NCBI GenBank assembly: GCA_012729575.1
Contig: JAAYCW010000021.1
Coordinates: 1 to 40,214, forward strand
DNA length: 40,214 bases
DNA from: Actinomycetota bacterium
GTDB taxonomy: Bacteria > Actinomycetota > Thermoleophilia > RBG-16-64-13
Direction of reading: 5' to 3'
Shown here: piece by piece, positions 1 through 40,214 of the stretch
Position numbering within the stretch: position 1 is the first letter of the stretch
Layout of the letters: each line of letters begins with the position of its first letter
Program-made: the position numbers and the translations under genes
Notes under the pieces: generated by a model
The model's input: the letters and a program-made list of their open reading frames with translations, nothing else
Told to the model about the DNA's origin: nothing
Databases searched by the model: none

Positions 1-251
1 AGGAGAGCCCTTACGATCAGCACATGGCAGAGACGGCCGCGGCTACCCTTGACCGGGAGATCGAGCTCACCATACAGGAGAGCGCCCGGGCCGCACTCGC
101 GCAGATCGATCGGGCGCTGGCCAGATTGGAGAGCGGCGGCTACGGACGTTGTGAGAAATGCGGCAAGCCCATAGGAGCCGCTCGGCTGGAAGTCGCTCCC
201 TTTGCCACCCTCTGTGTGGACTGCAAGCGCGCTGAAGAGCGGCAGTTCTAG
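1..251 (+). CDS. DksA/TraR-family zinc-finger protein (5' end outside window)
   Basis: This is the C-terminal part of a DksA/TraR-type protein. Members of the family bind in the RNA polymerase secondary channel and modulate initiation with or without ppGpp. The frame is open to the left edge, and the residues before the first ATG (position 24) already fit the family's conserved segment ahead of the zinc finger. The gene therefore most likely starts upstream of the window, and the ATG at 24 is internal. The zinc finger is clear: CEKCGKP, then LCVDCKRAEE about 20 residues later, giving four cysteines. The next gene is lspA, then rluD, an order often seen in Actinobacteria and Firmicutes. The N-terminal coiled coil with any acidic tip residues is not visible, so DksA cannot be separated from a shorter TraR-like relative. 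Confidence 0.85.
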   Translation, partial: ESPYDQHMAETAAATLDREIELTIQESARAALAQIDRALARLESGGYGRCEKCGKPIGAARLEVAPFATLCVDCKRAEERQF

Positions 252-285
252 GCGCATATCGTTGTTCGTGAAAGCCGGTTATTCG

Positions 286-813
286 ATGCTCTCTTCGAGA
301 CGCAGCGTCATCCTCAAGTGGTCGTTGGTGGTGGTGGTGGCCGCTGTCGCTCTGGCGATAGACCTTTGGACCAAGCACCTGGCGGAACAGAACCTGGTGC
401 TGGGCGAGACGGAGAAGATTCTTCCGTTCCTTTACCTGCAGCGGACCGCGAACAGCGGAGTGGCGTTCGGGCTCCTGGGTGGGAAGACCTCCCTCATCAT
501 CATCGCGAACATCCTGGCCCTGTTGGTGGTGGGGGTGTATGTCTTCGTTGAGCGGAGGGCGGTGCTCGGCGGGATCGCGGGAGGCCTTGTGATCGGAGGC
601 AGTTTCGGTAATCTCCTGCAGCGGTTCATGGGCGACGGCCACGTGACCGATTTCCTCAAGTTCCCCCATTGGCCTAATTTCAACGCGGCTGATGTGTTTA
701 TAGACGTTGGCATAGCCGTGATCGTCCTCGGGCTGGTGGTGGAAGCGGTCCGGGTCTGGAGAGCCGGGCGCGAGGGGCGCGGCTCCGCGCAGAAACCTAC
801 CTCAGAGAGTTGA
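286..813 (+). CDS. lspA: Lipoprotein signal peptidase II (LspA) with unusual GNxxQR motif
   Basis: Inner-membrane aspartyl protease that cleaves the signal peptide of prolipoproteins after lipid attachment. From the ATG at 286 it is 175 residues, normal for the family, with four hydrophobic segments. Visible conserved residues are D26 in the first membrane helix, N56 in the NSGVAFG block, N109 and R113 in GGSFGNLLQR, D122 in HVTDF, and N133/D136 in NAAD. D122 and D136 align with the catalytic pair of the Pseudomonas enzyme (D124 and D143). The aspartate normally found in GNxxDR is Q112 here, which is odd. A GTG at 268 is an alternative start; neither start has a strong ribosome site. The stop overlaps the TTG start of the pseudouridine synthase. 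The BsuPI-domain lipoprotein at 26965 is a plausible client. Confidence 0.9.
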   Translation: MLSSRRSVILKWSLVVVVAAVALAIDLWTKHLAEQNLVLGETEKILPFLYLQRTANSGVAFGLLGGKTSLIIIANILALLVVGVYVFVERRAVLGGIAGGLVIGGSFGNLLQRFMGDGHVTDFLKFPHWPNFNAADVFIDVGIAVIVLGLVVEAVRVWRAGREGRGSAQKPTSES

Positions 814-1805
814 GTGCGTTGACCGGCGAACATGCTCCGGACCGTGATCCGACGACGGGACCCGTCGGCGAAGCGACAGCGGACAGGGACCGGCCCGGTC
901 CACTCGAATTCGTGGTCTCGGAGGAGGATGCCGGGAGCCGGCTCGACATGTTCTTGGGTAGCCGTCCCGGCTTGGGAAGCAGGTCTCAGGTCGCCCGCTG
1001 GATACGTTCAGGGGCCGTGACCGTCGATGGAGTCCGGCGGGCGAAGAGCCATCTGCTGAGTCCGGGAGATCGGGTGATGGTGGAGCCGGTCGAAGAGGCT
1101 CCGTTCGCCCTGGTTCCGGAGGAGATCGCCGTACCTATCCTGTATGAGGATGAATGGCTGCTCGTGGTGGACAAACCGGCCGGGATGCCCGTACATCCCT
1201 CTCGGGGTCACTCCGCGGGTACGCTGGTGCACGCCCTGTTGGGACACGGAGTGGCGGGCGGCGAGGATTTTCGCCCTGGCGTGGTTCACCGCCTGGACAA
1301 GGACACCACGGGGCTGCTGGTCGTGGCTAAATCGGCGGAGGTCCACAGGCGCCTGGTGGCGATGATGAGCCGTCGGGAGGTCGATCGGCGCTATCTGGTT
1401 CTCGTCCACGGACGTTTCGCCTGTGAAAGCGGGACCATAGAGGCACCGGTCGGGCGAGATCCCGTTAGACGCAAGTCGATGGCGGTCGGAGGCGCCGCCG
1501 CTCGGGAAGCACGGACTCACTTCAGCGTCCTTGAGGTGCTGGGTGACTATACCCTGGTGGAGGCCCGCCTGGAGACGGGAAGGACGCATCAGATCCGCGT
1601 GCATTTCCTGGCCATCGGCCATCCGGTGGCCGGTGATCCCACCTATGCCCGGCGCGACGTCCTAGGGCTGGGAAGGCAGTTCTTGCACAGCTACCGTTTG
1701 ACATTCCTGCACCCCATCACGGGTGAATCGGTGGAGGTCGAGGCGCCTTTGCCGCCGGATCTGGCCCCCGTCCTGGACCGACTGCGCGGTCACGCCGGTG
1801 GCTAG
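810..1805 (+). CDS. rluD: RluD/RluA-family 23S rRNA pseudouridine synthase
   Basis: Converts uridine to pseudouridine in RNA, for RluD in helix 69 of 23S rRNA. The 331-residue protein has an S4 RNA-binding domain at about residues 30-95 (SRLDMFLG, then VTVDGVRR) and a RluA catalytic domain. The signature HRLDKDTTGLLV carries the catalytic aspartate D163, and GRTHQIRVH is present near the C terminus. The start is a TTG at 810 overlapping the lspA stop (TTGA), which implies translational coupling; a second in-frame TTG lies at 819. The first 30 residues are polar and low in conservation. The RluD assignment rather than another RluA relative rests on the S4 domain and the lspA context. Confidence 0.88.
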   Translation: MSALTGEHAPDRDPTTGPVGEATADRDRPGPLEFVVSEEDAGSRLDMFLGSRPGLGSRSQVARWIRSGAVTVDGVRRAKSHLLSPGDRVMVEPVEEAPFALVPEEIAVPILYEDEWLLVVDKPAGMPVHPSRGHSAGTLVHALLGHGVAGGEDFRPGVVHRLDKDTTGLLVVAKSAEVHRRLVAMMSRREVDRRYLVLVHGRFACESGTIEAPVGRDPVRRKSMAVGGAAAREARTHFSVLEVLGDYTLVEARLETGRTHQIRVHFLAIGHPVAGDPTYARRDVLGLGRQFLHSYRLTFLHPITGESVEVEAPLPPDLAPVLDRLRGHAGG

Positions 1806-1825
1806 GATGTTAGACTTCAGGGACC

Positions 1826-2548
1826 GTGAACGAGCTTAGCGACATCGCGAGCCCCGCACCTGCCGTTCCCGAAGTTCGTCCAGCACCAGATGCCAAGTCC
1901 CCGGCGGTGGCGTTTTTCGATCTCGACGGCACCCTCGTCGTGGGTCAGACGACGCTTCTACTGGTCGGCTTTCTGCAGAGGATCGGCGTGGTCAGCAAGG
2001 CGTTCGTGATAGGGACCGGCCTCTGGTTCCTGGGGCATAAGGCGGGGTTGATCAAGGTCACGGAGAGGTCCCGAGAAAAGGGTGCGGGCGTGTTCCGAGG
2101 CCTTACCGAGAGCGAGGTCGAGGAGTTGATGGCGCGGTTCACCAACGAGGTGATGGAACCCCGCTTCCACCCGGCAGCCACAGCGGCTTTGGCCGAACAC
2201 CTGGCGGAGCACGACCGCGTCATGGTCGTCTCGGCGGCACTGGATCCGGTCGTCGCCGCAGTCTGCCGGCGTCTAGGCGTCGCCGACTACGTAGGGACGC
2301 CCTGTGAGGTGGTGGACGGATCGTACACGGGCCACCTGACCGGTCCAAGCCCTCACGCCGCGGAGAAGGTCAGGTTCGCTGAGGATTACATGAAGCGTTG
2401 GGGCGCGGATGCATCCGAATGCTGGGCGTACGCCGACCACGGGACCGATCTCGCCTTGCTGCAGTCGGTCGGGCATCCCGTGGCCGTCAATCCCCGGCCG
2501 GCTCTGCGTGAGGCCGCGGAGCAGGCGGGCTGGCCGATACTACCCTGA
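1826..2548 (+). CDS. HAD-superfamily hydrolase, subfamily IB (SerB-like phosphatase)
   Basis: A 240-residue haloacid-dehalogenase phosphatase of the IB type. Motif I is FFDLDGTL with nucleophile D32 and acid/base D34. Motif II is the serine in VVSAALD, motif III is the lysine in AEKVRF, and motif IV is YADHGTDLALL with acidic residues for Mg2+. The C terminus carries VAVNPRPALREAAEQAGW, typical of IB members related to phosphoserine phosphatase and to lysophospholipid or sugar-phosphate phosphatases. The substrate cannot be read from the sequence. The start is a GTG at 1826, 20 bases after rluD. A TAGACT box at 1811 could be a -10 element, but no matching -35 is evident. The first 25 residues are Pro/Ala-rich and look like a disordered extension. 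Confidence 0.8.
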   Translation: MNELSDIASPAPAVPEVRPAPDAKSPAVAFFDLDGTLVVGQTTLLLVGFLQRIGVVSKAFVIGTGLWFLGHKAGLIKVTERSREKGAGVFRGLTESEVEELMARFTNEVMEPRFHPAATAALAEHLAEHDRVMVVSAALDPVVAAVCRRLGVADYVGTPCEVVDGSYTGHLTGPSPHAAEKVRFAEDYMKRWGADASECWAYADHGTDLALLQSVGHPVAVNPRPALREAAEQAGWPILP

Positions 2549-2581
2549 TGCGCCGAAGACCACCTGAAGGAGAGATGCGGT

Positions 2582-4621
2582 ATGGCTGACACGTTCCCGG
2601 ACAGTCTGGCCGTCGGGCGCGACCTCGACGACCTTGCGGTCGCAACCATCCGGACGCTGGCTATCGATGCGGTACAGCAGGCCAATTCCGGGCATCCCGG
2701 TATGCCTCTGGGGGCTGCGCCCATGGCCCATGTCCTGTGGAACCGGTATCTGAAGTTCGATCCGAGCGATCCCTCCTGGCCGGACCGGGACAGGTTCGTC
2801 CTCAGTGGTGGCCATGGATCGATGTTGTTGTACGCGTTGCTGCACCTGTCCGGCTATGGTCTCTCTATCGAGGAGCTCGAGTCCTTCCGGCAGTGGGGCA
2901 GCCGGACGCCGGGGCATCCCGAGTACGGCCTCACGCCGGGCGTGGAGACCACCACCGGTCCTCTGGGAGCGGGCTTCTCCAACGGGGTGGGTATGGCCAT
3001 CGCCGAGAGCTTCCTGGCGGCGACTTTCAACAGGCCCGATTATTCCCTGGTCGACCATTACACCTACGCGATAGTGACCGACGGTGATCTGATGGAGGGG
3101 GTGGCTGCCGAGGCGGCTTCCTTGGCGGGCCATCTCAAGCTCGGCAGGCTCATATATCTATACGATGACAACTGCGTGTCCATCGAGGGCTGCACCGACC
3201 TGGCGTTCACCGAAGACGTGGGGATGCGGTTCGAGGCCTACGGATGGCAGGTGCTCACCGTCGAAGACGGGAACGACCTGGCCGAGATCGACCGGGCCAT
3301 CGCCGCCGCCCGCGCCGACACCGGTCGGCCGTCGCTCATCCAGGTGCGCACGGTGATCGGCTACGGCAGTCCCCACAAGGCGGGTACGGCAGACAGTCAC
3401 GGCGCTCCACTGGGTGCAGACGAGGTGAGGCTGACCAAAGAGGCTCTCGGGTGGCCGGCCGACCTCCGTTTCGCCGTTCCGGATATAGTGCGACAGCAAT
3501 ACGCCGAAGCGGCCGCCCGCGGAGCGGCGGCGCGGGCTCGCTGGGAGGAGTCTCTCACCGGTTACATGTTGGCCTATCCCGACCTTGCCCGGCAGTGGGA
3601 GGACGCCTTGGCTGGGCGGTTGCCGACAGGCTGGGAGCGGAGTCTGCCCGTCTTCGCGGCTGGGGAGAAACTGGCCACCCGGTCCGCCTCGGGCAAGGTG
3701 TTGAACGCCGTCGCGGAAGTGGTGCCCACCCTGATTGGGGGCTCCGCCGACCTGGCTCCCTCCAACAACACCTATCTGGTCGGGCTGGGAGACTTCCAAT
3801 CCGGTGCGCCCACCGGCCGCAACCTGCGCTTCGGTGTCCGCGAGCATGCCATGGGCGGAGTCCTGAATGGTCTTGCTTACCACGGGGGGCTGTTCCCCTT
3901 TGGTGGGACGTTCTTCATCTTCACGGACTATATGAGGCCGGCGATCAGGTTGGCCGCTCTGTCCGGTTTACCCGTGATCTATGTGCTCACCCACGACAGT
4001 GTGGCCTTGGGCGAGGATGGTCCCACCCATCAGCCCATCGAACATCTGGCTTCGCTACGGGCCATGCCTGGTTTGACTGTAATCCGGCCGGGGGACGCCA
4101 ATGAGACGGTGTTCGCCTGGAAGGTGGCCCTCGAGAAGCGCGACGGGCCTACGGCCCTGGTTCTGACCCGGCAGGGTCTGCCGGTGCTGGACCGGAGTAA
4201 GCTGCGACCTGCGGAGGGTCTGTTGCGAGGGGGGTACATTCTCAGTGAAGCCGCCGGAGGGCAGCCGGACGTGATGCTTCTGGCGACGGGTTCGGAGACG
4301 GAGATCGCGCTTGCGGCGGCCGGCATTCTGGCGGAGCGCCAAGTGGCCGCGAGGGTGGTGGCCTTGCCCAGCTGGGAACTCTTCGAGGCGCAAGATGCCG
4401 GATATAGGGAAGAGGTGCTTCCATCGGATATCGAGATCCGGGTGGCTATCGAGGCGGGATCGTCTTTCGGCTGGGAGCGGTATGTGGGTGACAAGGGAGC
4501 CGTCATAGGGATCGATCACTTCGGAGCCTCGGCTCCGGCGGGCGTGCTCTATGAGAAGTTCGGTATAACAGCGGGGAACCTGGTCGACCGGGTCCTGCAG
4601 CTATTAGGACGTAGACCGTAG
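2582..4621 (+). CDS. tkt: Transketolase
   Basis: Thiamine-diphosphate enzyme that moves two-carbon ketol units between sugar phosphates in the non-oxidative pentose phosphate pathway. At 679 residues it is full length. The N-terminal pyrophosphate domain has SGHPGMPLG (36-44) and the Mg/TPP motif [17 protein letters not shown] from about 166. The pyrimidine domain carries [11 protein letters not shown] at about 474-484 with the conserved histidine, and the C-terminal domain follows. The ATG at 2582 has a good AAGGAGAG ribosome site. The transaldolase gene follows 22 bases later, so the two form a pentose phosphate operon, possibly transcribed from upstream with the HAD gene. Confidence 0.96.
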
Positions 4622-4643
4622 GGCAAGGGGGAGGAGAACGGCT

Positions 4644-5792
4644 ATGGAACGCAGCCGGTTGGCCCGTCTACAGGACTTTGGACAGAGCGTTTGGTGTGAT
4701 GACATCGGCCGCGACCTACTGATGGCAGGTCGGTTGAAGACCCTCATCGAGCAGGATGGGGTCTCGGGGGTCACCTCCAATCCGACCATCTTCTACCGCG
4801 CCATCACCGAGAGCTCGGCCTACGACGACGACGTGAGGGAGTTGACTGCCGCAGGCGCCGGCGCCACTGAGATCATGGAAGCTCTCATGGTGAGCGACAT
4901 CCGGACGGCAGGCGACCAATTGCGCCCGGTGTTCGAGGCCACTTCCCGCCGCGACGGCTGGGTCAGCATCGAGGTGGCGCCGGCTCTTGCCTACGACACC
5001 CAGGGGACGGTGGTGGAGGCCCTCCGGATGAGAGATCTGGTGGACCGTCCCAATCTGCTGGTCAAGGTGCCCGCCACGGCCGAGGGCGTGGCCGCCATCA
5101 GTGATCTGACCGGGTCGGGCTGCTCGGTCAACGTCACCCTCATCTTCTCGTTGGAGCGCTATCGCCAGGTGATGGAGGCCTACGTCTCCGGTTTGGAGGC
5201 ACTCGTTGCCCGCAGAAGGGCGGGGGATGATGTCCCGGGGCCCGACGAAGTCCACAGTGTGGCCAGCTTCTTCATCAGCCGGATCGACACCATGGTGGAC
5301 GGACGTCTTGCCGCGCTTGCGGAAGCGGGCGCGGGCGAAAACGGAGCGCGTCTGCGCCCCATGCGGGGAAAGGCGGCGGTGGCTGCCGGCAAGCAGGCCT
5401 ACCAGATCTTCAGAGAGACCTTCGCGGGGGCGCGTTGGGAAGCGCTCAAGGCCGAGGGAGCAACGCTCCAACGGCCGCTTTGGGCGAGCACCAGCACGAA
5501 GGATCCTGCCTACAGCGACGTTCTTTATGTACAGGAGCTGATCGGATCAGACACCGTCAACACCATGCCTCTCGCGACCATGGATGCCTTTCGCGATCAC
5601 GGCGAACCGGCGGAGACGGTGACCGTGGGAGTGGAGGAGGCGGCCTATCATCTGGCCGAACTCGACAGACTAGGGATCGACCTCGGAGAGATAGGTGCGC
5701 AATTGGAGCACGATGGGGTGCGGGCCTTCGCGGATTCGTTCGAATCGCTGCAACTCGCACTGGAAGCCAAGAGGTCGTCCGTCTTGCCCTGA
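4644..5792 (+). CDS. tal: Transaldolase (long, actinobacterial type)
   Basis: Transfers a dihydroxyacetone unit from sedoheptulose 7-phosphate to glyceraldehyde 3-phosphate through a lysine Schiff base. The 382-residue length and the opening SVWCDDIGRDL fit the long Tal type found in mycobacteria and relatives rather than the short FSA-like form. GVTSNPTIF lies near residue 40. The Schiff-base lysine is in NLLVKVPAT at about residue 141. WASTSTKDPAYSDVLY near the C terminus is the other family signature. The ATG at 4644 is preceded by GGGGGAGGAG. Its position directly after tkt supports the same pathway. A perfect CCCCCGGGGG palindrome follows the stop near 5796-5805 and may help end transcription. 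Confidence 0.95.
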   Translation: MERSRLARLQDFGQSVWCDDIGRDLLMAGRLKTLIEQDGVSGVTSNPTIFYRAITESSAYDDDVRELTAAGAGATEIMEALMVSDIRTAGDQLRPVFEATSRRDGWVSIEVAPALAYDTQGTVVEALRMRDLVDRPNLLVKVPATAEGVAAISDLTGSGCSVNVTLIFSLERYRQVMEAYVSGLEALVARRRAGDDVPGPDEVHSVASFFISRIDTMVDGRLAALAEAGAGENGARLRPMRGKAAVAAGKQAYQIFRETFAGARWEALKAEGATLQRPLWASTSTKDPAYSDVLYVQELIGSDTVNTMPLATMDAFRDHGEPAETVTVGVEEAAYHLAELDRLGIDLGEIGAQLEHDGVRAFADSFESLQLALEAKRSSVLP

Positions 5793-5822
5793 TCCCCCCG
5801 GGGGTAGCGCGGACTCCACTCC

Positions 5823-5851
5823 TTGACGGTGGCGTTGCGCACCGGTAGGGT
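5823..5851 (+). promoter_or_regulatory. Putative sigma70-type promoter of pyrR
   Basis: TTGACG (5823-5828) and TAGGGT (5846-5851) are separated by exactly 17 bases. The -35 box matches the consensus at five of six positions; the -10 box is weaker. The 5793-5911 gap holds no gene and no copy of the PyrR RNA element seen before pyrB and pyrC. Confidence 0.45.
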
Positions 5852-5911
5852 ACGGCTGACATAGGGCTGTCTGGGCGGTACCCGGACGACGGCGGCGGTG
5901 ATGAAAGGCTG

Positions 5912-6490
5912 GTGAGCACCGTGAACGAAAGCAACGCCGACCAGGGCGTGCGCTCGAAGGTCCTGCTGGACGAGGACCAGATCAGCCGTACCCTGGCACG
6001 GATGACCCACGAGATCGCCGAGCAGTCTCCCGACCTGACCGCGCTGGCTCTGGTGGGCATCCAGCGGGGAGGCGTGGAACTCGCCATCCGCTTGGCCGGT
6101 CTCTTCACCAAGTTCTACGGGGTCACTCCTCCCACCGGTGCGATCGACATCACCTTCTACCGCGATGACATCGATATACGTCTGGGCAAGGAGGACGGTC
6201 AGCCCAGAGCCCACTCTACGGATCTTCACTTCGATGTCAGCGAGAAGACCATAGTCTTGGTAGACGATGTCCTCTACACGGGGCGCACCATCCGTGCCGC
6301 CATCGATGCCCTGTTCGACTACGGGCGGCCGGAAGCCGTGCGGCTGGCGGTGCTGGTGGACCGCGGGCACAGGGATCTACCCATAAGACCCGATTTCGTG
6401 GGGAAGAACGTGCCTACGAGCCGCGTCGAGAGGGTGGTGGTCCACTTGGTCGAGGCCGACGGGGTGGACGAGGTCATCATCGAAGAGTGA
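5912..6490 (+). CDS. pyrR: PyrR: pyrimidine operon RNA-binding regulator / uracil phosphoribosyltransferase
   Basis: PyrR binds a hairpin in pyr mRNA leaders when UMP or UTP is high and lowers expression of the pyrimidine genes; many PyrRs also convert uracil and PRPP to UMP. The 192-residue protein has the type I PRTase PRPP loop VLVDDVLYTGRTIRAAI at about 115-131, and IQRGGVELA and DITFYRDD typical of PyrR. The start is GTG 5912 or GTG 5921; AAAGG at 5904-5908 is close to the first. It lies 133 bases before pyrB, whose leader contains a PyrR-type RNA element, and a second element precedes pyrC at 12837. The regulator and its targets are thus both in the window. Confidence 0.94.
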   Translation: MSTVNESNADQGVRSKVLLDEDQISRTLARMTHEIAEQSPDLTALALVGIQRGGVELAIRLAGLFTKFYGVTPPTGAIDITFYRDDIDIRLGKEDGQPRAHSTDLHFDVSEKTIVLVDDVLYTGRTIRAAIDALFDYGRPEAVRLAVLVDRGHRDLPIRPDFVGKNVPTSRVERVVVHLVEADGVDEVIIEE

Positions 6491-6539
6491 TACATGGGCG
6501 AGGGAAAGGACTGCCGGGGCGGTTTCTCGTGTCCGGACC

Positions 6540-6568
6540 TGGAGTCACTGCGTGATGCGCGATACAAT
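6540..6568 (+). promoter_or_regulatory. Putative promoter of pyrB
   Basis: TGGAGT (6540-6545) and TACAAT (6563-6568) are 17 bases apart. The -10 box is a near-consensus match and the -35 box is weak. The pyrC promoter at 12801 shows the same layout, with TGGACC, 17 bases, TACCAT and a similar GCGATAC context. Transcription would start near 6575, just before the PyrR element. Confidence 0.55.
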
Positions 6569-6585
6569 CTGTCCCGGCGGGCAAA

Positions 6586-6615
6586 CCTTTAAACGTGTCC
6601 TGTGAGGCCGAAAGG
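6586..6615 (+). promoter_or_regulatory. PyrR-binding RNA element overlapping the pyrB ribosome binding site
   Basis: A 30-nt element with closing stem CCTTT (6586-6590) paired to AAAGG (6611-6615) and core GTCCTGTGAGGCC. The core resembles the known PyrR loop consensus (UCC-N-GNGAGG in Bacillus pyr leaders). The 3' strand of the stem is also the Shine-Dalgarno AAAGG, eight bases before the pyrB ATG, so PyrR binding would block translation, as proposed for mycobacterial pyr mRNA. No terminator or antiterminator pair is evident. A copy matching at 27 of 30 positions precedes pyrC. Confidence 0.85.
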
Positions 6616-6623
6616 GTACCGAC

Positions 6624-7544
6624 ATGCACCTCATTTCCATCGATGATCTCACCGTTCCCGAGATTGAGAACCTTTTCAAGCTGAGCGACGGCTTCCTCGA
6701 AATAGCATCGCGGTCCATCAAGAAGGTCCCGACTCTGCGGGGCCGCACTGTCGTGAACGTCTTCTTGGAGCCCTCTACGCGCACTCAGTCGTCGTTCGAG
6801 CTTGCCGGCAAGCGTCTATCGGCGGACGTAATCAACATCAAGGAGTCGTCGTCGAGCGTCGCTAAGGGCGAGAGCCTGAAAGACACCATCCTGACGTTGG
6901 AGAGCTACCGGCCGGACATCATCGTGATGCGTCACCCCCGGGTGGGAGCATCGCGCATGGCGACCCGCTATACCAACGCGTCGGTGGTTAACGCCGGCGA
7001 CGGGATGGGCGAGCACCCCACGCAGTGCCTCCTGGATCTCTACAGCCTGCGCCGCGTGTATGGAGAGCCGGCCGGTTTGAAAGTGGCTATTGTCGGAGAC
7101 ATACTGCGCAGCCGCGTGGCACGGTCCGACATCTTCGGCTTTCGGAAGATGGGCATCGACGTGCGGTTGGTGGGTCCACCGACCCTCATGCCTCCCGGGA
7201 TTGAGTACTGGGATGTGCCCGTCCACAGCGATCTGGAAGCGCTGGAGGAGGTGGACGTCATCTACTTGCTCCGCATGCAGTTGGAGAGAGCCAAAGGCAA
7301 GGTGCCCCCGGTGCCGTCGTTGCGTGAGTACAGCCGGGTCTGGGGTCTGTCGCCGTATCGTCTGAAGGCCGGTCAGAGAGTCATGCACCCGGGGCCGATA
7401 AACCGTGGGGTTGAGCTCTCTGCCGACCTGGCCGACGACGAACGGTCTCTCATACTGCACCAGGTGGAATCCGGCTTGGCCGTTCGGATGGCCATCTTAT
7501 ATCAGTGTCTCGCGGGGAGTCTGACCGAGGAGCCTGCCGCTTGA
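6624..7544 (+). CDS. pyrB: Aspartate carbamoyltransferase catalytic chain
   Basis: Condenses carbamoyl phosphate with aspartate, the first committed step of pyrimidine synthesis. At 306 residues it is full length. The carbamoyl-phosphate loop EPSTRTQSSFELA has STRT at 51-54, SSSSVAKGES at about 76-85 is the mobile loop with the active-site lysine, HPTQ lies at about 131-134, and HPGPINRGVE sits near the C terminus. The ATG at 6624 is set by the AAAGG that forms part of the PyrR element. No pyrI regulatory chain is seen. pyrC would be expected next, but three unrelated genes intervene and pyrC has its own PyrR-controlled promoter. Confidence 0.96.
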   Translation: MHLISIDDLTVPEIENLFKLSDGFLEIASRSIKKVPTLRGRTVVNVFLEPSTRTQSSFELAGKRLSADVINIKESSSSVAKGESLKDTILTLESYRPDIIVMRHPRVGASRMATRYTNASVVNAGDGMGEHPTQCLLDLYSLRRVYGEPAGLKVAIVGDILRSRVARSDIFGFRKMGIDVRLVGPPTLMPPGIEYWDVPVHSDLEALEEVDVIYLLRMQLERAKGKVPPVPSLREYSRVWGLSPYRLKAGQRVMHPGPINRGVELSADLADDERSLILHQVESGLAVRMAILYQCLAGSLTEEPAA

Positions 7545-7568
7545 CGCAGAAGAAGAATGTCTCACTAT

Positions 7569-7586
7569 CATCGTCTTCGGACGATG
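7569..7586. terminator. Hairpin with cUUCGg tetraloop after pyrB
   Basis: A perfect 7-bp stem CATCGTC/GACGATG closes the extra-stable loop TTCG, 24 bases after the pyrB stop. No T-tract follows, so it is either an unconventional terminator or an mRNA 3'-end stabiliser. A TAGACT box at 7594-7599 just behind it could be the -10 of the next gene, without a convincing -35. Confidence 0.45.
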
Positions 7587-7656
7587 CGCCGCGTAGACTG
7601 TAGACCCTGCCGGGCAGAATAGGTCCCGCCGACAGGGCGTTACGGAGAGGAACACC

Positions 7657-10600
7657 ATGGCAAGAACAATGGCAGTGATGGACGGCACCGAAGCTATCGC
7701 CCACGTGGCATACAAGCTGAACGAGGTGATCGCCATCTATCCGATAACGCCCTCGAGCCCCATCGCTGAGTATGCCGACGCGTGGAGTGCGGCCGGGAAG
7801 AAGAACCTCTGGGGCACGGTCCCCGTGGTGGTGGAGATGCAGTCGGAGGGTGGGGCAGCCGCGGCGGTCCATGGGGCGCTGCAGGCCGGATCGCTCAGCA
7901 CCACTTTCACCGCCAGCCAGGGCCTTCTCCTCATGATCCCCACGATGTACAAGATCGCGGGGGAGTTGACCCCTACCTGCTGGCACGTGACCGCCCGCTC
8001 CATCGCTGCGCAGGCCCTGAGCATCTTCGGTGACCACCAGGATGTGATGGCGGTCCGTCAGACCGGGTTTGCCCTACTGGCGTCTAACTCGGTGCAGGAG
8101 GCGCACGACATGGCCCTGGTGGGCACTGCGGCTACGCTCAAGTCCCGCGTGCCTTTCATACATTTCTGTGACGGCTTCCGGACCTCGCATGAGGTGCAGA
8201 AGTTCGAGTCGCTGGATGAGGACGTGCTCCGAGCCGTGATCGAGGAGGAGCTGGTGCTGGCGGTGCGGCAGCGGGCCATGAGTCCCGACCGGCCTACGAT
8301 ACGGGGGACGAGCCAGAACCCGGACGTGTACTTCCAGGGGCGCGAGACGGTCAACAAGTACTACCTGGCCACGCCTGCCATCGTGCAGGAGTACATGGAC
8401 CGTTTCGCCGCTCTCACCGGGCGGAGCTATCACCTGTTCGACTACGTCGGGGCTCCCGATGCGGAACGGGTGATCGTGATCATGGGGTCGGGCGCGGAGA
8501 CGGTCCATGAGACGGTCGAGTATTTGGTCGAGCGGGATGAGAAGGTGGGCGTGCTGAAGGTCCGGCTGTACCGGCCCTTCAGCGTCGAGCACTTCGCCGC
8601 CGCGCTCCCCGAAAGCGCCAAGCATCTTGCGGTGCTGGATCGCACCAAGGAGCCCGGATCGGCCGGAGAGCCGCTCTATCTCGATGTGGTCAACGCAGTC
8701 ACTGAGGCGGGGCTGAACGCTGATGTCATCGGCGGTCGCTATGGCCTTTCCAGCAAGGAGTTCACACCGGCCATGGTGAAGGCCGTGTTCGACGAACTGG
8801 CCAAGACCGACCGGAAGAACCACTTCACTATCGGGATCGACGATGACGTCACTCACACCAGCTTGGAATATGACCAAGCCTTCACTACTGAACCGGAAGA
8901 AGTCTACCGGGCCTTGTTCTACGGCCTGGGCAGCGATGGCACGGTGGGGGCCAACAAGAACTCGATCAAGATCATCGGGGAGGATACGGACAACTACGTC
9001 CAGGGCTACTTCGTGTACGACTCCAAAAAGGCCGGGGTCCTCACTGTCAGTCATCTGCGCTTCGGTCCTCAGCCTATCCGGTCGGCATATCTGCTCAACC
9101 GGGCGGATTTCATCGCCTGTCATGTTTGGGCGTTCGTGGAGCGATACAAGACTCTGGCCGCGGCGATACCTGGCGGCACCTTCTTGTTGAATGCGCCTTT
9201 CCCGGCGGACGAGGTGTGGGACAGGCTCCCCTACGAAACCCAGGATTGGATCATCAAGCTTGGTCTGAAGGTATACGCCATAAACGCCTATGAGGTGGCG
9301 AAAGAGACCGGCATGGGCGGGCGCATCAACACCATCATGCAGACCTGCTTCTTCTATCTGTCCAGTATCATCCCCCCGGACCAGGCCGTCGCCGCCATCA
9401 AGAAGGCCATCGAGAAGACTTACGGCAAGCGGGGCGAGAAGGTCGTCCAGATGAACTATAACGCGGTGGACCAGGCGATCGCCAATCTCCACCGCATAGA
9501 GGTTCCGGCGGCGGCAACCACCACCCATCACAAGCCCAAGCTCGTCCCGGCGGAAGCACCGGAGTTCGTGAGGCACGTCACCGCGTGGATCATGGCGGGT
9601 GAGGGGGACAGGCTACCAGTCAGCCGCATCCCCGATGATGGGGTCTGGCCGGTCGACACGACCCGGTGGGAGAAGCGCAACATCGCTCTTGAGATCCCTG
9701 TGTGGGAACCAGAGTTGTGCATCCAGTGCGGCAAGTGCTCGCTCCATTGCCCGCACTCCACCATCCGGACCAAGGTCTACGATCCCGCGGCGCTCGAGGG
9801 CGCTCCGCCCACCTTCAAGTCGGTTGATGCCAAGGGCAAGGAGTACGCGGGTAAGAAGTGGACGGTGCAGGTCGCACCCGAGGATTGCACCGGCTGCAGC
9901 GCCTGCGTGCAAATCTGTCCGGGCAGGGATAAGTCGGATCCCGGGCGACGTGCCATCAACATGGCCTTCCAGCCTCCCCTGCGCGAGCAGGAGCGCGACA
10001 ACTACCGCTTCTTCCTTGGCATACCAGACCCAGACCGCACCGAGGTACGGGTGAGCACGGTGAAGGGCAGCCAGTTGCTGCGGCCCCTGTTGGAGTATCC
10101 GGGGGCCTGTGCCGGATGCGGGGAAACCCCATATCTGAAACTGCTTACGCAATTGGTGGGCGACCGGCTTCTGATCGGCAATGCCACCGGGTGCTCCAGC
10201 ATCTATGGGGGCAATCTCCCCACCACCCCGTACACGACCAACAAGGACGGCCGCGGTCCCACCTGGAACAACTCACTGTTCGAGGACGCAGCCGAGTTCA
10301 GCTACGGCCTCCGGCTGACCGTCGACAAGCAGACCGAGTTCGCTCGGGAACTGGCAACTTCGCTGCGCGACGTGATAGGAGCCGATCTGGTCGATGCGCT
10401 TCTGGCCTCCAAGCAGGAGGACGAGGCCGAGATCTCGGCTCAACGGGCCCGAGTCGAAGAGCTGAAGGCCAAAGTCCAGGCAGCCGCGGCCGCCAACGGA
10501 TCCGACTACCGGTACGGACAGTTGCTCGGAGTGGCCGACTTTTTGGTCAAGAAGAGTGTGTGGGGCGTCGGGGGAGATGGCTGGGCCTTCGACATAGGCT

Positions 10601-11334
10601 ACGGGGGCCTGGATCACGTGCTTGCGTCGCAGCGCGATATCAACCTTCTGGTGTTGAACACGCAGATGTACTCCAATACCGGAGGCCAGATGTCCAAGGC
10701 CACTCCTATGGGATCGGTGGCTCTGTTCGCGGCCGGCGGCAAGACCATCGGCAAGAAGGACCTGGGTTCTATCGCCATGACCTACGGCAACATCTACGTG
10801 GCTCAGGTGGCCATGGGATACAGCGACTCCCAGACCGTCCGAGCCTTCGTGGAGGCTGAATCCTACGACGGGCCCAGTTTGATCATCGCGTACAGCCACT
10901 GCATCAGTATGGGCTTTGACATGGCGAAGGGGTATGAGCACCAGAAGATGGCCGTGCGGTCTGGTTCCTGGATCTGCTATCGGTTCGACCCCCGGTTGGC
11001 GGCTCAGGGCAAGAACCCACTTCAGATCGATTCCAGGGATATGTCGCTGACCGTGGACGACTTCGTGCCGACCGAGAACCGGTACAACATGCTCAAGAAG
11101 GCTCATCCCGACGCCGCGGAGCTCCTGTGGGATAAGGCGCAGAAGCATGTCTGCACTCGTTGGCAGATCCTCAAGCAGCAGGCCGAGATGGTCTACAGCG
11201 AGGCCTGTCCGTTCGAGCCCGGTGTTGTGGACGAGGAGGCTCTGGCTGCGACCGGTGCGCGGGACGTCACCGTGGAGAGCAGCGGTCCGAACCTGCCCGC
11301 CGGCCGCGATCTTGAAGAGGACGGAGACGACTAG
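7657..11334 (+). CDS. nifJ: Pyruvate:ferredoxin (flavodoxin) oxidoreductase, single-chain
   Basis: Oxidatively decarboxylates pyruvate to acetyl-CoA and CO2 while reducing ferredoxin or flavodoxin, a central step in anaerobes that can also run as pyruvate synthase. The 1225-residue protein has all domains fused. The N-terminal domain begins with IYPITPSSPIAEYAD. The gamma-type domain carries GANKNSIKIIGE. A two-cluster ferredoxin domain has CIQCGKCSLHCPH (from about 688) and CTGCSACVQICP (from about 744). The TPP domain has the proximal-cluster cysteines in CAGCGETPY (about 818) and NATGCSSIYGG, and a further cysteine in YSHCISMG (about 1081). The ATG at 7657 follows GGAGAGG. It sits between pyrB and pyrC, with an OsmC peroxidase directly after, which may protect the oxygen-sensitive clusters (inference). 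Confidence 0.97.
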   Translation: MARTMAVMDGTEAIAHVAYKLNEVIAIYPITPSSPIAEYADAWSAAGKKNLWGTVPVVVEMQSEGGAAAAVHGALQAGSLSTTFTASQGLLLMIPTMYKIAGELTPTCWHVTARSIAAQALSIFGDHQDVMAVRQTGFALLASNSVQEAHDMALVGTAATLKSRVPFIHFCDGFRTSHEVQKFESLDEDVLRAVIEEELVLAVRQRAMSPDRPTIRGTSQNPDVYFQGRETVNKYYLATPAIVQEYMDRFAALTGRSYHLFDYVGAPDAERVIVIMGSGAETVHETVEYLVERDEKVGVLKVRLYRPFSVEHFAAALPESAKHLAVLDRTKEPGSAGEPLYLDVVNAVTEAGLNADVIGGRYGLSSKEFTPAMVKAVFDELAKTDRKNHFTIGIDDDVTHTSLEYDQAFTTEPEEVYRALFYGLGSDGTVGANKNSIKIIGEDTDNYVQGYFVYDSKKAGVLTVSHLRFGPQPIRSAYLLNRADFIACHVWAFVERYKTLAAAIPGGTFLLNAPFPADEVWDRLPYETQDWIIKLGLKVYAINAYEVAKETGMGGRINTIMQTCFFYLSSIIPPDQAVAAIKKAIEKTYGKRGEKVVQMNYNAVDQAIANLHRIEVPAAATTTHHKPKLVPAEAPEFVRHVTAWIMAGEGDRLPVSRIPDDGVWPVDTTRWEKRNIALEIPVWEPELCIQCGKCSLHCPHSTIRTKVYDPAALEGAPPTFKSVDAKGKEYAGKKWTVQVAPEDCTGCSACVQICPGRDKSDPGRRAINMAFQPPLREQERDNYRFFLGIPDPDRTEVRVSTVKGSQLLRPLLEYPGACAGCGETPYLKLLTQLVGDRLLIGNATGCSSIYGGNLPTTPYTTNKDGRGPTWNNSLFEDAAEFSYGLRLTVDKQTEFARELATSLRDVIGADLVDALLASKQEDEAEISAQRARVEELKAKVQAAAAANGSDYRYGQLLGVADFLVKKSVWGVGGDGWAFDIGYGGLDHVLASQRDINLLVLNTQMYSNTGGQMSKATPMGSVALFAAGGKTIGKKDLGSIAMTYGNIYVAQVAMGYSDSQTVRAFVEAESYDGPSLIIAYSHCISMGFDMAKGYEHQKMAVRSGSWICYRFDPRLAAQGKNPLQIDSRDMSLTVDDFVPTENRYNMLKKAHPDAAELLWDKAQKHVCTRWQILKQQAEMVYSEACPFEPGVVDEEALAATGARDVTVESSGPNLPAGRDLEEDGDD

Positions 11335-11438
11335 CAGAAGACCCGACTCAGACGCGTCCGGCGATCGCGGGCACGGCTTCCAGCGAAGCGGCTGAGGCCT
11401 GATGCAACACCGTGAGCGGGTCAAGAAAGGAGAGAGTC

Positions 11439-11861
11439 ATGCCCGTGCGTAAATCTGAGGCGGCTTGGGAGGGGACCCTCAAGGAGGGCAGCGGGACCAT
11501 GAGGCTGGCGAGCGGCCTCTACGAGGGGCCGTACACATTCTCGTCACGGTTCGAGGAGGCAGCCGGTACCAATCCGGAGGAGCTCATCGGAGCCGCCCAC
11601 GCGGGGTGCTTCTCCATGTTCCTCGCTGCGTTACTGACCGATAAGGGCTACACGCCTGGCCGGATATTCACCACGGCCGCCGTGCACCTGGGGGCGGGTC
11701 CTCAGATCAAGAAGATCGTGCTTGACTGCGAGGCTGAGGTGCCCGGGGTGGGGGAAGCGGAGTTCCAGGAGCTTGCTGAGGCGGCAAAGGCCGGCTGTCC
11801 GGTCTCGAAGGCTCTGGCGGCGGTGCCGGAGATCGTGCTGAGAGCTAAGCTGGTGGCCTAG
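11439..11861 (+). CDS. OsmC/Ohr-family peroxidase
   Basis: A 140-residue OsmC-family protein, thiol peroxidases acting on organic hydroperoxides. The two redox cysteines are visible: C57 in GAAHAGCFSMFLAAL and C120 in AAKAGCPVSKAL. Conserved E48 lies before the first cysteine in NPEELIGAAHAGC. The ATG at 11439 is preceded by AAGGAGAG. An upstream in-frame GTG at 11412 lacks a ribosome site. About 100 bases of non-coding DNA without clear signals separate it from the PFOR gene, and the YgjP-like gene follows within 8 bases. It is a classical cysteine enzyme, in contrast to the selenocysteine peroxiredoxin at 15854. Confidence 0.9.
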   Translation: MPVRKSEAAWEGTLKEGSGTMRLASGLYEGPYTFSSRFEEAAGTNPEELIGAAHAGCFSMFLAALLTDKGYTPGRIFTTAAVHLGAGPQIKKIVLDCEAEVPGVGEAEFQELAEAAKAGCPVSKALAAVPEIVLRAKLVA

Positions 11862-11868
11862 TCCGCCG

Positions 11869-12675
11869 GTGGGGTCGCATCGGGGTTCCAAGACCGGGGG
11901 TCGCGACGAGTTCTGTTCCGTCGGAGACTGCCTGCCATCCTATGCCGTAAGGATAAGTGTCCGCGCGCGGCGGGCTCGGCTGGTGATGAGCGCCGCGGGC
12001 GGGCTGGAGATAGTCGTGCCCCAGGGGTTCGATACCGCGAGGATCCCGAAACTCATTCATGACAGGCGCGATTGGATAGCGCGGGCTGCACAGAGGGTGG
12101 AAAAGGAACGGCGCAGGCTGCGGGAAGAGCCGCCCCGGCTGCCCGATCGCATCGTCCTTTCCGCACTGGGTGAGACCTGGGAGGTACAGTACCGGTCGAA
12201 TGAGGCCTGTTCTGCCGGAGCCGTTAGGAGAGCGGTGGCTCGGGAGAGCGCGGGCGGCCGTCTGACCGTCACCGGCGACCTCGGTGACGCCCAGGCCTGC
12301 AAAGAGGCGCTCTGCCGTTGGCTGCGCCGGAAGGCGCGCGAGTCCCTCGGGCTGTGGTTGGCGGAGATATCAGGCCGGCACGGGTTCGAGTACGGGCGGG
12401 TGACGGTACGACTACAACGGTCTAGATGGGCGAGCTGTTCGCCTCGGAAGGCCATATCACTCAATGCCCGGCTCCTGTTTCTGGCTCCTGAGATAGTCGA
12501 TCATGTCTTACTGCACGAGCTCTGCCATACGGTGGAGATGAACCATTCGCCGCGGTTCTGGATCCTACTGGAGAGCCACGATCCCGAGTATCGCGCGCAC
12601 AGGCGGTTGCTGCGCGCAGCCGGGACATCGGTCCCCACATGGCTCGACCACGGTCCGAGCGGGCGGCAGGTCTAG
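11869..12675 (+). CDS. YgjP-like (DUF45/SprT-like) zinc metallopeptidase
   Basis: A member of the YgjP/DUF45 family, predicted M48-like zinc metallopeptidases; its substrate is not known to me. The C-terminal half carries the full signature: QRSRWASCSPRKAISLN, then LLHELCHTVEMNHSPRFW with the HExxH zinc site and a third histidine in NHSP. The N-terminal part (VRARRARLVMSAAGGLEIVVP) is typical of the family. The given start is GTG 11869 but it is uncertain: there is no strong ribosome site and the first about 25 residues are not family-like, so a later GTG is possible. The gene lies just after the OsmC gene and is probably co-transcribed with it. Confidence 0.85.
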   Translation: MGSHRGSKTGGRDEFCSVGDCLPSYAVRISVRARRARLVMSAAGGLEIVVPQGFDTARIPKLIHDRRDWIARAAQRVEKERRRLREEPPRLPDRIVLSALGETWEVQYRSNEACSAGAVRRAVARESAGGRLTVTGDLGDAQACKEALCRWLRRKARESLGLWLAEISGRHGFEYGRVTVRLQRSRWASCSPRKAISLNARLLFLAPEIVDHVLLHELCHTVEMNHSPRFWILLESHDPEYRAHRRLLRAAGTSVPTWLDHGPSGRQV

Positions 12676-12733
12676 GGTCGACGCGTCCGGGTGGGCCGGT
12701 GATTCAGGGTGGACGGACCCGGGGAGGCTGTGA

Positions 12734-12749
12734 ACAGGCATTTGCCTGT
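12734..12749. terminator. Short hairpin after the YgjP-like gene
   Basis: ACAGGC (12734-12739) pairs with GCCTGT (12744-12749) around an ATTT loop, 58 bases after the stop. No T-tract follows, so it is a weak terminator candidate between the YgjP-like gene and the pyrC promoter. Confidence 0.3.
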
Positions 12750-12800
12750 CTTCGACCACGGAGCGCAGCTAGGTTCGGGAGTCTGGAGTCAGGTTGAGTC

Positions 12801-12829
12801 TGGACCCTCCTGCGCTTCCGCGATACCAT
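12801..12829 (+). promoter_or_regulatory. Putative promoter of the pyrC-carA unit
   Basis: TGGACC (12801-12806), 17 bases, then TACCAT (12824-12829). Spacing and sequence parallel the pyrB promoter. Transcription would begin near 12836, so the mRNA would start almost exactly at the PyrR element. Confidence 0.55.
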
Positions 12830-12836
12830 GAGACGA

Positions 12837-12866
12837 CCTTTAAACGAGTCCCGTGAGACCGAAAGG
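12837..12866 (+). promoter_or_regulatory. Second PyrR-binding RNA element overlapping the pyrC ribosome binding site
   Basis: A 30-nt element matching the pyrB leader element at 27 of 30 positions. The closing stem CCTTT/AAAGG is identical, with core GTCCCGTGAGACC. AAAGG at 12862-12866 is the Shine-Dalgarno for the ATG at 12874, seven bases away. The three differences fall in the core and on its flank, and none is in the closing stem. This fixes the pyrC start: an in-frame GTG at 12853 lies inside the element and is unlikely to be used. Confidence 0.85.
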
Positions 12867-12873
12867 AACTTGG

Positions 12874-14289
12874 ATGGACACCAGCCCTCGTCCCTCCGCG
12901 GCCCGGTTGGCCTGCCGGCCGCTCCGCTCCGAACGATTTCTCCTCACCGGCGTGCGCCTTTTTGATCCTGAGCATGGTGTGGATCTGGAGGGCGACCTCT
13001 TGGTGGAGGAAGGCAAGATCGCAGCCCTGGGTGACAAGGTGGCGCGGCCTCCCGGGGTGGACGTGCTGGACGATCTGGCGGGTTGCTGGGTCTTTCCAGG
13101 ATTCGTGGACCCACATGTCCACCTACGCACGCCGGGCTACGAGTACAAAGAGGATCTGGTCTCCGGGTCTTTGGCGGCCGCCGCGGGCGGGTACGTGACC
13201 GTGGTAGCTATGGCCAACACCGATCCCGTCATCGATTCGGGGCCGGCCGCGGCCTGGGTACTCGAGCAGGCGGCACGGGACGCCCTGGTACGGATCGGAC
13301 AGGTGGGCGCCGTCAGCAAGGGCCTCAGGGGGGAAGAACTGGCGGAGATGCGCGAATTGGCCGACGCAGGGGTGGTGGCCTTCTCCGACGACGGCCGGCC
13401 GGTGACGGATGCCGATCTGCTACAACACGCCCTGCGTTACGCCCGGGGGACGGGTCGACCCCTTCTGCTCCATCTGGAGGACAAGAGTCTGTCTCTTGAC
13501 GGAGTCATGCACGAAGGCAAGTGGAGTGCCCGGCTGGGTTTGCGGGGTATATCCCGCGCCTGTGAGTCTGGCCCGCTGGCCCGAGATCTGGAGATCGTGC
13601 GGTACATGGCCGCCGAAGATAGACGTCTGACGGAAGGCCGGGGCGCCGCCGGCGCTGAGGCGCCGGGGCACGTCCCTATGGTGCACTTCCAACACCTTTC
13701 CGCCGCCGACAGCGTAGCCCTCATGCGTCGCGCTAAGGACGAAGGACTGCCTGTAACCGCCGAGGCTACGCCGCATCATCTGCTGCTGACCGACGAACAT
13801 CTCGGCAGCTTCGATCCGAACCTCAGAGTGAATCCGCCCCTCCGCTCCGCAGCCGACAGGGAGGCCCTGGTCGCGGCTCTGGCCGACGGCACCATCGACT
13901 GTCTGGGTACCGATCACGCTCCCCACGCTCCGCAGGAGAAGGAAGTCCCCATCGAGGACGCCCTCAACGGCACCGTGGGCCTGGAGACGGCCTTCGCCGC
14001 TCTCTACACCGGGTTGGTCTTGACCGGAGATCTGACGCTGGCCCGGCTGGTGGAGGTCATGTCTGGGGCGCCGTGCCGGGTCCTGGGTCTGGTGGAGCCT
14101 CATCTGACCGAGGCTGCACCGGCGGACTTCTGCGTCGTGGACCTCGACGAGACCTGGAAGGTCACGCCGGCCCACTTGCGGGGGAAGAGCCGCAACTCAG
14201 CCTTCCTGGAGGAGACACTCACGGGGCGGGTGCGGCTGACGGTGGTGGATGGGGCGCGCCGCTTCGCGCGCGCCCGGGGAGAGGTTTGA
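12874..14289 (+). CDS. pyrC: Dihydroorotase (class I)
   Basis: Zinc amidohydrolase that cyclises carbamoyl-aspartate to dihydroorotate, the third pyrimidine step. From the ATG at 12874 it is 471 residues, somewhat longer than the usual 420-430. The extra length comes from an N-terminal tail of about 20 residues and an insertion near EGRGAAGAEAPGH. The metal site DPHVHLRTPGYEYKED is present, with GTDHAPHAPQEKE carrying the catalytic aspartate near the C terminus. The usual AMPNT block reads AMANT here. The start is chosen from the AAAGG site in the PyrR element. The TGA overlaps the carA ATG by one base, so the two are translationally coupled. Confidence 0.95.
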   Translation: MDTSPRPSAARLACRPLRSERFLLTGVRLFDPEHGVDLEGDLLVEEGKIAALGDKVARPPGVDVLDDLAGCWVFPGFVDPHVHLRTPGYEYKEDLVSGSLAAAAGGYVTVVAMANTDPVIDSGPAAAWVLEQAARDALVRIGQVGAVSKGLRGEELAEMRELADAGVVAFSDDGRPVTDADLLQHALRYARGTGRPLLLHLEDKSLSLDGVMHEGKWSARLGLRGISRACESGPLARDLEIVRYMAAEDRRLTEGRGAAGAEAPGHVPMVHFQHLSAADSVALMRRAKDEGLPVTAEATPHHLLLTDEHLGSFDPNLRVNPPLRSAADREALVAALADGTIDCLGTDHAPHAPQEKEVPIEDALNGTVGLETAFAALYTGLVLTGDLTLARLVEVMSGAPCRVLGLVEPHLTEAAPADFCVVDLDETWKVTPAHLRGKSRNSAFLEETLTGRVRLTVVDGARRFARARGEV

Positions 14290-15515
14290 TGTACCGGGAT
14301 TCGGTACCCGGATACGTAGTGCTCAAGGACGGCACGGTCTTCGCGGGCTTCGGGTTCGCGGCTCAGGGCCGGGTCTTGGGAGAGGTGGTTTTCAATACTT
14401 CCATGACCGGCTACCAGGAGGTCGTCACCGATCCGTCCTATCACGGGCAGATGGTCGTCTTCACCTACCCGATGATCGGCAACTACGGCGTCTGCGCCGG
14501 TCTGGCCGAGTCCGATACCGTACACTCGCGGGCTATCATCGTTCGGGAGGTTAAGAACACCTCTAGGACCACCGGCTGTCCGGAGGGTTGGGTGGACTGG
14601 CTCACCGACCAAGGCACAGTGGGGGTGGGCGGCATCGACACGCGCGCTCTCACCCGGCGCATCCGGGAGCATGGGGCCATGACGGCGTGCGTGGCCGCCG
14701 GTCCCGATCTCAAAGTGAACGGTCTTCTGGCGGCGGCTCAAGGCCATCCCGACATGGCCGGATTGGATCTGGCCAGCGCCGTCAGCTGTCGGGAGCCGTA
14801 TGAGTGGTCTGCGCCCGGTCCTCACGCCCCTGGCCCTCGCCTGCGGGTGGTGGCGTACGACTACGGAATCAAACGCAGCATCCTCAAGAGCCTGGCGGCC
14901 ATCGACTGCGACGTCACGGTGGTGCCGGCTCACTGGACGGCCGAACAGACCCTGGCCATGAAGCCCGACGGTGTGTTCCTTTCCAACGGCCCGGGGGATC
15001 CGGCGGCAGTGGGGTACGCGGTGGAGACCATCCGGAGCCTCTTGGGGAAGGTGCCCATCTTCGGCGTGTGTCTCGGCCACCAGTTGCTCGCTCTCGCCAC
15101 GGGGCTCTCCACCTATAAGCTGATGTTCGGCCATCGCGGCTCCAACCATCCCGTAAGGGACTACTTCACGGGTCGGGTGGAGATTACCAGCCAGAACCAC
15201 GGTTTTGCCGTCAGTCCGCCTGTTGCGGTCCAAGAGGCCCTCGATCGTGGCTCGGTGATAGGGGAAGGCGGCGTCGCCGGATTGGAGGCGGATGAGTTGC
15301 TCGTCGAGTCGGATCAGGGCATGGTCCAGATCACCCACCTCAATCTCAACGATGGAACGGTCGAAGGACTACGGCTTGTTGATCTTCCGGCCTTTTCGGT
15401 CCAGTACCACCCGGAAGCAGGTCCGGGGCCGCACGACAGCCAATATCTGTTTGAGAGATTCAGAACGCTGATGTCCGAGGGTGCCGGCAACAAGCCGGTT
15501 CCGGCGAGGAGGTGA
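14289..15515 (+). CDS. carA: Carbamoyl-phosphate synthase small (glutaminase) chain
   Basis: Releases ammonia from glutamine for carbamoyl-phosphate synthesis by the large chain. It is 408 residues from the ATG at 14289. The N-terminal domain has VVFNTSMTGYQEVVTDPSY and a C-terminal class I glutamine amidotransferase domain follows. The triad is visible: the cysteine in FGVCLGHQLLALA, and the histidine and glutamate in VQYHPEAGPGPHD. The start overlaps the pyrC stop (TGATG). carB, which normally follows, is absent here; a DUF3467 gene begins two bases after the carA stop instead. The large chain must be encoded outside the window. Confidence 0.96.
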   Translation: MYRDSVPGYVVLKDGTVFAGFGFAAQGRVLGEVVFNTSMTGYQEVVTDPSYHGQMVVFTYPMIGNYGVCAGLAESDTVHSRAIIVREVKNTSRTTGCPEGWVDWLTDQGTVGVGGIDTRALTRRIREHGAMTACVAAGPDLKVNGLLAAAQGHPDMAGLDLASAVSCREPYEWSAPGPHAPGPRLRVVAYDYGIKRSILKSLAAIDCDVTVVPAHWTAEQTLAMKPDGVFLSNGPGDPAAVGYAVETIRSLLGKVPIFGVCLGHQLLALATGLSTYKLMFGHRGSNHPVRDYFTGRVEITSQNHGFAVSPPVAVQEALDRGSVIGEGGVAGLEADELLVESDQGMVQITHLNLNDGTVEGLRLVDLPAFSVQYHPEAGPGPHDSQYLFERFRTLMSEGAGNKPVPARR

Positions 15516-15517
15516 TC

Positions 15518-15826
15518 ATGGCGGCAGGGGAAGCTACGAAAGGCACTCCCGACGGCGGCAGCAACGGTCACAAGCGCACCGACCTGAAGCTACGGGTACC
15601 CGAGCAGGTCGCCGGCGGGGCGTACGCCAACAGCATGATGGTGCAGCACACGGCGTCGGAGTTCGTCATGGACTTCGCTATGGTCATGGGCGGCAACGGC
15701 CAAGTGGTGGCGCGGGTGGTGACCAGTCCCGGGCACATGAAGCACATCGTGGCGGCTCTGACCGAGAACATTCGCAAGTACGAAGCCGCTCACGGTCCGA
15801 TCGGGCCCCGGCCGAAGGATGAGTGA
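15518..15826 (+). CDS. DUF3467-family protein
   Basis: A 102-residue protein that fits the DUF3467 family, small soluble proteins of unknown function. The recognisable core is VAGGAYANSMMVQHTASEFVMDF, followed by a short segment ending in SPGHMKHIVAALTENIRKYE. The first 30 residues are Gly/Lys/Asp-rich and look disordered. There is no signal peptide or membrane segment. The ATG at 15518 has an excellent GGAGGTGAT ribosome site that overlaps the carA stop, so it is in the same transcript as pyrC-carA. The selenocysteine peroxiredoxin follows 27 bases later. I do not assign a function. Confidence 0.8.
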   Translation: MAAGEATKGTPDGGSNGHKRTDLKLRVPEQVAGGAYANSMMVQHTASEFVMDFAMVMGGNGQVVARVVTSPGHMKHIVAALTENIRKYEAAHGPIGPRPKDE

Positions 15827-15853
15827 CCAGTCAGATATCAAGGAGGCATGGAG

Positions 15854-16318
15854 ATGCTGAGTGTGGGCGATAAGGCGCCGTTCTTCAAAGCGGCGGGAAG
15901 CGAGGGCGAAGTCGATCTGGCTGCTCTCTTGGAGTCGAAGCCGGTGGTGCTGTACTTCTTCCCTCGGGCGCTGACCCCAGGTTGAACGACCGAGGCGGTT
16001 GAGTTCAACCAATTGCTTCCAGAGTTCGAGGAGCTGGGCGTGACGGTAGTCGGGACCTCGGTGGACCCGGTGGCCCGGCTGCAGAAATTCCGTGACAAGT
16101 ACGATCTGCAGTTCCCGTTCGCCAGCGACGAGGATCGGGCTATCGGCGAGGCGTACGGGACCTTGAAAGGAGATCTGTCCAGCTCGCACGAACGGGATAC
16201 AGTGCTCATCGGCAAGGATGGAACGATTCTGTTAGCCTATCAGAGGGTCAAGGCAAAGGGCCATGCGGCGGATGTGCTCCGTGAGACGAGGAGACTGCGT
16301 GAGGAAGGCCGGATCTAG
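15854..16318 (+). CDS. Selenocysteine peroxiredoxin (AhpC/BCP-type), TGA-encoded Sec44
   Basis: A 154-residue peroxiredoxin that would reduce H2O2 and organic peroxides. The frame from ATG 15854 contains one internal TGA at 15983-15985, codon 44. It sits exactly where the catalytic peroxidatic cysteine lies in the BCP/PrxQ motif: PRALTPG-TGA-TTEAVEF against the usual TPGCTTEA. Both sides are clearly one protein: VGDKAPFF, the VVLYFFP strand before the TGA, then VTVVGTSVDP, FPFASDEDRAI and DTVLIGKDGTILLAY after it. A SECIS-like hairpin follows the TGA. The start is fixed by AGGAGG at 15841, seven bases before ATG 15854 (ATG 15848 is too close). No cysteine is encoded anywhere, so Sec would be the only redox residue and an outside thiol would have to regenerate it. 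A disabling mutation is less likely, since the rest is intact. The selenocysteine machinery lies outside the window. Confidence 0.9.
15983..16019 (+). promoter_or_regulatory. Sec codon and bacterial SECIS-like hairpin
   Basis: Directly after the UGA (15983-15985) the mRNA can form a lower stem GAGGC (15992-15996) with GCTTC (16015-16019), including one G-U pair. An upper stem follows, GGTTG (15997-16001) with CAACC (16006-16010), with a loop AGTT (16002-16005) and a four-base bulge AATT on the 3' side. The loop begins 16 nt after the UGA and has G in its second position. Both features fit the published bacterial SECIS model (apical loop about 16-37 nt from UGA, G among the first two loop bases). 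An alternative fold, ACCG/CGGT with loop AGG, lies closer to the UGA. Confidence 0.75.
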
Positions 16319-18056
16319 TGATATAGGCTCGCGGGTCTGGGATGACGTCTGGACGCGCGTGTTGGTCTTGTTGTTGGTGGTTGGTTCGGCTATCTACTTC
16401 GTTGGGATGGCGCTGGGATCTCCCGATTCCTCGGCCCGAGCGGAGAGCGAACATTATGAGGGGGCGGCCGCTGGGAACCCGGCGACGGTTGTCCTCGCTG
16501 CCAGTACAGGTGTGGGGGCTGCGGGCGAGGAGGATGCGGCTACCCTGGTCGGTGCCGGTTGGGTCCACCGGGTGACGACCACAGACACCGCCGTGCCCAC
16601 AGACAGCACCGGGCCCACCGGTACCACACCAACCACTGAGACGACCCCGCCACCGGAGACCACTACCACCACCGAGTCGGAACCTGTCGACGACATTGAC
16701 GCCGTTGAGGTCGATGTGGTGGTGTATGCCACCCAGACGTCCGGTTTGGCGGCCGTGCGCGAGCTGGTGCTCGGTGCACCGCACCTCCGGGTGGCCCTGA
16801 TCTCCTGCGGCAACCTTCTCGAGACTCCTCTGGCCCAGGGATTGAGTGTCGAGGATGCCCGCAACATCGGCGATGTTGACGGGGGTTTCTATGGCGAATG
16901 GCGCCGGGACGTCATCGGCTACTACAATGCCCGCGGAGTGAGGCCGTTCACCAACAGCGGCCGTTTCGTGTACGAACCTACTGTGGCTGCGAAGATCCTG
17001 TGGTCGTATGTGTTCGGAGACGCGGCGCCCAACGTCCGCTTCTACTCGGCGAAGCTCCTCGCGGCGAGCGACCGGGAAGACCGGCGCTACGTAGACATAC
17101 AGGTGGAGGGAGCGGGTCTGACCCGGCTGAACACCACCTACTTCATCGACGCCAGCGTGGAGGGCGATCTGGCCCGCATGCTCGGCGCCGATTATCGCAT
17201 CGGTAGGACCGAGGACGTCTACAACGACGCACAGGGTAGCAGGCCGGCTTATCCCAGCGCCGAGAACGGCTACGTGACGGCACCCCAGAGGTTCTCGGCG
17301 CTTCTGACGCTCAAGGTCCAGTCCCAGGGCCGGGCGCCCCGCATCGCCGATCTCCTCCATCCCAACTACGACAGGAGCTCCTTTGCGGGCACCACCTTCT
17401 CGGCTAAGAACGTGGCCGCCTTCGGCAGCAGCTGGAGCATGAGGATCGCTGTGCTGCCCAACGGCAAGCGCGAGTTGAACGAGACTTGGAGCGACTGGCC
17501 GGACATAGGTCTGGCCTTTCAGTGGGTGTTCGAGCCCGAACGGCGTGGAGACATCCGCAAACGCGTCCTGCAGTGGAGCATCAACCGTGCTCGTTATCTG
17601 CAGGAGAACGGGTACCCGCAAGTGGGGATCGACTCCATCCCACAGAAACTGTACGTGCGCGAGGGACCGCGTATTGTAGGCCTGGATACCTACACGGCGG
17701 CCGACCTGCAGTCAGGGGCGTTGCGCCAACCGGTTGCGGTCGGTTGCTACTGTGAGTACGACAGACACGACGCCTTCTACCCAACCCATATCGAGACCAC
17801 CCGGTACGCGAACCTGCCCTGGGGGGCCCTCCAGGCTGCAGATCATCCTGCCTTGCTGGTGTCCACAGCCGTCTCGACCGACTTTGCCGCCTACAGCTCT
17901 GCCGTCCGCATGGAGCACACGCGGGCGAACATGGGGGCCGCCGCGGCCATGACGGTGATGGCGGCTGCGGAGTCCGGGATGGAGCCGGGCGAAGTTGCGT
18001 ACGAAGCCATCCGCACGAAACTGCTCGCCCGGGGTTATCAGATCCCCCCGATGTAG
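16299..18056 (+). CDS. Membrane-anchored FAD-dependent-oxidoreductase-like protein
   Basis: A 585-residue protein. After a short cytoplasmic start there is one hydrophobic helix (about residues 21-39), then a long Thr/Pro/Glu-rich linker to about residue 135. A domain resembling the FAD_oxidored family (VDVVVYATQTSGLAAVRE, later YFIDASVEGDLARMLGADYRIG) fills the rest. The body therefore probably sits outside the membrane. The dinucleotide motif is degenerate: family members usually have GGTPAG or GxGxxG, and here only the last glycine remains, so FAD binding is in doubt. The GTG at 16299 has GAGGAG five bases upstream and overlaps the peroxiredoxin end by 20 bases, which argues for coupled translation. 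An ATG at 16263 lacks a ribosome site. The substrate is unknown. Confidence 0.72.
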   Translation: MRKAGSSDIGSRVWDDVWTRVLVLLLVVGSAIYFVGMALGSPDSSARAESEHYEGAAAGNPATVVLAASTGVGAAGEEDAATLVGAGWVHRVTTTDTAVPTDSTGPTGTTPTTETTPPPETTTTTESEPVDDIDAVEVDVVVYATQTSGLAAVRELVLGAPHLRVALISCGNLLETPLAQGLSVEDARNIGDVDGGFYGEWRRDVIGYYNARGVRPFTNSGRFVYEPTVAAKILWSYVFGDAAPNVRFYSAKLLAASDREDRRYVDIQVEGAGLTRLNTTYFIDASVEGDLARMLGADYRIGRTEDVYNDAQGSRPAYPSAENGYVTAPQRFSALLTLKVQSQGRAPRIADLLHPNYDRSSFAGTTFSAKNVAAFGSSWSMRIAVLPNGKRELNETWSDWPDIGLAFQWVFEPERRGDIRKRVLQWSINRARYLQENGYPQVGIDSIPQKLYVREGPRIVGLDTYTAADLQSGALRQPVAVGCYCEYDRHDAFYPTHIETTRYANLPWGALQAADHPALLVSTAVSTDFAAYSSAVRMEHTRANMGAAAAMTVMAAAESGMEPGEVAYEAIRTKLLARGYQIPPM

Positions 18057-18131
18057 AGCCCGACGGCGCCTGAGTGAGTCGACGGCGGGTTGTCTGCTCC
18101 TGTTCGACTCCGTGCTACGGCGCGGTTTCTG

Positions 18132-18155
18132 GGCGCCTTCCCGCCAGGTGGCGCC
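18132..18155. terminator. Hairpin between convergent genes
   Basis: Two copies of GGCGCC (18132-18137 and 18150-18155) can pair around a 12-base loop; TTCTT follows on the plus strand. It lies 75 bases after the FAD-oxidoreductase-like gene and just before the stop of the minus-strand propeller gene, so it could end transcription from the left. The rest of 18057-18158 shows nothing recognisable. Confidence 0.4.
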
Positions 18156-18158
18156 TTC

Positions 18159-19474
18159 TTAGTCCTTGATCATGTCCTCGAATCGGTCTTCGGCGCGACC
18201 TCCGCCGCCCGCTACCAGCGTATCGTAGGGTGGAATCGAGTAAACGCGGATCTTGTTGTCAAGGAAGTCGGAGAAGGCGAGCAGAGTTCCGTCGGGCGAC
18301 ACGTCAAGCCCCGTGCACTGGTTGCCGCCCACTATGGCGTCGAGGATCGTGCCGGTCGTGGTGTCAATGGCCAGGATGGTGCCCCATTCTGGGCCGGGTA
18401 TGTAATAGGTCTTGGGATTGTCCTTCCCCCGGTTGGACATATAGAGGACCCTGCCATCGGGGCCGATGTCCATGGAGTTGGGCCTCCGGTCAGTGTCCGC
18501 GAGCTTGGTTACCGTGTCGGTGACGAGGTCTATCTCGGACACGTCGCCGCTGACCCAGTTCGAGGCCCACAGCGTCTTCTCATCAGGCGAGAGCAGCAGG
18601 ACCTTCGTCCAACTGCCTCCGGTATCGAATTGGCGCTTGACCTCCCGGGTGGTCCGATCGATCTCGTAGACCGACGCAGTCTCCATCTGGCTTGCGTAGG
18701 CGGTTGCGCCGTCCCGGGTGAAGACCACCTCTACGGCACCGTGTTCGCCTAGCTTGACCCCTCCGAGCTTCTTGCCCGTAGTGGGCTCGTAGATCTCGAG
18801 GCCGTAACCACCCAACAGCGACGTCCCTAACTCGGTGCCGTCGGGAGTGAAGATGACCTGCTTCGGGTTGGGACCGCACTTGAAGCGTACCAAGCTTTGG
18901 TAGAGCCGGCCTTCGGGGTCGAGCCAGATCTTGAACGCCGTGGAACGATCAAGAGTGAGGTCGCGGCTGGTGCTGTTGTAGCCGCTCTTGGTGAAGTCGA
19001 TATGGATGTTCCCTCCGGGTACATGCTGGGAGAAAGGGGTCTTACCCAATATGGCCGTGCCGTCCTGCAGGGTTATGGCGAGCTTCACGAATTCCGGATT
19101 GGCCGTGATCTCCAGCCTCTGGGGCGGGAGGTTCGCGAGGGTAGTAGTCACGGTAGCGACACCGGAGCCGAAAGTCGTTCGCCCATTCTCGCTGGCGCTG
19201 TCTGTTACGCAGGTCGTGGTCGACACTTTCGCTGGTGACCCGGTGGACGAGTGCGTGGGGCGCTTGTGGACGCCGATGCGGCGGGCTCGTTGGCGCGTGT
19301 CTTTTCCTCGTCCAGCAGCCGAAAGGTGCCGTACCCGATGGCCGCAAGAACTGCAAGGGTGACTAGGGCGCCGAGGGCGACGCGAACCCGGCGGCGGGTG
19401 TGTCGGGAGCGGCGCTCGCGGCGAGATTCCGGCGTGAAGAGCGGGTTGGGCGGCTGCTGTGATGTGACATCCAT
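18159..19474 (-). pseudogene. Membrane-anchored beta-propeller (YVTN-like) protein, frameshifted
   Basis: Two frames make up one recognisable protein. The first (19474 down to about 19256) encodes a basic N terminus, a transmembrane helix (VALGALVTLAVLAAIGYGTF) and the start of a Ser/Ala linker. The second (about 19257 to 18159) continues with a Ser/Thr linker, a PEGA-like segment (KLAITLQDGTAILGKTPF) and a YVTN/NHL-like propeller: NPKQVIFTPDGTE, GAVEVVFTRDGATAYAS, KVLLLSPDEKTLWASN, NSMDIGPDGRVLYMSN, GLDVSPDGTLLAFSD. Adding one C to the C4 run (G4 at 19257-19260 on plus) joins the frames with a seamless Pro/Ser/Thr linker (STSAP-THSSTGSPAK). It may be a true mutation, a programmed slip or a sequence error. 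The propeller part alone could start at a GTG at 19229. It would be an extracytoplasmic binding or scaffold protein. Confidence 0.7.
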
Positions 19475-19480
19475 TGGCAG

Positions 19481-19486
19481 ACTATA
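19481..19486 (-). promoter_or_regulatory. Possible -10 box of a leaderless propeller mRNA
   Basis: On the minus strand TATAGT is followed by exactly six bases and then the ATG at 19474, so transcription would begin at or next to the start codon. No Shine-Dalgarno is present, which fits a leaderless message of the kind common in Actinobacteria. No good -35 is seen. Confidence 0.35.
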
Positions 19487-19719
19487 GATCAAGTCGGTGT
19501 TCAAATTCTCGCTATCCGCGCACACATGGTGTCTCAGGGGCGCGACCGGGCGTGTGGGTGCGGGCGACGTGCACATGAGAGCTGTGTGATGCGGATGAAG
19601 GTGCGCAGTTCGTGGTGAGAGCAAAGAACCCTGAGGATGGGCAATAAGCTCCGCAACCGGGTATCGCGCTAAGCGGCGAAGTGCTACGTTTTGCTCGCCT
19701 ATGTTGGGGCATCCGTGCA

Positions 19720-19748
19720 GAGCATCGCACCGCTTACCGGTGCTGCTC
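19720..19748 (+). other. Strong hairpin in the permease leader
   Basis: GAGCA (19720-19724) and GCACCG (19727-19732) pair with CGGTGC (19738-19743) and TGCTC (19744-19748). This gives 11 base pairs with a two-base bulge and a CTTAC loop, about 70 bases before the permease start. No T-tract follows. It could be a leader RNA structure or an operator; I recognise no known riboswitch. Confidence 0.45.
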
Positions 19749-19815
19749 GGCCATCCACGTCACGCACGGAATCCGTAGGGGACATGTTGAGACCGGCTGT
19801 GAAGGAGGGTGATAC

Positions 19816-21531
19816 GTGGCAAAAGTCGAGAAAGACTCAGTGAAGCTGGATGTCGGCGAACGCGGGCTCAAGCAGCACGATCTCGGGGTCTGGACCGTCG
19901 TCTTCATGATCTTCTCCCTGGTGGCCGCGGGCGCGTACGGTATCGAGGAGATGATCCCCGAATCGGGCGCGGGCTTGACGCTGGTAATGCTCATGGTGCT
20001 TCCCTTCTTGTGGGGATTGCCGTTCGGCCTGGTGGCCTCGGAACTCGGTTCGGCCAGACCTCAGGAGGGTGGTTACTACAAATGGGTGCAGGAAGCCCTG
20101 GGTGAGTTCTGGGGCTTCCAAGCCGGCTGGTGGAGGACCATCTCCGTCTACATCGACAACACCCTCTATGTGATCCTCGCGGGCGGGTATCTCGCGTCTC
20201 AGTGGGATCTGAACGGCTATGAGCAGTTCGCGGTCAAAGCGGCCATGATCCTCATCTTCACGTATATCAACATCCGGGGCGTCAGAGACGTCGGTATCAT
20301 CACCACCATCTTGTCCGCGCTCGTCATTGCTGCGTTCGCCATAGTTGCTATCGCCGGCTTCATGAACTGGAGCGGGAACCCGTTTGAACCATTCACGGCG
20401 GACGGCGAGATCCTCGGTGTGGTCGGCATCGGCTTCGCCGACTGGGTCTACTACATCGGAGCCGGCCTCGCCATCGGCATGTGGATGTACTCCGGCTATG
20501 AGTCTATGTCCACCATGGCCGGAGAACTCAAGAACCCCCAGGTCATCCCGAAGGCTACTCTCCTCACCATCCCCCTGATCATGGCCGTTTACATCCTGCC
20601 CACGATGGCAGGCCTTGGTTCCATAGGAGAGTGGGACAGCTGGGGCACGACCGCCGATAGCGTCGGGTACGCGGACGTCGTCACCACCTTCTGGGGGGTC
20701 GGCTTCGGCATCTTCTTTGTCATCATCGCCGTTCTGGCACAGTGTTCGATCTACAACACGTACATCGCGTCCGGATCCCGCGGCTTTTTCGCCCTGGCCG
20801 ATGACAATCTGGCGCCGCCTATTCTGGTCAAGGTGGACAAGAAGCACGGTGTGCCGTACGTCGCAGTCTTGACCGTCGCGCTTGTCAACCTGATCCTCTG
20901 CAACTTCGCTTTCACGACGGTCGTCATCGTGGACGTCTTCCTGCTGGTCTCGTCGTACATCATGGTCTACATCTCGGCTATGATCCTCAGGAAGAGGCTC
21001 CCCGACGAGGCGTACAAGTTCAAGATCAGGGGAGGCTATCCTTTTCTCGTGTTGCTCTGCGTGATCCCCATCATCATCGGAGTGGCCTCGTTCTTCGTCA
21101 ACGGCACCGACTACTTCATTGGCGGTCTGCTCGGAATCCTCACGGGACCGATCGTGTATGTTTGGTGGAAGAGAAGATATGGCGGCCTCGCCAAGAAGGA
21201 TCCGGTGCACTACCCGCTCAATCCAAGGACACGCCTTGGGGTCGGCGACCTGAAAAGGATTGCCGGTGTCTTCTATGGATTCGCGATTGCGGGCTTCCTG
21301 GCCCTCCCGTGGCTGAGATGGTTCGAGGGAGATTGGGCGGAGGAATACTACGCCGAGACCTACGGGGAAACATACCTCTCCGGGTTCTTGGGCAACTTTG
21401 ACACGATGCTGACCACCATCCTTGTCATAGCGGCGGTCTTCGCGGCCATAGCCATCGGCTGCACCATCGCCGCCATCAAGCTGGAGCCGAGGAGGGGTGC
21501 GGCGCCGCCGTCAGCTACGGACCTAGACTAG
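19816..21531 (+). CDS. APC-superfamily permease, polyamine/amino-acid type (PUT/LAT-like)
   Basis: A 571-residue membrane transporter of the APC superfamily with about 12-14 hydrophobic helices. The first helix carries the substrate-site break AAGAYGIEE. This is followed by PFLWGLPFGLVASELG, GGYYKWVQEALG and WWRTISVYIDNTLY. The pattern resembles polyamine and L-type amino-acid carriers (PUT/LAT), such as those that take up putrescine, spermidine or large amino acids. The start is GTG 19816 behind GGAGGG. A dehydrogenase of the saccharopine/carboxynorspermidine family comes next, which suggests the substrate is an amine or diamino acid (inference). The C-terminal region has two extra helices and a short basic tail. 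Confidence 0.85.
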   Translation: MAKVEKDSVKLDVGERGLKQHDLGVWTVVFMIFSLVAAGAYGIEEMIPESGAGLTLVMLMVLPFLWGLPFGLVASELGSARPQEGGYYKWVQEALGEFWGFQAGWWRTISVYIDNTLYVILAGGYLASQWDLNGYEQFAVKAAMILIFTYINIRGVRDVGIITTILSALVIAAFAIVAIAGFMNWSGNPFEPFTADGEILGVVGIGFADWVYYIGAGLAIGMWMYSGYESMSTMAGELKNPQVIPKATLLTIPLIMAVYILPTMAGLGSIGEWDSWGTTADSVGYADVVTTFWGVGFGIFFVIIAVLAQCSIYNTYIASGSRGFFALADDNLAPPILVKVDKKHGVPYVAVLTVALVNLILCNFAFTTVVIVDVFLLVSSYIMVYISAMILRKRLPDEAYKFKIRGGYPFLVLLCVIPIIIGVASFFVNGTDYFIGGLLGILTGPIVYVWWKRRYGGLAKKDPVHYPLNPRTRLGVGDLKRIAGVFYGFAIAGFLALPWLRWFEGDWAEEYYAETYGETYLSGFLGNFDTMLTTILVIAAVFAAIAIGCTIAAIKLEPRRGAAPPSATDLD

Positions 21532-21594
21532 AGTCGGTTGCTTTGACCTTCGTTCGACTCGTGACCTGAGGGGGCAGGTTAGAATCCTGACCCC
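21531..21594 (+). terminator. Two hairpins after the permease gene
   Basis: The first stem is GAGTCG (21531-21536) with CGACTC (21555-21560). The second is GGGG, G, CAGG with CCTG, A, CCCC (21570-21594), with a 7-base loop TTAGAAT and one G-A mismatch. They follow the permease stop at once and lie about 50-110 bases before the next start. Without a T-tract they are a tentative terminator. The TAGAAT in the loop could instead be a -10 box for the next gene. Confidence 0.35.
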
Positions 21595-21644
21595 GCCACT
21601 GTGATGCATGTAGTAGTTACAACGCTCGGCATCGGGAGGTCCAA

Positions 21645-22856
21645 ATGAAAGTCCTGCTCGTGGGCGTGGGTGGTGTGGGTGAAGCCATCGCCGTCCTGGC
21701 CAAAGACAGGCCTTGGGTGCAGAAGCTGATACTAGCGGACTACAACGTCGATCGCGCCGAAGAAGTGTTTGCGAAAGTAGGTCGTCCCACCAACATGTCC
21801 GTGGAGTCTGTCGATGCTGCCGATAAGGAGCAGGTGGCATCTCTGGCCCGCAAGCACGAGGTGGACTTGGTCCATAACGCAGTTGACCCCGTCTTCAACG
21901 AGTCGATCTTCGATGCTGCGTACGACGCGGGCTGCGATTACATGGACATGGCCATGACCTTGTCGAGCCCCGATTCTTCCAACCCCTACAATGTCTGCGG
22001 GGTCAAACTCGGGGACTACCAGTTTGAACGGGCGGAAGCGTGGGAGCGGAAAGGGTTGCTGGCCCTCGTGGGGATGGGCGTCGAGCCGGGCATGGCCGAC
22101 GTCTTTGCGAAGTACGCGGAGAAGAACCTCTTCGACGAGATCGATGAGATCGGCGTGCGCGACGGGGCTAATCTGGAGGTCAGGGGCTACGAGTTCGCAC
22201 CCAACTTCTCCATATGGACCACCATCGAGGAGTGTTTGAACCCGCCGGTGGTCTGGGAGGAAGGCAAGGGCTGGTGCACCACCGAGCCCTTCTCGGAGCC
22301 GGAAGTATTCGACTTCCCCGAAGGCATCGGTCCCGTCGAATGCGTCAACGTGGAGCACGAAGAGGTTCTACTGGTGCCGCGTTGGGTGAAGTGCAAGAGG
22401 GTCACGTTCAAGTACGGCCTGGGCGATGAGTTCATCAGCGTGCTCAAGACCATCAAGATGCTGGGCCTGGACAACCGCTTCCCCATCGATGTTAAAGGGG
22501 TGAAGGTCGCTCCTCGCGACGTGGTGGCCGCCTGCCTGCCCGATCCTGCCCACTTGGGCGACCAGATGTTCGGCAAGACCTGTGCCGGTACCTGGGTCAA
22601 GGGCACCAAGGACGGTAAGCTCCGGGAGGTGTATCTCTACCAGGTCGCTGACAACGAGACCTGCATGAAGAAGTACGGAGTGCAGGCCGTGGTCTGGCAA
22701 ACGGCCGTCAATCCCGTCATCGCCTGGGAGTTGCTCGAGACCGGGGTCTGGAAGGGCGCCGGGGTCTTGGGTCCAGAGGCCTTCGATCCCGATCCGTTCG
22801 TGGCTCTGATGCCTTCGTACGACTTCCCCTTCGGCCTCAAGGAGATGACGATCTGA
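21645..22856 (+). CDS. Saccharopine/carboxynorspermidine dehydrogenase-family oxidoreductase
   Basis: A 403-residue NAD(P)-dependent enzyme with an N-terminal Rossmann fold (VLLVGVGGVGEAIAVLA, residues 3-19) and the substrate domain of the saccharopine dehydrogenase family (GMGVEPGMADVFAKYA, then LPDPAHLGDQMFGKTCAGTW, then AFDPDPFVALMPSYDFPFG). The C-terminal blocks resemble both saccharopine reductase and carboxynorspermidine dehydrogenase, so the true substrate could be a diamino acid or a polyamine conjugate. The start is ATG 21645 behind a GGGAGG ribosome site. Context: a polyamine/amino-acid permease before it and a class III aminotransferase about 1 kb later, which fits breakdown or remodelling of lysine or polyamines. 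That pathway is inference. Confidence 0.82.
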   Translation: MKVLLVGVGGVGEAIAVLAKDRPWVQKLILADYNVDRAEEVFAKVGRPTNMSVESVDAADKEQVASLARKHEVDLVHNAVDPVFNESIFDAAYDAGCDYMDMAMTLSSPDSSNPYNVCGVKLGDYQFERAEAWERKGLLALVGMGVEPGMADVFAKYAEKNLFDEIDEIGVRDGANLEVRGYEFAPNFSIWTTIEECLNPPVVWEEGKGWCTTEPFSEPEVFDFPEGIGPVECVNVEHEEVLLVPRWVKCKRVTFKYGLGDEFISVLKTIKMLGLDNRFPIDVKGVKVAPRDVVAACLPDPAHLGDQMFGKTCAGTWVKGTKDGKLREVYLYQVADNETCMKKYGVQAVVWQTAVNPVIAWELLETGVWKGAGVLGPEAFDPDPFVALMPSYDFPFGLKEMTI

Positions 22857-22866
22857 CTTGGGTCGG

Positions 22867-23115
22867 ATGAAGCCGCGCGAGAAGGCTCTGTTCCGCACCC
22901 ACCGCCCTCCGTTCAAGACGCCGGAGTGGGCGGTGGGTGCGGTGGTCCAGCACCAAGGCGCTCTCTATCGGGTCACACGCTGGCAAGAACTGCGTCCCGT
23001 GCCGCTGAATCGAGGTGGATCGGTCGGTGAGTGGCAGGTTTGGGGCAAACGGCTCTCGGATGAGGAGATGCGCCAGGGGCTTCTGGACGCGGCTGAACGG
23101 TTGCTGGGGGAGTGA
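22867..23115 (+). CDS. Small conserved-looking protein of unknown function
   Basis: An 82-residue protein that starts 10 bases after the dehydrogenase stop and is likely co-transcribed with it. It is basic at the N terminus (KPREKALFRTHRPPFK). The middle reads AVGAVVQHQGALYRVTRW, like a small beta-barrel or SH3-like strand pattern, followed by an acidic helix (LSDEEMRQGLLDAAERLL). There are no cysteines, signal peptide or membrane segment. The ribosome site is weak; a TTG at 22858 is an alternative start. Codon use matches the neighbours, so I think it is real, but I do not recognise the family. Confidence 0.55.
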   Translation: MKPREKALFRTHRPPFKTPEWAVGAVVQHQGALYRVTRWQELRPVPLNRGGSVGEWQVWGKRLSDEEMRQGLLDAAERLLGE

Positions 23116-23175
23116 TGGTCCTAGTGAGGGCCTATGTAGTCGCAGCCGTGCGGGCAGCGCCTTTTCCTAAGTACC

Positions 23176-23685
23176 TCAGCCCCGATCGGAGTCCGGACCG
23201 TCTGCGATGTCTTTCTCGCGGAGGAAGCTGGTTATGCGTTCAGCTATGGCGTTGATCAGGCGGGCCTCCTCTTTCAAGAAGGGCCCGATGTCCGCCTCCG
23301 CCATCTCGGCCGTGTATGAGACCTCGATCTGCCCCACCGGAACGCCGTCCCGCTTGAGAGGGGCGGTTTGGCGCCAAACCGTCTCGGCATACCCAGGCGT
23401 AGCAAAGGTCTTATCCTCCCACGTGATGCGTGCCTGGCAGGCTGCCGGATACTGCCAGCCCGGGGGTATGGCCGCAAGGACGGCCGCGAAGACATCTTTC
23501 AGCGGCGCTTCCTTCTGACTGAGGGCCTCGTCGACCCGGTAGAGGCAGTCCAGCTCCTTCGCCCGCTCCTGCAAGGAGCGGATGGCCGACCGGTCGGGCG
23601 CCGGCTTCTTGGCCGCGGGCCAGGAGATCTCCGGCTTGCCGCGCCGGCGCGGGATATCGGGCTCTCGTATGGGTCGGCCGGACAC
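23176..23685 (-). CDS. GAF-like sensory domain protein (PEP-synthase N-terminal type)
   Basis: A 169-residue single-domain protein. After a Pro/Lys-rich N-terminal tail it has LQERAKELDCLYRVDEAL (about 42-59), then AAIPPGWQYPAACQARITW, WRQTAPLKRDGVPVGQIEVSY and GPFLKEEARLINAIAERI. I recall this domain at the N terminus of PEP-synthase-related proteins and in some sensor kinases. It looks like a GAF-fold ligand sensor, here with no output domain. The start is GTG 23685; GAGGAG lies 12 bases upstream, rather far. It is transcribed against its neighbours, ending 60 bases from the small protein gene. Its partner is unknown. Confidence 0.65.
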   Translation of the reverse strand: MSGRPIREPDIPRRRGKPEISWPAAKKPAPDRSAIRSLQERAKELDCLYRVDEALSQKEAPLKDVFAAVLAAIPPGWQYPAACQARITWEDKTFATPGYAETVWRQTAPLKRDGVPVGQIEVSYTAEMAEADIGPFLKEEARLINAIAERITSFLREKDIADGPDSDRG

Positions 23686-23805
23686 GATGGGTGTTCGCTC
23701 CTCGCATGCGTCTGCAGGTTCTCTCCCTGGTGCATTCTAGCTGCTTCCCGGGTATGATGCAGGCGTATGGGCGCGTATCCGAGTGAGCGACGGAGTGGAG
23801 GAACA

Positions 23806-25191
23806 ATGACCCCGGCATCTGTCCCGATAGATCGCAGGCGTGTGGCCGAGTTGACCGAGCGGGAGGAGAAGCGCCTCGAGCAGGAGACGCCCAAGTCGTA
23901 CGAGTTGTTCAGAAGGGCGTCCGAATCGCTCGTGAATGGTGTGTCGTCCACCTATCAAAGGCGTGATCCCTATCCTATCTACTTCACCCACGGGAAGGGT
24001 TCGAGGATCTATTCGGTGGATGGACACGAGATCTGCGACTTCCACAACGGGTTCGGGTGCATGGTGCAGGGACACGCGCATCCGGCCATCGTGGAGACCA
24101 TCAAGAGGCGTTCCGAGCTGGGCACGCAGTTTGCTCTTCCCACTGAGGACTCCTTCATCGTGGCCGAGCACCTTGCCAAGAATTTCCGTCTGCCCAAGTG
24201 GCGGTTCGTGAACTCCGGCTCGGAGGCCACCATGGATGCCATCCGCATCGCCCGCGCCTACACCGGGCGGGAGGGTGTACTCAAGATCTTCGGGTCCTAT
24301 CATGGTCATCACGACTATGTGATGGTCAGTCTTGGTGTAGCCGATTTTGGCGATATCGGGCCCCGGGACAACTACAAGTCGATCTCTTACGGGGCGGGTA
24401 TCCCGGAGGCCGTTGTCGAGATGACCTCGGCCGTGCCGTTCAACGACGCTCCCATGATGGAAGCCCGCATCGAGCGGCTGATCGAGGAGGGTCGGAAGCC
24501 GGCCTGCCTCATCATGGAGGCGGCCATGATGAATCTGGGGGTTGTCTTGCCGGAACCCGGCTACTTGGAGGCGGTTCGGGAGATAACCAAGAAGCACGGC
24601 ATTGTGCTGATCTTCGACGAGGTGAAGACCGGCATCTGCACGGCCGCAGGCGGTGCAGTCGAGCGTTTCGGAGTGATCCCCGACATGGTCACACTGGCCA
24701 AGGCACTGGCCGGCGGCCTGCCCGCGGGTGCGATCGGCGCCACCGAGGAAGTCATGGAGGTGGTGGCGAGCGGCAAGGTCTTCCAGGTGGGCACCTACAG
24801 CGGCAACCCGCTCTCAATGGCTACAGCCCGGACGAGCCTCGAAGAGGTCATGACTCCGGACGCCTACCAGCACCTCAACCGTCTGAACGACAGGCTGATC
24901 GCCGAGATGGACGCGGTGGCCGACAAGCATGGGTTCCCCGGCTATACGGTGGGCATCTCGTCGAAGGGTTGCTTCAACTTCGCCACCGGCAAGATCACCG
25001 ATTATGAGTCGTTCATCAAGTATCAGGACGTCGAGCTATGCCAGCTGGCCTGGCTGTACAACCTGAACCGCGGCGTCATCATCGCACCGGGCCGCGAGGA
25101 GGAGTGGACGCTCTCTGTCCAGCACACCGACGAGGATATCGACCGCTACGTAGGCGCCTTCGAAGACATGGTGAAGGAGGTCACGGCCTAG
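23806..25191 (+). CDS. Class III PLP aminotransferase (GSA-aminomutase-like)
   Basis: A 461-residue class III (omega) aminotransferase. FVNSGSEATMDAIRIARAYTGR and FGSYHGHHDY form the cofactor-phosphate and ring sites, LIFDEVKTG has the aspartate that contacts the PLP nitrogen, and K299 in VTLAKALAGGLPAGAIG is the Schiff-base lysine. GTYSGNPLSMATA is also typical. The sequence resembles glutamate-1-semialdehyde aminomutase, but no other heme gene is near. An aminotransferase acting on an amine or amino acid handled by the preceding permease and dehydrogenase is more likely. The start is ATG 23806 with GGAGGA just upstream; ATG 23767 lacks one. Its stop overlaps the rnk-like stop in CTAG. Confidence 0.88.
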   Translation: MTPASVPIDRRRVAELTEREEKRLEQETPKSYELFRRASESLVNGVSSTYQRRDPYPIYFTHGKGSRIYSVDGHEICDFHNGFGCMVQGHAHPAIVETIKRRSELGTQFALPTEDSFIVAEHLAKNFRLPKWRFVNSGSEATMDAIRIARAYTGREGVLKIFGSYHGHHDYVMVSLGVADFGDIGPRDNYKSISYGAGIPEAVVEMTSAVPFNDAPMMEARIERLIEEGRKPACLIMEAAMMNLGVVLPEPGYLEAVREITKKHGIVLIFDEVKTGICTAAGGAVERFGVIPDMVTLAKALAGGLPAGAIGATEEVMEVVASGKVFQVGTYSGNPLSMATARTSLEEVMTPDAYQHLNRLNDRLIAEMDAVADKHGFPGYTVGISSKGCFNFATGKITDYESFIKYQDVELCQLAWLYNLNRGVIIAPGREEEWTLSVQHTDEDIDRYVGAFEDMVKEVTA

Positions 25192-25601
25192 AGGTCCCAG
25201 TCGCCGGCAGCCTCGGGCTGATAGAGGATCTGCGACACTCGGAGTCTGCGGGTTCCCGCCGGGACTTCCCATTCGAAGGTGTCTCCGACCCGGTAGCCGA
25301 GCATGGCTGTACCGATGGGGGCAAGCACGGAGACCTTGGCTTGGCCGATGTCGGCTTCATCGGGGAAGACCAGCGTGTAGACCTCAATCGTCGAGGTGTC
25401 GAGGTCGGTGAGTTCCACCGTTGAATTCATGGTGACCACATCGTTGGGCACCGACTTGGGGTCCACTACAGCGGCCTTTTCCAGCTCGTCTCTGAGCTTG
25501 GCCAGGTATCTGGAATCACGCCCGGTCGCCCATTGCTTGTTCAGTAGGCCGCGCAACCGCTCCAGATCCTGTGCTGTGATGAAGATAGGTCTGTCTTGCA
25601 T
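25188..25601 (-). CDS. Rnk/GreA-family RNA polymerase-binding regulator
   Basis: A 137-residue protein with the Rnk architecture: a short N-terminal helical arm (ITAQDLERLRGLL and ELEKAAVVDPKSVPNDVVTMNS) followed by the GreA/GreB-type C-terminal domain (YTLVFPDEADIGQAKVSVLAPIGTAMLGYRVGDTFEWEVPAG). Rnk proteins bind the polymerase secondary channel without cleaving RNA and were first described as regulators of nucleoside diphosphate kinase. The ATG at 25601 has GAGGAGG seven bases upstream. Earlier in-frame ATGs, up to 25805, lack a ribosome site. It converges on the aminotransferase gene and their stop codons share the palindrome CTAG at 25188-25191. Confidence 0.85.
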   Translation of the reverse strand: MQDRPIFITAQDLERLRGLLNKQWATGRDSRYLAKLRDELEKAAVVDPKSVPNDVVTMNSTVELTDLDTSTIEVYTLVFPDEADIGQAKVSVLAPIGTAMLGYRVGDTFEWEVPAGTRRLRVSQILYQPEAAGDWDL

Positions 25602-25752
25602 GCGGCCGCCTCCTCTGACTTCTCTATGGTAAGAAGAGCCGCCCTGTATGGCGGCTCGGTCATCGGTCCCATGAGCTATCCTTGTTTGAACTGAGTATAC
25701 CTGAAGGTCCGTAAAGACGGCCATGGTGCCTGGTACTGAGTGGGAGGGAGGC

Positions 25753-26283
25753 ATGGAACGGTCTGTCGGCAACACGAAGATCGACTGCGTCATCGGGGAC
25801 ATCACACGTCAGGCCGGCTTTGACGCGGTGGTCAACGCGGCCAACGCGCAGCTTCTGCCCGGGGGAGGAGTGGCGGGGGCCATCCACCGGGCGGCCGGCC
25901 CGGGACTCGCCGAGGAGTGCCGTCCGTTGGCGCCTATCAATCCGGGGCAGGCGGTCATCACCGGTGGATACGATCTACCCAATCCCTTCGTGATCCACTG
26001 TCTGGGGCCGGTGTACGGCATGGACACGCCTTCGGACCGGCTCCTGGCGGACTGTTACCGCAACGCGTTGCGTCTCGCGGAGGAGAACCGGCTGGGGTCC
26101 GTGGCCTTCCCGGCCATCTCCACCGGCATCTTCGGATATCCGCTGGATGAGGCCGCTACTGTAGCTCTGGGGACCGTTGTAGAGGCGGCCCGGACCCTGG
26201 AATACGTCCGCGTGATCCGTTTTGTTCTCCGTCCGGAGGCATTGCCTGTCCACGAGAGGGCCCTGGCCGCCCTGGTATCCTGA
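25753..26283 (+). CDS. Macrodomain (ADP-ribose-binding) protein
   Basis: A 176-residue stand-alone macrodomain. Such proteins bind ADP-ribose and often hydrolyse O-acetyl-ADP-ribose or remove ADP-ribose from proteins. The family blocks are complete: GDITRQAGFDAVVNAANAQL, GGGVAGAIHRAAGPGL, AVITGGYDL, VIHCLGPVYG and AFPAISTGIFGYPLDEAA. The MacroD-type catalytic asparagine is present in NAANA. ATG 25753 has GGGAGG five bases upstream; ATG 25723 has none. It lies 30 bases before the flavin-reductase-like gene, so the two may be co-transcribed. Confidence 0.92.
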   Translation: MERSVGNTKIDCVIGDITRQAGFDAVVNAANAQLLPGGGVAGAIHRAAGPGLAEECRPLAPINPGQAVITGGYDLPNPFVIHCLGPVYGMDTPSDRLLADCYRNALRLAEENRLGSVAFPAISTGIFGYPLDEAATVALGTVVEAARTLEYVRVIRFVLRPEALPVHERALAALVS

Positions 26284-26313
26284 CGCGGATGGTCTGCGAC
26301 AGTAGGAGGAAGC

Positions 26314-26895
26314 ATGAAGAGCTCACTCGGAGCCAAGACAATCGCCTATCCCACGCCCGTCTTCATCGTGGGTACGTACGACGCGCAGGGACACCCGAAC
26401 GCCATGGCTGTGGCCTGGGGGGGTATCTGTTGTTCGAAGCCACCTTGCGTGGCCATCTCCGTGCGGAAGGCCACCTACACCTACGGCAACCTGGTGGAAC
26501 GCAAGGCTTTCACAGTGAGCATCCCCTCGCAGGACCACATGGTGGCCGCCGACTACTTTGGAATCGCGTCCGGCCGGGATTGCGACAAGTTCGCCGTGAC
26601 CGGTCTGACGCCCGTGCGTTCCGAGTTGGTGGATGCTCCTTATGTCGGAGAGTTCCCCTTGGTACTGGAGTGCAAGATCGTTCACACGGCGGAACTTGGA
26701 CTGCACACCTTGTTCGCGGGGGAGATACTCGACGTGAAAGCAGAAGAGAGCTGCTTGGGGCCCGATGGGAAGCTGTCGGCAGAACTGGTGCGTCCCTTCA
26801 GTTGGGCTCCGGCCGAGAACTGGTACTACGCCACCGGCGAGAGGCTGGGACGCGGGTTCTCGGTGGGTAAGGCGCTGGAAACCGAGAGTGAATAG
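26314..26895 (+). CDS. Flavin-reductase-like (FMN-binding split-barrel) protein
   Basis: A 193-residue protein of the flavin reductase-like domain family, which bind FMN and either transfer electrons to it or use it as a redox cofactor. The opening [23 protein letters not shown] is the typical strand and turn, followed by [18 protein letters not shown] and [16 protein letters not shown]. Cysteines occur in [10 protein letters not shown] and GRDCDKF. No signal peptide is present. The ribosome site GGAGGA precedes ATG 26314. In anaerobes similar proteins are often called flavoredoxins, and a role in electron transfer is plausible but not shown. Confidence 0.87.
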
Positions 26896-26964
26896 GCCGG
26901 CGTCGAAGCAGCACAGGGTGGTTGCTGGGATGCGAGGTCTGGGAATGCGAAGTGGGGAGAGGAC

Positions 26965-27825
26965 ATGAAGGAGCGGGTCGTCGGCCGTGAGGCCGTAGAA
27001 GTCGTGCCGGAGCGGAATGCGGGCCGGATGGCCCGCCTTATCCGGTCAGTTCGAACCGGCTGGATGGTCCTGTTGGTGCTTGCTGCCCTGGTACCGGTGG
27101 CCGGCGCCGGGTGCGGTGGAGAAGAGGTGGACGACACTATGATCCTCACTGTCGAGCAGGCCGTCGCTGCCGAGCCGGGCCAGGCCATGAGAGTGCGGGG
27201 GATGCTGGTGGCGACTGAGAACGAAGTGAAGCTGGCTTCGGCCCTGCTCGAATCTTATCCCCCACAGGCAGGGGGGAGCACTCTCGTCGTGGAGGATCTG
27301 GATATGCAGGCTCTGGTGGGGCTGAGCTCTACCGCCGGCCAATCCGGCATGGCGTTGGTCACCTGGTCGGATTTCCCGGTGGTGCTTGGAGGCACGGTCG
27401 AGGACGGAGTCCTGGGCGTGAAGGCGATACCTCCCGTCTTCGAGGCCGCTTCTGCTGAGATCCGGGTGCGGTTCAGCCCGGGCGGCGAAGCGTTGCCGGC
27501 GGGTGATCCGGTGTGGTGGGTTTTCGATGTGACCAATCTGACCGCCGGACCGTTGGATCTGACCTTCCTCAGCGGACAGATGGGGGAAGTAACATTCCGC
27601 AAGGACGGGACCGAAGTCTACCGTTGGAGCGACGGCAAGAGTTTTACGCAGGCCGTCATGGTAGAGACCCTGCAGCCGGGTCAGTCCCGGGCCGTCATAC
27701 TGAACGACTTGGTCTCTCTGGCTCCGGGAACGTACGAGGTCACCGCGAAGGTGACGGCCTCGAGCGGTCCCGAGGGCTCGACGGAAGCTCTTCCCGAGGT
27801 CGCCGCGACGCTGACCGTTCGCTGA
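26965..27825 (+). CDS. BsuPI-domain lipoprotein
   Basis: A 286-residue predicted lipoprotein. The hydrophobic segment WMVLLVLAALVPVAGAGC ends in C50 with A-G just before it. The -3 position is glycine, not the usual leucine, so the lipobox is imperfect. Behind it is a first domain with RVRGMLVATENE and STLVVEDLDMQALVG. A C-terminal BsuPI-like domain follows (VWWVFDVTNLTAGPLDLTF, EVYRWSDGKSFTQ, TLQPGQSRAV, LAPGTYEVTAKV), an immunoglobulin-like fold first seen in a Bacillus intracellular proteinase inhibitor. ATG 26965 has GGGGAGAGG upstream and gives a long n-region; ATG 27028 is an alternative. It ends the plus-strand run and converges on the P-ATPase gene. Confidence 0.75.
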   Translation: MKERVVGREAVEVVPERNAGRMARLIRSVRTGWMVLLVLAALVPVAGAGCGGEEVDDTMILTVEQAVAAEPGQAMRVRGMLVATENEVKLASALLESYPPQAGGSTLVVEDLDMQALVGLSSTAGQSGMALVTWSDFPVVLGGTVEDGVLGVKAIPPVFEAASAEIRVRFSPGGEALPAGDPVWWVFDVTNLTAGPLDLTFLSGQMGEVTFRKDGTEVYRWSDGKSFTQAVMVETLQPGQSRAVILNDLVSLAPGTYEVTAKVTASSGPEGSTEALPEVAATLTVR

Positions 27826-27931
27826 CGGGTCCCGGCGCTGTCACCGGGCTGAGGCTACTCACCGCGGGCCTGTCTGCCCCGAACCGCGCCCACCGAGGCC
27901 TGCAGCGCCAGGGCCTGATGCGTCGAGACCG

Positions 27932-27954
27932 GCTGGGTCGCGTCTAGACCCAGC
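27932..27954. terminator. Bidirectional hairpin between convergent genes
   Basis: GCTGGGTC (27932-27939) pairs perfectly with GACCCAGC (27947-27954) around a 7-base loop. It lies between the ends of the lipoprotein gene (27825) and the P-ATPase gene (27992), so it could end transcripts from either side. There is no clear T-tract on either strand. Confidence 0.5.
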
Positions 27955-27991
27955 TACGCAAGAGCCGCCCCCCTGAGGCCGCGGGAAGTCG

Positions 27992-30775
27992 TCAGGATGT
28001 CCGCCTGATCACAAGCTTCTGGATCTCGATGATCCACAGGATCGCGGAGCTCACCGCGACGGCGATGACAATCTCGGTCACCGACAGCGCTTGGGTTCCG
28101 AAGATTCCCTGCAGGAACGGCACGTAGATGAGGGCGAACTGCAGCAACAGCGTCAGAGCCACGGCTCCGTACAGCAGAGGGTTGGATCGCGGACTGGTCA
28201 GGAAGACCGACTCCCGGTCAAGCCGTATGGCGAGTACATGGAACATCTGGAAGAAGGTGAGCACCGTGAACAGCATCGTCTGCCACGAATCTGAGCCGGC
28301 GTGCCAGTAGAGCCATCCGGTCAGGAGCGCGATGATGCCCATCACGGGCCCGGCCCAGAGGATATGGCTGCCGAGGCCGCGGGCGAAGATGCTTTCGTTC
28401 GGGGGATGGGGCGGGCGGCGCATCACATTCCGCTCGGCGGGCTCGAAACCCAGGGCCAGACCGGGCAGACCGTCTGTGACCAGGTTCATCCACAGTATCT
28501 GGAGAGGGAGCAACGGCAGGGGCATGCCCAGGAAGGGTGCCACCAGCATCACCGCCAGTTCGGCCACGTTGGTGGCCATGAGGTACTTGATGAACTTGCG
28601 GACATTGTCATAGATGACCCGACCTTCTCTGACCGCTGCCACTATGGTGGCGAAGTTGTCGTCCAGCAAGACCATGTCGGCTGCTTCCTTAGCCACGTCG
28701 GTCCCCGTGATCCCCATGGCCACGCCGATGTTGGCCTTGCGCAGGGCGGGAGCGTCGTTCACGCCGTCACCGGTCATGGCCACGATATGTCCTTGTTCTT
28801 GGAGCGCTTCCACTATGGTCAGCTTCTGCTCGGGTGCCACCCGGGCGTACACGGACACGTTCTCGACCACAGATCGGAGTTCATCGGTCGACAGGCGTCC
28901 CAGATCCACCCCGGTGAGAACCGGGGTCTCGTCGGGAACGGCGGGTGCTACGGGGACGATACCTACCTGAGCGGCGATGCTGGCGGCTGTAAGCGGCTGG
29001 TCGCCTGTGATCATTGCGGGTCGAATGCCCGCCGACTTGGCCGTCAAGACCGCTTCTCTCGCCTCCGGACGCGCGGGGTCGATCATACCCAGAAGCCCGA
29101 CAACGATAAGGTCTTGCTCCCAGTTGGAATGGGCACCTTCCAGAGCGTTCTCGTCCAAGGGTCTGAATCCCACGGCCAGCACCCGCATGCCCTGTGAGGC
29201 AAGGTGGGCGTTGGCCTTCTCGATGCGGGCCCGGATGGCGTCATCCAGGGGCAGGGTGTCGCGGCCGTCCCACACACCGGTGGAGATGGGTAGGAGCGCC
29301 TCCAGGGCCCCCTTGGTGAACGAGACTGCTGCGGCCTGCTGTTCGGTGAGAAAGGCGCTGAGCTCCTCCAGACCCACTACCGGTTCGGAAGGTAGGCGGT
29401 GGACGGTGGTCATCAGCTTGCGCTCAGACTCGAAGGGGATCTCGTCACTCCGGGGGAAGGCCTCCTCGAGATCGGGTTTCATGAGACCCAGTTGCACTCC
29501 GGCCATGACCAGTGCGGCCTCGGTGGGATCGCCGATGGCTCGAAGCTGCGCCTCGGCGTGGTCGTCGTCGGTCCCGGCGCTCGCGGTGGCTAGGGAGGAG
29601 TCATTGCACAAGACTCCGCCGGCGGTCAGCAACGCGATGGCCGGTCTCTCTGCGAGAAGGTCCGCGGCCTGTCCGGCGTCATCGGCACGCATCCGTGCCG
29701 ATTGCCCCCGCCTGATCTCGTGATGAAGGTCGACCTGGTCTCCGGCCACGTCCAGGATGACCACGGTCATGCGGTTCTCGGTGAGTGTCCCCGTCTTATC
29801 GGAGCAGATGACCGTGACAGAGCCAAGGGTCTCGACGGCCGGCAGTTTACGGATGAGGGCGTGCCTGCGCAGCATCCGCTGCGCGCCCATGGAGAGAGAG
29901 ATGGTCACCACCGCCGGCAGTCCCTCGGGAACTGCGGCGACCGCCATACTGACGGCCGTGAGGAACATGATGCGGGTACCTTCGCCCCTAAGAATTCCTT
30001 GCGCGAAGATGATCACCACCAAGACCAGGGCGGCTGCAGCCAGCCAGCGACCGAGTTGGGCAAGGCGTTTCTGAAGGGGAGTGGGCTCTTGCTCCACCCC
30101 TTGGATCATCCCCGCTATCCTGCCGAGCTCCGTCTCCATTCCTGTGGCTACCACCACGGCCTCTCCCCGTCCGTATGTGGCGGCTGTGCCCATGAAGAGC
30201 ATATTGAGCCGGTCGGCCAAGGGGACTTCCTCCCCTGCGAGGGCCCCCACGGACTTCTCCACGGCTTCGGATTCGCCGGTGAGGGCCGCCTCTTGGACGC
30301 GCAGGCTGGCGGACTGGATGATCCGGCAGTCGGCGGGCACCAGGTTGCCGGCCTCGATGAGGACAACGTCGCCCCGCACCAGCTCTCGCGCCGGCACCTC
30401 GCGGACCTGGCCTCCACGCCTGACTCTCACCAGCGGGGCGGCCAGCTGACGCAGGGCGGCCATGGTCTTCTCGGCGCGGTATTCCTGCCGGAACCCCAGG
30501 AGTCCGTTGAGGAAGACGATGGCCATGATGGCGATGGCCTCCACATAGTCACCGAGGATGCCGGAGACGATCGCGGCGATGATGAGGATGATGATGAGGA
30601 TCGAAGTGAACTGCTCGAGCAGGATGCGCCAAGGGCTCTTTATCCCGGTCTGTACGAGTTCGTTTGGTCCGTGCTGGGCCAAGCGCCCCTCAGCCTCCTG
30701 GGAGGTCAGCCCACGGGCCTCTCCCGCGACTTGGCGCAGGACTTCTTCAACCGAGAGATGATGCCAGCCGGTCAC
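27992..30775 (-). CDS. P-type Ca2+-transporting ATPase (type IIA)
   Basis: A 927-residue membrane pump that expels Ca2+ using ATP. The N-terminal cation-ATPase domain ([10 protein letters not shown]) comes first, then [12 protein letters not shown] in the actuator domain, PEGLP in helix M4, and phosphorylation site D326 in [15 protein letters not shown]. The hinge is [23 protein letters not shown]5 NVAEL and M6 [16 protein letters not shown] keep the acidic and amide ligands of SERCA-type calcium sites. The C-terminal helices complete the fold. The start is GTG 30775 with GAGGAG six bases upstream; it overlaps the stop of the potassium channel gene by four bases, so the two are co-translated. 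Both act on cation balance. Confidence 0.93.
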
Positions 30776-32490
30776 TTGCTTCTCCTCGCACTTTTCTTCG
30801 CATCTTTCCCAAAACGGTGAGAAAACAACTCCTCCGACTCAGGAGTCCCCACCAAGATGAGGGCGGTGGACCGGTCCAGCACGGTATCCGGGGTCAGGTC
30901 GACCATGATGTCTTCACGACCCCTTTGGAGGGCGACCACGGTGGCCCCTGTGAGGGAGCGCAGTCGCGCCCCCAAGAGAGTCTGACCGTGAAGGACTTCG
31001 GGAACACGTCTCCAGAAGATGCGTACGCCTTCAGACAGGAAGATGTTCTTGCGGCCCTCGATGATGTTGGTCAGGATGCTGGCCCCGATTGACGAGTGTG
31101 ACACCACGAAATCGGCTCCTGCCGCATAGAGCTCGGTCACGTTCTCCTCGCGGTTGGCTCGGGAGACGATGCGCATGTGTGGATTGAGGTGCCTGCCGGC
31201 CAGGGTCAAGAAGACGTTGGTGCCGTCGTTGTTGGTGGTCACTATGAGCCCGTCCGCGCGTTCTATGCCCGCTTGTCGCAGCACACTCTGGTCGCTGGCA
31301 TCCCCTTTGATGACGTTTGGCTCGTCGGAATCCGGCCCTGCCCTCTGGTCGATGATCACGTGGGGCACGTCTCTTCGCCTCAGGAAACCGGCCGCCGCCG
31401 ACCCCACAGTGCCGTAACCCAGGATCATGACGAAATCATCGGCGGCTTGGCTGCCGATGAGATCCTCCAGAGCCTCGAGACCGGACTCCGTGCCCACGAG
31501 CAACATGATCATTCCATCGGTGATGACCGTGTCGGGCTCGGGCAAAGAGAAGCGTCCTCGCTCCCAGATGCCTATTACCGAAACGCCGGTCTTCTGGCGG
31601 ATAGCCGTGTCCTTGACACTGTGCCCAACAAACGCACTGCCGTGGGCGGGAATCTCGGCGAAGAGCAGATCGCCCAGCGAATCCACCACGTGTCCCTTGG
31701 CCCCTCGGGTGGTGGCCCGCACGGCCAGGTAGTTGCCCAGATTCTCACGGAGGGGCACCACATGAGCGGCTCCGGCGATTCTGACCAGCGCGGTGCGCTC
31801 GGGCACAGTGACGACCGCCGCCACCGGAGTCGAGCAGAGCGAACCCACGGTCAGCGCCAGGTTGGTGTTGTCGGGGTCGCTCATGTTCGCGATGACCACC
31901 CGGGCGGCGTCCACACGGACCCGTTTGAGGGCCTCTGCGTCCGTGGGCGTGCCAAGAACGGCGTTGACCCGGGTTTCCTCCAGGGCCCGCACCTCTTCCA
32001 CGTCCGAACTGAGGACGACGTAGGGTACCGCGGTCGCGGTCAGGTTTCGCGCGAGAGTCTCGGTGACGGTGTCCCAGCCACAGATGATCACGTGGTCCCT
32101 GAGGCTCCGTTTCAAATGCATGCGGGGGCGATAACGCAGGAGATTCTCCAGCCAAGGGGCGAAGATCACGCTTATGATGCCGAAGGGCAGGAAGACCAGC
32201 AAGAAGATGAAGCCTGTAAGCGTCACGAAGGCGGAGAACAAGCGGCCGGCATGGCTCACGAACGTGATGTCGCCGAACCCCAGCGTGGTCATCGTGGTTA
32301 TAGTCCAGTAGAGCCCGTTGACGAAGGAGTGATCGGGTTGGCCCTCATACTTGGCCATCAGGTAGCGAAAGACGAACGTATAGATCACCATCATCATGAC
32401 GAGGAACACGATATAGCCCACGAAGACGAGGATGTTCCTCGCCGACCTGCCTCGCGGTATGTAGCCGGACTCCGGCATCATGGCTCTCAC
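30772..32490 (-). CDS. Two-RCK potassium channel (TrkA-N/TrkA-C)
   Basis: A 572-residue MthK/GsuK-like channel subunit. Two membrane helices (residues about 19-43 and 83-115) flank a pore with the filter TMTTLGFGD (66-74), a TxGFGD variant of the K+ signature TVGYG. Two regulatory RCK units follow. The first starts at HVIICGWDTVTETLARNL and ends with a TrkA-C domain (about 240-330). The second starts at FVMILGYGTVGSAAAGFLRRR and also ends in TrkA-C. The first lacks a full GxGxxG (GWDTVTE); the second has GYGTVG and could bind a nucleotide. The start is GTG 32490, nine bases after GGAGG; ATG 32481 is possible. Confidence 0.9.
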   Translation of the reverse strand: MRAMMPESGYIPRGRSARNILVFVGYIVFLVMMMVIYTFVFRYLMAKYEGQPDHSFVNGLYWTITTMTTLGFGDITFVSHAGRLFSAFVTLTGFIFLLVFLPFGIISVIFAPWLENLLRYRPRMHLKRSLRDHVIICGWDTVTETLARNLTATAVPYVVLSSDVEEVRALEETRVNAVLGTPTDAEALKRVRVDAARVVIANMSDPDNTNLALTVGSLCSTPVAAVVTVPERTALVRIAGAAHVVPLRENLGNYLAVRATTRGAKGHVVDSLGDLLFAEIPAHGSAFVGHSVKDTAIRQKTGVSVIGIWERGRFSLPEPDTVITDGMIMLLVGTESGLEALEDLIGSQAADDFVMILGYGTVGSAAAGFLRRRDVPHVIIDQRAGPDSDEPNVIKGDASDQSVLRQAGIERADGLIVTTNNDGTNVFLTLAGRHLNPHMRIVSRANREENVTELYAAGADFVVSHSSIGASILTNIIEGRKNIFLSEGVRIFWRRVPEVLHGQTLLGARLRSLTGATVVALQRGREDIMVDLTPDTVLDRSTALILVGTPESEELFSHRFGKDAKKSARRSK

Positions 32491-32651
32491 GCGTACCGAC
32501 CTCCTTGAACGGCCCCTAGACTAGCACGCAGGCGGGTCCGCACAGGTCTCGCGTCGGTGCAGGTGTGATTGCTATGCTTTGTGGGCATCAGTAGTGCTGC
32601 AAACACACGGTCGCGGTCTGGAGCCGCAACCCTATCGCCAGGAGGAGAGAC

Positions 32652-32930
32652 ATGAGCGGTCCGAGCCGTTTCACAGCGGAGGAAGCTAAGGAAGTGGGCG
32701 ATAAGCTGGGCATCGACTGGAAGGACTTCGATGTCGAGCAGTTTCGCATGGGGATGGATGTGGAACTCGAGCACGGCGTGCACGATCCCGAGACCAACGT
32801 GACCGACGACGACGCCCTCCTTACCGGCAAGATCGCCTGGGCCCACCTCAAGGAGTTCCCCGATTACTACGATCGTCTCGAGGCGATGGAGGAAGAGGCC
32901 GAGGCCTATTGGGACGCGGCCAACGCCTAG
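32652..32930 (+). CDS. DUF5661-family protein
   Basis: A 92-residue acidic protein matching the DUF5661 pattern: FTAEEAKEVGDKLGIDW, FDVEQFRMGMDVELEHG, DPETNVTDDD, then LLTGKIAWAHLKEFPDYYDRL. The family has no known function that I recall. It is soluble with no cysteines and probably mostly helical. ATG 32652 has AGGAGGAGAG upstream. It is 45 bases ahead of the aldolase gene and likely shares its transcript. The 32491-32651 gap, divergent from the potassium channel, must hold promoters for both directions; I could not define them with confidence. Confidence 0.82.
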   Translation: MSGPSRFTAEEAKEVGDKLGIDWKDFDVEQFRMGMDVELEHGVHDPETNVTDDDALLTGKIAWAHLKEFPDYYDRLEAMEEEAEAYWDAANA

Positions 32931-32975
32931 CAGGAGATCGCGTACTAAGAGATCGGGGACCCATAGGAGCGCCAG

Positions 32976-33926
32976 ATGATCGTCACCACCAAGCAGCTCT
33001 TCGAGGTAGCCTACGGCAAGTTCGCCGTAGGTGCCTACAACATCAACAATATGGAACAGACTCTGGGCCTGTTCCGGGGCAACCTCGACTCACAGGCGCC
33101 CTTCATCATCCAGATCTCCAAAGGCGCGCGTTCTTATGCCGACAAGCGCATGCTTGAGGCTATGATCAAAGCGGCCGACCAGATCTTCCCCGAGGCCATC
33201 TTCGCGGTGCATCTGGATCACGGTGATCTGGATGCTGCGCTCGACTGTGTTGAGAGTGGCTTCTATTCGTCGGTCATGATCGATGCTTCGCATGAGCCGC
33301 TGGAGGAGAACATCCGGATCACCCGGCAGGTGGTGGAGGCTGCGCACGCCAGAGGCATCTCGGTGGAAGCTGAACTGGGCCAGTTGGGCGGGGTGGAGGA
33401 ACATGTCCAGGTGGACGAGAAGAATGCCCACCTCACCGACCCCGCCGAAGCTGAGGTTTTCGTACGGGAGTCGGGGTGCGACAGCCTGGCCGTGGCCATA
33501 GGCACGAGTCATGGGGCCTACAAGTTCAGTGGGCACCAGGGTCTGCATCTTGACGTGGCGGCTGAGATCCAGAAGCGTCTGCCCGGGTTTCCACTCGTGA
33601 TGCATGGGTCTTCGTCGGTGCCGCAGGAGGAGGTCGCCCGCATAAACGCGGCGGGCGGAGGCCTCAAAGGCGCCAAAGGCGTGGACGAGGACGAGTTCGT
33701 CAAGGCCGTCCCGCTGGGCGTCACCAAGGTCAACATCGATACCGACGGTCGCTTGGTGTGGACGCGTGTGCACCGCGAGTTCTTCCGAGACAACCCGGAG
33801 AAGTTCGACCTGCGCGACCCCGGCAAGATATTCATCGCCGAATACGCGAAGTTCATCGCTCACAAGAACGAGAAGCTGCAATCGGCCGGCAGTCTTGAAC
33901 TGGTCCGCAAGGCGGTGGCCGGGTAG
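32976..33926 (+). CDS. fba: Class II fructose-bisphosphate aldolase
   Basis: A 316-residue zinc-dependent aldolase that splits or makes fructose 1,6-bisphosphate in glycolysis or gluconeogenesis. Family blocks are clear: YGKFAVGAYNINNMEQ at the N terminus, FAVHLDHGD with the catalytic aspartate and a zinc histidine, SVEAELGQLGG, IGTSHGAYKF with a second zinc histidine, PLVMHGSSSVP with the third, and GVTKVNIDTDGRL. ATG 32976 follows AGGAG. A 21-base tandem duplication includes its stop codon. The enzyme links to the transketolase/transaldolase pair at 2582-5792 through fructose and glyceraldehyde phosphates. Confidence 0.94.
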   Translation: MIVTTKQLFEVAYGKFAVGAYNINNMEQTLGLFRGNLDSQAPFIIQISKGARSYADKRMLEAMIKAADQIFPEAIFAVHLDHGDLDAALDCVESGFYSSVMIDASHEPLEENIRITRQVVEAAHARGISVEAELGQLGGVEEHVQVDEKNAHLTDPAEAEVFVRESGCDSLAVAIGTSHGAYKFSGHQGLHLDVAAEIQKRLPGFPLVMHGSSSVPQEEVARINAAGGGLKGAKGVDEDEFVKAVPLGVTKVNIDTDGRLVWTRVHREFFRDNPEKFDLRDPGKIFIAEYAKFIAHKNEKLQSAGSLELVRKAVAG

Positions 33927-33964
33927 CCGTTCTGCCGAATATGGTAGCGGTTCTGCCGAGTATG
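33923..33964 (+). repeat. 21-bp tandem duplication across the fba stop codon
   Basis: Two adjacent 21-base units (33923-33943 and 33944-33964) agree at 19 positions. Each reads GTAGC, then GTTCTGCCGA, then TATG, with variable bases between. The fba TAG at 33924-33926 is within the first unit. Confidence 0.8.
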
Positions 33965-34075
33965 CGGGGTGCGAACTCAGCGTGATCTCCAGGGGCGCAG
34001 CCACAGAGAGACCCGGCGGTCCATTCGTGCTATTTTTCCCAGTCGTGATCTTCGGCGGCAAGGGAAGGAGATAGG

Positions 34076-34204
34076 ATGGCGGCCGGTTCTCAGGCAATGA
34101 GGGATGCAGAGTTGCGTTCGCGGACACAGGGCGGGCAAAGATCCTCCGCACACGCCTCCGCCCGCGGTGGCGTGTGCGTACACAGCGCTCAGGCGGGTAG
34201 GTGA
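34076..34204 (+). CDS. 42-codon leader ORF before the aminotransferase
   Basis: ATG 34076 has a strong AAGGAG five bases upstream, better than the ribosome site of the next gene. The frame runs 42 codons and ends in TGA at 34202-34204, directly before the GTG start of the aminotransferase and in the same frame. The peptide is rich in Ser, Ala, Arg and Gly and has no recognisable domain. Because a very strong hairpin lies inside it, it may act as a translated leader: a moving ribosome would open the hairpin and feed the next start. A short real protein, or chance, are alternatives. The 33965-34075 stretch upstream holds nothing else I recognise. Confidence 0.5.
   Translation: MAAGSQAMRDAELRSRTQGGQRSSAHASARGGVCVHSAQAGR
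34147..34178 (+). promoter_or_regulatory. Very stable hairpin inside the leader ORF
   Basis: CGCACACGCC (34147-34156) pairs with GGCGTGTGCG (34169-34178) over 10 bp. Then comes a T-T mismatch, 3 bp CCG/CGG, and a CCCG loop. It ends 27 bases before the aminotransferase start. No T-tract follows, so a translational or processing role is more likely than termination. Confidence 0.65.
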
Positions 34205-35533
34205 GTGGTGAGTACCAGAAGCCCGGTGACCAATCCCTTGGCCGTCGAACTGAACGAGATCATCGCCCGCGAGGCCCCCGCGGTCTCACGGATGTTGTCG
34301 GAGCTGGGCAGACAACTCTACTTCCCGAAAGGCATCTTGACGCAGTCGGCGGAAGCCAAGCAGAAGGCCACTCGTTACAATGCCACCATCGGCGAAGCCC
34401 GCGAGGAGCAACACTCGATGGGTCTGCCCTCCATCACCCGGCAACTTTCCGGTGTGGATGCCGACCAGGTGCTTCCGTATGCTCCGGCGGCCGGCCGGGC
34501 CGATCTGCGGTCGGCTTGGCTGAAGGAGATCAAGGAGAAGAACCCTTCGCTGGAGGGTGTCGCCATGAGCCTGCCCGTGGTAACCAACGGGATCACCCAC
34601 GGCCTGAGCACTGTAGCCGACATGTTCCTGGACGCGGGTGACGTTCTTCTCGTGCCCGACAAAGTCTGGGGTAACTACAAGCTGGTCTGCGGTGTGAGGC
34701 GGGGTGCCCGGCTGGTGGACTACCCGCTCCTTGGCTCTGCCGGCGGGCTCGATCTGGGGGGGCTGCGGAGAGTCATCAAGGAGCATGCAGGTGCCGGGAA
34801 GATCGCGGTGTTGTTCAACTTCCCCAACAACCCGATCGGCTACTCACTCACTTCTGCCGAAGCCGATGGGATAAGGGATATCTTGCTGGAGACCGCAACT
34901 GAAGGGGATTGCGACGTCGTCGCCATCTGCGACGATGCGTATTTTGGGCTCTTCTACGACGATGAGGTGATGAAGGAATCGTTGTTCACCCGTCTGGCCG
35001 GTGCAGATCCTCGTATCCTTGCCGTCAAGCTCGACGGGGCCTCCAAGGAGGATTACGCCTGGGGCCTGCGGGTGGCTTTCGTCACGTACGCGGTGTCCGG
35101 GGGCGCGGGCGCCTATGAGGCTCTCGAGAAGAAGACCGCAGGTTGCATCAGAGGTACCATCAGCAACTCGCCCAACATCTCGCAAGCCCTGGTGTTGCGG
35201 GCCATGAACGACCCGGCGTATCAGGCGGAGAAGGCCGAGAAATACAGCATCCTGGCGAGCAGGGCGGCAAAGACCAGAAAGATTCTGGACCGGCCGAAGT
35301 TCGCGGAGGCCTGGGAGCTCTATCCATTCAACTCCGGCTACTTCCTTTGCGTCCGCCTGAACCGGCTCAATGCTGAAGCGTACAGAGTGCGGCTGCTGGA
35401 GGAGTACGGCGTCGGAGTGATATCCACGAGCGATACCGACATCCGGGTGGCGATCTCGTGCGTGGATGAGGCCGATCTCGAGGACCTGTTCGACGTCATG
35501 CTTGCCTGCGCCCTCGAGATGCACAAGGAGTAG
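34205..35533 (+). CDS. Class I/II PLP aminotransferase
   Basis: A 442-residue fold-type I aminotransferase. FNFPNNPIGYSLT holds the PLP-ring asparagine, ICDDAYFGLFY the aspartate and tyrosine, and K281 in KLDGASKEDYAWGLRVAF is the Schiff-base lysine. RVAISCVDEADLEDL carries the substrate-carboxylate arginine near the C terminus. The substrate is not evident; the sequence belongs to a broad group near aspartate/aromatic aminotransferases. The start is GTG 34205 or GTG 34208. The ribosome site is weak and the gene abuts an in-frame leader ORF, so coupled translation is likely. The Mut7-C gene begins at the very next base after its TAG. Confidence 0.86.
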   Translation: MVSTRSPVTNPLAVELNEIIAREAPAVSRMLSELGRQLYFPKGILTQSAEAKQKATRYNATIGEAREEQHSMGLPSITRQLSGVDADQVLPYAPAAGRADLRSAWLKEIKEKNPSLEGVAMSLPVVTNGITHGLSTVADMFLDAGDVLLVPDKVWGNYKLVCGVRRGARLVDYPLLGSAGGLDLGGLRRVIKEHAGAGKIAVLFNFPNNPIGYSLTSAEADGIRDILLETATEGDCDVVAICDDAYFGLFYDDEVMKESLFTRLAGADPRILAVKLDGASKEDYAWGLRVAFVTYAVSGGAGAYEALEKKTAGCIRGTISNSPNISQALVLRAMNDPAYQAEKAEKYSILASRAAKTRKILDRPKFAEAWELYPFNSGYFLCVRLNRLNAEAYRVRLLEEYGVGVISTSDTDIRVAISCVDEADLEDLFDVMLACALEMHKE

Positions 35534-36376
35534 ATGGGTAGCATCAGCATCCGGTTCTACGCCGAACTGGGCGATTTCCTCCCCGTCGAGCGACGGGGTA
35601 GGGAGTTTGAGCATGTGTGTCCCGGCAGGGATTCCGTCAAGGATGTGATCGAGGGCCTCGGTGTTCCGCACACGGAGGTCGATCTCGTACTGGTCAACGG
35701 TGAACCGGTCGGCTTCGATCACCATCTCTCTGAGGGCGACAGGGTGAGCGTGTATCCGGTGTTCGAGGCTCTTGATATCTCTGCCGTGAAGTCGGTGCGC
35801 TCCCAACCCCTGCGGGTGGTCCGTTTCGCCGCCGACGTGCATCTGGGCCGACTGGCCAGGTACCTGAGGCTGGCCGGCTTCGACACGCTCTACCGCAACG
35901 ACTGGGATGATAGGGAGCTGGCCGAGACGGCCGTCCGTGAACACAGGATCATCCTCACCCGCGACCGGGGTCTACTGATGCGCAGTATCGTCACACATGG
36001 GTACGTGGTCCGTGAGACCCTGCCTCGCGCTCAGCTCGTTGAGGTGCTCGGGCGCTTCGATCTGTGGGGCTTGCTAAGACCCTTCACCCGCTGCTCGGTG
36101 TGCAACGACTGCGTCGAACCGGTGACTAAGGCCGAGATCGTATCGGAACTGCCTGCGCGGACGGCCAGGTACTACCAAGAGTTCTGGCGCTGCACGGGTT
36201 GTGGCCGGCTCTATTGGCGCGGACCTCATTACCGGTCTTTGATGAAGCTGTTCTCTCCGGATGCCGGCCCTTCAGACTTCCGCCGCCTCAGTGATCCCCG
36301 TCTTACCGAACTGCCACCGGGAGAACAGCGGCACTCCGACGAGTGCGAGTACTCCCATGGCGACGATACCCCATGA
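35534..36376 (+). CDS. Ubiquitin-like (ThiS/MoaD-type) plus Mut7-C RNase fusion protein
   Basis: A 280-residue two-domain protein. Residues 1-80 form a beta-grasp domain (ISIRFYAELGDFL, then LVLVNGEPVGFDHHLSEGDRVSVYPVFE) like Mut7-C-associated ubiquitin domains. Residues 95-240 are the Mut7-C PIN-like RNase: RFAADVHLGRLARYLRLAGFDTLY, ILTRDRGLLMR, and a zinc ribbon with C187/C190 and C220/C223 (CSVC and CTGCGRLYWRGPHY). ATG 35534 touches the previous stop and uses AAGGAG at the aminotransferase end. Family members are predicted RNA-cleaving enzymes. The last about 34 residues, beyond the usual end, lie in DNA that also encodes the MFS gene's C terminus on the other strand. Confidence 0.88.
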   Translation: MGSISIRFYAELGDFLPVERRGREFEHVCPGRDSVKDVIEGLGVPHTEVDLVLVNGEPVGFDHHLSEGDRVSVYPVFEALDISAVKSVRSQPLRVVRFAADVHLGRLARYLRLAGFDTLYRNDWDDRELAETAVREHRIILTRDRGLLMRSIVTHGYVVRETLPRAQLVEVLGRFDLWGLLRPFTRCSVCNDCVEPVTKAEIVSELPARTARYYQEFWRCTGCGRLYWRGPHYRSLMKLFSPDAGPSDFRRLSDPRLTELPPGEQRHSDECEYSHGDDTP

Positions 36377-37555
36377 AGCCGCGTCGCTCGCGGCTGCAGC
36401 ACCGGCTATCGGCCAGAGAGCCGCTCCCAGCCCTTGCGACACGCGCTGCACGGCACCGAAGAGCCCAAAAGCCAGTGCCTGGTAGTCGGATCGGAAGGTC
36501 TGGGCGAAAGCCCCGCGCACGGTGGGCGTGAGAGCGCCCGAGAAAAGGCCGTGCAGGGTCGCGCACACGATCACCAGAGGCAAAGAGGACACCACGCTGA
36601 ACACGAAGGCGTTGAGCCCGAGGAGGGTCAGGCCTATCATGATGATCCGCCGCACCATGGTCTCATCGGGATGCAGACGGGAGACGATGCCGGCGCCGAC
36701 CCCCGAGAAGAGCACGACGATCCCGAAGGCCAGAAGTAGACTCACTCCTCCCAGGCCCGTGACCGTCTCTACATGAAGGGGCAGGTATAGGGTGAGGCCC
36801 TGGATGGCCGAGTTCAGTGCGAAGTAGCCGGCGAGGAACCAACCTGCGCGGTACTGACGCGAAGATTCGTTCCAGAGTATCCTCATGCGCTGGTGAAGGC
36901 TTCCCTCGGGCATATGGACCGCGTCCGACTTCTTCTGCCAGAGTCTGTCCGTGTAGATGCCGGGGAGCGCGCATACGATGAAGAACAGCGCGGCCGGCAC
37001 CAGGGCGAAGCCGCGTCCGCTAACTCCCGGGATAAGTCTCCCGGATATCACCAGTTCGATTATGGCCACTCCGACGGCTCCGCCCAAGAAACTCCAGGCA
37101 AGCCCGGTCGACGAGATGCTCACAACGTTCTGTCCGGCAGAGGCGGTCAGCATGGAGGCGTTATAGATGAGGCTGGAAAGCTGGAAGAAGTAGTTCGCGG
37201 CCATGGCCGTCACGACGATCACCGCCAGGGCGGCGGTCCCGGAACGGGGAAGGAATCCCAAACAGAGTAGCAGAACAGCCGCGATGCCCACCGAGGCCGA
37301 GAACCAGTTCCGGCGCGTGCGGCGCTCGTCGGCACGCACGCCAAGGTAGGGCCCGCTCAGGCCGATGGCCCAGGAGGAGACGGCCGTAGCGATGCCGAAC
37401 ACCCAGGCGGCCACTCCCAGGTCGCTGACTATCCAGGTGGTCAGGTAGAGGGGGATGGCAAACTCGACCGCAGTGTTACCCAGGTCGTAGGAGTACCAAG
37501 CCAGGCGGGTTCGTCTGCCCGCGGACTGGGGGTCTGTCGCGGGGTCGGTATACAT
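36272..37555 (-). CDS. Major facilitator (UMF1/Atg22-like) transporter
   Basis: A 427-residue permease with about 12 hydrophobic helices. The start WYSYDLGNTAVEFAIPLYLTTW matches the UMF1/Atg22-like group of the major facilitator superfamily. The loop between helices 2 and 3 reads GPYLGVRADERRTRRNW, a variant of the MFS motif A. A central charged loop follows helix 6 (IYTDRLWQKKSDAVHMPEGSLHQRMR). The substrate is unknown; relatives include amino-acid effluxers. ATG 37555 has no ribosome site and is divergent from the next gene by only 16 bases. Its 3' end overlaps the Mut7-C gene by 105 bases. Confidence 0.82.
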   Translation of the reverse strand: MYTDPATDPQSAGRRTRLAWYSYDLGNTAVEFAIPLYLTTWIVSDLGVAAWVFGIATAVSSWAIGLSGPYLGVRADERRTRRNWFSASVGIAAVLLLCLGFLPRSGTAALAVIVVTAMAANYFFQLSSLIYNASMLTASAGQNVVSISSTGLAWSFLGGAVGVAIIELVISGRLIPGVSGRGFALVPAALFFIVCALPGIYTDRLWQKKSDAVHMPEGSLHQRMRILWNESSRQYRAGWFLAGYFALNSAIQGLTLYLPLHVETVTGLGGVSLLLAFGIVVLFSGVGAGIVSRLHPDETMVRRIIMIGLTLLGLNAFVFSVVSSLPLVIVCATLHGLFSGALTPTVRGAFAQTFRSDYQALAFGLFGAVQRVSQGLGAALWPIAGAAAASDAASWGIVAMGVLALVGVPLFSRWQFGKTGITEAAEV

Positions 37556-37571
37556 CGATCGTTAGTGTACT

Positions 37572-38195
37572 ATGACAGCTTCCGGCACGAAGAGCCTTGG
37601 GGGCGCAATGATCGGCGGCGCAAGCACGAAGGCGGGCAGGAGCGGCGCTGGGGGAGGCGTCGGCGGTGGTCTCGACACGAAAGGCATCCACGGCCTGACC
37701 AGTCCCCCTCTCTTCCGTGAATCTCAGCGGTTCAAGCAGTGGTTCTTCTACGTTCCCGTGATCATCGTCACGGTGATCGTGTGGTGGCAGTTCATCCAAC
37801 AGATCGCCCTGGACCGTCCCGTCGGGGAGGAGCCGCTGCCGGATTGGCTGGCCTGGGTCCTGACCATCGTCTTCGGCTTGGGCTTCCCGGCGTTCACCGC
37901 GCTGGTCCGCATGATCACGGAGGTCAGGCCCGGAGAGCTGTCGGTACGCCTATATCCCTTCCGACCGGTGAGGATAGGAGTGGCCGAGATCGAGAGCGCG
38001 GAAACCAGGCAGTATTCGGCGATGAGAGAGTACGGCGGTTGGGGGGTCCGCCTGAGCCGGAGTTCCGGCCGAGCTTACAACGCCTCCGGCGACCAGGGGG
38101 TGCAACTGGTCATGACCGACGGCCGACGCATACTCATCGGCACTCAGCAGCCGGAGCAGTTGTTAGGTGCGCTTCGAGCGGCCGGTGTGGAGTGA
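37572..38195 (+). CDS. DUF6141-like two-helix membrane protein
   Basis: A 207-residue protein. The N-terminal about 40 residues are a Gly/Ser-rich tail. Then [19 protein letters not shown] leads into a membrane helix ([12 protein letters not shown]), a second helix ([21 protein letters not shown]) and a cytoplasmic beta-rich domain ([65 protein letters not shown]). This fits DUF6141-like proteins; the ending resembles bacterial PH-like domains. ATG 37572 lies 16 bases from the divergent MFS gene and has no ribosome site; ATG 37608 is a possible true start. It ends 26 bases before carbamate kinase. Confidence 0.7.
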
Positions 38196-38221
38196 GAAGT
38201 GGTGGCGTAGGGGGGTCTGCA

Positions 38222-39169
38222 GTGCGCATCGTGGTGGCTCTGGGCGGTAATGCCCTCTTGAAGCGAGGCGAGCCGCTCACCGCGCGCAACCAGCGGGAGA
38301 ACGTCAAGATAGCGGCCCGGGCGTTGGCGCCGTTGGCTCGGGACAACAGACTCATCATCACACACGGGAACGGTCCCCAGGTGGGATTGCTGGCTCTTGA
38401 GGCAGCGGCCTACTCTGGAGTGGAGCCTTTCACCCTGGATATCCTGAACGCTGAATCCGAGGGCATGATCGGGTACATGATCGAGCAGGAGCTGGGCAAT
38501 GTCCTGCCTGAAGACATCCCCTTCGCCACCATCCTCACCCAGGTGGAGGTCGATCCGGCTGATCCGGCCTTCCGGCATCCCACCAAGCCCATAGGTCCTC
38601 AGTATTCGCTCGAGGAGGCGGAGCAACTGGCTGCGGAGCATGGGTGGACTGTGGGGCTCGACCACGACATGTACCGCAGGCTGGTGTCTTCACCCCGGCC
38701 CAAGCGGATCTTCGAGATCAGGGTGGTGGAGTGGTTGGTGGAGCGAGGGGTGATAGTGATCTGCACCGGCGGCGGCGGGATCCCCACCATCCTGACCCCT
38801 GATGGGGTGTTGAGGGGCGTGGAGGCGGTGATCGACAAGGACCATGCGGGAGCCCTCCTGGCCAAGTCTTTGAAGGCGGATATGCTCCTCTTGCTGACCG
38901 ATGCGGAAGCGGTCTGGAAGGGCTGGCGAACGGCGGAAGCCCGGGCGATCAGCCGGGCTGCACCCGAGGCTCTGAAGAAGCTGGAGTTCGCCGAGGGTAC
39001 CATGCGGCCCAAGGTGGAGGCGGCATGCGATTTCGTCCAAGCCACCGGCGGACGAGCGGGGATCGGCGCGCTCGTGGACGCGGTGGCGATAATGGAGGGG
39101 CGGGCCGGTACCGTGGTCTCTACTGAATATGAAGGACTGGATTACTGGCCCACGCTGCTCGACCCTTAG
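38222..39169 (+). CDS. arcC: Carbamate kinase
   Basis: A 315-residue amino-acid-kinase-fold enzyme that makes ATP from carbamoyl phosphate and ADP, often at the end of arginine, agmatine or purine fermentation. The blocks are complete: VALGGNALL at the N terminus, [28 protein letters not shown], and [41 protein letters not shown] is at the C terminus. The start is GTG 38222 after a GGGGGG stretch; a longer in-frame opening upstream overlaps the previous gene and is not conserved. No arcA or arcB is in the window. With carA elsewhere in the window, carbamoyl phosphate is a shared metabolite. Confidence 0.94.
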
Positions 39170-39301
39170 CGTGTTTCTCCCGGCCGTGCGGCCCGCGTGA
39201 CCGGTAGCCGCGTGGAATGACCTCTCCGCCATCGGTCAATGCCGGGTTAGAATCTGCACGTACACATCGATCGGCGACCGTCCTGGGAGCGCAGGCGAGG
39301 A

Positions 39302-39317
39302 GGTCGGTCTCCCGACC
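39302..39317 (+). other. Hairpin before the formyltransferase gene
   Basis: GGTCGG (39302-39307) pairs with CCGACC (39312-39317) around TCTC, just upstream of the AGGAG ribosome site. A second small stem, CCTG/CAGG, lies some 20 bases earlier. TTAGAAT near 39250 could contain a -10 box, without a good -35. I recognise no known riboswitch. Confidence 0.35.
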
Positions 39318-39333
39318 AAGACAGGAGCAGAAG

Positions 39334-40214
39334 ATGAAAATCGCACTTATAGGCCAAGCGGCCTTTGGGGAGAAAGTTCTTGCCGCTCTACTCGAAGCCG
39401 GGGAAGAAGTGGCCGCGGTCTATATGCCGCCGGACGCCGCTTCCGGCAAGGCCAACACCTTCAGAGAGTTGGCCGAATCCAAAGGCGTTCCGGTGCGTCA
39501 GCCAAGCCGGATGCGTGACCCAGAAGTCTACGAGGACTACAAGACCTTGGGAGCGGATCTCAATGTCATGGCTTTCGTCACCGACATCGTGCCACTCACC
39601 ATACTTAACCATCCCCGGCTGGGGACGATCCAGTATCACCCGTCGCTCCTACCGCGCCACCGGGGTGCGAGCGCCATGAATTGGGCCATCATCAACGGCG
39701 AGAGCAAGACCGGGCTCTCCATATTCTGGCCGGATGAAGGCCTGGACACGGGCCCCATCCTTCTGCAGAAGGAGGTCGTCATCGAGCCGGACGATACTCT
39801 GGGCACTCTGTATTTCGGCAAGCTGTTCAACCTGGGCGTCGAGGCCCTGGTGGAATCGGTACGGTTGGTCAGGGAGGATAGAGCGTCCAAGATTCCGCAA
39901 GACCTCAACCAGGGGGAGTATGAGCCCATCTGCAAGAGCATGAAGATCGAATGGGCGTACCCGGTGGGAGTGGTCTACAACATCATCCGGGGCTGTAACC
40001 CATCACCCGGAGCGGTGACGGTGTGTGGAAACCAACATCTCAAGATCTTCGACTGCGAGAAGCGGGCCGTGAGCGGGCCGGAAGCTCCGGGGACGATCAG
40101 AGAAGTGACAGAAGACGGCTTCCTGGTGGCGGCCAGCGGCGGGAGTATCTTTGTGAAGCGGGTCCAACCGGCGGGGGGAGCCAAGTCGAGTGCCGCCGAA
40201 TTCGCCGCCTCGGC
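39334..40214 (+). CDS. 10-formyltetrahydrofolate hydrolase/formyltransferase-family protein (3' end outside window)
   Basis: At least 293 residues, still open at the right edge. The sequence follows the N-terminal hydrolase domain of 10-formyl-THF dehydrogenase (FDH, ALDH1L1) closely: MKIALIGQAAFGEKVL, YHPSLLPRHRGASAMNW with H102, and IFWPDEGLDTGPILLQKE with D138. These two match the catalytic H106 and D142 of the animal enzyme. The domain removes formyl from 10-formyl-THF or transfers it. The following Fmt-C-like part (GCNPSPGAVTVCGNQHLKIF) is present. Whether an ALDH domain follows cannot be seen, so a single-domain formyltransferase or hydrolase is equally possible. ATG 39334 has AGGAGCAG upstream. 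Confidence 0.85.
   Translation, partial: MKIALIGQAAFGEKVLAALLEAGEEVAAVYMPPDAASGKANTFRELAESKGVPVRQPSRMRDPEVYEDYKTLGADLNVMAFVTDIVPLTILNHPRLGTIQYHPSLLPRHRGASAMNWAIINGESKTGLSIFWPDEGLDTGPILLQKEVVIEPDDTLGTLYFGKLFNLGVEALVESVRLVREDRASKIPQDLNQGEYEPICKSMKIEWAYPVGVVYNIIRGCNPSPGAVTVCGNQHLKIFDCEKRAVSGPEAPGTIREVTEDGFLVAASGGSIFVKRVQPAGGAKSSAAEFAAS

Follow-up and report, generated by a model that had tools for sequence, protein, structure and literature searches.

Selenocysteine (Sec) peroxiredoxins with a TxxU motif, assigned to COG1225 (Bcp), constitute an established family catalogued since 2005 (PMC1088965, PMC1794560, PMC9312934, PMC13188914; catalogues of Zhang and Gladyshev), with 43 sequences recorded from the Sargasso Sea (PMC1088965), 253 marine sequences (PMC2398784) and occurrence in 78 organisms (PMC5029168). 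The gene analyzed here is a fresh member of this family. It lies in a 40,214-nucleotide stretch of DNA, hereafter the window (contig JAAYCW010000021.1 of assembly GCA_012729575.1). Like the catalogued proteins (COG1225/PF00578), its product displays the same fold family, the PxxxTxxU motif, UGA at the peroxidatic position and a predicted SECIS element immediately downstream, while it differs from them in originating from the Actinomycetota order around RBG_16_64_13 and in adjoining carA-DUF3467. The original prediction, made from the DNA letters, held that a Sec peroxiredoxin in such a genome and context looked new; this does not apply to the kind of protein, the family being well described (PMC1088965, PMC9312934, PMC13188914), and could apply to no more than the lineage and the genomic setting. 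No report of a Sec peroxiredoxin for this Actinomycetota lineage was found in the open-access literature searched. The comparison then drawn with Eubacterium acidaminophilum was apt inasmuch as its PrxU (NF040737) is also a Sec peroxiredoxin, but the window protein resembles other kinds more closely: it belongs to a different subfamily, and its identity as PrxU was rejected (38.2 bits at a cut-off of 270).

The window corresponds to contig 76 of a 2.2 Mb draft genome (G000; 97% complete, 206 contigs). Translation of the gene (MLSVGDKAPFF...FPRALTPG*TTEAVEFNQL...REEGRI*) contains a single internal TGA, at residue 44. When this codon was read as Sec, one AhpC-TSA (PF00578) match (5.2e-32, 110.8 bits at a cut-off of 26) spanned residues 4-125, which confirmed that the TGA occupies the place of the peroxidatic cysteine in a BCP/PrxQ-type peroxiredoxin with full family sequence on both sides. 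The good ribosome-binding site noted earlier was found as well (Table 1); another in-frame ATG upstream, at 15848, sits too near the Shine-Dalgarno sequence to serve. As was expected for standard gene calling, an ordinary ORF caller returned a 101-codon TTG-start fragment at 16013 and nothing more. All TGAs of the window, whichever strand they lie on, were scored for codon use of the coding type on their two sides; the TGA at 15983 received the top score (15.1), the next two (10.5 and 9.5) being ordinary gene ends. In pairwise comparisons with four orthologues, dN and dS were similar 5' and 3' of the TGA, and dN was well below dS on either side, indicating purifying selection. Codon use and selection thus carry on unaltered beyond the TGA. 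The frame, the conservation of the codon, the Sec machinery, the hairpin and the fold can all be read from the sequence data, and we are highly confident that the gene is a complete, functional selenoprotein gene, in which UGA codon 44 is decoded as Sec and whose product is a peroxidase of the PrxQ/Bcp fold.

Table 1. Features of the Sec-PrxQ locus (positions in the window).
Feature	Position	Strand	Description	Evidence
carA, carbamoyl-phosphate synthase small chain	14073..15515 (start provisional)	+		PF00988 3.3e-46, PF00117 1.1e-46; synteny
DUF3467 gene	15512..15826	+	Conserved neighbor	PF11950 3.3e-20; adjoins prx in named relatives
Shine-Dalgarno sequence AAGGAGG	15840..15846	+	7 nt upstream of the ATG start	Sequence
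Sec-PrxQ gene (predicted)	15854..16318	+	154-residue peroxiredoxin; catalytic P37, T41, Sec44, R114; cysteine-free	AhpC-TSA match, motif, structure model
TGA codon, predicted Sec reading	15983..15985	+	Peroxidatic position; TGA in 12/14 orthologues of the order, TGT (Cys) in 2	
Bacterial SECIS hairpin (predicted)	15992..16019	+	Apical stem 15997-16001 / 16006-16010, loop AGUU 16002-16005, 16 nt after UGA	Covariation, published model

The structure model of the protein (pLDDT 97.6, pTM 0.92) had its best PDB matches among PrxQ/Bcp proteins (TM 0.84-0.90), and the PxxxTxxU motif is present as P37-RAL-T41-PG-U44, with UGA at U. Canonical PrxQ/Bcp enzymes (NF006960; PDB 5ENU, 5IIZ, 3DRN, 5EPF) share with it the fold, the length and the catalytic residues; the window protein, in contrast, has the predicted Sec where these carry the peroxidatic Cys, a deletion of five residues after residue 108, and no resolving Cys, as the corresponding position, +5 from Sec44, is occupied by V49. 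Assignment to the canonical 2-Cys PrxQ/Bcp enzymes was rejected on this last feature and on the NF006960 score (89.1 bits at a curated cut-off of 140). Neither the window protein nor most of its close orthologues contain any cysteine; consequently, no internal selenenylsulfide can be formed, and an outside thiol must resolve the oxidized residue, as in a 1-Sec enzyme. The outside reductant is probably thioredoxin; a single Cys thioredoxin was detected in the genome at the search threshold applied. The missing resolving residue, together with upstream neighbors that belong to pyrimidine synthesis and not to stress response, would also suit a Sec thiol-disulfide oxidoreductase or a redox sensor. 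We consider such a function unlikely, given that the full peroxidatic set (P37, T41, Sec44 and R114) is conserved and that the protein possesses no UxxC motif.

Together with an amidohydrolase gene, probably pyrC, carA and DUF3467 adjoin prx in most of the named relatives, these being public MAGs such as Actinobacteria bacterium RBG_16_64_13, and parts of the amidohydrolase and carA genes are found near prx even in an orthologue with 42% identity. A partner role for the downstream FAD protein, suggested by its position and nothing else, was rejected. In bacteria, release factor 2 competes with the decoding of UGA, and the gene follows carA and DUF3467 immediately and in the same orientation; hence, Sec insertion might be conditional, the UGA acting as a stop at low selenium and as a selenium-responsive switch for the gene itself or for those downstream. 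Such a switch seems improbable, as no attenuator or regulatory element was identified and an Rfam search of the window gave no match; moreover, it would supplement the Sec reading of codon 44, not replace it.

Orthologues of the gene were detected in 14 of the 18 genomes sampled from the order. At codon 44, twelve of them carry TGA and two (L026 and L028) carry TGT (Cys) precisely at the UGA position, with identity to the window protein down to 42%; more distant Bcp proteins have TGC or TGT. The alignment suggested earlier for residue 44 has thus come out in favor, with TGA or a Cys codon there. The genome G012 (96% complete), one of the two with the Cys form, yielded neither selB nor tRNA-Sec nor selD, whereas the other, G002, retains the Sec machinery. 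In G003 (320 contigs), TGA and selD are present and selB and tRNA-Sec were not found, which is probably an assembly gap. The same peroxidatic TGA was also observed in Acidobacteria (L040, L041, L045, L047, L054) and Chloroflexi (L046, L055), where the hairpin loop differs slightly in size, and in three small (1.8 Mb) near-complete actinomycetotal genomes (G419, G449, G468; L083, L084, L091; TPGUTHEAKDF), where the AGUU hairpin is not at its usual place.

The predicted hairpin downstream of the UGA fits the bacterial SECIS model, the constraints of which were taken from PMC13188914, in its AGUU loop, 5-bp stem, distance of 16 nt and stability (-11.9 kcal/mol). Folding of the single sequence offers an alternative with a 10-bp stem and an 8-nt loop beginning at the same base as AGUU. 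A hairpin with an AGUU loop starting 16 nt past the UGA is common to 17 Actinomycetota sequences, in which stem pairing amounts to 82.4% (69.4% in shuffles) and the covariation score to 0.350 (0.128 in shuffles, with 0 of 500 shuffles reaching 0.350, and at most 0.146 when the partner columns were slid by 1-3). Of the 11 TGA sequences in the order whose stem position encodes Val, 10 employ GTT, a codon that makes up 6% of Val codons in the window genes; the relatives being non-independent, the pairing, covariation and GTT figures are not probabilities. Double-sided changes occur in three pairs (G-C/C-G, G-C/C-G/A-U and U-A/C-G). The two Cys orthologues retain just three apical pairs; the 5-bp apical stem of L030 is interrupted, and another fold is possible. 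Since tests of hairpin stability against synonymous recoding, performed sequence by sequence, were mostly non-significant individually, the assignment as SECIS is based on covariation and the published model. TGAs of this kind are often annotated as pseudogenes, and the draft assembly consists of 206 contigs, so a sequencing error (TGA for TGC or TGT) or a recently inactivated gene could be thought of. This reading has hardly any probability left: it was ruled out by conservation of the TGA in 12 orthologues from separate assemblies, four named public MAGs among them, and is further contradicted by the equal constraint on either side of the codon and by the covarying hairpin.

All components of Sec decoding sought on the advice of the original prediction (selA, selB, tRNA-Sec (selC) and selD) were found in the genome, and the absence of selB and selC, which would have spoken against it, did not occur: tRNA-Sec (79.5 bits, with ARAGORN concurring), selB and selA, the last identified by sequence and position and not by profile, adjoin in one cluster on contig 109 (L016). 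Neighbors of this cluster are a polyprenyl-synthase-like gene and a drug-transporter-like gene. Two selD genes (L017 on contig 163 and L018 on contig 68) each contain an in-frame TGA in the GxGUACK motif followed by a hairpin. The relatives have one selD each, the candidate origins of the extra copy being a paralogue or contamination. Across the order, selB and tRNA-Sec were each detected in 14 of the 18 genomes and selD in 17, the sole genome without selD being G012.

The occurrence of TGA extends to other AhpC-TSA proteins of the order. In the genome under study, all four PF00578 genes carry it; in the 18 genomes, 44 of the 49 PF00578 genes possess a single TGA each, in every case at the catalytic position, within motifs TxGU, FTFVUPTEL, DWTPVU, NRGFxUPxC and of the SWUxxC type. 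The five genes without TGA belong to G012 (two), G002 (two) and G010 (one). None of the 30 PF00085 thioredoxins of the order has a TGA, which guards against both a search artefact and code reassignment. Genome-wide reassignment of UGA (e.g., to Trp or Gly), under which the frame would be open with TGA as a sense codon, is the least credible reading and was ruled out by UGA serving as a stop, since TGA ends ordinary window genes (15824, 2546), in-frame TGA is lacking from those thioredoxins, and homologues without TGA have Cys at the homologous residue. Among the remaining AhpC-TSA genes of the studied genome, the one on contig 175 (L095) encodes a predicted true Sec PrxU (378.8 bits at the cut-off of 270) with FTFVUPTEL, in which the usual resolving Cys is missing too; the other two products are predicted Sec proteins as well, a SelL-like one of the UxxC type encoded on contig 123 (L096) and, on contig 117 (L097), a TlpA-like lipoprotein carrying WUSTC. 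The gene of the latter (L097, 1-2086) adjoins lgt-like and thioredoxin genes, and in several relatives as well TlpA-like and thioredoxin genes are 1-2 kb apart. It is likely, in our opinion, that in this order-level lineage Sec took over almost the whole AhpC-TSA superfamily, including five subtypes (PrxQ, PrxU, the DWTPVU type, SelL-like UxxC and TlpA-like WUxxC), while thioredoxin is still Cys-based, that the window protein is a 1-Sec peroxidase which contains no cysteine and is reduced by a Cys thioredoxin, and that the genome devoid of Sec machinery possesses nothing but Cys forms. In the open-access papers searched, no description of a takeover of this kind was found.

A tree was built from 62 homologues selected for their similarity to the window protein. 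In it, a supported branch (95/87) has the Actinomycetota, Acidobacteriota and Chloroflexota Sec forms together on one side, a lone Caldilineaceae sequence excepted. The tree implies a minimum of four changes between Sec and Cys, two of them being the Cys orthologues inside the family of the window protein; as it is unrooted and its homologues were selected in this way, the direction of these changes is inferred. For Prx, a survey of 2006 listed changes in the Cys-to-Sec direction and no others (PMC1794560).

The mode of Sec insertion, the peroxidase activity and the reductant may be deduced from the sequence data as follows. SelD would produce selenophosphate and SelA would charge tRNA-Sec; SelB, bound to the hairpin just 3' of the UGA, would bring the Sec-tRNA, and the ribosome would read codon 44 as Sec. 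Activated by Pro37, Thr41 and Arg114, Sec44 would attack the peroxide and be converted to a selenenic acid, which a thiol from outside the chain, most likely that of an ordinary Cys thioredoxin, would resolve.

The window also encodes, at 7657-11334, a pyruvate:ferredoxin (flavodoxin) oxidoreductase, which suggests that the host, with its several peroxiredoxins, has an anaerobic metabolism. Because standard annotation breaks or overlooks such genes, the peroxide defence of an uncultured lineage may be wrongly taken for truncated or absent. A clade that is nearly all-Sec in one superfamily, together with a sister genome lacking Sec and carrying Cys forms, represents a natural experiment on keeping or dropping selenocysteine, and it is to be predicted that the peroxide defence in these bacteria would depend on the supply of selenium.

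What the first reader, a model, noticed from the sequence alone, without database searches (positions are those of the whole stretch)
15983..16019. SECIS-like hairpin immediately after the Sec codon
GAGGC-GGTTG, loop AGTT, CAACC, bulge AATT, GCTTC forms a 10-bp interrupted stem. Its loop starts 16 nt from the UGA and has G in the second position, meeting the bacterial SECIS rules. The coding sequence is constrained there too, so the structure is independent support for recoding.
Basis: partly seen in the sequence, partly recalled or inferred. Interest (0 to 1): 0.7.

Follow-up and report, generated by a model that had tools for sequence, protein, structure and literature searches.

The report
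Bacterial SECIS hairpin in selenocysteine peroxiredoxin
A small RNA hairpin just after a UGA codon tells the bacterium to insert selenocysteine, not stop, at the active site of an antioxidant enzyme; it is real and evolutionarily conserved, but of a kind already well known.

Summary
The hairpin is real and is best read as a bacterial SECIS. UGA 15983-15985 stands for the peroxidatic Cys of an AhpC/TSA peroxiredoxin (15854-16318). A 5-bp stem 15997-16001/16006-16010 closes loop AGUU (16002-16005), 16 nt from the UGA, G in second place. In 28 UGA-bearing relatives the five pairs hold in 139 of 140 cells; three pairs show double compensatory changes (11, 4 and 4 sequences), 0 of 500 shuffles reaching the covariation score. 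Redrawing synonymous codons predicts the stem in 1.25 of 28; 27 have it. Val49 is GTT in 23 of 24, against 18 of 310 Val codons elsewhere. 112 of 113 Cys rows have at most 3 pairs; two Cys orthologues nested in the Sec clade lost the stem. The genome has selA, selB, tRNA-Sec and two UGA-containing selD. Corrections: the lower stem is poorly conserved (60.7% of cells), and RNAfold's minimum is another register with the same loop start. The bSECIS rules alone are weak: 424 of 1131 UGAs in the window pass a loose version. Sec peroxiredoxins with bSECIS are known.

The parts
15854..16318 (+). Sec-containing peroxiredoxin gene (AhpC/TSA, PrxQ/Bcp-like), 154 aa with one in-frame UGA, ending in TAG
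   Evidence: AAGGAGG at 15840-15846, 7 nt before the ATG
15983..15985 (+). UGA codon read as selenocysteine 44, at the peroxidatic position of PRALTPGU
   Evidence: UGA in 28 of 30 members of the clade, Cys (TGT) in 2
15997..16001 (+). 5' strand of conserved SECIS stem (GGUUG)
16002..16005 (+). apical loop AGUU, invariant in 28 Sec sequences, G in second position
16006..16010 (+). 3' strand of conserved SECIS stem (CAACC)
15992..15996 (+).
16015..16019 (+). 16010-16019 is also the 3' strand of the alternative 10-bp register

Best explanation
It is a bacterial selenocysteine insertion sequence (bSECIS). When the ribosome reaches UGA 15983, the hairpin with the exposed AGUU loop recruits SelB with selenocysteyl-tRNA(Sec), and Sec is inserted as the peroxidatic residue of a one-Sec peroxiredoxin that reduces peroxides; its selenenic acid is then reduced by an outside thiol, since the protein has no cysteine. 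Shown by sequence: the UGA/Cys exchange, the conserved covarying stem, the invariant loop, the synonymous constraint, and selA, selB, tRNA-Sec and selD in the genome. Inferred: SelB binding, Sec insertion in the cell, the peroxidase activity and the reductant.
For: UGA aligns with the peroxidatic Cys. The 5-bp stem holds in 139 of 140 cells over 28 Sec sequences, with double changes at 3 pairs. G010 (L027) has CAUCG/CGAUG where the window has GGUUG/CAACC, three double changes inside the window's own family. Synonymous draws expect 1.25 of 28 stems, observed 27. Val49 is GTT in 10 of 11 Val in the window's family and 13 of 13 in a second family, against 13 of 139 and 4 of 140 Val codons elsewhere. 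Cys rows lack the stem: 112 of 113 have <=3 pairs. Sec machinery. UGA still serves as a stop for neighbouring genes (carA 15513-15515, DUF3467 gene 15824-15826), which speaks against a wholesale code change. Published bSECIS model met (PMC13188914, passages).
Against: In a 180-nt context RNAfold gives both hairpin registers under 1% probability (0.003 and 0.006). The 5-bp core alone is -5.9 kcal/mol, short of the published -7.5. One of 28 (L033) breaks the fixed register and would need a 7-nt loop. Three other UGA-bearing peroxiredoxins of the phylum (L151, L152, L157) show no good hairpin (best 3-4 bp). No Rfam family reached its threshold in the window. No expression or protein data.
Confidence: 0.95

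Rival explanations
1. The palindrome is a by-product of the protein sequence (EAVEFN) and of codon bias, with no RNA function.
For: E50 and F51 (GAG TTC) are invariant in the clade and supply the loop; AAC and TTC are the favoured codons in these genes.
Against: Synonymous draws keep the five pairs in 4.5% on average, against 27 of 28 observed; Val49 uses the rare GTT in 23 of 24; residues 49, 52 and 53 change together so as to keep pairing (L027, L148, L149, L172); Cys orthologues L029 and L031 keep the EF residues but lose the stem.
Confidence: 0.02
2. The UGA is a sequencing error or a decaying pseudogene.
For: The window lies in a fragmented assembly (206 contigs).
Against: The same UGA stands in 28 of 30 members of the clade from separate genomes; the frame is open to TAG and 43-79% identical to 14 other UGA-bearing relatives.
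Confidence: 0.01
3. UGA is read as another residue (Trp, Gly, Cys) by a changed code or by plain readthrough.
For: UGA can be reassigned in some bacteria (recalled).
Against: Neighbouring genes end in UGA; the genome holds selA, selB, tRNA-Sec with anticodon UCA, and selD; the other codons at this position are all Cys (TGC 101, TGT 12, TGA 43 of 156 rows).
Confidence: 0.01

Closest known systems
Bacterial SECIS (bSECIS) consensus model, as described in PMC13188914 (passages read)
   Same: 4-16 bp upper stem, 3-9 nt loop, G in the first two loop positions followed by U, 16-37 nt from UGA, inside the coding region
   Different: Spacing is at the lower limit (16 nt); the 5-bp core alone is weaker than the -7.5 kcal/mol limit and needs the lower stem or the alternative register to pass
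Sec-containing peroxiredoxins (Prx, COG1225 / PF00578, motif PxxxTxxU; PMC13188914, PMC1088965 and PMC1794560, passages read)
   Same: AhpC/TSA family; P37-x3-T41-x2-U44
   Different: No cysteine at all in the window's protein; many Cys homologues carry a Cys 5 residues after the peroxidatic one
Cys-form PrxQ/Bcp (NF006960, NF053650; PDB 5enu, 5iiz, 3drn)
   Same: Best NCBIfam matches and among the best solved relatives
   Different: Below both NCBIfam cut-offs; Sec in place of the peroxidatic Cys; no Cys at +5

Membership tests
bSECIS | Apical loop of 3-9 nt on a stem of 4-16 bp | tested here: met
   4-nt loop on 5 bp; the alternative register has an 8-nt loop on 10 bp
bSECIS | G in one of the first two loop positions | tested here: met
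   AGUU in 28 of 28 sequences of the Sec clade
bSECIS | 16-37 nt between UGA and the loop | tested here: met
   16 nt, the lower limit
bSECIS | Minimum free energy at or below -7.5 kcal/mol | tested here: met
bSECIS | Conserved among Sec orthologues, absent from Cys forms | tested here: met
   27 of 28 of the Sec clade against 1 of 113 Cys rows with 5 pairs
bSECIS | Binds SelB and directs Sec insertion | not testable with these tools
   needs a bench test
Sec-containing peroxiredoxin (Prx) | AhpC/TSA domain with PxxxTxxU motif | tested here: met
   PF00578 5.2e-32; P37, T41, U44
Sec-containing peroxiredoxin (Prx) | Host has the Sec-decoding trait (selA, selB, selC, selD) | tested here: met
Sec-containing peroxiredoxin (Prx) | Peroxidase activity | not testable with these tools
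   needs an enzyme assay
PrxQ/Bcp equivalogs (NF006960, NF053650) | Score over the curated cut-off | tested here: not met
   89.1 of 140 bits and 82.5 of 260 bits
PrxU (NF040737) | Score over the curated cut-off | tested here: not met
   38.2 of 270 bits

The most novel reading that the evidence does not exclude
In the window's lineage the SECIS may be two-state: GGUUG can pair with CAACC (4-nt AGUU loop, conserved throughout) or, shifted by four bases, with CAAUU within a 10-bp stem (8-nt loop). The two exclude each other and share the loop start, so shifting between them could tune Sec insertion. In L023 (the window) and L030 the long alternative is rarer than codon choice predicts even when the core stem is kept (P 0.017 and 0.015), but the other ten family members do not show this.
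Probability: 0.06. Interest if true: 0.5.

Novelty: new member of a known kind. Interest (0 to 1): 0.27.

Why it matters
It turns a UGA-interrupted frame, which ordinary gene callers would split, into a well-supported selenoprotein gene, and gives a SECIS backed by covariation for a little-known actinobacterial lineage. The clade also holds two Cys members nested among Sec forms, one in a genome where selA and tRNA-Sec were not found, which makes the decay of a SECIS after loss of Sec directly visible.

Tried and rejected
RNAfold's minimum (10 bp, 8-nt loop) as the conserved structure: rejected for the clade, since only 61.1% of its cells pair over 28 sequences, against 88.3% for the 7-bp and 99.3% for the 5-bp AGUU hairpin. 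Rfam over the window: no match at gathering thresholds. The genome-contig scan gave 80 loci, 5 of them with TGA at the position, two of these copies of genomes already held. The script on selD also printed chance frames; only the two 'GAG/GSG-U-ACK' frames are taken as selD. Papers: Thermoleophilia with selenocysteine gave 3 papers and PrxQ with selenocysteine and SECIS gave 2 (listings only; no title has the subject); these searches do not show that nobody has listed the gene.

Rows dropped: of 156 loci aligned at the position, 43 had TGA; 5 copies (L065, L066, L145-L147) were dropped, leaving 38; 28 formed one clade with a common register and went into A3; the other 10 (L118, L119, L123, L151, L152, L157, L174-L177) have other hairpins or none and were left out of the pair counts. 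The 113 Cys rows were not cleared of copies. The tree holds all 38 Sec rows but only 12 of the 113 Cys rows. One further listed match with an in-frame TGA (G284) was not fetched, and the match lists were cut by the tool.

Full report
What is there. The frame 15854-16318 encodes a 154-residue AhpC/TSA peroxiredoxin (PF00578, 5.2e-32) with one in-frame UGA at 15983-15985, residue 44. The UGA sits where homologues have the peroxidatic Cys (of 156 aligned loci, 101 TGC, 12 TGT, 43 TGA before copies were removed), within P37-x3-T41-x2-U44, the motif given for Sec peroxiredoxins in PMC13188914 (passage). The best NCBIfam match is the PrxQ/Bcp-type thiol peroxidase, below its cut-off. The window's protein has no cysteine at all.

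The hairpin. Two pairings compete. In the 48-nt local fold the second has about 95% probability and the first about 4.5%; in 180 nt of context both fall under 1%. [quoted passage not shown] Rules alone are cheap: 424 of 1131 UGAs on both strands of the window pass a loose version, 6 of 1131 the strict register.

Conservation. Relatives came from searches of 399 genomes of the class, 18 of the family and 396 of the phylum, and from 80 loci of named genomes. After removal of five copies, 38 sequences had TGA; 28 form one clade with two Cys members (support 98/93). Over these 28 the five pairs 15997-16001/16006-16010 hold in 139 of 140 cells; the pairs that start at 15997, 15998 and 16000 show double changes in 11, 4 and 4 sequences. 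RNAalifold on its own returns exactly these five pairs. The shuffle control does not remove relatedness, but the changes fall in several lineages of the tree: L027 inside the window's own family (CAUCG/CGAUG), a second family (CGUUG/CAACG) and a third group (CCUCG/CGAGG). The exception, L033, can form GGUGG-AGUUCAA-CCACC with the same loop start.

Coding constraint. Drawing synonymous codons by the usage of these genes gives five pairs in 4.5% on average, 1.25 expected of 28, 27 observed; for the window's own sequence P = 0.023. Val49 is GTT in 23 of 24, against 18 of 310 Val codons elsewhere in the same genes; the same holds in each of the two large families apart (10 of 11 against 13 of 139; 13 of 13 against 4 of 140).

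Cys controls. Of 113 Cys rows one (L138, an archaeon) has five pairs, 112 have three or fewer. The two Cys orthologues nested in the Sec clade, L029 (G040) and L031 (G052), keep the AGUU letters but have decayed stems. G040, 96% complete, has no match to selA or tRNA-Sec, while G052 keeps both. PMC1794560 (passages) describes remnant SECIS-like structures in Cys forms that came from selenoproteins; these two look alike.

Machinery. G000 has selB and selA on one contig with tRNA-Sec (anticodon TCA) and two selD loci each with one in-frame TGA. In the family, 15 of 18 genomes have selA over the cut-off and 14 of 18 tRNA-Sec. UGA is a working stop in the window (carA 15513-15515, DUF3467 gene 15824-15826).

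Reading. This is a bSECIS in a Sec peroxiredoxin. The DNA-level facts are shown; SelB binding, insertion and peroxidase activity are inferred. 

Open points. In L023 and L030 the longer alternative register is rarer than codon choice predicts even given the core (P 0.017, 0.015), while ten other family members do not show this; a two-state SECIS is possible but unlikely. Three UGA-bearing peroxiredoxins of another family (L151, L152, L157) have no good hairpin and stay unexplained.

Noticed in passing
L017 and L018 (own genome, contigs C163 and C68): Two selD copies, each with one in-frame TGA at a 'U-A-C-K' site, so selenophosphate synthetase itself appears to be a selenoprotein, in two copies.
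   Followed up: partly
L151, L152, L157: UGA-bearing peroxiredoxins of another family of the phylum (THEAKDF motif) with no hairpin meeting the bSECIS model well (best 3-4 bp); either an unusual SECIS or another arrangement.
   Followed up: partly
L174-L177: A further UGA-bearing peroxiredoxin group with a different hairpin, 7 bp with a 7-nt loop, placed away from the window's clade in the tree.
   Followed up: partly
L118, L119, L123: UGA in place of the peroxidatic Cys of peroxiredoxins in Gemmatimonadota and Acidobacteriota records; L118 and L123 keep a Cys 5 residues after the UGA.
   Followed up: no
window 14322-18056: Neighbours carA, a DUF3467 gene and an FAD-dependent oxidoreductase recur beside the peroxiredoxin: CarA matched in 12, the oxidoreductase in 7 and DUF3467 in 7 of 19 loci examined (window's own locus included; several loci are cut short).
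   Followed up: partly
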